This document shows, in pieces, positions 1 to 50,678 of a stretch of DNA of 50,678 bases (positions within the stretch are counted from its first letter, which is position 1; the number at the start of each line of letters is the position of its first letter). The stretch is from Bacteroidales bacterium (lineage in GTDB: Bacteria; Bacteroidota; Bacteroidia; Bacteroidales; UBA10428), in the NCBI GenBank assembly GCA_016931575.1, contig JAFGEO010000033.1, forward strand, positions 1 to 50,678. Direction: 5' to 3'. Under the pieces are notes generated by a model. The model saw only the letters and a list, made by a program, of their open reading frames with translations. It ran no database searches and was not told the DNA's origin. Both the position numbers and the translations under genes were made by a program.

Positions 1-69
1 AAACTTCACGCATAACGACAGGCCTGTAAGATGTTGTTTGGTTTGCTGGATCTAAAATAGGGCGTGTTT

Positions 70-86
70 GTGCAATTACATTGCAC
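70..86. promoter_or_regulatory. 17-bp inverted repeat, possible operator
   Basis: GTGCAAT, a 3-base spacer and ATTGCAC form a perfect 7-bp inverted repeat about 100 bases upstream of the M48 protease gene. It has no T-run, so it is not an obvious terminator; it could be an operator half-site pair or chance. The rest of 1-188 shows no gene. Confidence 0.25.
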
Positions 87-188
87 TGCGGGAGGAAGTT
101 GATTTTTTTTTCAATTTCCCGATCCGAAATTGTAACCCTACCGGCATTAATTAAGTAAATTTATACTAGTCTGAAAAAGAGAAACAAA

Positions 189-1004
189 ATGAAAAGATCG
201 ATGAGGTATACCGTGTTGTTGGTTCTGGTGGCAGGAGCCTTCCTGTTTTCCCGGTGCAGTAAGGATGGGGGAATTGTTTTACTCAGCATTGAAGATGAAA
301 TCGCCCTGGGGCTCCAGGCTGACAGTGCGATTGCCGCAGATCCCGAAGAGTTCCCGATACTTTCCAGGGCCGAAAATCAATTTGTATATGAATATTTCGA
401 CGGGATGCTGGCAGAAATCCTGGCCTCGGACGAGATCAATTACCGCGATGACTTCGATTGGAGCATTACCATTATCGATAAGGATATCATGAACGCCTTT
501 GCTCTTCCCGGCGGAAAAATGTATTTCTACACAGGTCTGATCAAGTACCTGGAGAACAGCGCCCAGATTGCCGGGGTTCTTGCTCATGAAGTTGCGCATG
601 TCGACCGCCGGCATTCCAATAAACAACTCACCAAAGCTTATGGTGTGGATTTCCTGCTCTCACTCCTTGTTGATGACGATGATTCACAATATCTGCAGAT
701 TGCCTCGGACCTGGCACAGGGCATGGCCCAGTTGCAGTTTAGCAGGGACTATGAATATGAAGCAGATGAGTATTCGATCAGGTATCTTCTTGATACCGAA
801 TACGATCCCAAAGGGATTGAGGGCTTCTTTCTAAAACTGGAAGCGGAGGGGCAAACCGCAGAGACTTTTGAGTTCCTGAGTACGCATCCCAGCGATGAAA
901 ACCGCATCGAAAACCTCAACCTGGTCTGGGAGGAAAACGGAAGTGTCGTAGGGGAGATCTTCCAGGAAGAATATAATGCTTTAATCCAGCATTTACCCCG
1001 GTAA
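189..1004 (+). CDS. M48-family zinc metalloprotease, probable lipoprotein
   Basis: This is a peptidase of the M48/BepA-like family, which acts on envelope or misfolded outer-membrane proteins in the periplasm. The zinc motif HEVAH lies at residues 133-137, and the third ligand is probably E191 in the segment EYEADEYS; STHPSDENRI near residue 231 is the typical C-terminal family motif. The N-terminus is a hydrophobic signal followed by FSRC (Cys23). This suggests a lipoprotein, although Arg at -1 is not a classic lipobox. The 271 residues fit a stand-alone M48 catalytic domain without extra TPRs. The start at 189 was chosen because it gives a complete signal; residue 5 is an alternative Met. 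The gene is monocistronic and convergent with the hybrid regulator. A 28-bp inverted repeat follows its stop. Confidence 0.88.
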   Translation: MKRSMRYTVLLVLVAGAFLFSRCSKDGGIVLLSIEDEIALGLQADSAIAADPEEFPILSRAENQFVYEYFDGMLAEILASDEINYRDDFDWSITIIDKDIMNAFALPGGKMYFYTGLIKYLENSAQIAGVLAHEVAHVDRRHSNKQLTKAYGVDFLLSLLVDDDDSQYLQIASDLAQGMAQLQFSRDYEYEADEYSIRYLLDTEYDPKGIEGFFLKLEAEGQTAETFEFLSTHPSDENRIENLNLVWEENGSVVGEIFQEEYNALIQHLPR

Positions 1005-1010
1005 TGGACT

Positions 1011-1038
1011 GTAAAGACGCGGTGCATCGCGTCTTTAC
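1011..1038. repeat. 28-bp GACGC/GCGTC inverted repeat, copy A
   Basis: GTAAAGACGC (1011-1020) and GCGTCTTTAC (1029-1038) form a perfect 10-bp stem with an 8-base loop. It lies 6 bases after the M48 stop, between convergent genes. It could serve as a bidirectional terminator but has no long T-run. The same 28-bp design recurs at 9935-9962. Confidence 0.7.
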
Positions 1039-1075
1039 GATTAATAGTCTTTACCAAATCGTAGCCTGCTAATAG

Positions 1076-4000
1076 CTACCCACCTAAATTCTTCTCTATA
1101 AACTCCGTAGGGGACATCTTATAGTATGCCTTAAAACAACTGGAGAAATAGGCCGGGGAGTTGAAACCTACCTTGTAGCATACCTCGGAAACATTGAACT
1201 CCTGTCGTATTAATATCTCACTCGCGGTCTGCAGGCGAATGTTCTTGATAAATTCATTGGGACTCACATTGGCTATGGCCTTGAGTTTTCTGTGAAGGTG
1301 CACCCTACTGATGCCCAGATCTTTGCTAAGCTCCAGCACCCCGAATTCCACTTCGCTGATGTTGGTATTTACGGAATCGGTAACCCTTTGCAGGAATTTG
1401 TCATCTGCAGTATTGCGGATAGGCATGCTGGAGAGGACTTTCCCGGCATTGAATTTCTCCCTGAGGCGGACCCGGTTCTCAATAATGGCATTTGCAGAGG
1501 CGATGAGCTGATCGATCAGGAAAGGTTTTGGAATGTAGGCGTCAGCACCCGATTCATACCCTTCGATTTCATTTTCGACCGCTGTTTTGGCCGTGAGGAG
1601 GATCACCGGGATATGACTTGTCAGGATGTTGTGCTTAATACGTTTACAAAATTCATAGCCGCTCATCTGGGGCATCATGACATCGCTGATGATAAGGTCC
1701 GGCAGGATATCGACAGCCAGCTCATAGCCTTCCATGCCATCGGCAGCACTGTAAAAATTATAAAAACCGGAACACTCCTCCTCCAGGTAGTTCCTCAGAT
1801 CAAGGTTATCCTCCACCAGCAGCAGGGTGGGTTTGTTGTGCAGCTGATTCTGCTCGTTTTTCCCGTTTTTCGCCGGGGATACTCTTGAAAGCTCCGGGAT
1901 GTGGTGCAGGTACTTGTTTATTCCGGGACTTTCCGGTTTGAATTTCTGCTCCTCGCTTAGGTGATGGTCTCCCTGTGGCAGATAAACCCTGAAGGTAGTT
2001 CCTGCATTCGAGCTTTTCACTTCGATATGGCCCGAATGGATATCCACAAAGTTCCTGGTCAGGGTGAGACCCAATCCCGATCCTTGCTGGGATGATGACT
2101 TGCTTTCGGCCTGGTAAAAACGCTCAAACAGTCTGGGGATCTCCTTCTCCGGAATTCCATTTCCGGTATCGGAAACAGAAATTCTGAGGTATTCTGTTGC
2201 CTCCGGGGTATGTTCCGAAGGCCTGCAGTCAGTGTCCACTTCAAGGATTACCGATCCTTTTTCCGGTGTAAACTTGAAGGCATTCGAGAGCAGATTGAAC
2301 AGGATCTTGTCCAGCTTGTCAGCATCGAACCATAGCTTATATTCATCCTGGTGGTGCAGGTATTTAAAGTTGATCTGTTTTTCGGAGGCATATTCTTCAA
2401 ATGAATCTGCTATATCGCTGATAAAGCTTATTACATCAGAATGTTCCGCCTGCAGATTCATCTTACCACCTTCAAATTTTCTGAAATCAAGCAGTTGGTT
2501 GATCAGGCGCAACATTCTTCTGGCATTTTTCAGCATAATATCCAGTTGCCTTTTGAAGTTGGTGGTTTCCCTCGGATTATTGATCAGCTTTTCAAGGGGA
2601 GCGATAATCAGTGTCAGGGGCGTCCTGAACTCATGGGAAATGTTGGTGAAAAACCGAAGTTTAGCCTGATTCAGCTCCTCGGCTTTTTCTCTTTTTAACC
2701 GTTCCAGCCTGATAAACTCCCGTTCGCGGATACGCTGCATTGCCAGTCGCCATGTCAGATAGGCTGCTAACAGGAGGGTGATAATATATATGGAATACGC
2801 CCACCAGGTTTTCCAGAAAGGTGGGGAAATATGGATATCGATGGCTTTAGCAGGTTCTATGGAATGGATAATGTTTTTGTTCCCTGCCTTAATCAGCAAA
2901 CGATAGTCGCCGGGGTTCAGGTTCGTATAGGTGATTACAGGAAACCTTGAATCGGTATAATTCCAGTCAGCATCAAACCCCTCCAGCCGATAGGCATAGA
3001 CAATTTCTTCGGGACTGAAAAAGTCGATGGCAGAGACCTCGAAGGAGAAGATCTTATCCGAATATTCCAGTTCAAGCTTTGAAGTCGTGTTGATAGCCTT
3101 TTTCAGAAGGATGCGGTTATCGTAGGTTTGGCCAATCGGGATTTCCCTGTCGAATATCTTGAAGCCGGTGACTACCAGGGGTGGAATGGTATAACCCGGC
3201 TTCACTTCATCAGGAAAAAAAGCATTAAAACCGTTGATCCCTCCAAAAAACAACTCATCGTTTTCTGCTTTGAACCCCGAATTCCTGAAAAATTCATTAG
3301 CCTGCAATCCGTCAGATTCGCTGAAATTCACAAATTCCCGGGTGTCGGGACTGAATTCTGATAGTCCCCGGTTTGTGCTGATCCACAACTTGCCTGAATG
3401 ATCTTCAAGGATATTGTAGATGGTATTGCCGGCCAGCCCGTCTTTCTCAGTGAAATAGGTAAAGGTGCCCTTGTCTGGATGATACAGGTTGAGCCCGTTC
3501 CGGGTTCCAACCCAGATCCGGTTTTCACTGTCCTCAAGCAGACAGAATACCGTATTGTGACTTAGGGAAGCACTAACGGATTTATCGCTGAGGAAGGTGT
3601 TGAACTGTTCTGTTTCCGGGTCGAACCTGGAAAGCCCCCAGAAGGTAGCCAGCCATATGTTTCCACTATGGTCCTCAATCATATCATTGATAAAATCGTC
3701 GATCAGGGAGTTGGGGTTATTTCGGTCATTCATATATGCCCGGAAACTTTCAGTCTCACGGTCAAAGAGGTTGAGCCCTCCTCCGTTCGTGCCTACCCAG
3801 AACTTACCCCGGGAGTCTTCCAGAATGGAAGTCACAAAGTTGCTGTTAATGCTCCGTGGATTGTCGGGGTCATACTGATACCGCCTGAACCGGTCAGTTT
3901 TCTCATTGTATTTCACCAGGCCTCCCTGGTAGGTGCCAAACCAGAATGTATTGTATTTATCTTTATAAATGCTCATGACAACCTTATCGGGGAAGGAGCC

Positions 4001-5269
4001 TACATGGTCCTCGGTTGGCAGGTAGGTCTTATACCGGTTATTCTCCCGATCCAGGATCTTCAGTCCGCCCCCGTCAGTGCCCACCCATACCTTCCGGTTT
4101 TCATCGAAGGCGTAAATAGAACAGACGATGGTGCTCTGGTAATCCGATTGCTGGTCGATGTTGATGGGGTAGTGTTTGAAGAGCTGCGGATGATTCAGGT
4201 ACACGCTGATCCCTGCCTGGAAGGAGGCGATCCATAGATTTCCCTGGCGGTCCTCGTAGATCGCCCGTGGGTTGTTATTAAGCAGACTTCCTTTAGCAGT
4301 TGCCGAATGCTTGACGCGAACAAATTTGCCATCCTGATACAGGTTCAGCCCCCCGCCATTTGTGCTGATCCAGACCTGATCCGCTCCATCCTCATAGACG
4401 GTATAGCATTCATTGCTCCCCAGGCTGTTTCGGTTTTCCTCATCATACAGGAACTGATGGAACTTTTCATCGCCTGCCGGTTTGAGGAATACCCCGTCCT
4501 CCCGTGTGGTAACCCATACATTCCCTTTGGTGTCCTGGTATATATCATGGATGTAGGTCGTCGGGAATTTCTTTCTCGCATACTCACTCAGGTTGTAAAA
4601 CAGGACCGACCCGGTAACCGGGTCCCTCATGAAAACTCCATGGTCAGTTGCAAGCCAGTGCCTGTCTTCCCGATCGATGTGGTATGCAGAGAGGGCATTT
4701 CCGGTAAATGCAAATCCTTCTCCATTCAGGGGAACAGTATCGCAGGCCAGCGTCTTTGGATCGACATACAGCAGTCCGAAATCAGAAGTTACGATAATCG
4801 TACCGTCTTTATCTTCGTTAATAGCGCGCACAGGAAGGGGTAATCCTTCCCGGTAAAGATTGCTGATCCTGTAGTCAATGAAAACATCCCGCCTTTCATC
4901 ATAGCGCATCAAGCCCATGAAGCTACCTATCCAAAGTCTGTTCCGGCTATCCCTGAAAAGCTCGTAGATTACATTGGAATTGATACTGCTCATATCGCCA
5001 GGCTGGTTCAGGTATTGCAGGAACTGTTGCCCGTCGTACCGGAATAACCCGTTATCTGTCCCAATCCAGATAAAGCCGTTCATGTCCTGGCAAATGGTAT
5101 ACACATAGCTGTTGGTCAGCCCGTCCTTTTCGGTAAGGTAACGAAAGGACATCTTGCCAGGGTTTAGCTCCGGACTGCCGGCAGAAAGGGAATAGGGTGC
5201 CCATCCTGCAATAAAGCAAAGGAAGCTAATAAGAATCAGAGACCCTCTATTTATTTTATGCAGGATCAT
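1076..5269 (-). CDS. Hybrid two-component system regulator (propeller sensor, kinase, receiver, AraC output)
   Basis: A single 1397-residue inner-membrane protein combines sensor kinase and response regulator (HTCS), a class typical of Bacteroidota glycan sensing. In order: a signal/TM at about 8-30; two-component propeller repeats at about 45-690, with recurring WIGT/WVGT-type blade ends; a Y_Y_Y domain at about 730-812; a TM segment at about 819-843; HisKA with phospho-accepting H879 in NISHEFRTP; HATPase with the N-box near 992-996, DTGNGIP at 1034 and GSGLGL at 1063; a receiver with D1196 in ISDVMMP and Lys in IPKPF; and an AraC HTH at about 1292-1393. All key catalytic residues are present, so it should be active. 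HTCS genes usually sit beside a SusC/SusD polysaccharide locus. None is visible here, so its target and ligand are unknown. Confidence 0.95.
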   Translation of the reverse strand: MILHKINRGSLILISFLCFIAGWAPYSLSAGSPELNPGKMSFRYLTEKDGLTNSYVYTICQDMNGFIWIGTDNGLFRYDGQQFLQYLNQPGDMSSINSNVIYELFRDSRNRLWIGSFMGLMRYDERRDVFIDYRISNLYREGLPLPVRAINEDKDGTIIVTSDFGLLYVDPKTLACDTVPLNGEGFAFTGNALSAYHIDREDRHWLATDHGVFMRDPVTGSVLFYNLSEYARKKFPTTYIHDIYQDTKGNVWVTTREDGVFLKPAGDEKFHQFLYDEENRNSLGSNECYTVYEDGADQVWISTNGGGLNLYQDGKFVRVKHSATAKGSLLNNNPRAIYEDRQGNLWIASFQAGISVYLNHPQLFKHYPINIDQQSDYQSTIVCSIYAFDENRKVWVGTDGGGLKILDRENNRYKTYLPTEDHVGSFPDKVVMSIYKDKYNTFWFGTYQGGLVKYNEKTDRFRRYQYDPDNPRSINSNFVTSILEDSRGKFWVGTNGGGLNLFDRETESFRAYMNDRNNPNSLIDDFINDMIEDHSGNIWLATFWGLSRFDPETEQFNTFLSDKSVSASLSHNTVFCLLEDSENRIWVGTRNGLNLYHPDKGTFTYFTEKDGLAGNTIYNILEDHSGKLWISTNRGLSEFSPDTREFVNFSESDGLQANEFFRNSGFKAENDELFFGGINGFNAFFPDEVKPGYTIPPLVVTGFKIFDREIPIGQTYDNRILLKKAINTTSKLELEYSDKIFSFEVSAIDFFSPEEIVYAYRLEGFDADWNYTDSRFPVITYTNLNPGDYRLLIKAGNKNIIHSIEPAKAIDIHISPPFWKTWWAYSIYIITLLLAAYLTWRLAMQRIREREFIRLERLKREKAEELNQAKLRFFTNISHEFRTPLTLIIAPLEKLINNPRETTNFKRQLDIMLKNARRMLRLINQLLDFRKFEGGKMNLQAEHSDVISFISDIADSFEEYASEKQINFKYLHHQDEYKLWFDADKLDKILFNLLSNAFKFTPEKGSVILEVDTDCRPSEHTPEATEYLRISVSDTGNGIPEKEIPRLFERFYQAESKSSSQQGSGLGLTLTRNFVDIHSGHIEVKSSNAGTTFRVYLPQGDHHLSEEQKFKPESPGINKYLHHIPELSRVSPAKNGKNEQNQLHNKPTLLLVEDNLDLRNYLEEECSGFYNFYSAADGMEGYELAVDILPDLIISDVMMPQMSGYEFCKRIKHNILTSHIPVILLTAKTAVENEIEGYESGADAYIPKPFLIDQLIASANAIIENRVRLREKFNAGKVLSSMPIRNTADDKFLQRVTDSVNTNISEVEFGVLELSKDLGISRVHLHRKLKAIANVSPNEFIKNIRLQTASEILIRQEFNVSEVCYKVGFNSPAYFSSCFKAYYKMSPTEFIEKNLGG

Positions 5270-5575
5270 AAGGTGCTGACTGGTCTTTTTATGAACATAC
5301 CCGCCTATTCATCGGACAGGAAAGGATTGATAAATAATGGAATCCGGTTCGAATATACAATTATTTTGAGTTATGGGCTGTAAAATATATTGCTCAAAAA
5401 TTAGTTCATTATTGTGAGAAGATTAAATGCGGGAACAGGTCAGGAGGCTATTTTTCAGTTAACTTTGAATGATACTTTACGAAATACAACCGGATGGTCT
5501 GTGGCTGTTAGTTATTTCATCTCGGTATATTAGACATTTTAAATTAATTTTACGTAAACCTTAAGGACTCGAAAA
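5270..5575. other. Divergent intergenic region between the HTCS and the PorE-like gene
   Basis: This 306-base AT-rich spacer must hold both promoters, and possibly the binding site of the hybrid regulator. I see no convincing TAnnTTTG box for either gene, no RNA structure I recognise and no ORF worth calling. Confidence 0.5.
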
Positions 5576-7570
5576 ATGAGAATATCGACGATACTTGCCG
5601 CTCTTGGATTTCTTTTCTTAACGACTGTACAGCTTGATGCCCAGAATAAAAGGTTGCAGAGAGCTTACGACACTTATACTGCCGGCGAGTATTATGCAGC
5701 TATTGATATCTTCAAGGATGCTTATCAGAAGATTACGGATAAAAAAGAAAAAAACCGGATCACCTTCTTTATCGGGGAGTGTTACCGGAAAATCAATGAT
5801 CCCAAGCAGGCTGCTGTCTGGTACAAGAAAGTGATCCTGAAGAATTATGAGGATCCCGTAGCCGTGCTCTATTATGCCGACATGTTAAAGATGCTGGGCG
5901 ACTATGAAGAAGCAAAGCTCCAGTATGGCAATTACAAAGAACTCGTTCCGGGGGATAAACGTGCCGATGACGGGATGTTGTCCTGCGACCTTGCTATGGA
6001 ATGGATGAAGTTTCCAAGCGGCTACCAGGTAGAGGAGATGAAGTATTTTAATTCCAAATTTAGTGATTACGGTCCTGCATATGCCAAGGAAGACTTCAGG
6101 GTAGTATTTTTCACTTCCAGCCGGGATGAATCTTTTGGTAAAAAGGAACATGGTGGTTCAGGTCAAAATTTCTCCGATATTTTCATGTCTTCAATGGACA
6201 GGAAAGGATCCTGGAGTACCCCTGTGCCCCTGGGAGAGGAAATAAATACCGAGGACGAAGAAGGGACACCTTATATTACAAAAGACTATTCTGAAATGTA
6301 TTTCACACGCTGCCAGTCGAGCAAGAATAAAAGATCGGGTTGCCAGATCATGGTCACTGAGCTGAAAGGCGAAGAGTGGACCAAGCCGGAATCACTGAAT
6401 CTTGCTGCCGACAGTCTGGTGGTGGCCCATCCTGCATTATCTCCGGATGAACTTACCCTGTATTTTGTTTCCGATATGGAAGGAAGTATGAAAAATGAAC
6501 AGGGCGAAAACAGTAAGGATATCTGGAAGGTTATGCGTTCAAGTGTATCCGACTCATGGGGGGATCCGATAAACTTGGGAGAACCGATCAATACCTCCGA
6601 GGATGAATTGTTCCCTTATGTGCATTCCGATGGAGTGCTCTATTTCTCTTCAAACGGACATATTGGAATGGGAGGCCTCGACATTTTTAAGGCTAAACCG
6701 GGATCCGGAGGTACCTGGGAAATAGAAAATATGAAATATCCCGTGAATTCTGAAGCAGACGATTTCGGGATTTGCTTTGAATCGGATCGCGAAGCGGGTT
6801 TCCTGTCCTCGACACGAAAGGGACGGGGTAACGACGAACTGTTCATGTTCCTGTTGCCGCCACTAAAATTTTCTATCACGGGAATCGTTAAGAACGAAAA
6901 TACGGATGAACCCATCGTAGGTGCAACTGTGAAATCGATCAGCAGCGATGGGGTAACTCTTGAAAATAAAACCGGGGAAGACGGAGGTTTTAAATTCATG
7001 CTAAAACCGGGTACCGATTATGTATTCCTGGCTGAGAAACCAGGATTCCTGAAAGGTAAAGAGCGTGAAACAACCAAGAATAAAGAGCGGAGTACTGAAT
7101 TTACAACAACCATCTACCTGCCACCAACTGGTGAGGTTATCCGTATCGAGAATATCTTTTTTGACTTTGCTACGGCGACCCTAAGGCCGGAATCGTTTGT
7201 TTCTCTCGATAAGCTGGTTGAAACCTTGAACGATAACCCGAACATTGTTATCGAGCTGGGCTCACACACTGATATCCGGGGTAATGATGAATTTAATATG
7301 CGCCTGTCCGAGCAGCGTTCGCAATCAGTTGTTGATTACCTGATCTCCAAAGGGATCAATACAGCCCGCCTGGTTTCCAAAGGATATGGCGAGTCGATGC
7401 CAAAAACCGTTGATAAGCGCGATCATGAAGCCTATCCTTTCTTACCGGAGGGACAGGTGCTTACAGAAAGCTATATCAATACCATTGAGGATGAGGACCT
7501 GCAGGAACTGGCACACTTCCTGAACCGCCGGACGGAATTCAGGGTGCTGAGCGAAGATTTCTCAGAATAA
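5576..7570 (+). CDS. PorE-like envelope protein (TPR, propeller, carboxypeptidase-regulatory, OmpA domains)
   Basis: The domain order matches PorE, the T9SS-associated peptidoglycan-binding protein of Porphyromonas. A Sec signal occupies residues 1-22 (LDAQ then N). TPRs lie at about 24-120, a PD40/WD40-like propeller at about 160-425, a carboxypeptidase-regulatory-like beta domain at about 432-515, and an OmpA C-terminal domain at about 523-655. The OmpA motif HTDIRGN is present, with D566 and R581 at the expected peptidoglycan (diaminopimelate) contact positions. Known PorE is a lipoprotein, but no lipobox Cys is visible here. Bacteroidota also encode several paralogues of this architecture, so assignment to T9SS is tentative. 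The T9SS cargos and GldB-like protein in the window show the context is plausible. The gene stands alone, divergent from the HTCS, and ends before a 50-bp perfect palindrome. Confidence 0.85.
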   Translation: MRISTILAALGFLFLTTVQLDAQNKRLQRAYDTYTAGEYYAAIDIFKDAYQKITDKKEKNRITFFIGECYRKINDPKQAAVWYKKVILKNYEDPVAVLYYADMLKMLGDYEEAKLQYGNYKELVPGDKRADDGMLSCDLAMEWMKFPSGYQVEEMKYFNSKFSDYGPAYAKEDFRVVFFTSSRDESFGKKEHGGSGQNFSDIFMSSMDRKGSWSTPVPLGEEINTEDEEGTPYITKDYSEMYFTRCQSSKNKRSGCQIMVTELKGEEWTKPESLNLAADSLVVAHPALSPDELTLYFVSDMEGSMKNEQGENSKDIWKVMRSSVSDSWGDPINLGEPINTSEDELFPYVHSDGVLYFSSNGHIGMGGLDIFKAKPGSGGTWEIENMKYPVNSEADDFGICFESDREAGFLSSTRKGRGNDELFMFLLPPLKFSITGIVKNENTDEPIVGATVKSISSDGVTLENKTGEDGGFKFMLKPGTDYVFLAEKPGFLKGKERETTKNKERSTEFTTTIYLPPTGEVIRIENIFFDFATATLRPESFVSLDKLVETLNDNPNIVIELGSHTDIRGNDEFNMRLSEQRSQSVVDYLISKGINTARLVSKGYGESMPKTVDKRDHEAYPFLPEGQVLTESYINTIEDEDLQELAHFLNRRTEFRVLSEDFSE

Positions 7571-7583
7571 CAAAAAGCATTCA

Positions 7584-7633
7584 GATAACAAAAAATAGCG
7601 ACGCAGCATGCTGCGTCGCTATTTTTTGTTATC
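7584..7633. terminator. 50-bp perfect palindrome, bidirectional terminator
   Basis: The arms 7584-7608 and 7609-7633 are exact reverse complements. The GC core AGCGACGCAGCA is flanked by A6/T6 tracts, so either strand gives a strong hairpin followed by a U-run. It lies between the convergent PorE-like gene (ends 7570) and the lipoprotein gene (ends 7653) and should terminate both. The core shares the GACGC...GCGTC theme of the dispersed repeats. Confidence 0.85.
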
Positions 7634-7652
7634 AATGCTATGATGCGCATCT

Positions 7653-8186
7653 TTATATCCCAGGGATCTCAACATTCGTACTAAAAACATCGGAAGACTC
7701 AATGTTACTGATATTTCCTGCACGATCGCGGATATAGAAATCGTACCGCATGGAGTCCAGCTTCGGAAGGTCAAGGATAAGCAAACTGATATTTCCTTTG
7801 ATGATCCGGTTCTGACCTACACGGTCCATTTTCGTATTATGCTGAATGGTATACCAGGGAGGCGGATTTGCAGTGTCTGTTTCCACAGGGGTAAACAGAC
7901 TGTCTTCCACCTTTTCATAGGGAATCAGAAAGATATTGTAGTTTTCCTCGTTCCAGGTAGCGGAATCCATGCTTGAAGGGTAAATGCCCAGATCGGCATC
8001 CCCATCGATGAAATCAAAAACCAACTCTGCAGCCAAAAGGTTCTGGTCGAGGAGACTGTCGTAGTAGTATACCAGGTCAATGCTTTGATAGGTAATCTCA
8101 GGAATAGGTGATACAGGCTCGGTTTCAACACAAGCTGCCACCAGAAAGATCAGGATAGCCGGATATATAAGACGCAATCTCATCAC
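7653..8186 (-). CDS. Hypothetical lipoprotein downstream of der
   Basis: I do not recognise a family. The 177-residue protein starts with a short signal and a lipobox-like VAAC (Cys19), so it is probably an envelope lipoprotein. The mature part is acidic, with segments such as DFIDGDADLGIYPS and a late YDFYIRDRAGNISN stretch. These suggest a beta-sandwich domain that describes itself as D/G-rich rather than an enzyme. The start lies 3 bases after the stop of der, so it is co-transcribed with der. This position beside der is the only functional hint. Confidence 0.7.
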   Translation of the reverse strand: MMRLRLIYPAILIFLVAACVETEPVSPIPEITYQSIDLVYYYDSLLDQNLLAAELVFDFIDGDADLGIYPSSMDSATWNEENYNIFLIPYEKVEDSLFTPVETDTANPPPWYTIQHNTKMDRVGQNRIIKGNISLLILDLPKLDSMRYDFYIRDRAGNISNIESSDVFSTNVEIPGI

Positions 8187-8189
8187 GCG

Positions 8190-9494
8190 CTACTTTTTAC
8201 GCATATAGATTCTCACAGGCACTCCGGTAAAATTAAAACTTTCCCGCAATTTATTTTCCAGGTACCGTTTGTAGGAATCCCTGACATATTGTGGCAAGTT
8301 ACAAAAAAACACAAAAGCAGGCGTTTTATTTGGGAGCTGTGTAACATATTTTATCTTGACGAATTTACCTTTTACCGATGGCGGAGGATAGGCCCCAACG
8401 ACCACTTCAAGCCATTCATTCAGTTGGGAAGTGGATATCTTTTTCTTCCGGGTCTGGTACACTTCAATAGCAGTTTCCAGTACTTTATGAATGCGCTGCT
8501 TTGTGATTGCGGAAGTGAAGATGATCGGGAAGTCGGTGAAAGGTGCAACTTTTTGGCGTATTTCTTTCTCGTAATCCCTGACACTGTTGGTTTCTTTTTC
8601 AACCAGGTCCCACTTGTTTACCAGCAGCACTACGCCCTTGTTATTTCGAAGGGCCAGGTCGAGGATGTTCAGGTCCTGGGATTCGACGCCTGTGGTGGCA
8701 TCAATCAGGATGAGGCATACATCGGCACTTTCAATGGATCGTACCGAGCGGAGTACTGAGTAGTATTCCAGGTCCTCGTGTACTTTCCCTTTCTTTCGGA
8801 GACCTGCGGTATCCACCAGGTAAAAGTCGTGATGGTATTTGGTATACCGGGTGTAAATTGAGTCCCGGGTGGTGCCGGAGATTGGAGTAACGATGTGACG
8901 TTCCTCTCCCATAAGGGAATTCAGCAGGGAGGATTTGCCTACATTAGGCCTCCCGACAATAGCAAATTTCGGGATGTCTTCAGTTTTTTCATCCGTCTGT
9001 TTGGTGAAGGACACTACCAGGGCATCCAGCAGATCGCCGGTTCCGCTTCCGTTAATGGAGGATACGCAATATAGTTCTCCAAGACCGAATTTATAGAATT
9101 CCTGTGCGTCATACTGCCGGGCAGAGTTGTCTACTTTGTTTACAACAAGAAAGGCGGGTTTGTTAACCTTGCGCAGCATTACGGCTACCGCTTCATCCAG
9201 ATCTGTTATGCCACTGGTTACATCCACCATGAAAAGGATGGAGTCAGCCTCTTCAATTGCCAGAAGTACCTGCTTTTTAATTTCATTCTCGAAAATATCC
9301 TCGGAGTTTGTGATATATCCGCCCGTATCAATTACGGAAAAATCAACACCATTCCAGAATGCTTTTCCGTATTGCCTGTCACGTGTAACTCCCTCAATGG
9401 CATCTACGATGGCATTCCGGGTCTCCGTGAGCCGGTTAAAAAGGGTGGATTTCCCTACGTTGGGGCGACCTACTATTGCTACTATATTTCCCAC
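8190..9494 (-). CDS. der: Ribosome-assembly GTPase Der (EngA)
   Basis: Der is an essential GTPase for maturation of the 50S subunit. It has two tandem G domains and a C-terminal KH-like domain. G1 motifs appear twice: GRPNVGKST near residue 8 and GRPNVGKSS near residue 181. Each domain has its own DTAG/DTGG and NKxD motifs (NKVD, NKWD). The KH-like domain occupies the last ~85 residues, ending in a basic RMRKK tail. The 434 residues are normal for the family. The start codon is GTG at 9492-9494; no in-frame ATG would keep the first P-loop. A TATCTTTG box at 9516-9523 sits just upstream, overlapping the end of the Dabb gene. Confidence 0.97.
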
Positions 9495-9515
9495 AGCTTT
9501 GCTTTAAATTAGATG

Positions 9516-9523
9516 CAAAGATA
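9516..9523 (-). promoter_or_regulatory. Putative -7 box (TATCTTTG) for der
   Basis: The minus strand reads TATCTTTG, an exact match to the Bacteroidota TAnnTTTG element, about 22 bases before the GTG start of der. No good TTG is found at the usual 17-23 base spacing, so the -33 element is weak. Confidence 0.35.
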
Positions 9524-9534
9524 GTGGTTCCTGA

Positions 9535-9840
9535 TCAGAAGGTAAAATCAATCGCCGAACGCTGTAATTTTAATCCCTTGAGGTATTCACCCACTTTAAG
9601 GTGATCAGGATGGACCTGGTAGGTTTCAAGGTCCTGAAGGGAATTAAACACCGTGTCGAGCATGATGTCAAAATTTGTTTCGGAAGCATCTTGGTCATTC
9701 AGGTAAACTTCGAGGTGTTGAATGAGCGTAATGCTCCTGTCCAGGGCCATCAGACGGGAACGCATTTCCTTAAGGATCGATTTTTTTTCCTTTTCCGGAT
9801 AGCTTCCATCCAGTTTCCAGAGAACAACGTGTTTAATCAT
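9535..9840 (-). CDS. Dabb (stress-responsive A/B barrel) family protein
   Basis: This is a small, about 101-residue, ferredoxin-like dimeric alpha/beta-barrel protein. The N-terminal MIKHVVLWKL is the typical Dabb opening strand with its conserved His. A later segment with Tyr and the YQVHPDHLKVGEYL stretch also matches the family, in which His residues near HPDH are characteristic. The biochemical role of bacterial members is mostly unknown; several are induced by stress or act as small-molecule enzymes. I chose ATG at 9840 over an upstream TTG at 9849 because it matches the family's start exactly. Monocistronic on the minus strand. Confidence 0.85.
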   Translation of the reverse strand: MIKHVVLWKLDGSYPEKEKKSILKEMRSRLMALDRSITLIQHLEVYLNDQDASETNFDIMLDTVFNSLQDLETYQVHPDHLKVGEYLKGLKLQRSAIDFTF

Positions 9841-9851
9841 GACATTCAAGG

Positions 9852-9865
9852 TTTACTTAAGTAAA
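9852..9865. promoter_or_regulatory. 14-bp perfect palindrome upstream of the Dabb gene
   Basis: TTTACTTAAGTAAA lies 11 bases before the Dabb start codon. The 13-mer TTAAGTAAATTTA, which overlaps it, also occurs at 151-163 before the M48 gene. It may be a regulator site or an AT-rich promoter part. Confidence 0.25.
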
Positions 9866-9934
9866 TTTAGTGAAATCCGGGGGATATGTAAAGGGGTGGA
9901 ATGGGATTATTTTGTTCTTTGGGGAATTGGGGAT

Positions 9935-9962
9935 GTAGAGACGGAATCAATTGCGTCTGTAC
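9935..9962. repeat. 28-bp GACGC/GCGTC inverted repeat, copy B
   Basis: GTAGAGACG (9935-9943) and CGTCTGTAC (9954-9962) form a 9-bp stem with one mismatch. The total length of 28 bases equals copy A at 1011-1038. It lies in the 240-base spacer between the Dabb start and the era stop and looks like a decayed member of the same family. Confidence 0.6.
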
Positions 9963-10080
9963 GGCATGTTTAGAGGAACAGGATTTCGAGATCTTCTTCA
10001 ATCCCCCGGCATAACGTGTCACATCACATATCAGTAATGCCTGATTAGCAATTAATTATTCTTAATTCTGGATTATGATA

Positions 10081-10959
10081 TCAGCCTTCATATCCAAAGC
10101 TCCGCAGCATACCCGATTCATTACGCCAGTCTTTTTTCACCTTGACAAACATTTCGAGGAAAACTTTCTTATCCAGGAAGCTTTCTATGTCCAGCCTGGC
10201 CTCCATCCCAACTTTTTTTAGGGCACTCCCTTTGTGACCAATGAGAATTCCTTTTTGTGAATTTCGGGAGACATAAATAACCGCACTGATCCGTGTGATC
10301 TTTTCTTCCTCTTTAAAGGATTCTATTTCCACTTCGGTGGAGTAGGGGATTTCCTTCTCATAGTTCAGGAATATCTTCTCCCGGATGATCTCCGAAACAA
10401 AGAAACGTTCATTCTTATCGGTAAGTGAATCTTTCGGGTAATACTCCGGTCCTTCCGGAAGGAGTGAGAGTATTTTATCGAACAGCAGTTTCAGGTTCAC
10501 TTTTGCAAGGGCGGAAACCGGAAGGATTTCAGCCTTCGGCAATACGGTGTGCCAGTCGCTTACCAGCTGTTCCAACTGCTTCTCCCCGGTAAGGTCAATC
10601 TTGTTGATGAGCAGGAGGATTGGGACCTTTGTCTTTTTCAGGCGCTCGATATACCCGGCATTTTTATCGAACTTTTCGACCATGTCGGTAACATAGAGGA
10701 TGATGTCGGCATCAATGAAAGCCGTATTGACAAATTTCAGCATCGATTCCTGCAGCTTGTAATTTGGGCGCAGGATGCCGGGAGTGTCCGAGTAAACGAT
10801 CTGGAAGTCATCCCCGTTGACAATACCCATAATTCTGTGACGGGTAGTCTGAGCTTTCGAGGTTATGATCGAAATTCGTTCGCCCACCAGGGCATTCATC
10901 AGGGTTGACTTTCCCACGTTGGGATTCCCCAGGATATTTACAAAACCGGATTTGTGCAT
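10081..10959 (-). CDS. era: Ribosome-associated GTPase Era
   Basis: Era binds the 3' end of 16S rRNA and assists 30S assembly. The N-terminal G domain shows GNPNVGKST (G1, residues ~11-19), a TTRHR switch region, DTPG (G3, ~59) and NKID (G4, ~122). The C-terminal KH domain contains GHKGSALKKVG, the GxxG-type RNA loop, followed by the usual VFLEMFVKVKKDWR strand. At 292 residues it is full length. It lies 63 bases downstream of the RluA-family gene and is probably the last gene of that minus-strand run. Confidence 0.97.
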   Translation of the reverse strand: MHKSGFVNILGNPNVGKSTLMNALVGERISIITSKAQTTRHRIMGIVNGDDFQIVYSDTPGILRPNYKLQESMLKFVNTAFIDADIILYVTDMVEKFDKNAGYIERLKKTKVPILLLINKIDLTGEKQLEQLVSDWHTVLPKAEILPVSALAKVNLKLLFDKILSLLPEGPEYYPKDSLTDKNERFFVSEIIREKIFLNYEKEIPYSTEVEIESFKEEEKITRISAVIYVSRNSQKGILIGHKGSALKKVGMEARLDIESFLDKKVFLEMFVKVKKDWRNESGMLRSFGYEG

Positions 10960-11022
10960 GAAGTTCTTATTTAATACTACAACTATAAGGATGAGCCTGA
11001 ACCGGGCATAAGGCTGTTATGC

Positions 11023-12069
11023 TCAATTATCCTGTCTGCCCTCCAGGTATCGTCTCCATTTCTCAATTACGGTCTGCATGTCGTCCGGAAGTTCTGTCTC
11101 AAAATATAGTTCTTTTTTTGTTGCAGGATGGACAAATCCCAGGGTTTTTGCATGCAGAGCATGGCGAGGCATGATGGCAAAACAGTTTTCTACAAACTGT
11201 TTGTATTTGGTAAAAGTTGTTCCCTTTAGAATCATATTACCCCCATACCGGTCGTCATTGAAAATCGGGTGCTTCATATATTCCATGTGAACCCTGATCT
11301 GGTGGGTGCGCCCGGTTTCAAGACGGCATTCAACCAGGCTGACGTAGCCCAGCTCTTCCAGAACCTTGTAATGGGTAATGGCCGTTTTCCCGTCGCTGCC
11401 ATCTTCAAAGACATACATCTTCATGCGGTCTTTTGGGTTCCGGCCGATATTCCCTTCAATGGTTCCCTCCGGTTCGTCGAAGCTGCCCCATACAATGGCC
11501 TGGTAAAGGCGCCTGGTGGTGCGTTGAAAAAACTGCCTTGCCAGGTGATTCAGCGCCAACTCTGTTTTAGCCACTACCAGGAGGCCCGATGTGTTTTTGT
11601 CGATGCGGTGCACCAGACCTGGACGTTCCTCACCTTTCTGAAAAAGCTCGGAATCCCTTAGGTGGAAGGTGAGAGCGTTTACCAGGGTCCCGGTATAGTT
11701 GCCATGCCCCGGGTGTACAACCAGTCCGGCTTCCTTATTGACGACGATCAGGTGCTCATCCTCATACACAATGTTTATGAGGATATCTTCGGCAATGATC
11801 TCCAGTTCATGGGGAGGATGCGGCAGTACCACTGAAATGACATCCTCTGGTTTTACCCTGTAATTGGGCTTTACGGATTTCTCATTCACGAGGATGCAGC
11901 CTGCCTGCGCAGCCGACTGGACCCTTGTCCGGGAAATACTTTCTATTTTCTGCGTCAGGAATTTGTCGATCCGCAGCATCCCCTGCCCCTTATCGGCGAC
12001 AAAGCGGAAATGTTCAAAGAGTTCGGAATTGTCGTTTTGCGAATCGGAAGGGCTGTTTTCGGAAGCCAT
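11023..12069 (-). CDS. RluA-family pseudouridine synthase (RluD-like)
   Basis: This enzyme converts uridine to pseudouridine in rRNA. The 348-residue protein has an N-terminal S4 RNA-binding domain (about 25-90) followed by the RluA catalytic domain. The catalytic aspartate lies in HRIDKNTSGLLVVAK (near residue 157). A later RTHQIRVHMEYM motif is also family-specific. S4 plus RluA is the RluD-like layout, which modifies 23S rRNA helix 69, but RluC-type specificity cannot be excluded. The ATG at 12069 directly abuts the stop of the T9SS cargo gene (12070), so the two are translationally linked. Confidence 0.93.
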   Translation of the reverse strand: MASENSPSDSQNDNSELFEHFRFVADKGQGMLRIDKFLTQKIESISRTRVQSAAQAGCILVNEKSVKPNYRVKPEDVISVVLPHPPHELEIIAEDILINIVYEDEHLIVVNKEAGLVVHPGHGNYTGTLVNALTFHLRDSELFQKGEERPGLVHRIDKNTSGLLVVAKTELALNHLARQFFQRTTRRLYQAIVWGSFDEPEGTIEGNIGRNPKDRMKMYVFEDGSDGKTAITHYKVLEELGYVSLVECRLETGRTHQIRVHMEYMKHPIFNDDRYGGNMILKGTTFTKYKQFVENCFAIMPRHALHAKTLGFVHPATKKELYFETELPDDMQTVIEKWRRYLEGRQDN

Positions 12070-14001
12070 TTATTTCTTAATAAATTTAGTTGTGTATCTT
12101 TTTTTGCCGTCTGTCGTGCTGGCGGAGATCAGATATATCCCACTTCTTAGTCCTTCAATGGACAGGCTTTGCTGGTCGGTAAGCTCGCTGAGCTGAAGTG
12201 CTCCCGTCATGCTGTATACCTGTATGAGTAGCGACTGTGTCTCTTCATCAGGAAAGTCCAGGCGGATCAGGTCCTCAGCCGGGTTCGGAAATACCCTGAA
12301 GGAACCTGTCAATACAGGGGATTCAATGGCTGTGGGTAAGGAATACTTACCAAAGGAAGCCCGGATCATGGGCGTTCCTGCCGTAAGGTTCACGGGCTTT
12401 ATCCATTCCTGATTGATATAGGTGTAGAGCTTATGTGCATTATCAGTGTTGATATCATATCCGATGTTGAGGTACCCGTCAAGTTGGTGGATCACGACAA
12501 AAAAGGTGTCGGAGATCAACAGGGGAGGATCGATTTCAATGCGTGTAAATTCATTTATGCCTTTGGAATAATCCGGTGAGTAAATGTCTGAGATATATAA
12601 GGTCTCATCTGCCGGCTTAAGTCCGTCATTTTTACGTATTTCAATCTGGTATTCGGCATAGGATGATACACTGTCAATCGATTTGACAAAATAGAGTAAA
12701 ATTGCCCGGAGTGTATCCGTGGTGTTTGTCGGAGTAAAGGCCCTGAAGCGCAGACCGATCTTGCTAAGGTCCTGGTATTCACCGTCGATCCCGAATCCGG
12801 CCTCCGCTGTGCCGTCATCGTAGGCGTAATGGTCGAAATATACCTCCTTGCGAACCACAGTATCATTCTCACGTGGCTGCTCAGCCTCGGTTTCAAGATA
12901 GGCTTTTATTTCCAGCACACCGACTGTCGTATCTGACCGGAAATAGAATCCTGTGGTAAAATCGTCCATAAAGGTATAGGATTCGAATCCGGTAAATTCC
13001 CTTTCCCACTCCCGGGTGCGTAGCTCATTCCCTGTGCCCAGGTCAGTGGTCTGGAAGTTGCGGAAGAAGAAAATGTTTCCTCCGTAGTTCGTGCCGAAAT
13101 CCTGCACGGTAAGGGGAATATTTCTCCTTTCGATGGTGCTCTGGGCCAGGCTGTAATGTTTCCAGGGCACAGTAGTGTATTCCTGGAGGGAAGGAAGCAG
13201 GGGTTTTGTAATGGCAATATCACCAAGCTGGAAGGTATCCGCATCGGTGGGTCCGTCTGTCAGGCGGATATAGTCAATGTGCCACATGTCATCGTTTTCA
13301 AACTTACCCAGGTCAATGCCCTGCTGATTCAAAGGTGGTAAAGAGGTGTAGTTCCTGAACCTGAAACGGAAACCATCCATACGGAAAGTATCTGTGAGGG
13401 GAATTTCCACTTTATTAAACTGATTCGGTTTCGTATTGTCGAGGGTATAAAACTTCTGGATCCAGCGATCCTCACCGGGAGCATAAAAATCTACCACCAG
13501 CGAATCTTCTCCCTGCTCACCCGAACCATCAGAAAGGATGCCTTCCGGTAGGTCGCCCAGGCCTCCTGCCTGATAAAAAAAGCTAAAATAAAGGGCGGCA
13601 GGAACTCCCTCCGGAAATTCAAAGGGCTGCGATGTCAGGGTGTCTGAACTAACCACCCCCGAGTCGGAAGAATAATATGGAAAGCCATACTGATCGCATG
13701 CATCAAGCGTTGCAACGCCCAGGCTGATCATCGAGTCGGCCCAGCTTGAATTGATATAAGCATACCGATCGGTAAAATGATCCTCCCTGGGGAACACCCT
13801 GCCGCGGTAATCCGAAAAATCTTCAAAGAAGCCATCGGTAAACTGTATAGGAGCCGTGGCAGCTTTTTCGGGAATCCCGGTTTCTGTGTGTTCCTGTTCG
13901 GCGATGGCATGATTATAGGGCAAGCCTCTTATAATCTGGCCGAGCAGGAGCGAAGCACTAGAAAGTAGGATCAGTATAGTCGTAATCAGGATTTTCCTCA
14001 T
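12070..14001 (-). CDS. Secreted protein with T9SS type A sorting domain
   Basis: A 643-residue protein carries an N-terminal Sec signal (RKILITTILILLSSASLLLG) and a C-terminal T9SS type A sorting domain of about 75 residues. The domain starts at FRVFPNPAED and ends GIYLISASTTDGKKRYTTKF. It should be exported by T9SS and anchored or released at the cell surface. The body is beta-rich with many acidic residues and no catalytic motif that I recognise. The start at 14001 gives the complete signal; the in-frame Met at 14022 would only add seven residues. It overlaps the PASTA gene by 44 bases and abuts the pseudouridine synthase gene. A surface protein embedded in a translation-related operon is odd. 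Confidence 0.88.
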   Translation of the reverse strand: MRKILITTILILLSSASLLLGQIIRGLPYNHAIAEQEHTETGIPEKAATAPIQFTDGFFEDFSDYRGRVFPREDHFTDRYAYINSSWADSMISLGVATLDACDQYGFPYYSSDSGVVSSDTLTSQPFEFPEGVPAALYFSFFYQAGGLGDLPEGILSDGSGEQGEDSLVVDFYAPGEDRWIQKFYTLDNTKPNQFNKVEIPLTDTFRMDGFRFRFRNYTSLPPLNQQGIDLGKFENDDMWHIDYIRLTDGPTDADTFQLGDIAITKPLLPSLQEYTTVPWKHYSLAQSTIERRNIPLTVQDFGTNYGGNIFFFRNFQTTDLGTGNELRTREWEREFTGFESYTFMDDFTTGFYFRSDTTVGVLEIKAYLETEAEQPRENDTVVRKEVYFDHYAYDDGTAEAGFGIDGEYQDLSKIGLRFRAFTPTNTTDTLRAILLYFVKSIDSVSSYAEYQIEIRKNDGLKPADETLYISDIYSPDYSKGINEFTRIEIDPPLLISDTFFVVIHQLDGYLNIGYDINTDNAHKLYTYINQEWIKPVNLTAGTPMIRASFGKYSLPTAIESPVLTGSFRVFPNPAEDLIRLDFPDEETQSLLIQVYSMTGALQLSELTDQQSLSIEGLRSGIYLISASTTDGKKRYTTKFIKK

Positions 14002-14992
14002 CAATAGTAAAATCATCTCCATTATATATATTATCCTCCGGGTTGTCCATCGTCAGGCTGTCTGAAGGTATTATCAGCTGAATCTTTGAGGAGTCGGTCG
14101 TTGTCCATAAAATAATTTGCGAACCAAGTTGTACAGCCCGTTCCGGACTGCTTTCCGGAAGTTGTTTGTATACGAAAGGTTTAACCATACTCCTTTCACT
14201 GACTGTCTCATCCGGAATGGGGGAACTCGTCGTGAAGTAAGCCTCCGCGGCTCGGGCCTGTGCCTCTTCGTAGCTGAGGCCGATCAGGTTCGGTACCGAT
14301 ACACGGTCGCTCCCGAGTCCCTTACCCAATATCAGGTCTATTGCTGTGCCTTTCATAATTATTTCACCTGCCTGAATGGGTTCCCCGGCTATTTCCATCC
14401 CCAGCACTTCATTGACTGCCATGTCGTATTTGTAACGAAGGGATCCGAGCTTCAGCCCGGAGGCAATCATCCGCGGTTGTGCCGCCCTGAAAGTCAAGCC
14501 AATAAGGTCTGGCATGGGTATTTGCCCTGCCGAGCGGGCATTGATAGTAAAATACACTTTCCTGCCTTTTTTAACTTCTGCTCCGCCTTTCGGATGCTGA
14601 TCAATGATCACCCCCGTGGGCAGATCTTCAATAAAAATCGAGTCGAAGACAACATATTCCAGGTGACGGTTCGCCAACTGGCTTTTGGCACGTAAAAGGG
14701 AATGCTTATTTAAATCGGGTACTTTGACAGTCTTGTTATGCTGTGTGATAAGGTTCATGGATATCAACATGATCAGAAAAAGGCCAAGGTAAACGCTGAT
14801 TATCAGAAGAAGGTTGACCAGAAATGTTCTGCTTTTCAGGTAGGATAGGAAAGTTTTTGATTCCTTACCATTCCCCGGATTAGCAGAACCAGTAGCATTT
14901 TTGGTTTTAATCATGGATCGTATTCTGTCAGAAAAAGCTTTGAAGCGGGCTTTAATGTTTTCAGTTTTAAAGGATGATTTCAGGTCAGCCAT
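13958..14992 (-). CDS. PASTA-domain membrane protein without kinase domain
   Basis: The 344-residue protein has a basic cytoplasmic N-terminus of about 60 residues, one TM helix (LLLIISVYLGLFLIMLISM) and three PASTA repeats outside (for example VPDLNKHSLLRAKSQL, MPDLIGLTFRAAQP, VPNLIGLSYEEAQ). It ends in an acidic D/Y-rich tail. PASTA domains bind peptidoglycan or beta-lactams in PknB-type kinases and PBPs. Here there is no kinase or transpeptidase, so a structural or sensing role in the cell wall is likely. I chose ATG 14992 over TTG 15004 because a TATCTTTG promoter box ends just upstream. It heads the operon PASTA - T9SS cargo - pseudouridine synthase (- era). Confidence 0.9.
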   Translation of the reverse strand: MADLKSSFKTENIKARFKAFSDRIRSMIKTKNATGSANPGNGKESKTFLSYLKSRTFLVNLLLIISVYLGLFLIMLISMNLITQHNKTVKVPDLNKHSLLRAKSQLANRHLEYVVFDSIFIEDLPTGVIIDQHPKGGAEVKKGRKVYFTINARSAGQIPMPDLIGLTFRAAQPRMIASGLKLGSLRYKYDMAVNEVLGMEIAGEPIQAGEIIMKGTAIDLILGKGLGSDRVSVPNLIGLSYEEAQARAAEAYFTTSSPIPDETVSERSMVKPFVYKQLPESSPERAVQLGSQIILWTTTDSSKIQLIIPSDSLTMDNPEDNIYNGDDFTIDEENPDYDYTDPTF

Positions 14993-15017
14993 AGTATTTC
15001 TCAAATCTTGTATGACA

Positions 15018-15025
15018 CAAAGATA
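15018..15025 (-). promoter_or_regulatory. Putative -7 box (TATCTTTG) for the PASTA operon
   Basis: The minus strand reads TATCTTTG, 25 bases before the ATG at 14992. No clear TTG appears 17-23 bases upstream, so only half of the promoter is supported. The position argues against the TTG start at 15004. Confidence 0.4.
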
Positions 15026-15105
15026 AAATTATCTTTTTAGCCTTATACTTGGATATTAACGCAATATATCTTAAAAACGTATTTTGTTATTTCAACTTTT
15101 TCCCT

Positions 15106-17412
15106 TTATTGTCCGGAAAGGATTCTTGCATTTTCACGCAGGCTTTGAGCCTCCTGTGGAAGGCCTTGCTTATCACGTATGTCGGCAGCCATATAATAAA
15201 TGGAAATAACGACATTAGGATCAGAGACTTTATTCAGGGCATCATCCAGGTATTTTAAAGCCTCGGGATATTTCTTCTGGTCAAGCATGATTTGTGCCAG
15301 CTCAATGTAAGCGATATAGTAATTCGGATTTACCCTGAGATTTTTCAGGTGGATACGAATGGCATCCTGTGAATTTCCCTCCTGGTACATCATCTTGGCT
15401 CGGACGTTCAATCCTATTGAATGATCAGGATAGAGCATCAGGGAACGTGTACAGGCGGTTTCAGACAGGTCCTTGTATTTTGTAATGGAATCGCTCAGCC
15501 AGTCTACAACCTGCTGGTTGGTTACTCCCTGTTCCTGGCTCCTGACCAGATAATCCTTGAGGGAGGCGGTCCAGTGACTGTAAAGGTCGAAGTAGCAGCT
15601 GGTCAGCCTGATCTGAACATAGTCGTAATTCGGGTCTTCCTGAAGGGCTTTTTTGAAGAGGCTGATCGCTGAATAATAGTTGGTCAGATTCCTGGTTTGC
15701 ATTTGTTGGGTACCTTCCAGATCGTATCGGTTTTTGCGTTCAAAGACGGCACAGATGGTTTTACCGTTCACATCTATTTTATGAATCGTATTCGTGGTTG
15801 GCCACAGACCGAGCTTAAGCTGCTGGGGATGTACATAACTGCTGGGCATAATGTAGTAATCCCAGTCTGAGGCTCCCCTGTTGGGATATTTTACATAGAT
15901 CACTTTAACCTTATCCTTGTAATCCCGGAAATAATATGGCATGCTCAGGTACATGGCAACGGTGATCTTTTCTCCATCCGCCAGCCTGGCATCCTTGATA
16001 CGGTTCTCGATCAGCCAGTCGGCAGCAGCTTTCTGACTGTTATAGAAATAGTCCATTTCGTAATCGCCGTATGCACCTTTAATCCCGCCGATCAGGCTGT
16101 TGTAGTATACATATTCATTGGGGTGATTGGCAATGATATGCCTGAGGGGCAGTGCCAGAAGGATAATTAGTATTCCGAGGGTTCCCCAGTGGAAATATTT
16201 TTGTGGCCGGACCTTCTCAAGCAGCCTGTGGATACCCATTCCGGCAAGGACGACCATAGAGGGATAAACAAACATGGCATGGCGCCATCCTCCGTAGAGG
16301 TTAGCATCTTTATACACAATATAGAAAACGGGGAAAATCAGGACAAAAAGCAGGAAGAAGTAGGTAGGGGCATTTTCCTTCTTCCAGCTACGATGGAGAA
16401 AAAACAGGCTGAGGAATCCGATAAGGACCACTTCAGGAACGGTAATTAAAATGAATTTTGGCAGATAGTACCAGGGCATATTATTGGACCATAGCATTTT
16501 ACCTTCAAAGCTCTGGCGCATATTGATGCCGTACTTCTCCATGTAATTCAATGCTTCAATGGTTTTTTGCACAGGCTTTTCATGTGCATAGGGCCAGAGA
16601 AGGATGCCGATTGCATATCCGGCAACAGCGATTAATACAGCGATACCCAGTATCCTGGTGTACCTGATGAGGTTAACTTTTTTGAACCACTGTTTCCAGG
16701 AGTGCTGAAAAAGATACCCTATGCCGGTGAAGAAGAGAAAGTAGAAAGCCAGCAGTAAACCACCAACCCTTACGCCAATCGCCAGTCCGATACCCAGGGC
16801 AATGGGCCAGGAATAGTTCAGTACTTTCATGGGGTGCTTTAACAGTTCCTGGTTATTCAGCGCCCTCATAAACCGGATGCTCGCCCATATGGTAAAGATG
16901 TATGTGGCGGTGAAAGGGATATCTTTAGGATTGTTGTAGGAATGCCCGAGGAGCCGGGGAGACAGGAACATCAGAAGCATGGTAATGATGCCGGCACGCC
17001 ATCCTCCCAGCATCACGGCGACAAGACCGGCAAAAAGGATGGCTGTCCATCCGGCCATCGAATTCATGATGTGCCTTACCTGGTATTCGTCATGAGGTTT
17101 GAGGATCTTGTTCGCAATGACGGTTGATACATCGAACACTGCTCCGTACATTTCCAATGGAGGCTCGTTCTGTTTGTGAGGTTTCAGGCAGGTACGGTCT
17201 TTTCCCATGGTCGTATAGTACTTGTACACATTCTTCCCATGAGGGTAATGATACTTATCCTCATCGGCTGATATTCCTGATTTTAGGCTGAGTAAAGGCA
17301 TCAGGATAAGGAAAAGTGCCGCCAGGGAAATAAAAATTTTCTTCTCGGTATGGCGGGTGAAATCAAAAAATTCTTGAATACGTTTCATGGGCAAGGGATT
17401 AATTCCCGGCAT
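15106..17412 (-). CDS. GT-C/GT39-like polytopic glycosyltransferase with C-terminal TPRs
   Basis: The 768-residue protein has about ten hydrophobic helices in the first ~440 residues, then a soluble half with TPR-like repeats (about 590-760, e.g. NYYIAYIELAQIMLDQKKYPEALKYLDDAL). The first loop after TM1 holds acidic SADEDKYHY, matching the Asp/Glu motif by which GT39/ArnT-like GT-C enzymes bind polyprenyl-phosphate sugar donors. It probably transfers a sugar outside the inner membrane. The start at 17412 overlaps the UbiA stop as TAATG, indicating coupled translation; Met at 17388 is an alternative. The upstream UbiA/HAD pair could supply the lipid donor. Acceptor and sugar are unknown. Confidence 0.75.
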   Translation of the reverse strand: MPGINPLPMKRIQEFFDFTRHTEKKIFISLAALFLILMPLLSLKSGISADEDKYHYPHGKNVYKYYTTMGKDRTCLKPHKQNEPPLEMYGAVFDVSTVIANKILKPHDEYQVRHIMNSMAGWTAILFAGLVAVMLGGWRAGIITMLLMFLSPRLLGHSYNNPKDIPFTATYIFTIWASIRFMRALNNQELLKHPMKVLNYSWPIALGIGLAIGVRVGGLLLAFYFLFFTGIGYLFQHSWKQWFKKVNLIRYTRILGIAVLIAVAGYAIGILLWPYAHEKPVQKTIEALNYMEKYGINMRQSFEGKMLWSNNMPWYYLPKFILITVPEVVLIGFLSLFFLHRSWKKENAPTYFFLLFVLIFPVFYIVYKDANLYGGWRHAMFVYPSMVVLAGMGIHRLLEKVRPQKYFHWGTLGILIILLALPLRHIIANHPNEYVYYNSLIGGIKGAYGDYEMDYFYNSQKAAADWLIENRIKDARLADGEKITVAMYLSMPYYFRDYKDKVKVIYVKYPNRGASDWDYYIMPSSYVHPQQLKLGLWPTTNTIHKIDVNGKTICAVFERKNRYDLEGTQQMQTRNLTNYYSAISLFKKALQEDPNYDYVQIRLTSCYFDLYSHWTASLKDYLVRSQEQGVTNQQVVDWLSDSITKYKDLSETACTRSLMLYPDHSIGLNVRAKMMYQEGNSQDAIRIHLKNLRVNPNYYIAYIELAQIMLDQKKYPEALKYLDDALNKVSDPNVVISIYYMAADIRDKQGLPQEAQSLRENARILSGQ

Positions 17413-18326
17413 TAGTTCTTAATGAACCAGTTAAGGGCCGGGATATCAAGTTTAAGCAATACTACTAACAATACAAACAGAAAAAAAACATATGCTACAA
17501 ATCCTTTCTTTTGATAGAGCTTTTCCGGGGTTTGCACGATGGAGTTCCGGTCAAAACCTATGTGCAGGTACCAGGTAAACAATAAAGCTAAAAAAGGAAA
17601 GGATATCAGGAGTTCTATGCGGTGTTTGATCAGGAAAATAGCCAGGAAGAAAGAAGAACACAAGGCATAAAATATCGTTGAGATCAGTAGCTTTTCTTCG
17701 GTGTAATTCCTGAAGGATTTCCTGTATAGAGCCGCCAGTGCCGGATCGCCGATAAAGCGATACTCTGCAAAACGTTTGGTAGCCATCAGGAATGCACCCC
17801 CCATCCAGTAGGCAATGAGGATACTTGAGGGGGGCATCGAGTCGATCCCGATAAGTTGCCAGCCCAGGATGAACCGTATGGGGTTGTTTACCGATTCGGA
17901 GAGTACGTCGAGATAGGCTTTGTCTTTGGTGCGGAAGGGCTTTACATTATACATAAATCCCATGACCAGGAAAAAAAGCTCTGTGAAGAAGAATATCCTT
18001 GAAATCCACAGGCTGATAGTCAGTCCAGCCACCGCCAGAAGGATGTATTCCGCGATGATATATTTTCCTTTCAGGTTCGCTGTTACTGCCGGTCTGTTTT
18101 TCTTTACCGGGTGGTATTTATCGAACTCCATATCGAGCCATTCGTTGATCACATAGTTGGCAGACGCAATAAAGCAGGTGGCAAGGATACCCAATACAAT
18201 GACCAGGATGGAAGTGTCTTCCAGGATGAACCCGGTGTAATAGAGTCCCATGATGAGCCCCGGAAGCATAAATACATTCTTGAACCAGTGGTCGGGACGC
18301 GCGATATTTAGATAATGTTTTAACAT
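17412..18326 (-). CDS. UbiA-superfamily prenyltransferase, DPPR-synthase-like
   Basis: This is an integral membrane prenyltransferase of 304 residues with about eight or nine TM helices. The first Asp-rich motif reads NEWLDMEFDKYHPVKKNRP (N61, D65, D69). The HPxKxxRP extension is what distinguishes decaprenyl-phosphate 5-phosphoribosyltransferases from quinone or heme UbiA enzymes, and the N-terminal RPDHWFKN also matches that group. The predicted reaction joins polyprenyl phosphate to a PRPP-derived ribose-5-phosphate. I chose ATG 18326: it overlaps the methyltransferase stop by 7 bases, and the upstream Met at 18347 adds seven residues inside that gene. It is flanked by HAD, methyltransferase and GT-C genes in one operon. 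Confidence 0.85.
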   Translation of the reverse strand: MLKHYLNIARPDHWFKNVFMLPGLIMGLYYTGFILEDTSILVIVLGILATCFIASANYVINEWLDMEFDKYHPVKKNRPAVTANLKGKYIIAEYILLAVAGLTISLWISRIFFFTELFFLVMGFMYNVKPFRTKDKAYLDVLSESVNNPIRFILGWQLIGIDSMPPSSILIAYWMGGAFLMATKRFAEYRFIGDPALAALYRKSFRNYTEEKLLISTIFYALCSSFFLAIFLIKHRIELLISFPFLALLFTWYLHIGFDRNSIVQTPEKLYQKKGFVAYVFFLFVLLVVLLKLDIPALNWFIKN

Positions 18327-19204
18327 AACTGATCTTTCTTTCGGCAAACAACCTGAATTGAGTCCCTCAAATTTACAGGGATTATAATTGTTTCAAAGAA
18401 ACGAGGCAGGGGAAAACGTAAAAAAAGGGGAAGGAATGACAGGATGCGCACTCCCAGGTATCTGAGGGTGAAATACCAGGAAGGGCGGGTCATTGATACT
18501 ACCTCGAATCCGGCTTTTTCCAAAAGCAGGCGGAGGTTCTTCCTGTTGAAGTAGCCGATGTGTGCCACCCTGAAGTGCCACCACTTATAGCGTAGGATCC
18601 TGGCTGCAAGGGACCGCACATCCGGCGTGGTTATTACAAAAATACCCTGATCGTCCAGCGCCTGATGGATTTCCCGGAGCAGATGAAGGGGATGCGGCAC
18701 ATGTTCGATAACATCCACAAGGGTGATAATATCATAGGGTCCGGGGGTTTCCGGATGTGGAAATGTCCCCTCAAGGACCGGGAGGTTCCTTTTCAGGGCT
18801 GTCTGCCGGAGCCAGCGGGATGGCTCTATACCTGTTGCCCGGTAGCCCTTTTCCATCGCCGATTCTACAAGGATGCCACTGCCGGCGCCAATGTCCAGGA
18901 TTGCCCCGGATGGTTTATATTTTCCAATATATTTCAGAAGGGCGGTTTCCTGAAGTTTTCTTTCTTTCCGGGTGTTTTCATATTCCGGGTCTTCGAGGTC
19001 TACATAAAATCCCAGCACATCGTTCAGGTCGGTACACTGTATGAAACCGCAATGCCCGCATTTATGAAGTTCGCCGGTTATGCCATAGCTGAAATTAGTA
19101 ATCGCAAAATTCTGGCTGTTCAGACTGGTGCCAACATCCGATTTCTTTACTTGTTTAAACTGGCTTTTGCCACAAACCCAGCATGTCAGGCTCTCTGTTG
19201 TCAT
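18320..19204 (-). CDS. SAM-dependent methyltransferase with N-terminal Cys cluster
   Basis: This 294-residue class I methyltransferase carries an N-terminal zinc-ribbon-like cluster (CWVC at 8-11, CGHCG near 51-55), seen in sugar-modifying and related Methyltransf_23 proteins. The SAM site is ILDIGAGSGILVE, followed by IEP and later DVIEHV. The substrate could be a nucleotide sugar, a lipid-linked intermediate or a glycan; I cannot tell which. I start it at ATG 19204 rather than the far upstream in-frame start at 19387, because that extension would lie wholly inside the HAD gene. Its ATG is one base after the HAD stop. Confidence 0.85.
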   Translation of the reverse strand: MTTESLTCWVCGKSQFKQVKKSDVGTSLNSQNFAITNFSYGITGELHKCGHCGFIQCTDLNDVLGFYVDLEDPEYENTRKERKLQETALLKYIGKYKPSGAILDIGAGSGILVESAMEKGYRATGIEPSRWLRQTALKRNLPVLEGTFPHPETPGPYDIITLVDVIEHVPHPLHLLREIHQALDDQGIFVITTPDVRSLAARILRYKWWHFRVAHIGYFNRKNLRLLLEKAGFEVVSMTRPSWYFTLRYLGVRILSFLPLFLRFPLPRFFETIIIPVNLRDSIQVVCRKKDQLC

Positions 19205-19205
19205 T

Positions 19206-19904
19206 TCAGTTTTTAATTTCTTGTAGCAGCTTCCGGTAGTATTGTCCTTTCTGCGCCAGCTTAACATCGATAAGCCGAAAATGAACGCCGGCAAGGCGGG
19301 CTGATTCACCATCAGTGTCTGTGCGGTCCCCGAAAAAAATGGTGCGGGCAGGCGGGCAGCCAAAACTCCTGCAGATGATTTCAACACCCCTTTTACTGGG
19401 CTTCAACTGTGCGATTTCCTGATCCGTGGAACAAAAGGTCCTGTCGGCTTCCAGGTGAAGTGACTTAAGTTTATCATCAACCGGAAAATCAGAAAATACT
19501 GCAATCTTTTTTTGGTGCTTCTTCAATTCATGGAAAAAACTTTTTATCCCCGGATACCTGACTTTCCTTAAATGCGATAGCGGAAACGAGAGCATCCACT
19601 TTTTAATAACCGATCTTACCTGGCCGGCCTCGATATCCAGGGCTTCAGCACACCAGCCGTACTGCTCCCGTTCAAGGTCTTTTGAAGCATGACCCAGGTG
19701 TTCCTCCCTCAGCCGTCGAAAGCACAGGATGATCTGAAGGTCCCTCCGTTTAACACGAAAAGTCAGCCAGCGGGAAATGAGGGCAGCTGTCATGATGTTT
19801 CTGAGCTTACGCTGATTATACAGGGTGCCGTCCAGATCGAAAATGAACAGGTCATAGTCGTCTATCAGACTGGGGGATTCCTTTTGATGACTGTCTGAAT
19901 TCAA
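19206..19904 (-). CDS. HAD-superfamily hydrolase, first gene of lipid-sugar operon
   Basis: The 232-residue HAD protein has motif I FIFDLDGTLYN (nucleophile and acid/base Asp), motif II near FSDFP, and a late FFGDRTDTDGESA motif IV. Phosphatase activity is expected. Because it is tightly coupled to a DPPR-synthase-like UbiA, it may play the role of the phosphatase that removes the 5-phosphate of polyprenyl-phosphoryl-phosphoribose. That is inference from context. The only start that keeps motif I is TTG at 19904; the first internal ATG lies after it. No clear promoter box is seen between it and rpmH. Confidence 0.85.
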   Translation of the reverse strand: MNSDSHQKESPSLIDDYDLFIFDLDGTLYNQRKLRNIMTAALISRWLTFRVKRRDLQIILCFRRLREEHLGHASKDLEREQYGWCAEALDIEAGQVRSVIKKWMLSFPLSHLRKVRYPGIKSFFHELKKHQKKIAVFSDFPVDDKLKSLHLEADRTFCSTDQEIAQLKPSKRGVEIICRSFGCPPARTIFFGDRTDTDGESARLAGVHFRLIDVKLAQKGQYYRKLLQEIKN

Positions 19905-19984
19905 GGTCTGAAAAGCTGTTTTGGTTAGTGCGTTGCTATCTTTCGAAGCGGTAAAAATAGTCAGTTTCTGGCGCTCATAAAAAT

Positions 19985-20010
19985 AAAAAAGGCTGTCTTT
20001 TCAGACAGCC
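19985..20010 (-). terminator. Intrinsic terminator of rpmH
   Basis: Read on the minus strand, GGCTGTCTGAAAAGACAGCC forms an 8-bp stem with a 4-base loop, followed by a T6 run. It lies 27 bases after the rpmH stop and separates rpmH from the HAD operon. Confidence 0.9.
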
Positions 20011-20036
20011 CTGCTTAATATCTTGAAATACAGAAA

Positions 20037-20192
20037 TTATTTTCTGCGAATCTCGTCGGAAACAGTTAATCTCTTCCTGCCTTTTGCCCTGCGGCTGGCT
20101 AGTACTTTACGGCCATTCGGATCAGACATTCTTTCTCTGAATCCGTGCTTATTTCTTCTCTTTCTTACTGATGGTTGAAATGTCCTTTTCAT
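20037..20192 (-). CDS. rpmH: 50S ribosomal protein L34
   Basis: Translating the minus strand gives 51 residues starting [19 protein letters not shown] and continuing with [16 protein letters not shown], which is unmistakably bacterial L34, a small basic 23S rRNA-binding protein. The typical Arg/Lys richness and length are normal. It has its own promoter (TTTG-N18-TATCTTTG) and terminator. In many bacteria rpmH neighbours rnpA and dnaA, but neither is found here. Confidence 0.97.
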
Positions 20193-20225
20193 TGCTAATG
20201 GATTTACCTCATATTTTCAGGCTTG

Positions 20226-20255
20226 CAAAGATATAGTCTTTTTTTAAATAGCAAA
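20226..20255 (-). promoter_or_regulatory. Promoter of rpmH
   Basis: The minus strand shows TTTG (20252-20255), an 18-base spacer and TATCTTTG (20226-20233). This is a full match to the Bacteroidota housekeeping promoter. The -7 box ends 34 bases before the L34 start, consistent with strong ribosomal-protein expression. Confidence 0.65.
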
Positions 20256-20448
20256 GACATTTACAGGAGAAAATTAAATTTCTTTTGCGGCTACCGGCAA
20301 TCTGCTTTATTATGCCCTGCTACTGTCAGGCTGTTCAGCTGTGGAAGGGGTGTTTTTTATAGCTGTTGAGTTTCTATGTGTCAGGTTTTAAAATAAAACG
20401 TAGAAAAGTTCGTATTTTAAGCGTGAATTAAATCGAATAAGCAGTCGC

Positions 20449-21474
20449 ATGAACATAAAGAAGTTTAACGGGTATTTCCCCTTTTTGCTGATCCTTGCAC
20501 TTTTGCCGGCCTGCAGGCAGCAGGAAGTGAAAGAACAAAAGTCTTATGCGGGTCTTGTGGATGTCAGGATCGGGCGTTTTGAGGAGGATCTGTTTTCAAT
20601 CAGTCCCTATGGACTGGCTGACAGCATAGCATACCTTCAGGAAAAATATCCTGTCTTCTTTCCTTTGTTTACCCATAAGATTATTGAAATTGGAGGTCCT
20701 GAACACGAATGGTTCATTGAGGGGCTGATTGGTTTCACCACCGATTTTACGATTTACAGGGTAAGCCAGCGTGTTAAGGAAGTATTTCCTGACCTGACAA
20801 AAGTTGAAAAGGAGCTTAGCCTGGGATTCAGTAACCTGGAAGGTTTTTTACCTGAAACGGAAACCCCGGAGATCATCAGCTGCATATCCGGCTTTAATCA
20901 GTCGGTGGTCACTTCCGAAGGCCTGCTGTCTGTTAGCCTGGATAAATACCTGGGGGCCGGGGATGAGTTTTACAGGTTGATCAATCCTCCGGTCCCTGAA
21001 TACGAGAAGCGGAATATGCGGCCTGAACGGATCGCAGCCGATGCCTTGTTTGCCTGGATAAGTGCTGAATTTCCTTTTGATAAAACGCAGACGAATCTAT
21101 TGTCCAATATGATCTATGAGGGAAGGAATCTGTACTGTGTTAAAAAATTCCTGCCGGGGATCAACGATACCCTGCTTTGGGGCTACACATCGGAACAGAT
21201 GAATTTCTGCCGGGACCATGAGCGCGATATGTGGATGTATCTGGCTGAAAACAGGCGTATTTTTGGGAGTGAGCCTTTCATGATCACACAATTTATTAAG
21301 CCGGCACCCTTCACGAAGGACTTTACCCAGGAAAGCCCGGGGCGTGCCGCGGTGTGGATCGGTTACCGCATTGTGGAATCGTATATGAAAAACAATCCGA
21401 AGGTTAGTCTTGAGCAGCTGATGGCAGTTACCCGCTACCAGGATCTTCTGAATCTGTCGAAGTATAGCCCTTAA
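20449..21474 (+). CDS. gldB: GldB-like gliding-motility/envelope lipoprotein
   Basis: The 341-residue protein has a signal peptide ending in a lipobox (LLPAC, Cys22) and the GldB-family C-terminal signature FCRDHERDMWMYLAENR, followed by SPGRAAVWIGYRIVESYM. GldB is an envelope lipoprotein needed for Flavobacterium gliding. Homologues occur in non-gliding Bacteroidota, where the role is unclear. The fold resembles DUF2268-type zinc-protease-like domains, but I see no HExxH. It stands alone on the plus strand. Presence of T9SS cargos elsewhere in the window is consistent with a T9SS-bearing host. Confidence 0.8.
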   Translation: MNIKKFNGYFPFLLILALLPACRQQEVKEQKSYAGLVDVRIGRFEEDLFSISPYGLADSIAYLQEKYPVFFPLFTHKIIEIGGPEHEWFIEGLIGFTTDFTIYRVSQRVKEVFPDLTKVEKELSLGFSNLEGFLPETETPEIISCISGFNQSVVTSEGLLSVSLDKYLGAGDEFYRLINPPVPEYEKRNMRPERIAADALFAWISAEFPFDKTQTNLLSNMIYEGRNLYCVKKFLPGINDTLLWGYTSEQMNFCRDHERDMWMYLAENRRIFGSEPFMITQFIKPAPFTKDFTQESPGRAAVWIGYRIVESYMKNNPKVSLEQLMAVTRYQDLLNLSKYSP

Positions 21475-21552
21475 GGAAGTACACTTGTAATTCCTTCTGG
21501 ACGAGGGGATATAGTAAAGTAAATGTATTCAATCACCTGGTGAAAAATCGTT

Positions 21553-21583
21553 TTTGTTTCACAGATTATTACTGGTATATTTA
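21553..21583 (+). promoter_or_regulatory. Putative promoter of the small secreted protein gene
   Basis: TTTG (21553-21556), a 19-base spacer and TATATTTA (21576-21583) match the Bacteroidota promoter at all but the last base. The predicted leader is about 90 bases. Confidence 0.45.
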
Positions 21584-21680
21584 GCTATGTAGCCTAATTT
21601 AATCCTTAATCTGCAGGCTTGTGATAGGACTATACAAAAATATTCATCCGATTGCTGGTTAAAACTAAATACTAAAAAGC

Positions 21681-22064
21681 ATGAAAAGCAAAATGTTGAT
21701 TCTCTCACTTATGGCATTCCTGTTTAGCAGTCTGCCTGGTCTTGCAGGTACTATGATCCCGGGAAAACTGTATTCACTGAATGACGGTAGCGTTATTACC
21801 TGCAATTTAGAATATTCAACCGGCCAGGGAAAAATTGAAGCTACAAATCCAACGACTGGTGAAGTATTTAAGGGTAATTATACCGTCATATTCGTTAGTG
21901 ATATTATGGGCCGGGGAAGAGGTATGATGAAAGGAGACCAGGGAACTATCATATTCCTTACCATTGAATTCAGTACAGGCACTGTTTGGAATTTGCCTGT
22001 TGGCTATGGCGACGGGGAAGATAATAATGGTTTGAAATACCAGTATCAGACCAATCCGAAATAA
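21681..22064 (+). CDS. Small secreted protein of unknown function
   Basis: I do not recognise this 127-residue protein. It has a Sec signal (about 1-23, ending LPGLAG) and a mature part of about 104 residues rich in Gly, Thr and Tyr, with short beta strands such as GKLYSLNDGSVITCNLEY. It looks like a small periplasmic or surface beta protein. The gene is followed after 21 bases by the GNAT gene. A probable promoter lies about 100 bases upstream. Confidence 0.7.
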   Translation: MKSKMLILSLMAFLFSSLPGLAGTMIPGKLYSLNDGSVITCNLEYSTGQGKIEATNPTTGEVFKGNYTVIFVSDIMGRGRGMMKGDQGTIIFLTIEFSTGTVWNLPVGYGDGEDNNGLKYQYQTNPK

Positions 22065-22085
22065 AAACATAACAAGATCAGCAGA

Positions 22086-22535
22086 ATGAGAATTGAAAAA
22101 ATTATCGAAAATAAGAAACAGTTCCTTGACTTATTGCTGCTGGCCGATGAACAGGAAAATATGATCGACAAGTATTTGCCGGGCGGAGACTTGTTTGCTT
22201 TATATGACGATGATTTAAAAAGTGTTTGTGTTGTAGTGCCGGTAAGTAGCGATACCTGCGAGTTGAAAAACATAGCGACATACGAGAAATATCAAGGCAA
22301 AGGGTATGGTAGCGCATTGATAGAATTTATATCTGATTTCTACAAAAAAGACTACAAAACCATGCTGGTAGGGACAGGAGAAACACCGGCAATACTGTCG
22401 TTTTATGAATGTTGCGGATTTGAACAGTCCTATCGGGTAAAGAATTTTTTTACCGACAATTACGATCACCCTATTTTTGAGGGTGACATACAACTTGTTG
22501 ATATGATCTATCTTAAAAAGGATTTGCAGGAATAA
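22086..22535 (+). CDS. GNAT-family N-acetyltransferase
   Basis: The 149-residue protein carries the acetyl-CoA pyrophosphate-binding motif in [16 protein letters not shown] (QGKGYG). A C-terminal half typical of the fold includes [17 protein letters not shown] and a final DMIYLKKDL strand. It transfers an acetyl group to an unknown amine, possibly a small metabolite or protein. The base composition is visibly more AT-rich than its neighbours, which could reflect recent acquisition. It lies 21 bases after the small secreted protein gene and is convergent with the NCS2 permease. Confidence 0.88.
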
Positions 22536-22557
22536 CAGGAATGTACTGCAAACGACA

Positions 22558-23850
22558 TTAAAAGAAGTACCGTACAACAAACAGTATCGCCAGGATAACC
22601 AGGACCGGCGATAATTTTTTCCATTTTCCACTGAGTATCCGAATGGCTACATAGCTTATGATCCCGAAAGATATGCCTTCGCTGATGCTGAAAGCCAGTG
22701 GCATCATGATGATGGTAAGGAACACGGGAATAGCATCCAGGTAGTTTTCCAGGTCTATTTTAGTGATGGGGCTGATCATAAACAAGCCGATGATGATCAG
22801 TGCCGGAGCAGTAGCCGCAGCAGGGATCATCAGGAAAACAGGAGAAATGAATAAAACAAGGAGAAAACAAATAGCCACGATAAGGGCAGTAAGCCCGGTT
22901 TTTCCTCCAACAGCGATTCCCGCCGTACTTTCCACGTAGGTGGTTACCGTGCTGGTACCCAGCATGGCACCGACTGTGGTGCCGATCGAATCGGCCAGCA
23001 GGGCCTGCTTTGCTCTCGGGACTTTGCCGTTCCTGTCAAGCAGATTGGCTTTGGAGCTTACGCCAATGAGGGTGCCAACCGTATCAAACATATCTATAAA
23101 CAGGAAGGTGAACAGGACCACTAGGATATCCGGTTTCAGGATTCCGTGAAAATCCATTTTGAAGAATATGGGCCCCAGTCCTGCCGGGAGGGTAACAATA
23201 TTTTTCTCCGGCAATGTCGTGACGCCTAAGGGTATCCCGATGGCAGTTGCTACAACAATACCGATCAGTACGGCCCCTTTGACACGCAGGATGAGCAATA
23301 CAGAAATAGTCAGGAGTCCGGCCAGCGCTACCCAGGTCATGTGGTTGTCCATACTGCCCAGGGTGAGGAGGGTATTCGGATCCGAAATGATCAGCTCGGC
23401 ATTCTCAAATCCCATCAGCGCAATAAATAGACCTATTCCCACTGAAATGGCATGTTTTATCGGCAGGGGGATGCTGTTGACTATGGCCTCGCGGATATTG
23501 AACAGCGTAAGGATGATGAATATAATACCTTCGAGGAACACAGCCATAAGGGCGGTTTGCCAGCTGTATCCCATGCCGATGACCACCGTGTAGGCGAAAA
23601 AAGCATTCAGGCCCATCCCGGGAGCCAGGGCATAAGGAAGACGGGCAACAAATGCCATGATCAGTGTGGCAATGCAGGAAGCCAGCGCAGTGGCAGTGAA
23701 AAGAGCTCCTTTATGCATGCCCGTTTCACTCAGGATATTGGGATTCACCGCAAGGATATAGGCCATGGTCATAAAGGTCGTCAGACCGGCAATGATTTCC
23801 GTTGAATAGCTTGTCTTGTTTTTTTTCAGTTCGAAGAATCTGCTAAGCAT
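22558..23850 (-). CDS. NCS2-family purine (adenine/guanine/hypoxanthine) permease, AzgA type
   Basis: This 430-residue inner-membrane transporter has about 12-14 helices. The start MLSRFFELKKNKTSYSTEI and the motif TFMTMAYILAVNP are typical of AzgA/GhxP-type NCS2 proton symporters, which import adenine, guanine or hypoxanthine. The motif GTSTVTTYVESTAGIAVGGKTGLTAL matches the TM10 substrate region of the family. I chose ATG 23850 because a textbook promoter ends just upstream; a start at 23901 would lie within it. It lies next to the Tsx-like gene at 24029-24769 with its preQ1 riboswitch, so its substrate could be a queuosine precursor rather than a common purine. That is inference. Confidence 0.9.
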   Translation of the reverse strand: MLSRFFELKKNKTSYSTEIIAGLTTFMTMAYILAVNPNILSETGMHKGALFTATALASCIATLIMAFVARLPYALAPGMGLNAFFAYTVVIGMGYSWQTALMAVFLEGIIFIILTLFNIREAIVNSIPLPIKHAISVGIGLFIALMGFENAELIISDPNTLLTLGSMDNHMTWVALAGLLTISVLLILRVKGAVLIGIVVATAIGIPLGVTTLPEKNIVTLPAGLGPIFFKMDFHGILKPDILVVLFTFLFIDMFDTVGTLIGVSSKANLLDRNGKVPRAKQALLADSIGTTVGAMLGTSTVTTYVESTAGIAVGGKTGLTALIVAICFLLVLFISPVFLMIPAAATAPALIIIGLFMISPITKIDLENYLDAIPVFLTIIMMPLAFSISEGISFGIISYVAIRILSGKWKKLSPVLVILAILFVVRYFF

Positions 23851-23871
23851 GAGAATATGGTTTAGATTCTT

Positions 23872-23903
23872 CAAATATAAGAAGATAAGGGTCTGTCTCA
23901 AAA
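23872..23903 (-). promoter_or_regulatory. Promoter of the NCS2 permease gene
   Basis: The minus strand reads TTTTG (23899-23903), a 19-base spacer and TATATTTG (23872-23879), a perfect match to the Bacteroidota consensus. The leader would be only about 15 bases, so no riboswitch can fit there. Confidence 0.65.
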
Positions 23904-24028
23904 GGTATGCTCATCTTTTGGATAGCGTTTTTATCTTATTGGCAACCGATACCTTATTGTTTATAAAGAACAACAGGGATAAGATTAAAGAACAGCCCCT
24001 TCTTTATAAAAGCTGTGTTGTAACTGGC

Positions 24029-24769
24029 TTAGAACTCGTATTTCACCCCAAGGGTCGGAAACACCTCCACACGTTCACTGGCAAAGACAAAGTTCTTTGA
24101 AACCTTGAATTCGGAACCAAGGGAGAGGTGTTCGTTGAAGTTAAACCAGATCTGTGGTTCCGCATAGAGGGCAAGGATCTTATTATCCGTATTGCTAAAG
24201 AAATCATCCTGCGACCAGATATCCACATAACCTGCCAGGCTCACCCGGTAATTGAAAAGGGGATAGAACCAAACCAGGGTGAATTGGGCATCCGGGGCTG
24301 AGGAGCCTCTTGTGTTCTTGTAAAGCAGCATCGCGTTCAGCGACAGGTTGCCAAGCATGGCACCGTATTCCAGTCCGCCCAGCCAGGAACTCCGAAGGTT
24401 TGCACCCCAGATTGCCAGGGGCAAGACATCCCCATCATCGGGATAGATCACCAGCCCATCGTTGTACTCAACATGCAGCATCAGATTTTTCAGTCCTCTG
24501 GTTTCACTGAACCAGGGGATGTAAAAAGTCCGGGCGATTTCAAAATACCCCAGCGAGGCGCCCCGGGGCCGGTCAGTGGAATTGAACTCAAAATCCGCAA
24601 ACAGAAAGGTATAGCCGAGGCTGTCCGGTTTAAACAGTTCGAAAGTGCTCACAGGGAAATTGTGTTTACTGCCATCTTCCTGTTTTCCGAAATCGTAATG
24701 CAGTTGAATGTTTTGTGCTGAGGCAGAGAGGGACAGTACTGCCAGAATTAGTAAAATATTCTTTTTCAT
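24029..24769 (-). CDS. DUF5020/Tsx-like outer-membrane beta-barrel protein
   Basis: The 246-residue protein has a Sec signal (about 1-18, ASAQ) and a mature start NIQLHYDFGK that matches the DUF5020 family. The remaining sequence alternates polar and hydrophobic residues with many aromatic strand ends and finishes with C-terminal Phe (GVKYEF), as expected of an outer-membrane barrel. The length and FADFEFNS-type strand resemble Tsx, the nucleoside channel. My memory of the family, not a search, supports the name. The leader carries a promoter, a hairpin and a preQ1-I-like aptamer ending 4 bases before the ATG, implying control by a queuosine precursor. The adjacent NCS2 permease fits a two-membrane uptake route. 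An alternative is a general nucleoside channel. Confidence 0.75.
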   Translation of the reverse strand: MKKNILLILAVLSLSASAQNIQLHYDFGKQEDGSKHNFPVSTFELFKPDSLGYTFLFADFEFNSTDRPRGASLGYFEIARTFYIPWFSETRGLKNLMLHVEYNDGLVIYPDDGDVLPLAIWGANLRSSWLGGLEYGAMLGNLSLNAMLLYKNTRGSSAPDAQFTLVWFYPLFNYRVSLAGYVDIWSQDDFFSNTDNKILALYAEPQIWFNFNEHLSLGSEFKVSKNFVFASERVEVFPTLGVKYEF

Positions 24770-24772
24770 ACT

Positions 24773-24803
24773 CTAGTTTTTTACGTGGTTAGCTAGGACA
24801 CGC
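24773..24803 (-). promoter_or_regulatory. Candidate preQ1-I riboswitch
   Basis: Read on the minus strand, stem P1 is CGTG (24802-24799) and CACG (24787-24784), closing a loop TCCTAGCTAAC. After it comes TAAAAAACTAG (24783-24773). The loop CTAG can pair with the tail CTAG to make the H-type pseudoknot, and the A6 tract fits the minor groove of P1. CTAGCTA and AAAAAACTA match the known Bacillus preQ1-I aptamer almost base for base. The pseudoknot ends 3 bases before the ATG at 24769, so ligand binding should block translation initiation. P1 is short but extendable by a G-T pair at its base. Confidence 0.72.
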
Positions 24804-24804
24804 C

Positions 24805-24821
24805 GCTATGGTTTTCATAGC
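24805..24821 (-). ncRNA. Leader hairpin 5' of the preQ1-like aptamer
   Basis: GCTATG, the loop AAAAC and CATAGC form a perfect 6-bp hairpin immediately 5' of the aptamer on the minus strand. With the predicted start site near 24827, this hairpin plus the aptamer make up nearly the whole leader. It may protect or help fold the RNA. Confidence 0.45.
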
Positions 24822-24833
24822 TTACGAGGGCGA

Positions 24834-24864
24834 CAAAAGTAAATTAATTTTGGGAAAGTCACAA
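24834..24864 (-). promoter_or_regulatory. Promoter of the DUF5020/Tsx-like gene
   Basis: The minus strand reads TTG (24862-24864), a 20-base spacer and TACTTTTG (24834-24841), an exact TAnnTTTG box. The start site is expected near 24827, which places the aptamer within a roughly 58-base leader. Confidence 0.55.
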
Positions 24865-24881
24865 GTCACAAGTTACAAGTG
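24861..24881. repeat. Three 7-bp direct repeats (ACAAGTn)
   Basis: ACAAGTC, ACAAGTT and ACAAGTG follow each other without gaps, overlapping the -33 region of the DUF5020 promoter. This could be a small regulator-site array or a slipped-strand remnant. Confidence 0.4.
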
Positions 24882-25005
24882 GGGATCTGGATTCAGCCTT
24901 GCTTCCCAGGTGCCCTGAAGCCATTCAGTTTTATAAACTTTCAACCCAGGGCAAAGTGTTTTTGTTATGTTCCATGAAATTTCGTTTCTGAATCAGGATA
25001 ATTCG

Positions 25006-25013
25006 TAGCTTTG
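25006..25013 (+). promoter_or_regulatory. Putative -7 box (TAGCTTTG) for yjjG
   Basis: TAGCTTTG is an exact TAnnTTTG element ending 13 bases before the ATG at 25027. A TTTC lies 17 bases upstream instead of TTTG. The mRNA leader would be only a few bases, which favours ATG 25027 over GTG 25021. Confidence 0.45.
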
Positions 25014-25026
25014 TGCAGGTGTGACC

Positions 25027-25719
25027 ATGAAAACTTACCGGCATATTTTTTTCGACCTGGATCGTACACTATGGGATTTTGAAAAAAACTCTGCAGAAAC
25101 TTTGTTAAGCATACACGAGGAATTTAGTCTGGGGGAGCAGATCCCCGACCAGGACCTGTTCATCGTGAAATACAATTATTTTAACGACCACCTTTGGGAT
25201 GAGTTTAAGGCAGGGACCATTAAAAAGGCTGAATTACGGGTCAGGCGTTTCGAGCTTCTCCTGGCTTATTTCGACATCAGGGACGAGGAACTGGTTAGTA
25301 AGATCAGTCGCTTTTACCTGAACACCAATCCCCTGAAAAAAGAATTGATACCCGGCGCAAAAGAGACCCTGGAATACCTGCATGGAAAATATGAACTCTA
25401 TGTTATTTCGAATGGCTTTTACGATGTGCAGTTAACAAAACTCATCAGTTCAGGCATTTCGAAATATATCCGGAAAACTTTTACTTCGGACCGGATTGGC
25501 ATTGCCAAACCAAAACCCGGGATTTATAACTATGCGCTGAGTTCAGTTAATGCGCGCAAAGCAGAGTCTGTCATGGTAGGTGATGATGCCGTAAACGATG
25601 TCCACGGGGCGCATTATGCAAAAATTGACCAGGTGTACTTCAACAGGAACGGGATTCCCAGCCGGATCCCGCCAACCTGGGAAATAACTAATCTTCTTCA
25701 GTTAAAGGAAATCTTTTAG
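25027..25719 (+). CDS. yjjG: YjjG-family noncanonical pyrimidine nucleotidase (HAD)
   Basis: The 230-residue HAD phosphatase begins MKTYRHIFFDLDRTLWDFEKN, the YjjG-type motif I in which Arg replaces Gly after the second Asp. Motif II ISNGF and motif IV GDDAVNDVHGA are also present, and the cap carries the Trp/Tyr-rich C1 helices. YjjG dephosphorylates noncanonical nucleoside monophosphates such as 5-halo-dUMP and protects against mutagenic analogues. It begins at ATG 25027, supported by a promoter box 13 bases upstream. It is convergent with dnaB, with only 5 bases between the stops. Confidence 0.92.
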   Translation: MKTYRHIFFDLDRTLWDFEKNSAETLLSIHEEFSLGEQIPDQDLFIVKYNYFNDHLWDEFKAGTIKKAELRVRRFELLLAYFDIRDEELVSKISRFYLNTNPLKKELIPGAKETLEYLHGKYELYVISNGFYDVQLTKLISSGISKYIRKTFTSDRIGIAKPKPGIYNYALSSVNARKAESVMVGDDAVNDVHGAHYAKIDQVYFNRNGIPSRIPPTWEITNLLQLKEIF

Positions 25720-25724
25720 GTTTG

Positions 25725-27263
25725 TTAAAAGGGGACTTCCTCGGAGAAGTCTGAATTCCTGGGCAGGTCATTATTGCCAAATCCTTCATTGAATTTTTGT
25801 TTGTTCATTTTCGAGCCGATAGTAACATAGGGAGATCCGTTTTCGCCCTCAGAGTCCATGTCGACAGGGCCGAAATAATCGTCATCCATTTCCGTGAACT
25901 TGGTAAATTCCCCGACAAATTTCAGGATAACGTCCCCGAGGGCACCATTACGGTGCTTAGCCAGGATGATCTCTGCCAGACCTTTCAGGGAATTTCCTTC
26001 CTCGTCCGTCATGATACCATATTTTTCGGGACGATGAATGAAGGCTACCATGTCGGCATCCTGCTCAATGGCTCCCGATTCACGAAGGTCTGAGAGCTGC
26101 GGCCTCTTGCTTCCGGTACGGACTTCCACCGAGCGGTTCAGCTGCGACAGGGCGAGGACCGGCACGTTGAGTTCTTTGGCAATACTCTTCAATGCCCTGG
26201 ATATATTGCTGACTTCCTGTTCGCGGTTACCCTTCGATTCAGGCGTGCCGGACATTAGCTGCAGGTAATCAATGATGACAACGTCAATGTCGTGCTGACG
26301 CTTGAGACGGCGGCATTTTGCACGAAGTTCAAATATCGAAATGGCAGGGGTATCATCGATAAAGATCTTGGCATCTTCCAGTCTTTTTATCCGGTAATCA
26401 AGCCTTTCCCATTCTTCATCGGTGAGGTTTCCCACCCGTATCTTGTCCGAGGGGATCTCGGCTTCCGCAACGATCAGCCTGTTAACAAGCTGTACCGATG
26501 CCATTTCCAGACTGAATATGGCTACTGACTTGTTATGCTCAACCGCCATATTTCTGGCCATCGAAAGGACAAAGGCTGTTTTCCCCATTGAGGGCCTTGC
26601 AGCAATGATCACAAGATCGGAAGGCTGCCATCCGCTGGTAATCCGGTCGAGCTTGGTATATCCCGAAGGAATACCGCTCAGGTTGTCTTCACGTTTGGCG
26701 GCTTCCTGGATCAGGGTAATGGCATCCTTTATCAGGACATTCATAGGGGCTGCTTCCTTCTTAATGTGTCCCTGGGCTACATTGAACAGCTGACTTTCAC
26801 TGAAGTCCAGGAGATTATCGACATCGGTGCTCTCATCGAAGGCCATTGCCTGAATTTCAGAAGCAACACGGATCAGCTCCCGCTGAATAAATTTCTGCTG
26901 GACAATCCGGGCGTGATATTCGATATGAGCAGCCGAAGCAACCCTGCTTGTCAACTGTGTAACGTAAGCAATACCCCCTACCTCGTCAAGGTAATCAAGC
27001 TTCCTTAGCTCTTCAGGAATAGTAAGGATGTCAATGGCTTTGTCGGAACCAAAAAGACTCATGATCGCCTGGTAGATCTTATTATGTTCTTCCTTATAAA
27101 AACTCTCAGGTTTTAGAATGTCGATCACCTCGATGATGGCGTCTTTTTCTATCATGATAGCCCCAAGAACGGCTTCCTCCAGTTCAACAGCCTGTGGGGG
27201 CATCTTGCCAATATCCAGCGTTACAGGTACCTGTTTCTTTGAGGGAGTTCTTTTTTCGGCCAT
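25725..27263 (-). CDS. dnaB: Replicative DNA helicase DnaB
   Basis: DnaB is the hexameric 5'-3' helicase of the replisome. The N-terminal domain (about 20-125) contains PPQAVELEEAVLGAIM. The RecA-like C-terminal domain has Walker A ARPSMGKTAF at 222-231, Walker B VVIIDYLQLM at about 328-337, and the family signature LSDLRESGAIEQDADMVAFIHRPE (about 390-413). A 512-residue length is standard, with no intein. The acidic C-terminal tail is typical of Bacteroidota DnaB. It is divergent from ispE across a 373-base spacer. Confidence 0.97.
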   Translation of the reverse strand: MAEKRTPSKKQVPVTLDIGKMPPQAVELEEAVLGAIMIEKDAIIEVIDILKPESFYKEEHNKIYQAIMSLFGSDKAIDILTIPEELRKLDYLDEVGGIAYVTQLTSRVASAAHIEYHARIVQQKFIQRELIRVASEIQAMAFDESTDVDNLLDFSESQLFNVAQGHIKKEAAPMNVLIKDAITLIQEAAKREDNLSGIPSGYTKLDRITSGWQPSDLVIIAARPSMGKTAFVLSMARNMAVEHNKSVAIFSLEMASVQLVNRLIVAEAEIPSDKIRVGNLTDEEWERLDYRIKRLEDAKIFIDDTPAISIFELRAKCRRLKRQHDIDVVIIDYLQLMSGTPESKGNREQEVSNISRALKSIAKELNVPVLALSQLNRSVEVRTGSKRPQLSDLRESGAIEQDADMVAFIHRPEKYGIMTDEEGNSLKGLAEIILAKHRNGALGDVILKFVGEFTKFTEMDDDYFGPVDMDSEGENGSPYVTIGSKMNKQKFNEGFGNNDLPRNSDFSEEVPF

Positions 27264-27636
27264 GGAAATGCTGTGCGTTAATTGTGAGAAATAGTATTAG
27301 GGTTTCAGATCACTCTGAGGGCTGTAAAAATACAATGGCTTTTTTTTTCAGTTGGTCTAAAAATGGTATTCTTTTTAACATCTTATCGACCCGGTTGTGA
27401 ATTCCTGTTGATAACTATTTATATACATGTAAAGTACAGTAGATCAAGATAATAAAGTAAGTTCAGCTGCTTATTATCGTGTGGATTCCTGCAGGGCTCA
27501 GCATATCAGTGGATTAGATAAGAATATGTCCCCGGAGAGAGGGAATTCAACAAAAAAATTTACCCAAATGTAAGTTGGGGGAGATAGAATTGAAAGAATA
27601 TCCTTTATTTTTATCCTTGCTTATGAATTGAAGCCT
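27264..27636. other. Divergent intergenic region dnaB-ispE
   Basis: This AT-rich 373-base spacer holds the ispE promoter near its right end. A single TGTTGATAA (27407-27415) resembles a DnaA box with one mismatch, but it is isolated. I found no clear dnaB promoter box, RNA gene or ORF. Confidence 0.5.
27590..27619 (+). promoter_or_regulatory. Putative promoter of ispE
   Basis: TTG (27590-27592), a 19-base spacer and TATCCTTG (27612-27619) match the Bacteroidota promoter with one mismatch in the -7 box. A leader of about 10 bases points to ATG 27637 as the start. Confidence 0.45.
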
Positions 27637-28479
27637 ATGATTCTTTACCCAAACGCGAAAATAAATATTGGTTTGCGCATCCTTGAAAAACGGGCGGATG
27701 GTTTTCATGCTATCGAAACCCTGTTTGTTCCCATAGATCTTTGTGATATCCTTGAGTTTGCCCCGGCAGGTGATGGAATAACCGGGATCGGTATCACCGG
27801 TATTGATCTTGACGGTAAACCGGATGATAACCTGGTTGTCAGGGCGTGGCAGCTAATGAAGGAAAGGTATGACATTCCTGCTGTTAAAATCCACCTTCAC
27901 AAGATCATTCCGGTAGGGGCAGGTCTGGGAGGTGGATCGGCTGATGCCGCTTTTATGCTTAGGGGATTAAATGAGCAATTTGCACTTAATTGCGGCATGC
28001 AGGAGCTTGAGGAAATGGCTGCCATGCTGGGAAGCGACTGTTCATTTTTTATCCGGAACAGACCCGCTATAGGAACCGGAAGGGGCGAACTGCTTTCCGA
28101 AACCAGCATGAGCCTGGAGAATTACAGGATCCTCCTGGTGAATCCTGCCATTCACATCAGCTCAAAGGAAGCCTATTCCGGTGTCCTGCCCGCAAAACCG
28201 GAAAATACCCTGGAAGGCTTGCTCAACCAGGGAATTACATCCTGGCAGCAGACCGTTCATAACGAATTTGAAAAATCAATTTTTAAGCTCTATCCTAAGA
28301 TTGAACAACTGAAGCTAAAGCTGCTTGAGATGGGGGCTGTCTATGCAGCGATGTCAGGAAGCGGTTCGTCGGTATACGGGCTGTTCCCGGAAGGGATACC
28401 GGAAGAAATGTTAAAGAACCCGTACTTTGGCAACTTGTTTACTTTCTATGGGAAGCTGCTCACCGGGAATCCGGGTTAA
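27637..28479 (+). CDS. ispE: 4-diphosphocytidyl-2-C-methyl-D-erythritol kinase
   Basis: IspE phosphorylates CDP-methylerythritol in the MEP (non-mevalonate) isoprenoid pathway. The 280-residue GHMP kinase starts MILYPNAKINIGLRI, whose AKIN motif carries the catalytic Lys. The ATP loop PVGAGLGGGSADAA lies near residue 92. A late MSGSGSSVYGLF motif is also conserved. ATG 27637 is chosen over TTG 27628 because the promoter ends only 18 bases before it and the family starts at this position. A shared terminator follows. Confidence 0.95.
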   Translation: MILYPNAKINIGLRILEKRADGFHAIETLFVPIDLCDILEFAPAGDGITGIGITGIDLDGKPDDNLVVRAWQLMKERYDIPAVKIHLHKIIPVGAGLGGGSADAAFMLRGLNEQFALNCGMQELEEMAAMLGSDCSFFIRNRPAIGTGRGELLSETSMSLENYRILLVNPAIHISSKEAYSGVLPAKPENTLEGLLNQGITSWQQTVHNEFEKSIFKLYPKIEQLKLKLLEMGAVYAAMSGSGSSVYGLFPEGIPEEMLKNPYFGNLFTFYGKLLTGNPG

Positions 28480-28485
28480 AATAAC

Positions 28486-28516
28486 AAAAAGCCGGCTCAG
28501 TGAAAGCCGGCTTTTT
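28486..28516. terminator. Bidirectional terminator between ispE and the biotin carrier gene
   Basis: AAAAAGCCGGCT (28486-28497) and AGCCGGCTTTTT (28505-28516) form a 12-bp stem with a 7-base loop. A-tracts and T-tracts on both sides make it work in either direction for convergent genes. Confidence 0.92.
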
Positions 28517-28519
28517 AGT

Positions 28520-28897
28520 TTATTCGATCTCAATAATTAAATGTCCCTTGGGAATTCTGTCCCCCTTTTTTACGAACACTTCCTTGATGGTAGCATCCCT
28601 GGAAATTTCAATTGAGTTTAGCATCTTCATTGCTTCGAGAACCAGCATTTTATCTCCTTTCCGCAACTTATCCCCCGGTTTGACACACACATCGGTGATA
28701 GTCCCCGGGATAAAGGTAAAAACGTTGTTCGGATTGGGTTTTACCCAGTGCTTCCGGTTTTCGAATTTTTTATTGAAGGTAGTGCGGTATTTTGTGCCGT
28801 GCTCCTGGATTACCAGGGTTTTGCACTTGAGCTTTTTCTTTTCGCACTCGTCAGTGGTATTCACCATCACGTCTTTTTTTGTTCTTTTAGCACTCAT
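28520..28897 (-). CDS. Biotin carboxyl-carrier protein of an acyl-CoA carboxylase/decarboxylase
   Basis: The 125-residue protein ends in a biotinyl domain of about 70 residues, with the biotinylation motif LEAMKML (Lys near 92). A short basic N-terminal region precedes it. The carrier shuttles CO2 between a biotin carboxylase and the carboxyltransferase encoded 10 bases upstream. No biotin carboxylase is in the window, so it either acts with an unlinked subunit or belongs to a decarboxylase complex. The start is ATG 28897. Confidence 0.92.
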   Translation of the reverse strand: MSAKRTKKDVMVNTTDECEKKKLKCKTLVIQEHGTKYRTTFNKKFENRKHWVKPNPNNVFTFIPGTITDVCVKPGDKLRKGDKMLVLEAMKMLNSIEISRDATIKEVFVKKGDRIPKGHLIIEIE

Positions 28898-28907
28898 GTC
28901 TCAGAGA

Positions 28908-30452
28908 TTAAAATGGTGGAACGCCATGTTTTTTCTTAGGACCGCTGATAGCCTTGTCTTTTGCCACATCGATCGCATGTATAAGCATTTTGCGGGTTTC
29001 TGAAGGTTCAATTACCGAGTCTACATAACCTTTTGCAGCAGCCACATAGGGGTTGGCAAATTTCTCCCTGTATTCTTTAACCTTAAGCTTGCGCATTGCC
29101 TCGGGATCTTCTGCAGAACTGATCTCCTTACGGAAAATGATATTAGCAGCTCCCTCAGGTCCCATAACGGCAACCTCAGCTCCCGGCCAGGCAAAAACAA
29201 AGTCTGCCCGGAGGTGCCGCGAACCCATTGCAATATATCCTCCTCCGTAAGCTTTACGGATGATGAGGGTAAGCTTCGGAACTGTAGCTTCGCTATAGGC
29301 ATAAAGGACTTTGGCACCGTGCCGGATCACTCCTGCATGCTCCTGGTCAACACCCGGCAGGTATCCCGGAAGGTCGACGAGGGTGACAATGGGGATATTG
29401 AAGGCGTCGCAGTAGCGAATGAACCGGGCGGCTTTATCAGATGAATCCACATCAAGCACCCCGGCAAGAACCAAGGGCTGGTTGCATACAAAGCCACAGG
29501 GAAGGCCATTGATGCGGCCAAATCCGATAACCATATTTTGTGCCCACAATTCCTGGACTTCAACAAAGTCGGAATCATCAACGAGGGCCTTGATTACATC
29601 GCGTATATCGTATGGTTGTTTCGGATCACCGGGAACAATTTCCTCAATGTTGTATTTTGATTTCGGCGGCTTCGGTTTCTGAAGTTTTGGTTTGCTGTCG
29701 TTACTGCGTGGCAGCATGGAAACCAGTTTCTTGATCTGATTGAAACACTGGGCTTCGCTCTCAGCATAGAAATGAGCATTGCCGGTAATTTCACTGTGAA
29801 CTCTTGCTCCACCCAGGTCTTCCATAGAAATTTCCTCACCAAGAACCGTTTTGATAACCTCCGGACCGGTGATAAACATCTTTGAAATGTTTTCAACAAC
29901 AAAGACAAAGTCGGTAAGGGCAGGAGAGTAAACAGCACCACCCGCGCAGGGTCCCAGGATGACAGATATCTGGGGGATAACTCCGGATGACAGGGTATTC
30001 CTGAAGAAGATTTCTCCATATCCGGCCAGTGAGTTCACACCTTCCTGGATACGGGCCCCGCCGGAATCGTTAATACCAATAAGAGGTACACGCATTTTCA
30101 GGGCGTGGTCCATGATCTTGGTGATTTTTCGCGCATGCATAAGTCCAAGCGAACCTCCGGCGACCGTAAAGTCCTGTGCGAAAATACACACGGGATCACC
30201 ATCCATAGTTCCGGTTCCGATAATTACACCGTCGCCATGCAACACTTTATTCTCCATGTCAAAGTCACGGGCAACGTGTTGCACAAATAAGTCATATTCA
30301 GTGAATGAATCCTTATCCAGAATACTCAGAATACGCTCGCGGGCGGTCATTTTCCCCATCGCCATCTGCTTTTCAATGGCTTTTTCACCGCCACCCATCT
30401 GCACGGCTTCGCGCATCTTTTTGAGCTCTTCAATTTTCTTTTTCAAAGGCAT
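28908..30452 (-). CDS. Acyl-CoA carboxyltransferase beta subunit (propionyl/methylmalonyl-CoA type)
   Basis: This 514-residue crotonase-like carboxyltransferase has the two half-domains of the family: VPLIGINDSGGARIQEG in the first half, and GYLPGVDQEHAGVIRHGAK plus GGGYIAMGS in the second. These are typical of propionyl-CoA carboxylase beta and methylmalonyl-CoA decarboxylase alpha (MmdA). It makes or decarboxylates methylmalonyl-CoA in the succinate-propionate route. It is co-transcribed with the biotin carrier gene. The direction cannot be decided without the partner subunits; no sodium-pump membrane subunit lies next to it. Confidence 0.93.
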   Translation of the reverse strand: MPLKKKIEELKKMREAVQMGGGEKAIEKQMAMGKMTARERILSILDKDSFTEYDLFVQHVARDFDMENKVLHGDGVIIGTGTMDGDPVCIFAQDFTVAGGSLGLMHARKITKIMDHALKMRVPLIGINDSGGARIQEGVNSLAGYGEIFFRNTLSSGVIPQISVILGPCAGGAVYSPALTDFVFVVENISKMFITGPEVIKTVLGEEISMEDLGGARVHSEITGNAHFYAESEAQCFNQIKKLVSMLPRSNDSKPKLQKPKPPKSKYNIEEIVPGDPKQPYDIRDVIKALVDDSDFVEVQELWAQNMVIGFGRINGLPCGFVCNQPLVLAGVLDVDSSDKAARFIRYCDAFNIPIVTLVDLPGYLPGVDQEHAGVIRHGAKVLYAYSEATVPKLTLIIRKAYGGGYIAMGSRHLRADFVFAWPGAEVAVMGPEGAANIIFRKEISSAEDPEAMRKLKVKEYREKFANPYVAAAKGYVDSVIEPSETRKMLIHAIDVAKDKAISGPKKKHGVPPF

Positions 30453-30613
30453 AAAAGATAGTTTAAGTTAGGTAAATTGATTTCGACAAATCCCTCTTTA
30501 AAAGGGCTACAAGGATACTAAATAGCAAGCAACTAAACAAGAAGATTTTGACAATGCGGTAAGTATATGGTTAATAATTAGTTGTTTATACTGAAAATAA
30601 ACCTGACGTTAAA

Positions 30614-31693
30614 TTACTTCGGAGCGATGCGATACAGGAACAGGGCCACAATGGCAAAGAGGAAGTTAGGCAACCAGGTGGCCAGAAAGGGTGACATGGC
30701 ACCTGTAATGGCAAACTGAGTGGAAAACTGCTGAAAAAGAATGTAGGTGAAGCTGATCAGCATCCCTATTCCGATATGCATCCCTATCCCTCCCTTGACT
30801 TTCCGGGAGGACACGGAAACGCCGATAAGTGTAAGAATCAGGGTGGAGAAGGGAAACGAGAAGCGTTTATGCCGCTCAACCAGCAGGGAATTAACCCTGG
30901 TAGATCCCTGCAGTCGCATTTTCTGAATGAACTTGTTCAGTGCCTGCAGGTTCATGGTTTCCGCAACATTATCGCGCAATAAGAATTCATCCGGTGACAG
31001 GTTCAGCAGCGTATCCATCCGGGCTCCGCTAATCAGTGTCTGGCCGGTATCGGAATAATTCCGGATGTAGTAGTTTTTTATTTTCCAGACACTGGTGAGA
31101 GAATCCCAGCGTATTTCCTCCGCGAAAAGCTTTGATTTCAGCATTCCTTTTTCGAATCGCTCCATAGAGAATTTGGTACCGAAATTGGTCCGTGAAGTAT
31201 AACTCCCCAGGTATACAAAAACCCCGGGGGATATCTGCTTATGGACATCATCGGCAATGAACCTCACGGGTTCCTTGTGGTAGTACCTTTCGTTAAACTC
31301 GAACCGTATCCGGTTTGCCCCGGGTATGACATAGTTTCCCAGGGCCATATTAAAAACCATAATGAAAATACCGGCAGTAAAGTAGGGGATAAGCAGGCGC
31401 GGGAAGCTTACTCCGCTGCTTAGAATGGCAATAAGCTCAGTATTATAGGCCATCCGTGATGTAAAGAAGATCACAGCAATGAAAGAGAAGAGCGGAGCGA
31501 ATAAAACGGCGAAATATGGAATGAAATTCAGGCAATAATCCATGATGATGCTCTTCAGGGGAGCCTCGTTCTCGATGAACTCATCCATCTTCTCGGAGAG
31601 ATCAAAGATCACAGCGATGATAACGATCAGGATAATGGCCCCAAAATAGGTCCCCAGATATTTCCTGATGATATAGAGATCAATTTTTTTCAT
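30614..31693 (-). CDS. LptF/LptG-family permease (YjgP/YjgQ)
   Basis: The 359-residue inner-membrane protein has three TM helices near the N-terminus (about 11-33, 56-78, 99-121), a large periplasmic beta-jellyroll-like domain (about 125-265) and three C-terminal helices. This is the LptF/LptG layout of the ABC exporter that moves lipopolysaccharide toward the outer membrane. The opening DLYIIRKYLGTYFGAI matches the family. LptF versus LptG cannot be separated by eye. It begins 10 bases after tgt and is in one operon with it, a common arrangement in Bacteroidota. Confidence 0.92.
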   Translation of the reverse strand: MKKIDLYIIRKYLGTYFGAIILIVIIAVIFDLSEKMDEFIENEAPLKSIIMDYCLNFIPYFAVLFAPLFSFIAVIFFTSRMAYNTELIAILSSGVSFPRLLIPYFTAGIFIMVFNMALGNYVIPGANRIRFEFNERYYHKEPVRFIADDVHKQISPGVFVYLGSYTSRTNFGTKFSMERFEKGMLKSKLFAEEIRWDSLTSVWKIKNYYIRNYSDTGQTLISGARMDTLLNLSPDEFLLRDNVAETMNLQALNKFIQKMRLQGSTRVNSLLVERHKRFSFPFSTLILTLIGVSVSSRKVKGGIGMHIGIGMLISFTYILFQQFSTQFAITGAMSPFLATWLPNFLFAIVALFLYRIAPK

Positions 31694-31703
31694 GTTAATC
31701 CTG

Positions 31704-32834
31704 TCAGAGGCGCTGTCCGAGAATAGTTACCATTTCTTGTTTCCAGGATCCGAAACTGCCTTGTCCGATGTTTTCCCTGGCTTCCTTCATCAGCCTTTGG
31801 TAAAAAGCGAGGTTGTGGATGCTGGCAATCTGTGCACCTAGCAATTCTCCTGAAATTATAAGGTGCCTAAGGTAAGCTTTTGAATAATTTTTATCAACAT
31901 ACGAGCTGCCGTCTTCATCAACTGGTGAGAAATCATCGCTCCACTTCCTGTTTTTAATATTAATGATTCCTTTTTGTGTGAAAAGCATGCCATTTCTTCC
32001 GTTGCGGGTAGGCATCACGCAGTCGAACATATCCACCCCCATGGCAATGGCCTCCAACAGATTGATCGGAGTTCCCACCCCCATCAGGTAGCGGGGTTTC
32101 TCCACAGGAAGTATCTGGGTAACCTCGCTGAGCATCGCATACATATCTTCAATGGGCTCTCCGACAGACAGCCCACCGATGGCATTTGCTTCCATATCCC
32201 AGGCGGCGATGACTTCCGCAGACTGCTTTCGGAGATCTTTATAAACACTTCCCTGGACAATCGGCAGAAAATGCTGTCTGTGTTCATACCTGTCCTGTGT
32301 GCCCCTGAAATGTTTTATTCCCCGCTCAAGCCAGCGGTGGGTAAGTTCCATGGATTTTTTGGCAGCCTTGTATTCGCAAGGATAGGGAGTACATTCATCA
32401 AATGCCATGATCAGATCGGCACCGATATCCCGCTGGATCTCAACAATGTTTTCAGGTGTGAAGAGATGCTTCGAGCCGTCGATGTGGGAGCTGAAATGCG
32501 CTCCTTCCTCCTTCAGCTTCCGGTTATCAGCCAACGAAAAAACCTGGTAACCACCGCTGTCCGTAAGCATTGGTCGGTCCCAGCCGATAAATTGGTGCAG
32601 CCCGCCCGCTTTCCTGATAAGCTCAATTCCGGGTCGCAGGTACAAATGGTAAGTGTTGCCAAGAATAATTTGAGCCTGTATGTCTTCACTGAGTTCGCGC
32701 TGATGCACGCCTTTTACAGTGCCTGCGGTGCCAACCGGCATGAAAACAGGGGTCTTTATCGTGCCGTGACCGGTTTCAATTATGCCTGTCCGGGCTTTGG
32801 TAGACGGATCTTTCTGAAGAATTTTAAAAAACAT
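31704..32834 (-). CDS. tgt: tRNA-guanine transglycosylase lacking the zinc cysteines
   Basis: Tgt swaps guanine-34 of tRNAs with GUN anticodons for preQ1 on the way to queuosine. The 376-residue TIM-barrel protein has active-site DSGGYQVFSL (D92), GGLSVGEP and DMFDCVMPTRNGRNG with the nucleophilic Asp. In Zymomonas-type Tgt the zinc is held by CxCxxC and a His; here these three positions read G309, S311 and D314, while the His (H340) remains. This pattern occurs in some Bacteroidota, so it is a clade trait rather than decay. ATG 32834 fits the family and the promoter upstream. It links directly to the preQ1-like riboswitch about 7 kb away. Confidence 0.95.
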   Translation of the reverse strand: MFFKILQKDPSTKARTGIIETGHGTIKTPVFMPVGTAGTVKGVHQRELSEDIQAQIILGNTYHLYLRPGIELIRKAGGLHQFIGWDRPMLTDSGGYQVFSLADNRKLKEEGAHFSSHIDGSKHLFTPENIVEIQRDIGADLIMAFDECTPYPCEYKAAKKSMELTHRWLERGIKHFRGTQDRYEHRQHFLPIVQGSVYKDLRKQSAEVIAAWDMEANAIGGLSVGEPIEDMYAMLSEVTQILPVEKPRYLMGVGTPINLLEAIAMGVDMFDCVMPTRNGRNGMLFTQKGIINIKNRKWSDDFSPVDEDGSSYVDKNYSKAYLRHLIISGELLGAQIASIHNLAFYQRLMKEARENIGQGSFGSWKQEMVTILGQRL

Positions 32835-32852
32835 AGTCGAAAAAATACGGGG

Positions 32853-32880
32853 CAAAGATAGGTATTGTGAAAAATATCAA
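32853..32880 (-). promoter_or_regulatory. Promoter of tgt
   Basis: The minus strand reads TTG (32878-32880), a 17-base spacer and TATCTTTG (32853-32860). Spacing is at the short end of the Bacteroidota range. The leader to ATG 32834 is about 12 bases. Confidence 0.5.
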
Positions 32881-32889
32881 CTTAGCTTG

Positions 32890-32921
32890 TTTGCAATTTT
32901 TGCAGGATGCAGATACCTTTG
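32890..32921 (+). promoter_or_regulatory. Promoter of the GT2-sigma-rsmG operon
   Basis: TTTG (32890-32893), a 20-base spacer and TACCTTTG (32914-32921) match the Bacteroidota promoter. The transcript would start near 32928, ahead of the short ORF at 32938. Confidence 0.55.
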
Positions 32922-32937
32922 ATCACTTTCATTAAAC

Positions 32938-32973
32938 ATGACGATACTTGTTGATTCCTGTCTTCTATATTGA
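32938..32973 (+). other. Possible 11-codon leader ORF before the GT2 gene
   Basis: ATG at 32938 opens MTILVDSCLLY and stops with TGA one base before the ATG (32975) of the glycosyltransferase. It is the first ATG on the predicted transcript. It may couple translation to the main gene, or be accidental. Confidence 0.3.
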
Positions 32974-32974
32974 A

Positions 32975-34081
32975 ATGGTACACTATGCTGTACTTGGACT
33001 GCTGATTCTGACGACCCTCAGCCAGCTGATAAGCTATCTCTTTGTATATGGGAGTGTAGGACGCTATAAGCGGAATCCCGGACTGAAAAAACACCCGGTT
33101 TCTGTAATCATTTGTGCACGGAACGAAGCTGAGAACCTGAAAAAGAATCTCCCCTTGGTGCTGGAACAAAAATTCGACAACTTCGAAGTGATCGTTGTGA
33201 ACGATTGCTCGACAGACTCGACAGATGATGTTCTTGGTGATTTCCTGAAAAAATACAAGCACCTCAGAGTAACATCCATAGCACCGGATAAAAAATTTAC
33301 ACATGGGAAAAAACTGGCCGTAACTGTCGGAATAAAAGCTGCGAAAAACGAATGGCTGGTTTTCACGGATGCTGATTGTGTACCCGTTTCTGACCAGTGG
33401 CTTAACCGTATGCAGGAAAACTTTTTGGACTCAAAAGAAATTGTGATTGCCTATGGAGGATACCGTCCACAGCCCGGGCTGCTGAATGCATACATACGCT
33501 ATGACACCCTCTTTATTGCCATGCAGTATTTGGGACATGCCCTGAAAGGCATGCCCTATATGGGTGTAGGGCGTAATCTGGCTTATCGGAAATCACTTTT
33601 CTTCAGAAATAAGGGTTTTGCTTCCCATTATAATATCCTTTCCGGGGACGATGACCTGTTTATCAATGAAACTGCCACCAGGACCAATACAGCTGTTGAA
33701 TTTCATCCGGAGAGCCATACCCTTTCGGTACCCAGGCAGTCATGGGGTGAATGGTTCACACAGAAAAAGCGGCACTACAGCACCTTCGGGAGGTATAAGC
33801 CCGGACATTTATTTCATTTGGGAATAGAACCTTTGATGAGAGTGCTTTTTTATTTTTCTTTTTGCTACCTTTTGGCCCTGAAAATCCTGGTCGTCCCTGT
33901 TTTAATACTTGCCGCTGTCAGGTGGCTGACGCAGCTGGTTGTATTTAAAACAGCAATGAATCGCCTTGGAGTGAAGGGAATATTGTTATGGTGTAGTATA
34001 TTTGACCTGATTTCTTTGTTTATTAATTTTATCATTTACCTGTCTGGTTTATTTAGAAGAAGAACTTTACGATGGAAGTAA
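32975..34081 (+). CDS. Family 2 glycosyltransferase, membrane-anchored
   Basis: The 368-residue protein opens with a TM helix (about 3-25), then a GT-A domain: PVSVIICARNEAENL, the VIVVNDCSTDSTDDV segment with the nucleotide-binding DCS, FTDADC (DxD-like) and a GDDDLFI segment. C-terminal basic WGEWFTQKKRHYST (the QxxRW-like site) is followed by two or three TM helices. The layout resembles processive inner-membrane GT2 enzymes. I prefer ATG 32975 over TTG 32948. Its last 10 bases overlap the sigma factor gene. Product glycan unknown. Confidence 0.87.
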   Translation: MVHYAVLGLLILTTLSQLISYLFVYGSVGRYKRNPGLKKHPVSVIICARNEAENLKKNLPLVLEQKFDNFEVIVVNDCSTDSTDDVLGDFLKKYKHLRVTSIAPDKKFTHGKKLAVTVGIKAAKNEWLVFTDADCVPVSDQWLNRMQENFLDSKEIVIAYGGYRPQPGLLNAYIRYDTLFIAMQYLGHALKGMPYMGVGRNLAYRKSLFFRNKGFASHYNILSGDDDLFINETATRTNTAVEFHPESHTLSVPRQSWGEWFTQKKRHYSTFGRYKPGHLFHLGIEPLMRVLFYFSFCYLLALKILVVPVLILAAVRWLTQLVVFKTAMNRLGVKGILLWCSIFDLISLFINFIIYLSGLFRRRTLRWK

Positions 34082-34671
34082 ATACCAATTTATCAGAAAA
34101 GGCTCAGAAGGATTTTGCCCTGGTTCAACAGGCTACACGTGGCGATCAGAAAGCTTATGCTGAATTGATGGGACGTTACCGGGATGCGATTTATTATATG
34201 CTGCTAAAAATGGTGAACAATTCCAGTGATGCCGAGGACCTTACCATTGAAGCTTTCGGAAAGGCATTTAAGAACATTCAGCAGTATACACCGAATTATG
34301 CCTTTAGTACCTGGCTTTTTAAAATTGCAACAAACAATTGTATTGATTTCATCCGTAAGCGCAAAGCCACAACCATTTCACTGGACCAGAACGACGATGA
34401 TCCTGATAAGTCTTCACCGGATATCATGGCCCCTAATCTGGATCCGGAGGAAGAAATGATCAAGGATCAGAAGCAGAAAATGATGCGGGATATTGTTTCA
34501 AAACTCAAGCCCAGATACCGTAAGCTCATCGAACTTCGCTATTTTAAAGAGTATTCCTATGAGGAAATTGCCGAAGAACTTGAGTTGCCGATAGGTACGG
34601 TTAAGGCTCAGCTATTTCGTGCCCGCGAACTTCTTTATAACATACTGAAGCACACCAGTAAAACCATCTGA
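34072..34671 (+). CDS. ECF-type sigma-70 factor
   Basis: This 199-residue sigma factor has region 2 (DAIYYMLLKMVNNSSDAEDLTIEAFGKAFKN-type helices, about 35-70, with FSTWLFKIATNNCIDFIRK near 80-99) and region 4 (LKPRYRKLIELRYFKEYSYEEIAEEL at about 143-168, then GTVKAQLFRAREL). It lacks regions 1 and 3, so it is an ECF-type factor. No anti-sigma gene lies beside it; it is caught between GT2 and rsmG with overlaps on both sides (10 bases and 1 base). This embedding suggests constitutive expression. Confidence 0.92.
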   Translation: MEVNTNLSEKAQKDFALVQQATRGDQKAYAELMGRYRDAIYYMLLKMVNNSSDAEDLTIEAFGKAFKNIQQYTPNYAFSTWLFKIATNNCIDFIRKRKATTISLDQNDDDPDKSSPDIMAPNLDPEEEMIKDQKQKMMRDIVSKLKPRYRKLIELRYFKEYSYEEIAEELELPIGTVKAQLFRARELLYNILKHTSKTI

Positions 34672-35312
34672 TGGAAATCGTTAAACGGTATTTTCCTGAC
34701 CTGGATACTAATCAGTACGAACAGCTTTCTTTACTACAAGGACTCTACAGTGAGTGGAACGAAAAGATCAATGTGATCTCACGTAAGGATATTGATCAGC
34801 TTTACCTTCGTCATGTGCTGCATTCCATGGCTATTGCCAGATACCTCTCTTTTGCCCCCGGAACCCGTGTGCTCGATGTCGGTACAGGGGGTGGATTTCC
34901 CGGGATCCCGCTGGCCATCCTGTTTCCCGGTTCCGAATTCCTGCTTGTGGATTCCATCCGGAAAAAGATCCTTGTGGCAAATGAGGTTATTGCTGCCACC
35001 GGACTTAAAAACTGCCGTGCACAGGCTGTCAGGGCCGAAACGCTGAAATCAAAATATGAATTTGTTGTGAGCCGGGCCGTAACACAAATGCCAAAGTTTG
35101 TTTCCTGGGTCACACACCTTATTTCAACGAAGCAGTTCAATAACCGCCCGAATGGCATCCTTTCGCTGAAAGGGGGTGACCTGGAAGAGGAGCTTGATAT
35201 TCCACAGAAAACGGAGCTTATCAGCCTTTCCGAATATTTCTCAGAACCCTTCTTCGAAACCAAAAAACTGGTTCACGTGATCTTTCAACATTCCGGGAGC
35301 CGGAACCGTTAA
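34671..35312 (+). CDS. rsmG: 16S rRNA (guanine-527-N7)-methyltransferase
   Basis: RsmG (GidB) methylates G527 of 16S rRNA. The 213-residue enzyme has an N-terminal helical lead (YSEWNEKINVISRKDID) and the SAM motif RVLDVGTGGGFPGIPLAIL. A VSRAVTQMP segment is also family-specific. The start ATG overlaps the sigma stop as TGATG, so translation is coupled. It closes the GT2-sigma-rsmG operon. Confidence 0.95.
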   Translation: MEIVKRYFPDLDTNQYEQLSLLQGLYSEWNEKINVISRKDIDQLYLRHVLHSMAIARYLSFAPGTRVLDVGTGGGFPGIPLAILFPGSEFLLVDSIRKKILVANEVIAATGLKNCRAQAVRAETLKSKYEFVVSRAVTQMPKFVSWVTHLISTKQFNNRPNGILSLKGGDLEEELDIPQKTELISLSEYFSEPFFETKKLVHVIFQHSGSRNR

Positions 35313-35354
35313 TAATAAGTGCACCTGATTAAAGGCATTCGTAGATTTATAGCT

Positions 35355-35362
35355 TAATTTTG
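35355..35362 (+). promoter_or_regulatory. Putative -7 box for the barrel-nadE operon
   Basis: TAATTTTG is an exact TAnnTTTG element, 12 bases before the ATG at 35374. No TTG occurs 19 bases upstream, so support is partial. Confidence 0.3.
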
Positions 35363-35373
35363 GGAAAAAAGTC

Positions 35374-36033
35374 ATGAAAAGAATCATCCTGAGCATACTG
35401 CTCCTGCTGGGCTGCGCTTTCTCCTTCGGACAGGGGAAGGGCATTAAAATTGGGGTCTATGTAGATCCTATGATCAGCTGGTTTTCATCAGAATCAAGGA
35501 CAGCCAGTTCCGATGGTGCGAAAATGGGGGTTGATGGCGGACTGGTAGTGGATAACTATTTTCAGGATAATTATGCTTTTCATACGGGAATAGGCATCGG
35601 TACCTGCGGCGGAAGTATTTTGTACACCGATGCACGACCATTCCTTTCCTATGGGCTGTCTGATACAATCGCTGCAGGCTCCGTTGTCGATTATAAAATA
35701 AACTACCTTACCCTTCCTTTAGGCCTCAAGCTGACAACCAAGGAGATTGGATATTTTTCATATTTTGCCCGGCTGGGCTTTACCAACCAGTTTAACCTGA
35801 AAACCAGGGCAACAAGTAGTGATGGCATGCTCACTAAAAGTGTGGTCGAACAGGAAATCTTTTTCTACAACCTTTCATACTTTGTCGGAGCAGGAATTCA
35901 ATATCATATTAATAAGGATGCGGCACTCGATTTCGCTGTGACCTATTCCAATGGCTTTATAAACCTTTCACGGATCGATGAGCTCAAATTTTATTCCCGC
36001 TCAGTGACCCTGCGGGTTGGGATAATTTTTTAA
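35374..36033 (+). CDS. Outer-membrane beta-barrel protein (PorT/OmpX-like)
   Basis: The 219-residue protein has a Sec signal (about 1-19, FSFGQ) and then alternating beta strands such as IKIGVYVDPMISWF and INYLTLPLGLKLTT. It ends SVTLRVGIIF with terminal Phe, the outer-membrane barrel signature. The YLTLPLGLKL strand is common in PorT-type barrels of Bacteroidota. Eight strands are probable. Specific PorT function in T9SS is not shown by sequence alone. It is followed 10 bases later by nadE and likely shares its transcript. Confidence 0.8.
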   Translation: MKRIILSILLLLGCAFSFGQGKGIKIGVYVDPMISWFSSESRTASSDGAKMGVDGGLVVDNYFQDNYAFHTGIGIGTCGGSILYTDARPFLSYGLSDTIAAGSVVDYKINYLTLPLGLKLTTKEIGYFSYFARLGFTNQFNLKTRATSSDGMLTKSVVEQEIFFYNLSYFVGAGIQYHINKDAALDFAVTYSNGFINLSRIDELKFYSRSVTLRVGIIF

Positions 36034-36043
36034 TGAACAGAAT

Positions 36044-37699
36044 ATGCGAATCGCTTTAGCTCAGCTGAATTACAAAATAGGTGCTTTTACGGAGAATGTA
36101 GAGAAAATGGTGTCGGCCATTCGCGAAGCAAAACAACATCATGCCGACCTGGTTGTCTTCAGTGAGCTGTCAGTCTGTGGGTACCCCCCATTGGACCTGC
36201 TCGAAAATAAATCATTTATCGACCGCGGCACCGCAGCCGTTGGAGATATCACGAAAGAGACGGATGGAATTGCTGTGATAATTGGTTTGCCAACCCTTAA
36301 TACACAAAAAACAGGCAAGAATCTGTTTAATTCAGCCTTGTTCATTGCCGATGGCGAGATCCGGTGTGAATGCCATAAATCGCTGCTTCCAACCTATGAT
36401 ATTTTTGATGAATACCGGTACTTTCAGCCTGCAGATAAGGTGGCTCCGGTTCAATATAAGGGAAAGAAAATAGCCATTACCATTTGCGAAGATTTATGGT
36501 TTCAGCAACCCTTGCTGACGAATTTTGGCAAGCACAAAATTTATACCAGCGACCCAATGAAAATGCTGGGAGCGGAATCCTGTGACCTGATCATCAACAT
36601 AGCGGCTTCTCCTTTTGCCTATAACCATGAAGCCATTAAGACAGAAATCCTCCGGGCGAATGCCGGAAAATATAAAACGCCGATTGTTTATGTAAACCAG
36701 GTTGGGGCCCATACCGAGCTGATCTTTGATGGTGGCTCCAGGGTACTGGATGCGGATGGCAGGAATGTGCTCCGCCTGAAATCATTCATTGAGGAACTGG
36801 CCTATTTTGATACAGATAAGCCTGTAGTATCGCATCAAAACTCCGAACCATCGGATACCGACCGGATCCATAGGATCCATGATGCTCTCATTCTGGGGAT
36901 TCATGACTATTTCAGGAAGATGAGGTTTTCCAAGGCTGTACTGGGGCTTTCCGGGGGGATCGATTCTGCAGTAACCCTGGTGCTGGCAAAGGAAGCGCTG
37001 GGCCGGGAGAACGTGCGCGTTTTGTTAATGCCTTCGCAGTATTCCTCGGACCATTCGGTAAGCGATGCAATTAAACTGGCTGAGAACCTGGGCGTCAGGT
37101 ACGATACCCTTCCTATCAAAGATATCTTCAATCAGTTCCTGGATGATCTTGGGGAACTTTTCCGGGGAACACATCCCGACATTGCTGAAGAAAACATCCA
37201 GGCCCGAATCCGGGGTACTTTATTAATGGCCATTTCCAATAAATTTGGTAATCTGCTGCTTAATACCTCAAACAAAAGTGAGGTTGCTGTGGGATATGGA
37301 ACGCTCTATGGTGATATGAACGGGGGTATCTCTGTACTTGGGGACGTTTACAAAACCGATGTCTATAAACTTGCCAGGTACATAAACAGGGAGAACGAGG
37401 TCATCCCTGAACATACCCTTGTTAAACCGCCTTCAGCAGAACTTCGGCCTGATCAGAAAGACAGTGACTCCCTTCCCGATTACGACCTCCTGGATCAGGT
37501 ACTCTATCAGTATATTGAGCGCAGAATGTCCGGAGATGAAATTATTGCAGCAGGTTTTGAAGAGGGTATGGTATGGAAAACCCTTTCCATGGTTAATTCG
37601 AATGAATATAAACGCTTTCAGACACCCCCGATTCTGCGGGTCAGCAGCAAAGCTTTCGGTTTTGGACGCCGCATGCCGCTGGTGGCAAAATATTTCTGA
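36044..37699 (+). CDS. nadE: Glutamine-dependent NAD synthetase
   Basis: NadE makes NAD from deamido-NAD, ATP and glutamine. The 551-residue protein joins a nitrilase-type glutaminase domain (E41 in FSELS, K112 in HKSLLP, C148 in ITICEDLW) to an NAD synthase domain with ATP-PP loop LSGGIDSAVTL near residue 303, plus NKSEVAVGYGTLYGDMNGG later. All catalytic residues are present. It is transcribed downstream of the barrel gene, and no other NAD-biosynthesis gene is adjacent. Confidence 0.97.
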   Translation: MRIALAQLNYKIGAFTENVEKMVSAIREAKQHHADLVVFSELSVCGYPPLDLLENKSFIDRGTAAVGDITKETDGIAVIIGLPTLNTQKTGKNLFNSALFIADGEIRCECHKSLLPTYDIFDEYRYFQPADKVAPVQYKGKKIAITICEDLWFQQPLLTNFGKHKIYTSDPMKMLGAESCDLIINIAASPFAYNHEAIKTEILRANAGKYKTPIVYVNQVGAHTELIFDGGSRVLDADGRNVLRLKSFIEELAYFDTDKPVVSHQNSEPSDTDRIHRIHDALILGIHDYFRKMRFSKAVLGLSGGIDSAVTLVLAKEALGRENVRVLLMPSQYSSDHSVSDAIKLAENLGVRYDTLPIKDIFNQFLDDLGELFRGTHPDIAEENIQARIRGTLLMAISNKFGNLLLNTSNKSEVAVGYGTLYGDMNGGISVLGDVYKTDVYKLARYINRENEVIPEHTLVKPPSAELRPDQKDSDSLPDYDLLDQVLYQYIERRMSGDEIIAAGFEEGMVWKTLSMVNSNEYKRFQTPPILRVSSKAFGFGRRMPLVAKYF

Positions 37700-37769
37700 T
37701 ACGCATCCAAAAGGTTGCGAAGCACAACTATTTTAGTGAATAACATATCCCTTACCGGGGTAACTCAGG

Positions 37770-38705
37770 CTATTGATCAATGATAGCAGGACTCAGCAAT
37801 ATGGTGTTTACCTGTTTATATTCATTATTTGTTGAGATGGTGTTGTCTATGGCTTCATCATTCGCCAGCTTCACAGCAATCTCTGCGGCTTTTGTTGCGA
37901 TGCTCGAGATAGGTTTGTCAACGGTCATCGTTTGTTCCCCGTTTTTGATCCTTTCAATGGCTGCCGGATCGGCATCCTGACCGCAAATGAAAGGAAAATC
38001 AGTGATCCCCTTTTCTTTCAACGCACGGATAGCGCCCTCCGCAAGCTGATCATTGGAAGCAAGGACAGCATCGATCTGTTGATTTTGTTCCAGACATTCC
38101 TTCATCAATCGGTAGCCTTCTTCAGCACTCCAGTAGTTAACGTAATTTTCATAGACAACCCTAATATCACCTTTCTTAATCAGGGTATCCAGTACCATTC
38201 TGTGGCCTTCGCAGAGCAAATAGGTATTGTTGTCGGTAACAGGTCCCTTGAGGATGACATAGTTACCTGCCGGACATTTCCCGGTCATGTATTCGGCCTG
38301 GAGTTGTCCTACCTTCTCACTGTCAAATGAAATGTAAAAATCAAGATTGCATTGTTGAATAATGCGATCGTAAGCGATAACCTTAACATGTTTTTCATGC
38401 GCAAGTTGAACGATCTTGGCCGCCTGATAGCGGTCGGTTGGGATGATTACCAGTACGTCAATATCGAGGTTCAGCAACTCCTCTGCCAGCTGATACTGCT
38501 TTTCGGCATCACCTTCAGATGCCTTAAAGTACACTACTCCATCCTTTTCTTCTATCTGCTTGGTAAACTGAGCTTTGTCTTCTGCCCACCTTCCGGTTTT
38601 CGAATCATCCATCAGAAAGCCTATATTTGCTTTTTGAGTGCACGCTCCAAGTATTAGTATGCCTAATAGGAGGAGTAAACTGAGGTATACGATTCTGTTT
38701 TTCAT
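37770..38705 (-). CDS. Orphan periplasmic sugar-binding lipoprotein (xylose/ribose type)
   Basis: The 311-residue protein has a lipobox ILGAC (Cys22) and a type I periplasmic-binding fold: NIGFLMDDSKTGRWAEDK, DVLVIIPTDRYQAAKIV, VIAYDRII and DAVLASNDQLAEGAIRAL. These match XylF-like ABC sugar receptors. No permease or ATPase gene is nearby, so it may feed an unlinked transporter or act as a sensor's ligand receptor. It is monocistronic, divergent from the gene at 38863. Confidence 0.88.
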   Translation of the reverse strand: MKNRIVYLSLLLLLGILILGACTQKANIGFLMDDSKTGRWAEDKAQFTKQIEEKDGVVYFKASEGDAEKQYQLAEELLNLDIDVLVIIPTDRYQAAKIVQLAHEKHVKVIAYDRIIQQCNLDFYISFDSEKVGQLQAEYMTGKCPAGNYVILKGPVTDNNTYLLCEGHRMVLDTLIKKGDIRVVYENYVNYWSAEEGYRLMKECLEQNQQIDAVLASNDQLAEGAIRALKEKGITDFPFICGQDADPAAIERIKNGEQTMTVDKPISSIATKAAEIAVKLANDEAIDNTISTNNEYKQVNTILLSPAIIDQ

Positions 38706-38862
38706 GATACGAGAGTTTTGATCATGTATAAGTTACAAAAATGTATCATACCTGTCAATAACAAAAACAGGGTGATTTCAGATTCGCAAGACCTAACAGA
38801 CTTAACACTACTTAATTGTAATGCAATGGTGATATTGCTCATCAAACAGGATTGTGTCACGT

Positions 38863-39711
38863 ATGTCTTTGATAAACATTAAGATACAATTTATTCCTCA
38901 GACTTCGGGACTGAAGCTTGAAGTGTGGACCCCGGAAGGTCAGCTCCGGCAGGCAGGGATCCCGTATGGCGGACCGGTACACGGGCTTATCAGTGCCCGC
39001 CTGAGCGATCGTGAACTTCGTGTGGTACTCAACCGGAAGCCGGATATGAGGCATCTTATGGGATATGGTATCCGGGTGAACAACAGGACGCTTCGCCCAA
39101 TGACCATTGTGCATGTTGACAGAGATGCTCAAACGATCTATTTTGATACAGACCTTCCGCAATTCGTTACTGCCGGCGCAAACTTCAGCCTGTATTCGCG
39201 GGAACCCTTACTGATAACTGAACTGAGGTTGATGATGGACCTTCATCCGGATGAACCTATCGGACCTGCTGAATTAAACCTTGTCTGCCCGCCTCAACTT
39301 ATTAGTCAGGCCGTATTGTTGTTCTCAGAGCATGTCCCCCTGGCGGAAATTCCCGCAGGAGTTAAAGCAATCAGTGTACCTGAACGGATAGATGATCAGG
39401 GCCGGAGGATGAGGGCTCTTGATGAAAGCGATGTGAATCCTGTACTGAATCAGGTTTTCAGGTTTCCGAAATGTCCGGTTTTCATTGCCTTGCATAATAG
39501 TTGCATTAACCCTGTACATGAGCAGATTCTCGATAATCTCCTGAAAACTGCCGGCTATGCAGACAGGTTTGTATCACACAAACCGGAACACTTACTGTAT
39601 TTGATATGCGCCCTTCCGGAAATGAGGGAATACTTTTTTGATGCCCTCCAGGTTTTTAAAAAACGGCTTGAGAAAATACTGGAACCCGGATCCCGCTTAT
39701 TTTTTGATTAA
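38863..39711 (+). CDS. Unrecognised 282-residue protein
   Basis: I do not recognise a family. It has no signal peptide or TM helix. The N-terminal half looks beta-rich (INIKIQFIPQTSGLKLEVWTP), the C-terminal half helical (about 220-282, EHLLYLICALPEMREYFFDALQVF). There is no P-loop, zinc motif or nuclease motif. I start at ATG 38863; GTG 38854 in frame is an alternative. It is a lone plus-strand gene between the sugar-binding lipoprotein and GT4. Confidence 0.75.
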   Translation: MSLINIKIQFIPQTSGLKLEVWTPEGQLRQAGIPYGGPVHGLISARLSDRELRVVLNRKPDMRHLMGYGIRVNNRTLRPMTIVHVDRDAQTIYFDTDLPQFVTAGANFSLYSREPLLITELRLMMDLHPDEPIGPAELNLVCPPQLISQAVLLFSEHVPLAEIPAGVKAISVPERIDDQGRRMRALDESDVNPVLNQVFRFPKCPVFIALHNSCINPVHEQILDNLLKTAGYADRFVSHKPEHLLYLICALPEMREYFFDALQVFKKRLEKILEPGSRLFFD

Positions 39712-39732
39712 CTAAGCTTAAAAATGTGCCCG

Positions 39733-40866
39733 CTACCCGTTCTGTAGATCGAGTAATTTCTGGAACAGGAGCTGTATCTTTTTACATCCGGATGAACGGT
39801 CAAATCTGCTAAAAATGGCTTTCTGACCTTCTGTCTCCAGGTGGTTTCTTATTTTGGGCTGGGTTATCAGGTGGATGATTTTATTGGAAAAATCCGCAAG
39901 GTCTTTTTGGTGATAGAGCATTCCTAAATTGCCGTTATTCAATAATTCACTGTTTATTTCAGAGTAAGGGGCAATCACGGATAAGCCGGAGGCCATGGCT
40001 TTATGTACAATCATATCGTAAGGTTGGTGCTGACGGTGGGTGACAAAAATATCAATGCTTCGGAAGAAAGTTATCAGTTTATCCTGAGCAATGCGAAAAT
40101 GTACCCTGTCCTCTACTTTGCATTCCCTGGCCAGGATTGTCAGGAAATTGCGGTATTCCTCTTCCTGTTCGGAACCGCTCCGTCCATAGATCAGAAGATC
40201 GACATCGTGATGGTTTCTTTCCAGGAACTGGATAGCCCGGATAGAAAAATCAAGGGCATAGGTATTGTTATATTTACCAATTGCACCGAGAATTATCCTG
40301 TCTTCAGGGAGCCTGAAGATCTTACGGGCTGATTTTTTTGCCAGTGTGTCATTCGCAAAGTGACCAGCATCGATACAGGGCGGGATAACTTTCATCCTTT
40401 CCGGCTTATAATGCGTAAGCAGCAGGGCGTGTTCAGCCAGTTTTTCAGAGGGTGAGATCCAGGAATCGAAAGGGCGGAACAGCATTTTATATAGAAAAGG
40501 ATGCTTTTTCAGGTTCAGGATGGATTGCTGGAAGAAGACCAGTCTCAGACTGCGGTAAAGGAGTATTTTAACCAGGGAAGCCATCAGGATATCTCTTGGC
40601 CGGATAACCAGCAGCAGCGAAATGTTCTGGTTTTTCAGGTAAACGGATAAGGCACGGGCATGCCGTAAATCAATAAAATAAGTAGGTTTTTTTAAACGGT
40701 GGATGTCGACATTTTGCTCTTCTGCCAGTTTAGAAAGCGCGCTGTCCGGGGAGGTAATCAGACTAATAGTATACCGGCTATCGCTTAACCAGCCAATGAA
40801 GCGAAGCGTGTTTTTTTCAATTCCTCCATAACAATCTCCACTGGAATAAAATGCAATTTTTGGCAT
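39733..40866 (-). CDS. Family 4 glycosyltransferase
   Basis: The 377-residue GT-B protein starts KIAFYSSGDCYGGIEKNTLRF, the glycine-rich acceptor-side loop. Its second half has the donor domain ILGAIGKYNNTYALDFSIRA and a SIDIFVTHRQHQPYDMIVHKAMASGLSVIAP segment, where the Glu of the usual ExxxE motif is replaced by His/Asp. It likely adds a sugar to a cell-wall or LPS glycan. It begins 8 bases after murF-alr, so it is in the same operon. Confidence 0.88.
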   Translation of the reverse strand: MPKIAFYSSGDCYGGIEKNTLRFIGWLSDSRYTISLITSPDSALSKLAEEQNVDIHRLKKPTYFIDLRHARALSVYLKNQNISLLLVIRPRDILMASLVKILLYRSLRLVFFQQSILNLKKHPFLYKMLFRPFDSWISPSEKLAEHALLLTHYKPERMKVIPPCIDAGHFANDTLAKKSARKIFRLPEDRIILGAIGKYNNTYALDFSIRAIQFLERNHHDVDLLIYGRSGSEQEEEYRNFLTILARECKVEDRVHFRIAQDKLITFFRSIDIFVTHRQHQPYDMIVHKAMASGLSVIAPYSEINSELLNNGNLGMLYHQKDLADFSNKIIHLITQPKIRNHLETEGQKAIFSRFDRSSGCKKIQLLFQKLLDLQNG

Positions 40867-40874
40867 TTTAGCTA

Positions 40875-43331
40875 TCAGGTGTTTAAATAAATCCGTTTCA
40901 CACGTGTAGAAATACCTGTCAGTATTTCATATGGGATAGTCCCGACCTGCAGGGCCAGCTGGCTGATGGTATGTTGTTCTCCAAAGATAATGACTTCATC
41001 TCCAATTCCGGCATCCAGTCCGGTGACATCGATCATGCAAAGGTCCATGCATATATCACCGATAAAAGGTACAAGTGTGTCCTTATACCATACCTGCCCA
41101 TTCCGGTTGCCCAGTTTGCGGTTCAGACCGTCAGCATAACCAACAGGCAGGATAGCGATCTCGGAATCCCGGTCCAGAATCCCATGGCGGTTATACCCAA
41201 CTGTATCTGTTTTGGGTACTTTTTTTATCTGACTGATGATGGTTTTGAGGGTGCTGACAGGCTTAAGGAGACCATTCACGGCGGATATTCCGTGGAGACC
41301 AATTCCCAGTCGGACCATATCCAGATGGGCCTCCGGAAATCTTTCAATTCCTGCAGAGTTTAAAATATACCGGATAGGCTGGTAGCCCAGTGCTGTGGTA
41401 AGCTCATCGGAGATCTCCCGGAAGAGCCGGATCTGATTCCGGGTAAATTCGTCCTCCTCCGGATTATCCGAGACAGCAAGGTGTGAGAAGATCCCTTTTA
41501 CACGAACGGCAGGAGTTGCCGCAAGCTGTCTTATCAGCTTGCCGATTTCTTCCGGCATAAAGCCAAGGCGGTGCATGCCGGTATCAATTTTAAGGTGTAC
41601 CGGGTATTGATCTGACTGCCCGGAGCTAAGTAATCTGACAAAGCTGTTCAGGCCTTCCAAACTGAAAATTTCGGGTTCCAGCTTATATTCAATAAGCTCG
41701 GCAAAACTTCCTTCTGTCGGGGCCATGACCATGATGGGCAGGCTTACCCCAGCCCTGCGGAGTTCAACGCCTTCATCGGTATACGCAACACCCAGGTAAT
41801 CAACCTTTTGATGTTGTAACAGGTTGGCGATTTCAAAGCTGCCGCTCCCGTAGCTCAGGGCCTTTACCATAACCATGATCCGGGTTTCGGGCTGCAGCAG
41901 TCCCCTGAAATAATTCAGGTTGTGGACCAGGTGTTCCAGGTTTATTTCCAATACCGTGGAATGTTTCTTTTTTGCCAGTGCGGATACAATTTGCTCGAAT
42001 CCGAAGTCGCGAGCTCCCTTGATCAGGAGGGTCTGCTCCCGCAGATCAATTGTTCTCAGGTTCATTAAAAGCTCCCCGGTGGTAGGGAACCACCTGGCCT
42101 CATCCGGCATTCTGCCGCTGTTTTTGATATCGGGTCCGACAACAATCAGCTGATGGAGCGCATAGCGTCTGGTCAGATTAAAAACTTCGGCATAGAGTTT
42201 ATTGATGTCGGTGCCCGATTGCCGGATATCTGACAGGATCAGGCTGTGTTTTTTATGCTGTTTCTGGGTGGACAGGTAATCCAGGGCAATGCGCAGGGAA
42301 TGAAGGTCGCTGTTGTAACTGTCATTGATAAGGGTGCAATTACCCTGGCCATCGATCTGCTCCAGTCGCATAGCAACCGGAACCAGGGCATCGAATCCTG
42401 CCTGTACCTCTGCAGACTGAAATCCCTGGTGTAAGAGGAAACAGAGAATATGGAGGCAGTTTTCCAGGGATGCTTCATCAGTAAAAGGCAGGCTGAATAC
42501 CTCATCTTTATGGTCATAGCTTATGCTAAGCAGGGTGCTGTTCCCTTTTGTTTTGATCTCCCGGACGTACAGGTAGCAGTTCCGGCTTTCTTTTGACCAG
42601 GTTACCATCTGACACCCCAGCTGCTGTCGGCTCACTTCCTGATGAATATAGCGATGGTCAAGGCAACAGTAAAGAACTTTTGCATGTCTGAAAAGCTTCA
42701 GCTTCTCAATGACTTTCTGCTCCAGGGATGCAAAGTTTTCCTGATGGGCAGGACCTATGTTTGTGAAAATACCGAGATCAGGGGCGATAATTTTTTCAAG
42801 CTTCTCCATCTCACCGGGCAGGGATATTCCTGCCTCCAGGATGGACCAGTCGGCATCGGCCTGGAGCAGCCAAACCGATAAGGGAACGCCAACCTGGGAG
42901 TTATAACTCTTTGGTGACCTGGAAACCTGTCCTTTCTGGCTCAGGCAGGTGGCCAGCCATTCCTTTACCACAGTTTTCCCGTTGCTGCCGGTAATGGCAA
43001 TGACCGGCATCCGGAGTTGTGTCCGTATGTGGCTGGCTAGTTGCTGAAGGGCCTGCAGGGTGTTTTCCACCAGGATGTAACTTGCATCGGGGTGTGTTTT
43101 TAATCGCGGACTGACTTCCTCAATCAGGAAATAACGCAGGCCACCTTCCAGCAGATCATCCAGGTAATCATGCCCGTCATGCCTGTCCCCCCTGATAGCA
43201 ACAAAGAGGGCGGCTGAGCCCGGCTGGATATTCCGGCTGTCAGTTTCAAGTTGTTCGATAAATCCTTCTCCCCGGCCATGCAGGGTTCCGTTTACGATTA
43301 TGGCAAGCTGGTTTATGTTGAGTCGGGGCAT
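40875..43331 (-). CDS. murF-alr: Bifunctional MurF ligase / alanine racemase
   Basis: The 818-residue fusion joins MurF, which adds D-Ala-D-Ala to UDP-MurNAc-tripeptide, to Alr, which makes D-alanine. MurF (about 1-455) has ATP loop TGSNGKT at 114-120 and the MurF-type YNSQVGVP. Alr (about 460-818) has PLP lysine K490 in VKALSYGSG, and catalytic Tyr713 in VGYNRHG. All key residues are intact. The fusion is known in Bacteroidota and places D-alanine production and use on one chain. ATG 43331 lies close to the promoter, so the mRNA may be almost leaderless. Confidence 0.96.
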   Translation of the reverse strand: MPRLNINQLAIIVNGTLHGRGEGFIEQLETDSRNIQPGSAALFVAIRGDRHDGHDYLDDLLEGGLRYFLIEEVSPRLKTHPDASYILVENTLQALQQLASHIRTQLRMPVIAITGSNGKTVVKEWLATCLSQKGQVSRSPKSYNSQVGVPLSVWLLQADADWSILEAGISLPGEMEKLEKIIAPDLGIFTNIGPAHQENFASLEQKVIEKLKLFRHAKVLYCCLDHRYIHQEVSRQQLGCQMVTWSKESRNCYLYVREIKTKGNSTLLSISYDHKDEVFSLPFTDEASLENCLHILCFLLHQGFQSAEVQAGFDALVPVAMRLEQIDGQGNCTLINDSYNSDLHSLRIALDYLSTQKQHKKHSLILSDIRQSGTDINKLYAEVFNLTRRYALHQLIVVGPDIKNSGRMPDEARWFPTTGELLMNLRTIDLREQTLLIKGARDFGFEQIVSALAKKKHSTVLEINLEHLVHNLNYFRGLLQPETRIMVMVKALSYGSGSFEIANLLQHQKVDYLGVAYTDEGVELRRAGVSLPIMVMAPTEGSFAELIEYKLEPEIFSLEGLNSFVRLLSSGQSDQYPVHLKIDTGMHRLGFMPEEIGKLIRQLAATPAVRVKGIFSHLAVSDNPEEDEFTRNQIRLFREISDELTTALGYQPIRYILNSAGIERFPEAHLDMVRLGIGLHGISAVNGLLKPVSTLKTIISQIKKVPKTDTVGYNRHGILDRDSEIAILPVGYADGLNRKLGNRNGQVWYKDTLVPFIGDICMDLCMIDVTGLDAGIGDEVIIFGEQHTISQLALQVGTIPYEILTGISTRVKRIYLNT

Positions 43332-43718
43332 AGTCCTGCAAAGTTAACTCAATTAAGCATTTGCCGCAATGCGGTTCTTATGAGTATGGCATACCAAAAG
43401 ACAGCTGAAGGATTTCCTGGAAAACAGGAACTCTTAACTTCTTCTTCCCATCTCACCTGGTGTGCCTGTGCAATCATGGTATCGTGGTAATAAGTCTGGA
43501 GGAAGTTTTAGTGTGTGCATGCTTTTAACTGATCTCACCCGGTGTAACGAATTTAAAAGAATATCTTGAATTTCTGCCATCAGTGATCTGGTTTTTGGCA
43601 TATCGTTGTACGGAATATGTTGGAGGATCTGTTTTTCACCTTCTTGGTAACATCTAAAGACATTCCTATACAATTAGATCAGTTATTTGTAGTTTTATAC
43701 TTGCAAATCTTTTTAAGA
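43332..43718. other. 387-base intergenic region with two similar short motifs
   Basis: It holds the murF-alr promoter at the left and a weak promoter for the gene at 43719 at the right. In the middle the 14-mer ATCTCACCYGGTGT appears twice (43450 and 43536), with an internal CACC/GGTG inverted repeat. Two 79-residue open frames in this region show no domain, so I do not call them. Confidence 0.45.
43339..43369 (-). promoter_or_regulatory. Promoter of murF-alr
   Basis: The minus strand reads TTG (43367-43369), a 20-base spacer and TAACTTTG (43339-43346). It ends 7 bases before the start codon, so the transcript would begin at or next to the ATG. Confidence 0.5.
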
Positions 43719-44432
43719 ATGGAATTTAAGCATACCCTGGAAATTTTATACAATCAGGCTGAAGAAATTGCCAGTATGGCCAATAAATTTCAGTCGGGGC
43801 AGGAGATAAGGAAGATCGAGATAGACCTGCTGCTTGAGAAACTGAGAAACATTTATGATCTGGCATCCGATGTCAGGGCTACCCTGCATTTCAGAGAAGA
43901 TCCGGCTTCTGAGACTGGGCAACCGGTGCAACATGAAGTAGTGGCTGCTCCTGAACCTCAGCGGGATCCGGAACCGGTTTTTGAAGTGGAGGATGAGCCT
44001 GTTAGAGAGGAGATTATTGAAGAAATCAGCGAAGAACCTGTGCGGGAAACGAGGAAGGCAGAGCCGGAGCCTTACGTTCACAGGGATATCCCTAAGGCTC
44101 AGCCTTCGTCCGCGACCCGCCGCACCCTGAATGAAGAGATCCATGAGCGGACCCAGAGGGAAGATGTGGCTTCGCAGTACAAACTGACACCGATCGCCAG
44201 CATTACAAGTGCTATGGGGATCAATGAAAGGTTTGAGCTTATTAATGAGCTTTTTGGAGGAGACAGGCTTCTCTTCGATGAAACCATGGATATCCTCAAC
44301 CGATCGGAAAGTTTTGTGGATGCCAGTAATTACCTGGAACAGCATTTCGACTGGAACCTGGAAAATACCTATGTTCAGCGGCTTCTGGAATTGATCAGGC
44401 GAAAATTAATTACCCGGAGGAATGAGCAGTAA
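43719..44432 (+). CDS. Cytoplasmic protein with acidic linker, upstream of rsmI
   Basis: I do not recognise the 237-residue protein. A helical N-terminus (about 1-65, FKHTLEILYNQAEEIASMANK) is followed by an acidic Glu/Pro-rich linker (about 72-140) and a C-terminal helical domain (about 150-235) with FELINELFGGDRLLFDETMDIL. No signal or TM is present. The layout suggests a scaffold or protein-protein adaptor. I chose ATG 43719; an upstream in-frame start at 43617 adds 34 residues with no support. It overlaps rsmI by 11 bases. Confidence 0.78.
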   Translation: MEFKHTLEILYNQAEEIASMANKFQSGQEIRKIEIDLLLEKLRNIYDLASDVRATLHFREDPASETGQPVQHEVVAAPEPQRDPEPVFEVEDEPVREEIIEEISEEPVRETRKAEPEPYVHRDIPKAQPSSATRRTLNEEIHERTQREDVASQYKLTPIASITSAMGINERFELINELFGGDRLLFDETMDILNRSESFVDASNYLEQHFDWNLENTYVQRLLELIRRKLITRRNEQ

Positions 44433-45105
44433 ACTATACCTGGTGCCAACGCCCATCGGCAACCTGGAGGATATTACCCTGAGGGCAATTCGCATATTGA
44501 AGGAAGCCGATCTCATCCTGGCGGAGGATACCCGTACTTCTGCCGTACTTCTCAGGCATTATGACATTGGTACACGAATGGATTCCTTCCATAAGTTTAA
44601 CGAGCACAAAAAGCTGGGACATTTTATTGGTTTGTTGAAGTCGGGAAGTGCTATTGCACTGATTTCGGATGCAGGCACCCCTTCGATCTCCGATCCCGGT
44701 TTTTTGCTGGTACGGGAGTGTATCCAGGAGCAGATTGAGGTGGAATGTCTGCCGGGAGCAACGGCTTTTGTTCCTGCGCTGGTCAATTCCGGGTTCCCTT
44801 CGGAAAGGTTTGTTTTTGAAGGTTTCCTCCCGCAGAAGAAGGGGAGGAATAAACGACTGGAAGCACTCAAAGAAGAGGATCGTACCCTCATATTTTATGA
44901 GTCTCCTTTCCGCCTTGTAAAAACCCTGGTTCAACTCGCTGACGTGTTCTCCCCGGAGCATCAGGTATGCGTTTCCCGGGAATTGACAAAAATTCACGAA
45001 GAAAACCGAAGGGGAACCTTGAAAGAGCTTTCTGAATATTATGCTGACCATCCTCCGAAAGGAGAGATAGTCATTGTTTTCAATCCACGGCCCGATTCCG
45101 TTTAA
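44422..45105 (+). CDS. rsmI: 16S rRNA (cytidine-1402-2'-O)-methyltransferase
   Basis: RsmI methylates the ribose of C1402 in the decoding centre. The 227-residue tetrapyrrole-methylase-fold enzyme opens LYLVPTPIGNLEDITLRA and has AEDTRTSAVLL, ISDAGTPSISDPG and the LPGATAFVPALVNSG loop, all family signatures. Its start lies inside the last 11 bases of the acidic-linker gene, so the two are coupled. Convergent with the small membrane protein gene after 5 bases. Confidence 0.95.
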   Translation: MSSKLYLVPTPIGNLEDITLRAIRILKEADLILAEDTRTSAVLLRHYDIGTRMDSFHKFNEHKKLGHFIGLLKSGSAIALISDAGTPSISDPGFLLVRECIQEQIEVECLPGATAFVPALVNSGFPSERFVFEGFLPQKKGRNKRLEALKEEDRTLIFYESPFRLVKTLVQLADVFSPEHQVCVSRELTKIHEENRRGTLKELSEYYADHPPKGEIVIVFNPRPDSV

Positions 45106-45110
45106 TCTTA

Positions 45111-45461
45111 TCAGCGCAACCTCATCGTCAGACGGTACAGGTTATCAATCTGTACCAGAAAAAGTACTGCCGCAATCAGTGTTGCAGCAGGCACCATGTA
45201 CCCGGTGATTCCTGCCAGGTCCGAACCTGACTCAGTAAGGTAGTGCACAAGCAAAGTTTTTGGCAAGGCAATTAGCACTACCGGAATAAGGCCTAGCGAG
45301 AACAGGAGGAAAAACCATGATATCCTGAGGTTCTTTCTTTGTCCCTGCTTCATTTTTACCAGGAAATCTACCTTTTCCATAATCCGGTCTTCAAGATTCC
45401 TGCCGGGAATGTCGTGATTCCCCTTCTGGATGAGTTGTTTGAGGATTGGATCTTTTTCCAT
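45111..45461 (-). CDS. Small two-TM membrane protein downstream of an ECF sigma
   Basis: The 116-residue protein has a charged N-terminus of about 45 residues and two TM helices (about 48-68 and 86-108). No family is recognised. Its place 4 bases after the sigma gene and its cytosolic N-terminus suggest a membrane-bound anti-sigma, but no zinc HxxxCxxC is present. Inference only. Confidence 0.65.
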   Translation of the reverse strand: MEKDPILKQLIQKGNHDIPGRNLEDRIMEKVDFLVKMKQGQRKNLRISWFFLLFSLGLIPVVLIALPKTLLVHYLTESGSDLAGITGYMVPAATLIAAVLFLVQIDNLYRLTMRLR

Positions 45462-45465
45462 TTTT

Positions 45466-46017
45466 CTAGTGTTTTACCCGGGTTACCTCAGTATAGATAT
45501 CGTAAAAATTTTTACGTGCCCTATGCAGCAATACCTTGATGTTGGCAAGTGAGAAACCCGTAATCTCCTTGATTTCTTGCAGTTTTTTTTCCTCAAGATA
45601 AAAAAGTTTAAGTACCAGGCTTTCGCTGGGTTTCAGGCTGTCAAGTACCTGGTTGATCACTTCCTTTTGTTCCTCCCTGTGGAGGTGTTCAATGGCCTCC
45701 GGATCAATCGAAGGGATTTCAGCAGATCCCGGAGGTAATTCCGTTATTTTGGACCCGAAAGCTTGATTATTAATTTTTTTAAGGGATTCATTAAGCACGA
45801 TCTTATACAACCAGGTAGAAAATGAAGATTTCTTCCTGAATTTATGAAGATTTTGAAATGCCCTGACAAATGCATCCTGAACGGCTTCTTCGGCAGTCAG
45901 GTCAGACTTAATGATACTTCGTGCCAGATTAAAAGAAACCCTTTGGTATTTCCGGATCAGATGCCTGAATTCCTCAATTTCTCCATCAATGACCTTCCGG
46001 ATAATATCCTCATCCAT
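45466..46017 (-). CDS. ECF-type sigma-70 factor
   Basis: The 183-residue sigma factor has region 2 (FRHLIRKYQRVSFNLARSII and DLTAEEAVQDAFVRAFQNL, then SFSTWLYKIVLNESLKKI) and region 4 (SLKPSESLVLKLFYLEEKKL, then FSLANIKVLLHRARKNF). ATG 46017 gives MDEDIIRKVIDG and overlaps the upstream gene's stop by 8 bases; the in-frame Met at 46047 is possible. It sits between two small membrane protein genes in one operon. Target promoter unknown; auto-regulation is likely for ECF factors. Confidence 0.92.
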   Translation of the reverse strand: MDEDIIRKVIDGEIEEFRHLIRKYQRVSFNLARSIIKSDLTAEEAVQDAFVRAFQNLHKFRKKSSFSTWLYKIVLNESLKKINNQAFGSKITELPPGSAEIPSIDPEAIEHLHREEQKEVINQVLDSLKPSESLVLKLFYLEEKKLQEIKEITGFSLANIKVLLHRARKNFYDIYTEVTRVKH

Positions 46018-46372
46018 TAACCCGCTCTGCGTTATTTTTCTGTTCAAGGTAATGATTTAATACGAGCCCCGAACCTCCAAAAAGGAGAATCATACTAAAG
46101 TAGGCGATGACACCTTCGATTGTGGTCTGACTTTCGAGGATATATCCCAGGAATAGTCCTACCGCCAGGCTGATAATGAATATTCCCCACTTCAGCGATG
46201 CGCTGGAGTTGTTCTTCTTCTTAGCTTGTTGAATAGGAGGTTGATACCCTTTTTCGATCATTGACATTTTTTCCTGGTGTTTGGCTCTGAGATAATAGAG
46301 GATAGAGACTACAAAGGCTGATAAAAATCCCAGCACAATGCTAATTGAGGTTATTGCTTCAGCTGTTTCCAT
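46010..46372 (-). CDS. DUF6249-like small membrane protein
   Basis: The 120-residue protein has three TM helices (about 9-27, 60-79, 84-104) and a short cytosolic loop with KHQEKMSMIEKGYQPP, which I associate with the DUF6249 group seen upstream of ECF sigma genes. It heads the operon, and its stop overlaps the sigma start. A role in sensing or in tethering the sigma factor is possible; the sequence does not prove it. Confidence 0.72.
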   Translation of the reverse strand: METAEAITSISIVLGFLSAFVVSILYYLRAKHQEKMSMIEKGYQPPIQQAKKKNNSSASLKWGIFIISLAVGLFLGYILESQTTIEGVIAYFSMILLFGGSGLVLNHYLEQKNNAERVNG

Positions 46373-46599
46373 AATAAAACGATTTTTGGTTTAAACTATA
46401 TCGTATTAGATACCCTGCCGCAGAAAAAGGTTACAAGCTATCGTTCGGTACAACATAATAATTTGTTCGCATCCGAACATTCTTAGGGCAAAAGCGTGCA
46501 CTTGCTGAACGGTGCTTCAGAGTATAAACATTTAAAATTCAAAATATTATGTATTATGGCATAAAAGGTGTAATGTGATGAACGAACAAAACCAAAACC

Positions 46600-47007
46600 A
46601 TGAAAACACTTTTTTTTAAACTGGCCATGGCCATCCTTGGTGTCATGCTGATGTCAAGTGTACTGGACCAATCACTATCTGCTCAGACCATAATCAGTTT
46701 TGATTCAACACCGGAAAATACGATGGTATTTAAGATCCGGAATCATGACCTGGTCCGTAAGCCGCACCGTTATGTCTTTATTTTTGACAGCGCAAGAGTA
46801 ACCTATGAATATAATGAACTTGGTGAAATTGCGCTTTATACCGTTGATTTGTCAAGTGGGGAAAGCTCTTTTGAGAAGAAGCAGACAAATGTTCATCCCG
46901 CAGAAGCTGAATTTAAATTTGATCCGGATGTGCTGGAAGAAGCAGTAGAAGAGGAGCCTCTGGAAGTTGAGGCATGGATGCTGAACCCGACGAAATGGGG
47001 AAATTAG
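46600..47007 (+). CDS. Small secreted protein of unknown function
   Basis: The 135-residue protein has a Sec signal (about 1-29, SLSAQ) and a mature region rich in Glu/Asp with short beta strands (FDSARVTYEYNELGEIALY). The acidic stretch EEAVEEEPLEVEAWM lies near the C-terminus. No family is recognised. It is divergent from the ECF sigma operon across 227 bases, so it is a candidate target of that sigma. No TAnnTTTG box is seen upstream, in line with an alternative promoter. Confidence 0.68.
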   Translation: MKTLFFKLAMAILGVMLMSSVLDQSLSAQTIISFDSTPENTMVFKIRNHDLVRKPHRYVFIFDSARVTYEYNELGEIALYTVDLSSGESSFEKKQTNVHPAEAEFKFDPDVLEEAVEEEPLEVEAWMLNPTKWGN

Positions 47008-47061
47008 CAACAGGTGTAATTATTTATCGTCGGTGGTCCTGACCGGTAAATTGGTCCGTTC

Positions 47062-47967
47062 TCACATATTCTGATAAGTATTTCTATACCGGGCAGGGGA
47101 TATGCCGGTGTATCGTTTAAAGCTTCTTGAAAAATAGTACCGGTCCTTGTAACCGCATTTCCGGGAAATATGCTCCATTTTGTCCTTTGAGTTAAGCAGC
47201 ATCACGGAAGCTTTTTCTATCCTGGCTTTTTGCACATAGTGCTGGGGGGTCATACCGGTTTTCGAAGTGAAAAGCCGGATAAAGCTATTTCTTGCCATAC
47301 CTGCAATCCCTGCCAGCACGGTGTTTGAAAGGTCTGTATCAACCTGCTCCTCAATATGATCAATTATGCGTAGTATTTTCGTGTCAAAAGCCAGAAAGTG
47401 CCATTGTTTTTCCGGGATTTCAGCCAGGGATTCTGTGATAAGTGACAGAATGTCAATACTTTCTGTAAATGAAAAATTCCCCCAGCGGGCAGGGAGAAAA
47501 CTGGTAATCCTCTCCAGCCTGCTGCGCAGGGGCCCGTTGACAACGATGCTGTAAATTGCCGGAGCGATAGTATCGAAAGGCATGCCAAGTTTAAAATGTA
47601 TGTAAAGATGTAACACGTACCCGGCGGCAATGAGTTCTTGTTCCATATCATTCTGAACAATTCTTTCTCCCTGCAGAAGATACCTGTTTTCTGTGGAATG
47701 CCGGTAAACCAGGTGGGTGGAGAAAGAGGTATGGGGCGGGATCAGCAAAAGCACATCTGGCCCCAGCTCATAATGTCTGTCCTGGTGCTTAATGCATGAG
47801 CCTTTGTTCCTGTTCCAGTATAACCTCCAATAAGGGAAGGCCATGTTTACACTTTCCCAGTACTGAAGCTTCCAGTAACGGCAGCAAATAATCCGCGTTT
47901 TCAAATAGTAAAAACTTTGAGGAATTCCCGAAGGATCTCCTTCATGAGGAACGGCCAGAACTTTCAT
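47062..47967 (-). CDS. AraC-family transcription regulator
   Basis: The 301-residue protein has an N-terminal cupin-like sensor half (about 35-175, including CIKHQDRHYELGPDVLLLIPPH) and a C-terminal AraC HTH (about 200-298; LAGIAGMARNSFIRLFTSKTGMTPQHYVQKARIEKA and CGYKDRYYFSRSFKRYTGISPARYR). AraC proteins with this cupin sense sugars or small glycans. It is divergent from the CBM9-type surface protein gene and probably regulates it. The gene ends 54 bases from the small secreted protein gene. Confidence 0.92.
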   Translation of the reverse strand: MKVLAVPHEGDPSGIPQSFYYLKTRIICCRYWKLQYWESVNMAFPYWRLYWNRNKGSCIKHQDRHYELGPDVLLLIPPHTSFSTHLVYRHSTENRYLLQGERIVQNDMEQELIAAGYVLHLYIHFKLGMPFDTIAPAIYSIVVNGPLRSRLERITSFLPARWGNFSFTESIDILSLITESLAEIPEKQWHFLAFDTKILRIIDHIEEQVDTDLSNTVLAGIAGMARNSFIRLFTSKTGMTPQHYVQKARIEKASVMLLNSKDKMEHISRKCGYKDRYYFSRSFKRYTGISPARYRNTYQNM

Positions 47968-47976
47968 ATGATGTTA

Positions 47977-47984
47977 CAAAAATA
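47977..47984 (-). promoter_or_regulatory. Putative -7 box for the AraC gene
   Basis: The minus strand reads TATTTTTG, an exact TAnnTTTG element, 9 bases before the ATG. No TTG at 17-23 bases upstream. Confidence 0.3.
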
Positions 47985-48233
47985 CACAAATATGTAATTT
48001 TTTTTCATGAATGAACTTTTTACTGGCCAATTTGACCTGAAATATAATTTTAAAGTAGTAAATTTAGTTAGTTGAAGTTACAGGCATTTCTGTGTAAATT
48101 ATCAAAAAGGGCATATCCTGTTATCATAATGCACAAATTTTATTACAGGTATTTCCGAATTTTCACGTCTCAAAAATTTGCCTGAAAACTGACTAATGAA
48201 ATCAAACACTAAAGTTTAATTAAACAATCTATT

Positions 48234-50414
48234 ATGAAAAAGAATCGACTACTACTCTTGACACTGCTAATGGCTGTATTAGCCAATTTGGCAAACCTGG
48301 CAAATGCACAGGACACCACACTTGCCGCATTCGATGACGGAGTTTTCATTTGGAACTCATGGAGCGGAGCAGGTGTTGACATTATTGCCAACCCTGATTA
48401 CATGTTTAATAACACAGACTCTGTAGCGCTGCTTGATCAAACCGGCGGTGCATGGGATGGTTTCGCTACCTGGAAGGATGACTCGTATCTTTCTGCTGAT
48501 GTGGTTGCCATTTCTGTGGATGTTTATTTTAAAAACACCGGGGGTACCATCCAGTTGATGTGTGATAATTCCATCAGTGCTGGTGCTGATTTCACTGCAA
48601 GTACAACTGTCGATGCTAACACCTGGACAACCGTTAAATTTGACATTAGCGGATCTGCACAGGATTATAAGCAAATTGCATTCCAATCAAGTGTTGCTGA
48701 CAGCCTTCTGCTCGACAACATCGTGCTGGTTGCTGCAGTCCCTGATGATCCTACCAACCTGATAGCCGGTGGTAACATGGAATATTCTGATCCATGGAAC
48801 TTCTACATGAATACTGTTGACGCTCCTCATAACTACGGATCACACACCTTTAACTATACAGCAGATACTTGTGAGTATGGTGAAAATGGTTCATACTATG
48901 TATCCTTCTGGGGTCAGAGTGCTACTTTCCTCTGGCAGCCTGTTACCCTGAAGCCAAACCATTACTATGAGTTCACTGGTGCTTTCAAAAACATTTCTGC
49001 TGAAGCTCTCAACTCTACCTGGATGGAGCTTATCCTGAAAAAGACATCGCCTGGTGTAGGTGAAGTAACTTTTGCCGGTGCCGGTGAATTCGGATTTGGT
49101 GACAATACCTGGAACGGAGCTGAAAGACTGGATGCAGACACTACTTACCAGGACTATATGTCCTTTACCGGTGCTGATACCAACCTGTTCCTCCTTCCTG
49201 CCGATGCTCCTGCTCAATATTATGCAGTTGTAAAACTGGGAAGCTGGCAGGCAACGGGTGATATCACTGAACCTAAGGCAGAATTCATTATCGATAATAT
49301 CAGCCTTGTAGATATGGGTGTGAACACCACATTCGTAATTGATCAGGTTGTTGATGGCGAAGTTACCGATGCAGCTGACCTGACAGCTACTGCTGATGTT
49401 ACCTGGGATGCTGACAGTATCTATATGACCATTGACATTGTTGATGATGTAATGCACATCGGCGAAGCCAATATTTATGAAGGCGACAACATTGAGGTTT
49501 ATTTCGATATGGATAATTCAAAGAATCCTCTCTGGCCAAGAAATAGCGGATGGCCAAATACTTCTTACGATGAGAATGACTACCAGTTCAGACTTACTCC
49601 TGAAGTAGACTGGGATTCTGTAAATACAATTGGTGGGGTTCGTCAGGTATACGCTGCAACCGCTGATGGTTATACTTTCGGGCTTAGCATTTGCTGGGAT
49701 TCCCTGCTGGTTGATTTCGCTGCTGTTGAAGGAACTGAAATTGGATTCGACTTCGTAGTAAGTGATAACGATGGTGACTACAGAAATCAGATCTCCTGGG
49801 CTGCTCCAAACACTATGCCCTGGAACGATGCTTCACTTCTTGGAACTGTTAAGCTGGACGAAGGAATGTCCCTGCTGCCGATCTTTGATACAGAAGCCCC
49901 TGCAGCTCCTGTTGCTACGGCTGATGTTGTTGACACGGTTGTTACCGTTACCTGGGATGCAGTTGCTGACAATATTGCAGTATTAACTTATGAAGTATTG
50001 GTTGACGGTGATGTTGTGAATGAAAGATTTGCACAGGCTGAAACCGGAACCTTTACTGCAACTGTTCACCTGTCTCCCGGAACTTATTCTATCACTGTTG
50101 CTGCCATAGACAACTCTGGAAATAAAGCAACCAGCGAAGCTGTTGAAGTTATCATCGACGAAGTTTCAGTTAACAACCTGAAAGCTCATAGTTTTGCTGT
50201 ACGTCCAAATCCATCTGATGGAATGGTTTACATCAATTCCAAAACAACATCTGAAGCAAGTCTTACTGTTTATACTCTCTCCGGACAACTGGTTGCAAAC
50301 CATACTTTCGTATCTGACTTCGTTCTTGATATGAGCGATGTTAAAGCCGGAATGTACATTCTGCGGATTGAGTCTGAAGGAACTCTCGATGTACAACGTC
50401 TTGTAATCGAGTAA
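48234..50414 (+). CDS. Surface protein with CBM9-like domain, FN3 and T9SS sorting domain
   Basis: The 726-residue acidic protein has a Sec signal (1-25, ANLANLANAQ), two beta-sandwich modules (about 28-170 and 176-360; the second with PDDPTNLIAGGNMEYSDPWNF), a CBM9-like sugar-binding module (about 364-541; FVIDQVVDGEVTDAAD, NIEVYFDMDN), an FN3-like module (about 552-642) and a T9SS type A sorting domain (about 652-726, FAVRPNPSDGMVYINS). No catalytic domain is visible. It should be exported by T9SS to the cell surface to bind carbohydrate. Codon use (GCT, GTT, GAT bias) differs from neighbours and suggests high expression. A strong terminator follows. Confidence 0.9.
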   Translation: MKKNRLLLLTLLMAVLANLANLANAQDTTLAAFDDGVFIWNSWSGAGVDIIANPDYMFNNTDSVALLDQTGGAWDGFATWKDDSYLSADVVAISVDVYFKNTGGTIQLMCDNSISAGADFTASTTVDANTWTTVKFDISGSAQDYKQIAFQSSVADSLLLDNIVLVAAVPDDPTNLIAGGNMEYSDPWNFYMNTVDAPHNYGSHTFNYTADTCEYGENGSYYVSFWGQSATFLWQPVTLKPNHYYEFTGAFKNISAEALNSTWMELILKKTSPGVGEVTFAGAGEFGFGDNTWNGAERLDADTTYQDYMSFTGADTNLFLLPADAPAQYYAVVKLGSWQATGDITEPKAEFIIDNISLVDMGVNTTFVIDQVVDGEVTDAADLTATADVTWDADSIYMTIDIVDDVMHIGEANIYEGDNIEVYFDMDNSKNPLWPRNSGWPNTSYDENDYQFRLTPEVDWDSVNTIGGVRQVYAATADGYTFGLSICWDSLLVDFAAVEGTEIGFDFVVSDNDGDYRNQISWAAPNTMPWNDASLLGTVKLDEGMSLLPIFDTEAPAAPVATADVVDTVVTVTWDAVADNIAVLTYEVLVDGDVVNERFAQAETGTFTATVHLSPGTYSITVAAIDNSGNKATSEAVEVIIDEVSVNNLKAHSFAVRPNPSDGMVYINSKTTSEASLTVYTLSGQLVANHTFVSDFVLDMSDVKAGMYILRIESEGTLDVQRLVIE

Positions 50415-50457
50415 AGAAGCACCGAATTAGTAGTTGGGTGATTATCTGAGTTAAGTT

Positions 50458-50490
50458 CATGGGTGCCGGTTTCGGCACCCATGTTTTTTT
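50458..50490 (+). terminator. Intrinsic terminator after the CBM9-like gene
   Basis: CATGGGTGCC (50458-50467) and GGCACCCATG (50474-50483) form a perfect 10-bp stem with a 6-base loop, followed by a T7 run at 50484-50490. Located 44 bases after the stop codon. Confidence 0.93.
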
Positions 50491-50500
50491 ATACATATCT

Positions 50501-50678
50501 AGAGACGCCATGCCTGGCGTCTAAACAGCAAAACGATAGATATTTGGAAACGCCATGCCTGGCGTCTAAACAGTAAAACGATAGATATTTAGAAACGCCA
50601 TGCCTGGCGTCTAAACAGCAAAACGATAGATATTTGGAAACGCCATGCCTGGCGTCTAAACAGCAAAACGATAGATAT
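50501..50678. repeat. 45-bp tandem repeat array with palindromic core
   Basis: ACGCCATGCCTGGCGT begins at 50505, 50550, 50595 and 50640, exactly 45 bases apart. Four units differ only at single bases (for example CAGCAAAAC versus CAGTAAAAC, and GGAAA versus AGAAA). Each unit contains an ACGCCA/TGGCGT stem; the first has the longer AGACGCCA/TGGCGTCT stem. The array runs off the window end. Constant spacers exclude a CRISPR. Confidence 0.92.

Follow-up and report, generated by a model that had tools for sequence, protein, structure and literature searches.

The locus lies in a 50,678-nucleotide stretch of a Bacteroidales genome (analysed over its whole length and referred to here as the window), and centres on a minus-strand gene (24029..24769) for a predicted outer-membrane barrel of the DUF5020 family (PF16412, E 2.9e-30), the gene that the leader element described below would control. 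Downstream of it on the same strand lies a gene for an NCS2 permease (Xan_ur_permease, 22558..23901; PF00860, E 1.8e-46), and on its other side a HAD hydrolase gene (25021-25719) runs divergently from it; by eye, such a hydrolase gene also stands beside DUF5020 in other family members, e.g. at L023, L031, L032, L035, L036 and L043. The window also holds tgt (31704..32855, minus strand; TIGR00430, E 1.9e-145), which encodes tRNA-guanine(34) transglycosylase, a user of preQ1, itself a precursor of a modified base of tRNA. An AlphaFold model of the DUF5020 protein built with three sequences consisted mostly of strands, with a mean pLDDT of 59. When this low-confidence model was searched using Foldseek, the best matches were outer-membrane barrels, with Tsx at rank 10 and a TM of about 0.5, and by sequence no solved structure matched better than E 0.49. 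The description of the barrel as Tsx-like, made in an earlier sequence-only reading of this DNA, was therefore not established, as the model resembles many outer-membrane barrels.

Upstream of the DUF5020 start codon (ATG, 24769..24767), the minus strand carries, in 5' to 3' order, a TTG-N20-TACTTTTG motif (24834..24864, with the TTG at 24864..24862 and TACTTTTG at 24841..24834), which we take, by its consensus, to be a Bacteroidota-type promoter; a 6-bp hairpin, GCTATG/CATAGC (24805..24821); and a core (24773..24802) that reads CGTG-TC-CTAG-CTAAC-CACG-TAAAAAA-CTAG and is followed by AGT and then the ATG. The leader layout that had been claimed, namely a promoter, a 6-bp hairpin, a CGTG/CACG stem, a CTAG/CTAG pseudoknot and a tail ending 3 bases before the ATG, can thus be read directly in the sequence. 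A first helix, P1, pairs CGTG (24802..24799) with CACG (24787..24784), and a second, P2, pairs CTAG (24796..24793) with the CTAG at 24776..24773, whose end lies 3 bases 5' of the start codon. Within the core, the helices are joined by loop L1 (TC), between the 5' strands of P1 and P2, by loop L2 (CTAAC) and by loop L3 (TAAAAAA, 24783..24777). The last base of L2, C24788, lies directly 5' of the P1 3' strand and would be the specificity C. In PMC11625349, type II preQ1-I riboswitches are defined by AC before the P1 3' strand, an A-rich L3 and a Watson-Crick P2, and the window's core has both the AC and the A-rich L3. The element amounts to a complete preQ1-I type II pseudoknot, and its assignment as a riboswitch is firm. 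Thermodynamic folding of the site gave a z of -1.05, which is uninformative because the pseudoknot lies outside the folding model. Both sister DUF5020 leaders (G395 and G396, of the same genus) also have TAnnTTTG about 30 bases 5' of P1; no 6-bp hairpin was seen by eye in either of them, and the hairpin is therefore probably no part of the aptamer or switch.

At the gathering threshold, the Rfam preQ1-I model (RF00522) reported no match in the window, nor did Rfam report one at E <= 10 in stretches of 251 and 45 bases, and the best RF00522 match in the window's genome lies elsewhere (E 0.7). A scan of 60 relatives with this model gave nothing above its cut-off, and in our judgement the sub-threshold matches there are mostly chance. 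The RF00522 gathering cut-off of 39 bits is a level of detection, with no structural definition attached. The absence of an Rfam match to the leader is an outcome that the first reading had named as refuting it, yet this negative is weak rather than decisive, because the same library reports RF00522 at the element in only one of nine element-bearing queC/yhhQ loci (L338), and there at 24.4 bits, below the cut-off, and because a model built from such loci (R2, described below) does find the site.

A descriptor based on the preQ1-I consensus, which accepts a typed Bacillus aptamer and does not accept a typed Thermoanaerobacter one, found a single site in the window, 24773..24802 (given once with P1 at 4 bp and once at 5 bp). 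In 60 first-order Markov sequences matched to the window in composition, 6.08 Mb over both strands, it found none. The bare letters are not rare: the pairing-free pattern CTAGNTAACN{3,7}AAAAAACTA occurred in 1 of 395 genomes of the phylum versus 6 for the reversed control pattern, and a looser CTANNTAAC form in 7 of 99 relatives versus 14 of 99 for its reversed control. It is the pairing, the position and the conservation that carry the case. Four of the seven pattern matches in relatives were taken as chance, and two of these four, when checked, proved to lie inside open frames. Over 84,980 genomes a pattern search gave seven stretches, two of which are in the sister genomes and five of which lack a P1 partner; these five were likewise taken as chance, three of them being one site in close Sphingobacterium relatives.

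Elements of the same kind recur before queuosine genes. When a looser descriptor was run over 357 loci (1.98 Mb, both strands, some overlapping), it gave 44 matches, as opposed to 3 when the sequence was reversed; those close to a start codon came to 27 once redundancy was removed, as opposed to 0 in the reversed sequence. Three of these 27 belong to DUF5020 leaders and 22 to leaders of queC or yhhQ; in the latter 22, the strand is fixed and the element is separated from the start codon by 0 to 6 bases. The remaining two (L180, and L197 at 3035) were taken as chance. A covariance model, R1, matched 26 of 90 queC loci at E <= 0.001 and six further at E < 0.05, some of these loci being rows of R1 itself; at L304, L309 and L313 the match lies about 90 to 105 bases before queC. 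A second model, R2, was built from 15 rows, all of them queC/yhhQ leaders from outside the window's genus. Applied to the window, R2 picked out the site at 29.7 bits (E 2e-4), the next-best match having an E of 2.4, and it recovered each of the three DUF5020 leaders, with E values from 0.00024 to 0.00068. As is characteristic of preQ1-I type II, homologous leaders are thus found before queuosine genes. In same-genus genomes with a cellular queC, the element precedes that gene in three of four (G399, G400 and G402); the queC leader of the fourth, G401, is without it, as is the queF-queC leader of G403. No element was found before the yhhQ genes examined from family f1 (L167 to L176, L358 to L364), and one is present before the yhhQ of G424 (L177).

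Variants were also seen. Weaker matches at queC loci (L278, L279, L284, L316, L319, L321 and L322) keep CGTG...CACGTAAAAAACA, but their first loop is longer and their P2 has changed; they may represent a separate subtype of the preQ1-I switch in Bacteroidales. On the minus strand of L046 (1501-1547, in G445), a form with UC before the P1 3' strand precedes queC and scores 27.1 bits, under the Rfam cut-off; it is plausibly a type I preQ1-I element.

The two helices were then assessed by covariation in 20 distinct rows. Since the descriptor that selected these rows demands pairing, the percentage of paired positions is no evidence. The outer pair of P1 appears as CG, AU and GC and its third pair as UA, GC and AU; in P2, the third pair is UA or AU, and the outer pair CG or AU with one mismatch. 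Cells changed on both sides numbered 15, versus 3.1 in shuffles, and the covariation score was 0.314, versus 0.048 in shuffles and at most 0.122 for slid structures. Compensatory changes were seen at 4 of 8 pairs (shuffle mean 2.0, with 10 of 500 shuffles reaching 4), and they fall in P1 and in P2 alike, as in an H-type pseudoknot. In a further test, anchored on unpaired letters only, 21 distinct places were found upstream of DUF5020, NCS2 and queuosine genes: all three free pairs of P1 form in 20 and all three free pairs of P2 in 21. At L112, the one place that deviates, the pattern slipped in register. L116 is absent from the list, though it is found by the model and has a leader that conforms to the pattern. 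These data bear on whether the conserved core might instead be a DNA operator for a protein regulator, with no RNA involved. Such an operator would account for the short inverted repeats in the core and for its near invariance in the three DUF5020 leaders, but not for compensatory changes in both pseudoknot helices, nor for the fixed strand and start-codon position in the 22 queC/yhhQ leaders, and we consider it very improbable. With the R2 match, the covariation of both helices and the presence of the element before queC and yhhQ, the proposal that a preQ1-I-like riboswitch precedes the barrel gene is well borne out.

DUF5020 itself is present in 28 of the 60 relatives searched (the window's genome included) and in 98 of 393 genomes of the order; the regions around the gene were collected for all of these 98 except G487, in which the match is weak and broken by stops. 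In G395 and G396, the two other same-genus genomes in which the leader of the gene can be read, the core lies directly before the DUF5020 start, identical to that of the window in the former (30/30 bases) and differing in the latter by one change in loop L2 (29/30), in front of proteins 59% and 56% identical to the window's respectively and behind upstream leader sequence that differs. When R1 was run over sets of 68 sources (window included), 100 sources and 19 sources (11 of them DUF5020 regions), with some loci repeated between sets, no above-chance element was found directly before DUF5020 at the other loci searched. The expectation that the pseudoknot would be conserved and covary in related leaders was upheld across the leaders of queuosine genes; directly before DUF5020, among the DUF5020 loci searched, the element was found in three genomes only, all of the window's genus. 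The gene of a third same-genus relative, G398 (L033), lies at a contig end, the first 106 bases of which look like DUF5020 coding sequence folded back on itself, probably an assembly artefact.

A second link between the element and DUF5020 was found in G418, a genome of the same order and another family. There the element (L197:5057-5087) heads the genes yhhQ-queC-queF-DUF5020, all in one direction, with yhhQ matching TIGR00697 (queuosine precursor transporter), queC matching TIGR00364, queF matching TIGR03139 and DUF5020, after a gap of 49 bases, matching PF16412 at E 6.5e-52. Together with the direct leader in the window's genus, this operon therefore places DUF5020 under the element in two separate arrangements. 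Among 100 DUF5020 neighbourhoods, that of G418 is the only one with queC, queF or yhhQ; queA is matched in two further neighbourhoods. The company that the element keeps also speaks to its ligand. Guanine analogues in general should be accepted by a specificity C that recognises the guanine face, and nucleobase permeases of the NCS2 type are among the neighbours of DUF5020, so that the preQ1-I fold might here serve another guanine-like ligand, such as guanine or queuine. We regard this as improbable, as the ligand-contact positions of the Bacillus and Thermoanaerobacter structures keep their letters here, and leaders homologous to this one precede queC and yhhQ, which are known preQ1 targets. 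We therefore infer that the ligand is preQ1.

In light of this, it is of interest which queuosine genes accompany DUF5020. The window's genome (G000) has tgt and queA, and profile searches gave no convincing match to queC or queF; with this gene set it should need imported preQ1, and on gene content it appears both to depend on such import and to have lost preQ1 synthesis. A similar pattern was seen in family f1, in which 16 genomes were tested for both DUF5020 and QueC (PF06508). All ten DUF5020-positive genomes lack a QueC match better than E 1e-6 (the best being E 2.8e-6 or weaker), and all six DUF5020-negative genomes have QueC at E 1.8e-29 or better. The weak matches in the positive genomes cover only the first part of the profile, some of them passing the low cut-off of PF06508, and are read as other PP-loop proteins. 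One of the six negative genomes, G397 (L121), is 66% complete, and its divergent QueC, which by eye sits among phage-like genes, is possibly phage-borne. QueF (PF14489) was not found in G000, G395, G396, G398, G404, G405, G406 or G409; G408 has a match over the cut-off (E 5.9e-17) and G407 one below it (E 9e-4). A QueA match was found in 25 of 26 genomes, among them G000. PF02592 (YhhQ) was found at E <= 1e-53 in all ten DUF5020-positive f1 genomes and in none of the six negative ones, and the carrier in G000 matches TIGR00697, the queuosine precursor transporter profile. By eye, the f1 carriers form two unlike subgroups, and the TIGR00697 cut-off is passed by one member each of three PF02592 subgroups. 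The third of these also occurs in the QueC-positive G399, and PF02592 carriers were therefore set aside as a simple separator of the two groups.

Overall, the gene content of f1 fits import of preQ1. The mutual exclusion of queC and DUF5020 in this family rests on few evolutionary changes: on a poorly resolved QueA tree, whose 12 rows come from one outsider and 11 of the 16 f1 genomes, two changes are enough to explain the DUF5020/queC label, and no more are needed in 117 of 500 label shuffles. Across the order the association is reversed, with queC in 45 of 98 DUF5020-positive versus 75 of 295 negative genomes (Fisher p 2e-4, kinship uncorrected), and the idea of DUF5020 as a general marker of auxotrophy was dropped. 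The suggested role of the barrel, as a queuosine-precursor port, draws support from the aptamer-headed operon of G418 and from the want of a convincing queC or queF in the window's genome.

Elsewhere, DUF5020 is often seen in the company of permeases. A co-directional NCS2 gene lies within 500 bp downstream of DUF5020 at 48 of 99 other loci, and at L010, L011, L012 and L014 DUF5020 is flanked by NCS2 permease genes on both sides, which argues for a probable general role in the uptake of purine-like compounds, preQ1 being itself a purine analogue. Since this pairing is so much commoner than the one neighbourhood in 100 with queC, queF or yhhQ, the ancestral cargo may have been ordinary purines. 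It is then conceivable that the preQ1 riboswitch is real and that the barrel still carries ordinary purines or nucleosides, with preQ1 only reporting on purine/7-deazapurine pools, as the NCS2 genes downstream of and around DUF5020 would suggest. We think this unlikely for the window, however, given that DUF5020 in G418 follows yhhQ-queC-queF under the same element, and that the window's genome keeps queA and has no convincing queC or queF. Immediately upstream of the NCS2 gene of the window (23880-23910, minus strand) stands TTG-N19-TATATTTG, which we presume, again by its consensus, to be a Bacteroidota-type promoter. The NCS2 gene may thus have its own promoter and escape control by the riboswitch. 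A terminator-like hairpin lies after DUF5020, at no more than the level of shuffled sequence.

Taken together, these data lead us to favour a reading in which a preQ1-I type II riboswitch in the leader serves as a translational off-switch for an outer-membrane port for preQ1 or related 7-deazapurines, to which we give a probability of roughly 0.7. In this scheme, when preQ1 is plentiful, it would fill the pocket between P1 and P2 and the A-rich tail would dock, so that CTAG/CTAG would close three bases before the ATG and block ribosomes from the DUF5020 mRNA. When preQ1 is scarce, the tail would be free and the barrel would be made. Repression of translation start is the likely mode of control: in Bacteroidota, Shine-Dalgarno pairing plays only a small part, and it would be enough to mask the A-rich stretch ahead of the start. 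Through the barrel, preQ1 or a related 7-deazapurine would then cross the outer membrane of a cell that has kept QueA and Tgt and apparently lost synthesis, with a second step via an inner-membrane carrier, either YhhQ or the adjacent NCS2 permease. As to how this came about, we lean, with somewhat less assurance, towards DUF5020 here being a queuosine-precursor outer-membrane channel that was recruited from a purine-uptake pair and came under the control of a preQ1 riboswitch once preQ1 synthesis had been lost from the lineage. If so, a switch that governs synthesis elsewhere governs the outer door here, and a named barrel family, DUF5020, gains a testable cargo.

The switch belongs to a known class, and its DUF5020 target gene is new to the open literature as searched by titles and the starts of abstracts, in which we found no recognisable report of a preQ1 riboswitch paired with DUF5020 and no description of preQ1 crossing the outer membrane in preQ1-dependent Gram-negatives. 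According to PMC11625349, types I and II of preQ1-I riboswitches are already known in Bacteroidota. In a 2024 survey (PMC11130926), the terms outer membrane, porin, riboswitch and NCS2 are all absent from the main text.

The window's element resembles preQ1-I type II (RF00522) in its H-type pseudoknot, the AC before the P1 3' strand, the A-rich L3 and the G-C pair closing P1, and in that elements of its type are linked to queC and yhhQ. It differs from RF00522 in its 4-bp P1 and compact loops and in going unreported by the Rfam model, which misses a Bacteroidales form that recurs before queC and yhhQ. The membrane proteins previously associated with uptake of queuosine precursors, YhhQ/QPTR (COG1738) and QueT/QrtT, act in the inner membrane, whereas DUF5020 is a predicted outer-membrane barrel; in G418 the two meet, with yhhQ heading the riboswitch operon that ends in DUF5020. 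Like the Tsx nucleoside channel of enterobacteria, DUF5020 would be an outer-membrane barrel, and of similar size; its low-confidence model, however, resembles many other barrels equally well or better. The Bacillus preQ1-I aptamer, as described in PMC11625349, has a P2 of Watson-Crick pairs, as does the element in the window. What sets the window's element apart from known preQ1-I switches is the target, which in their case is a synthesis gene or an inner-membrane carrier and here is the gene for a predicted outer-membrane barrel.
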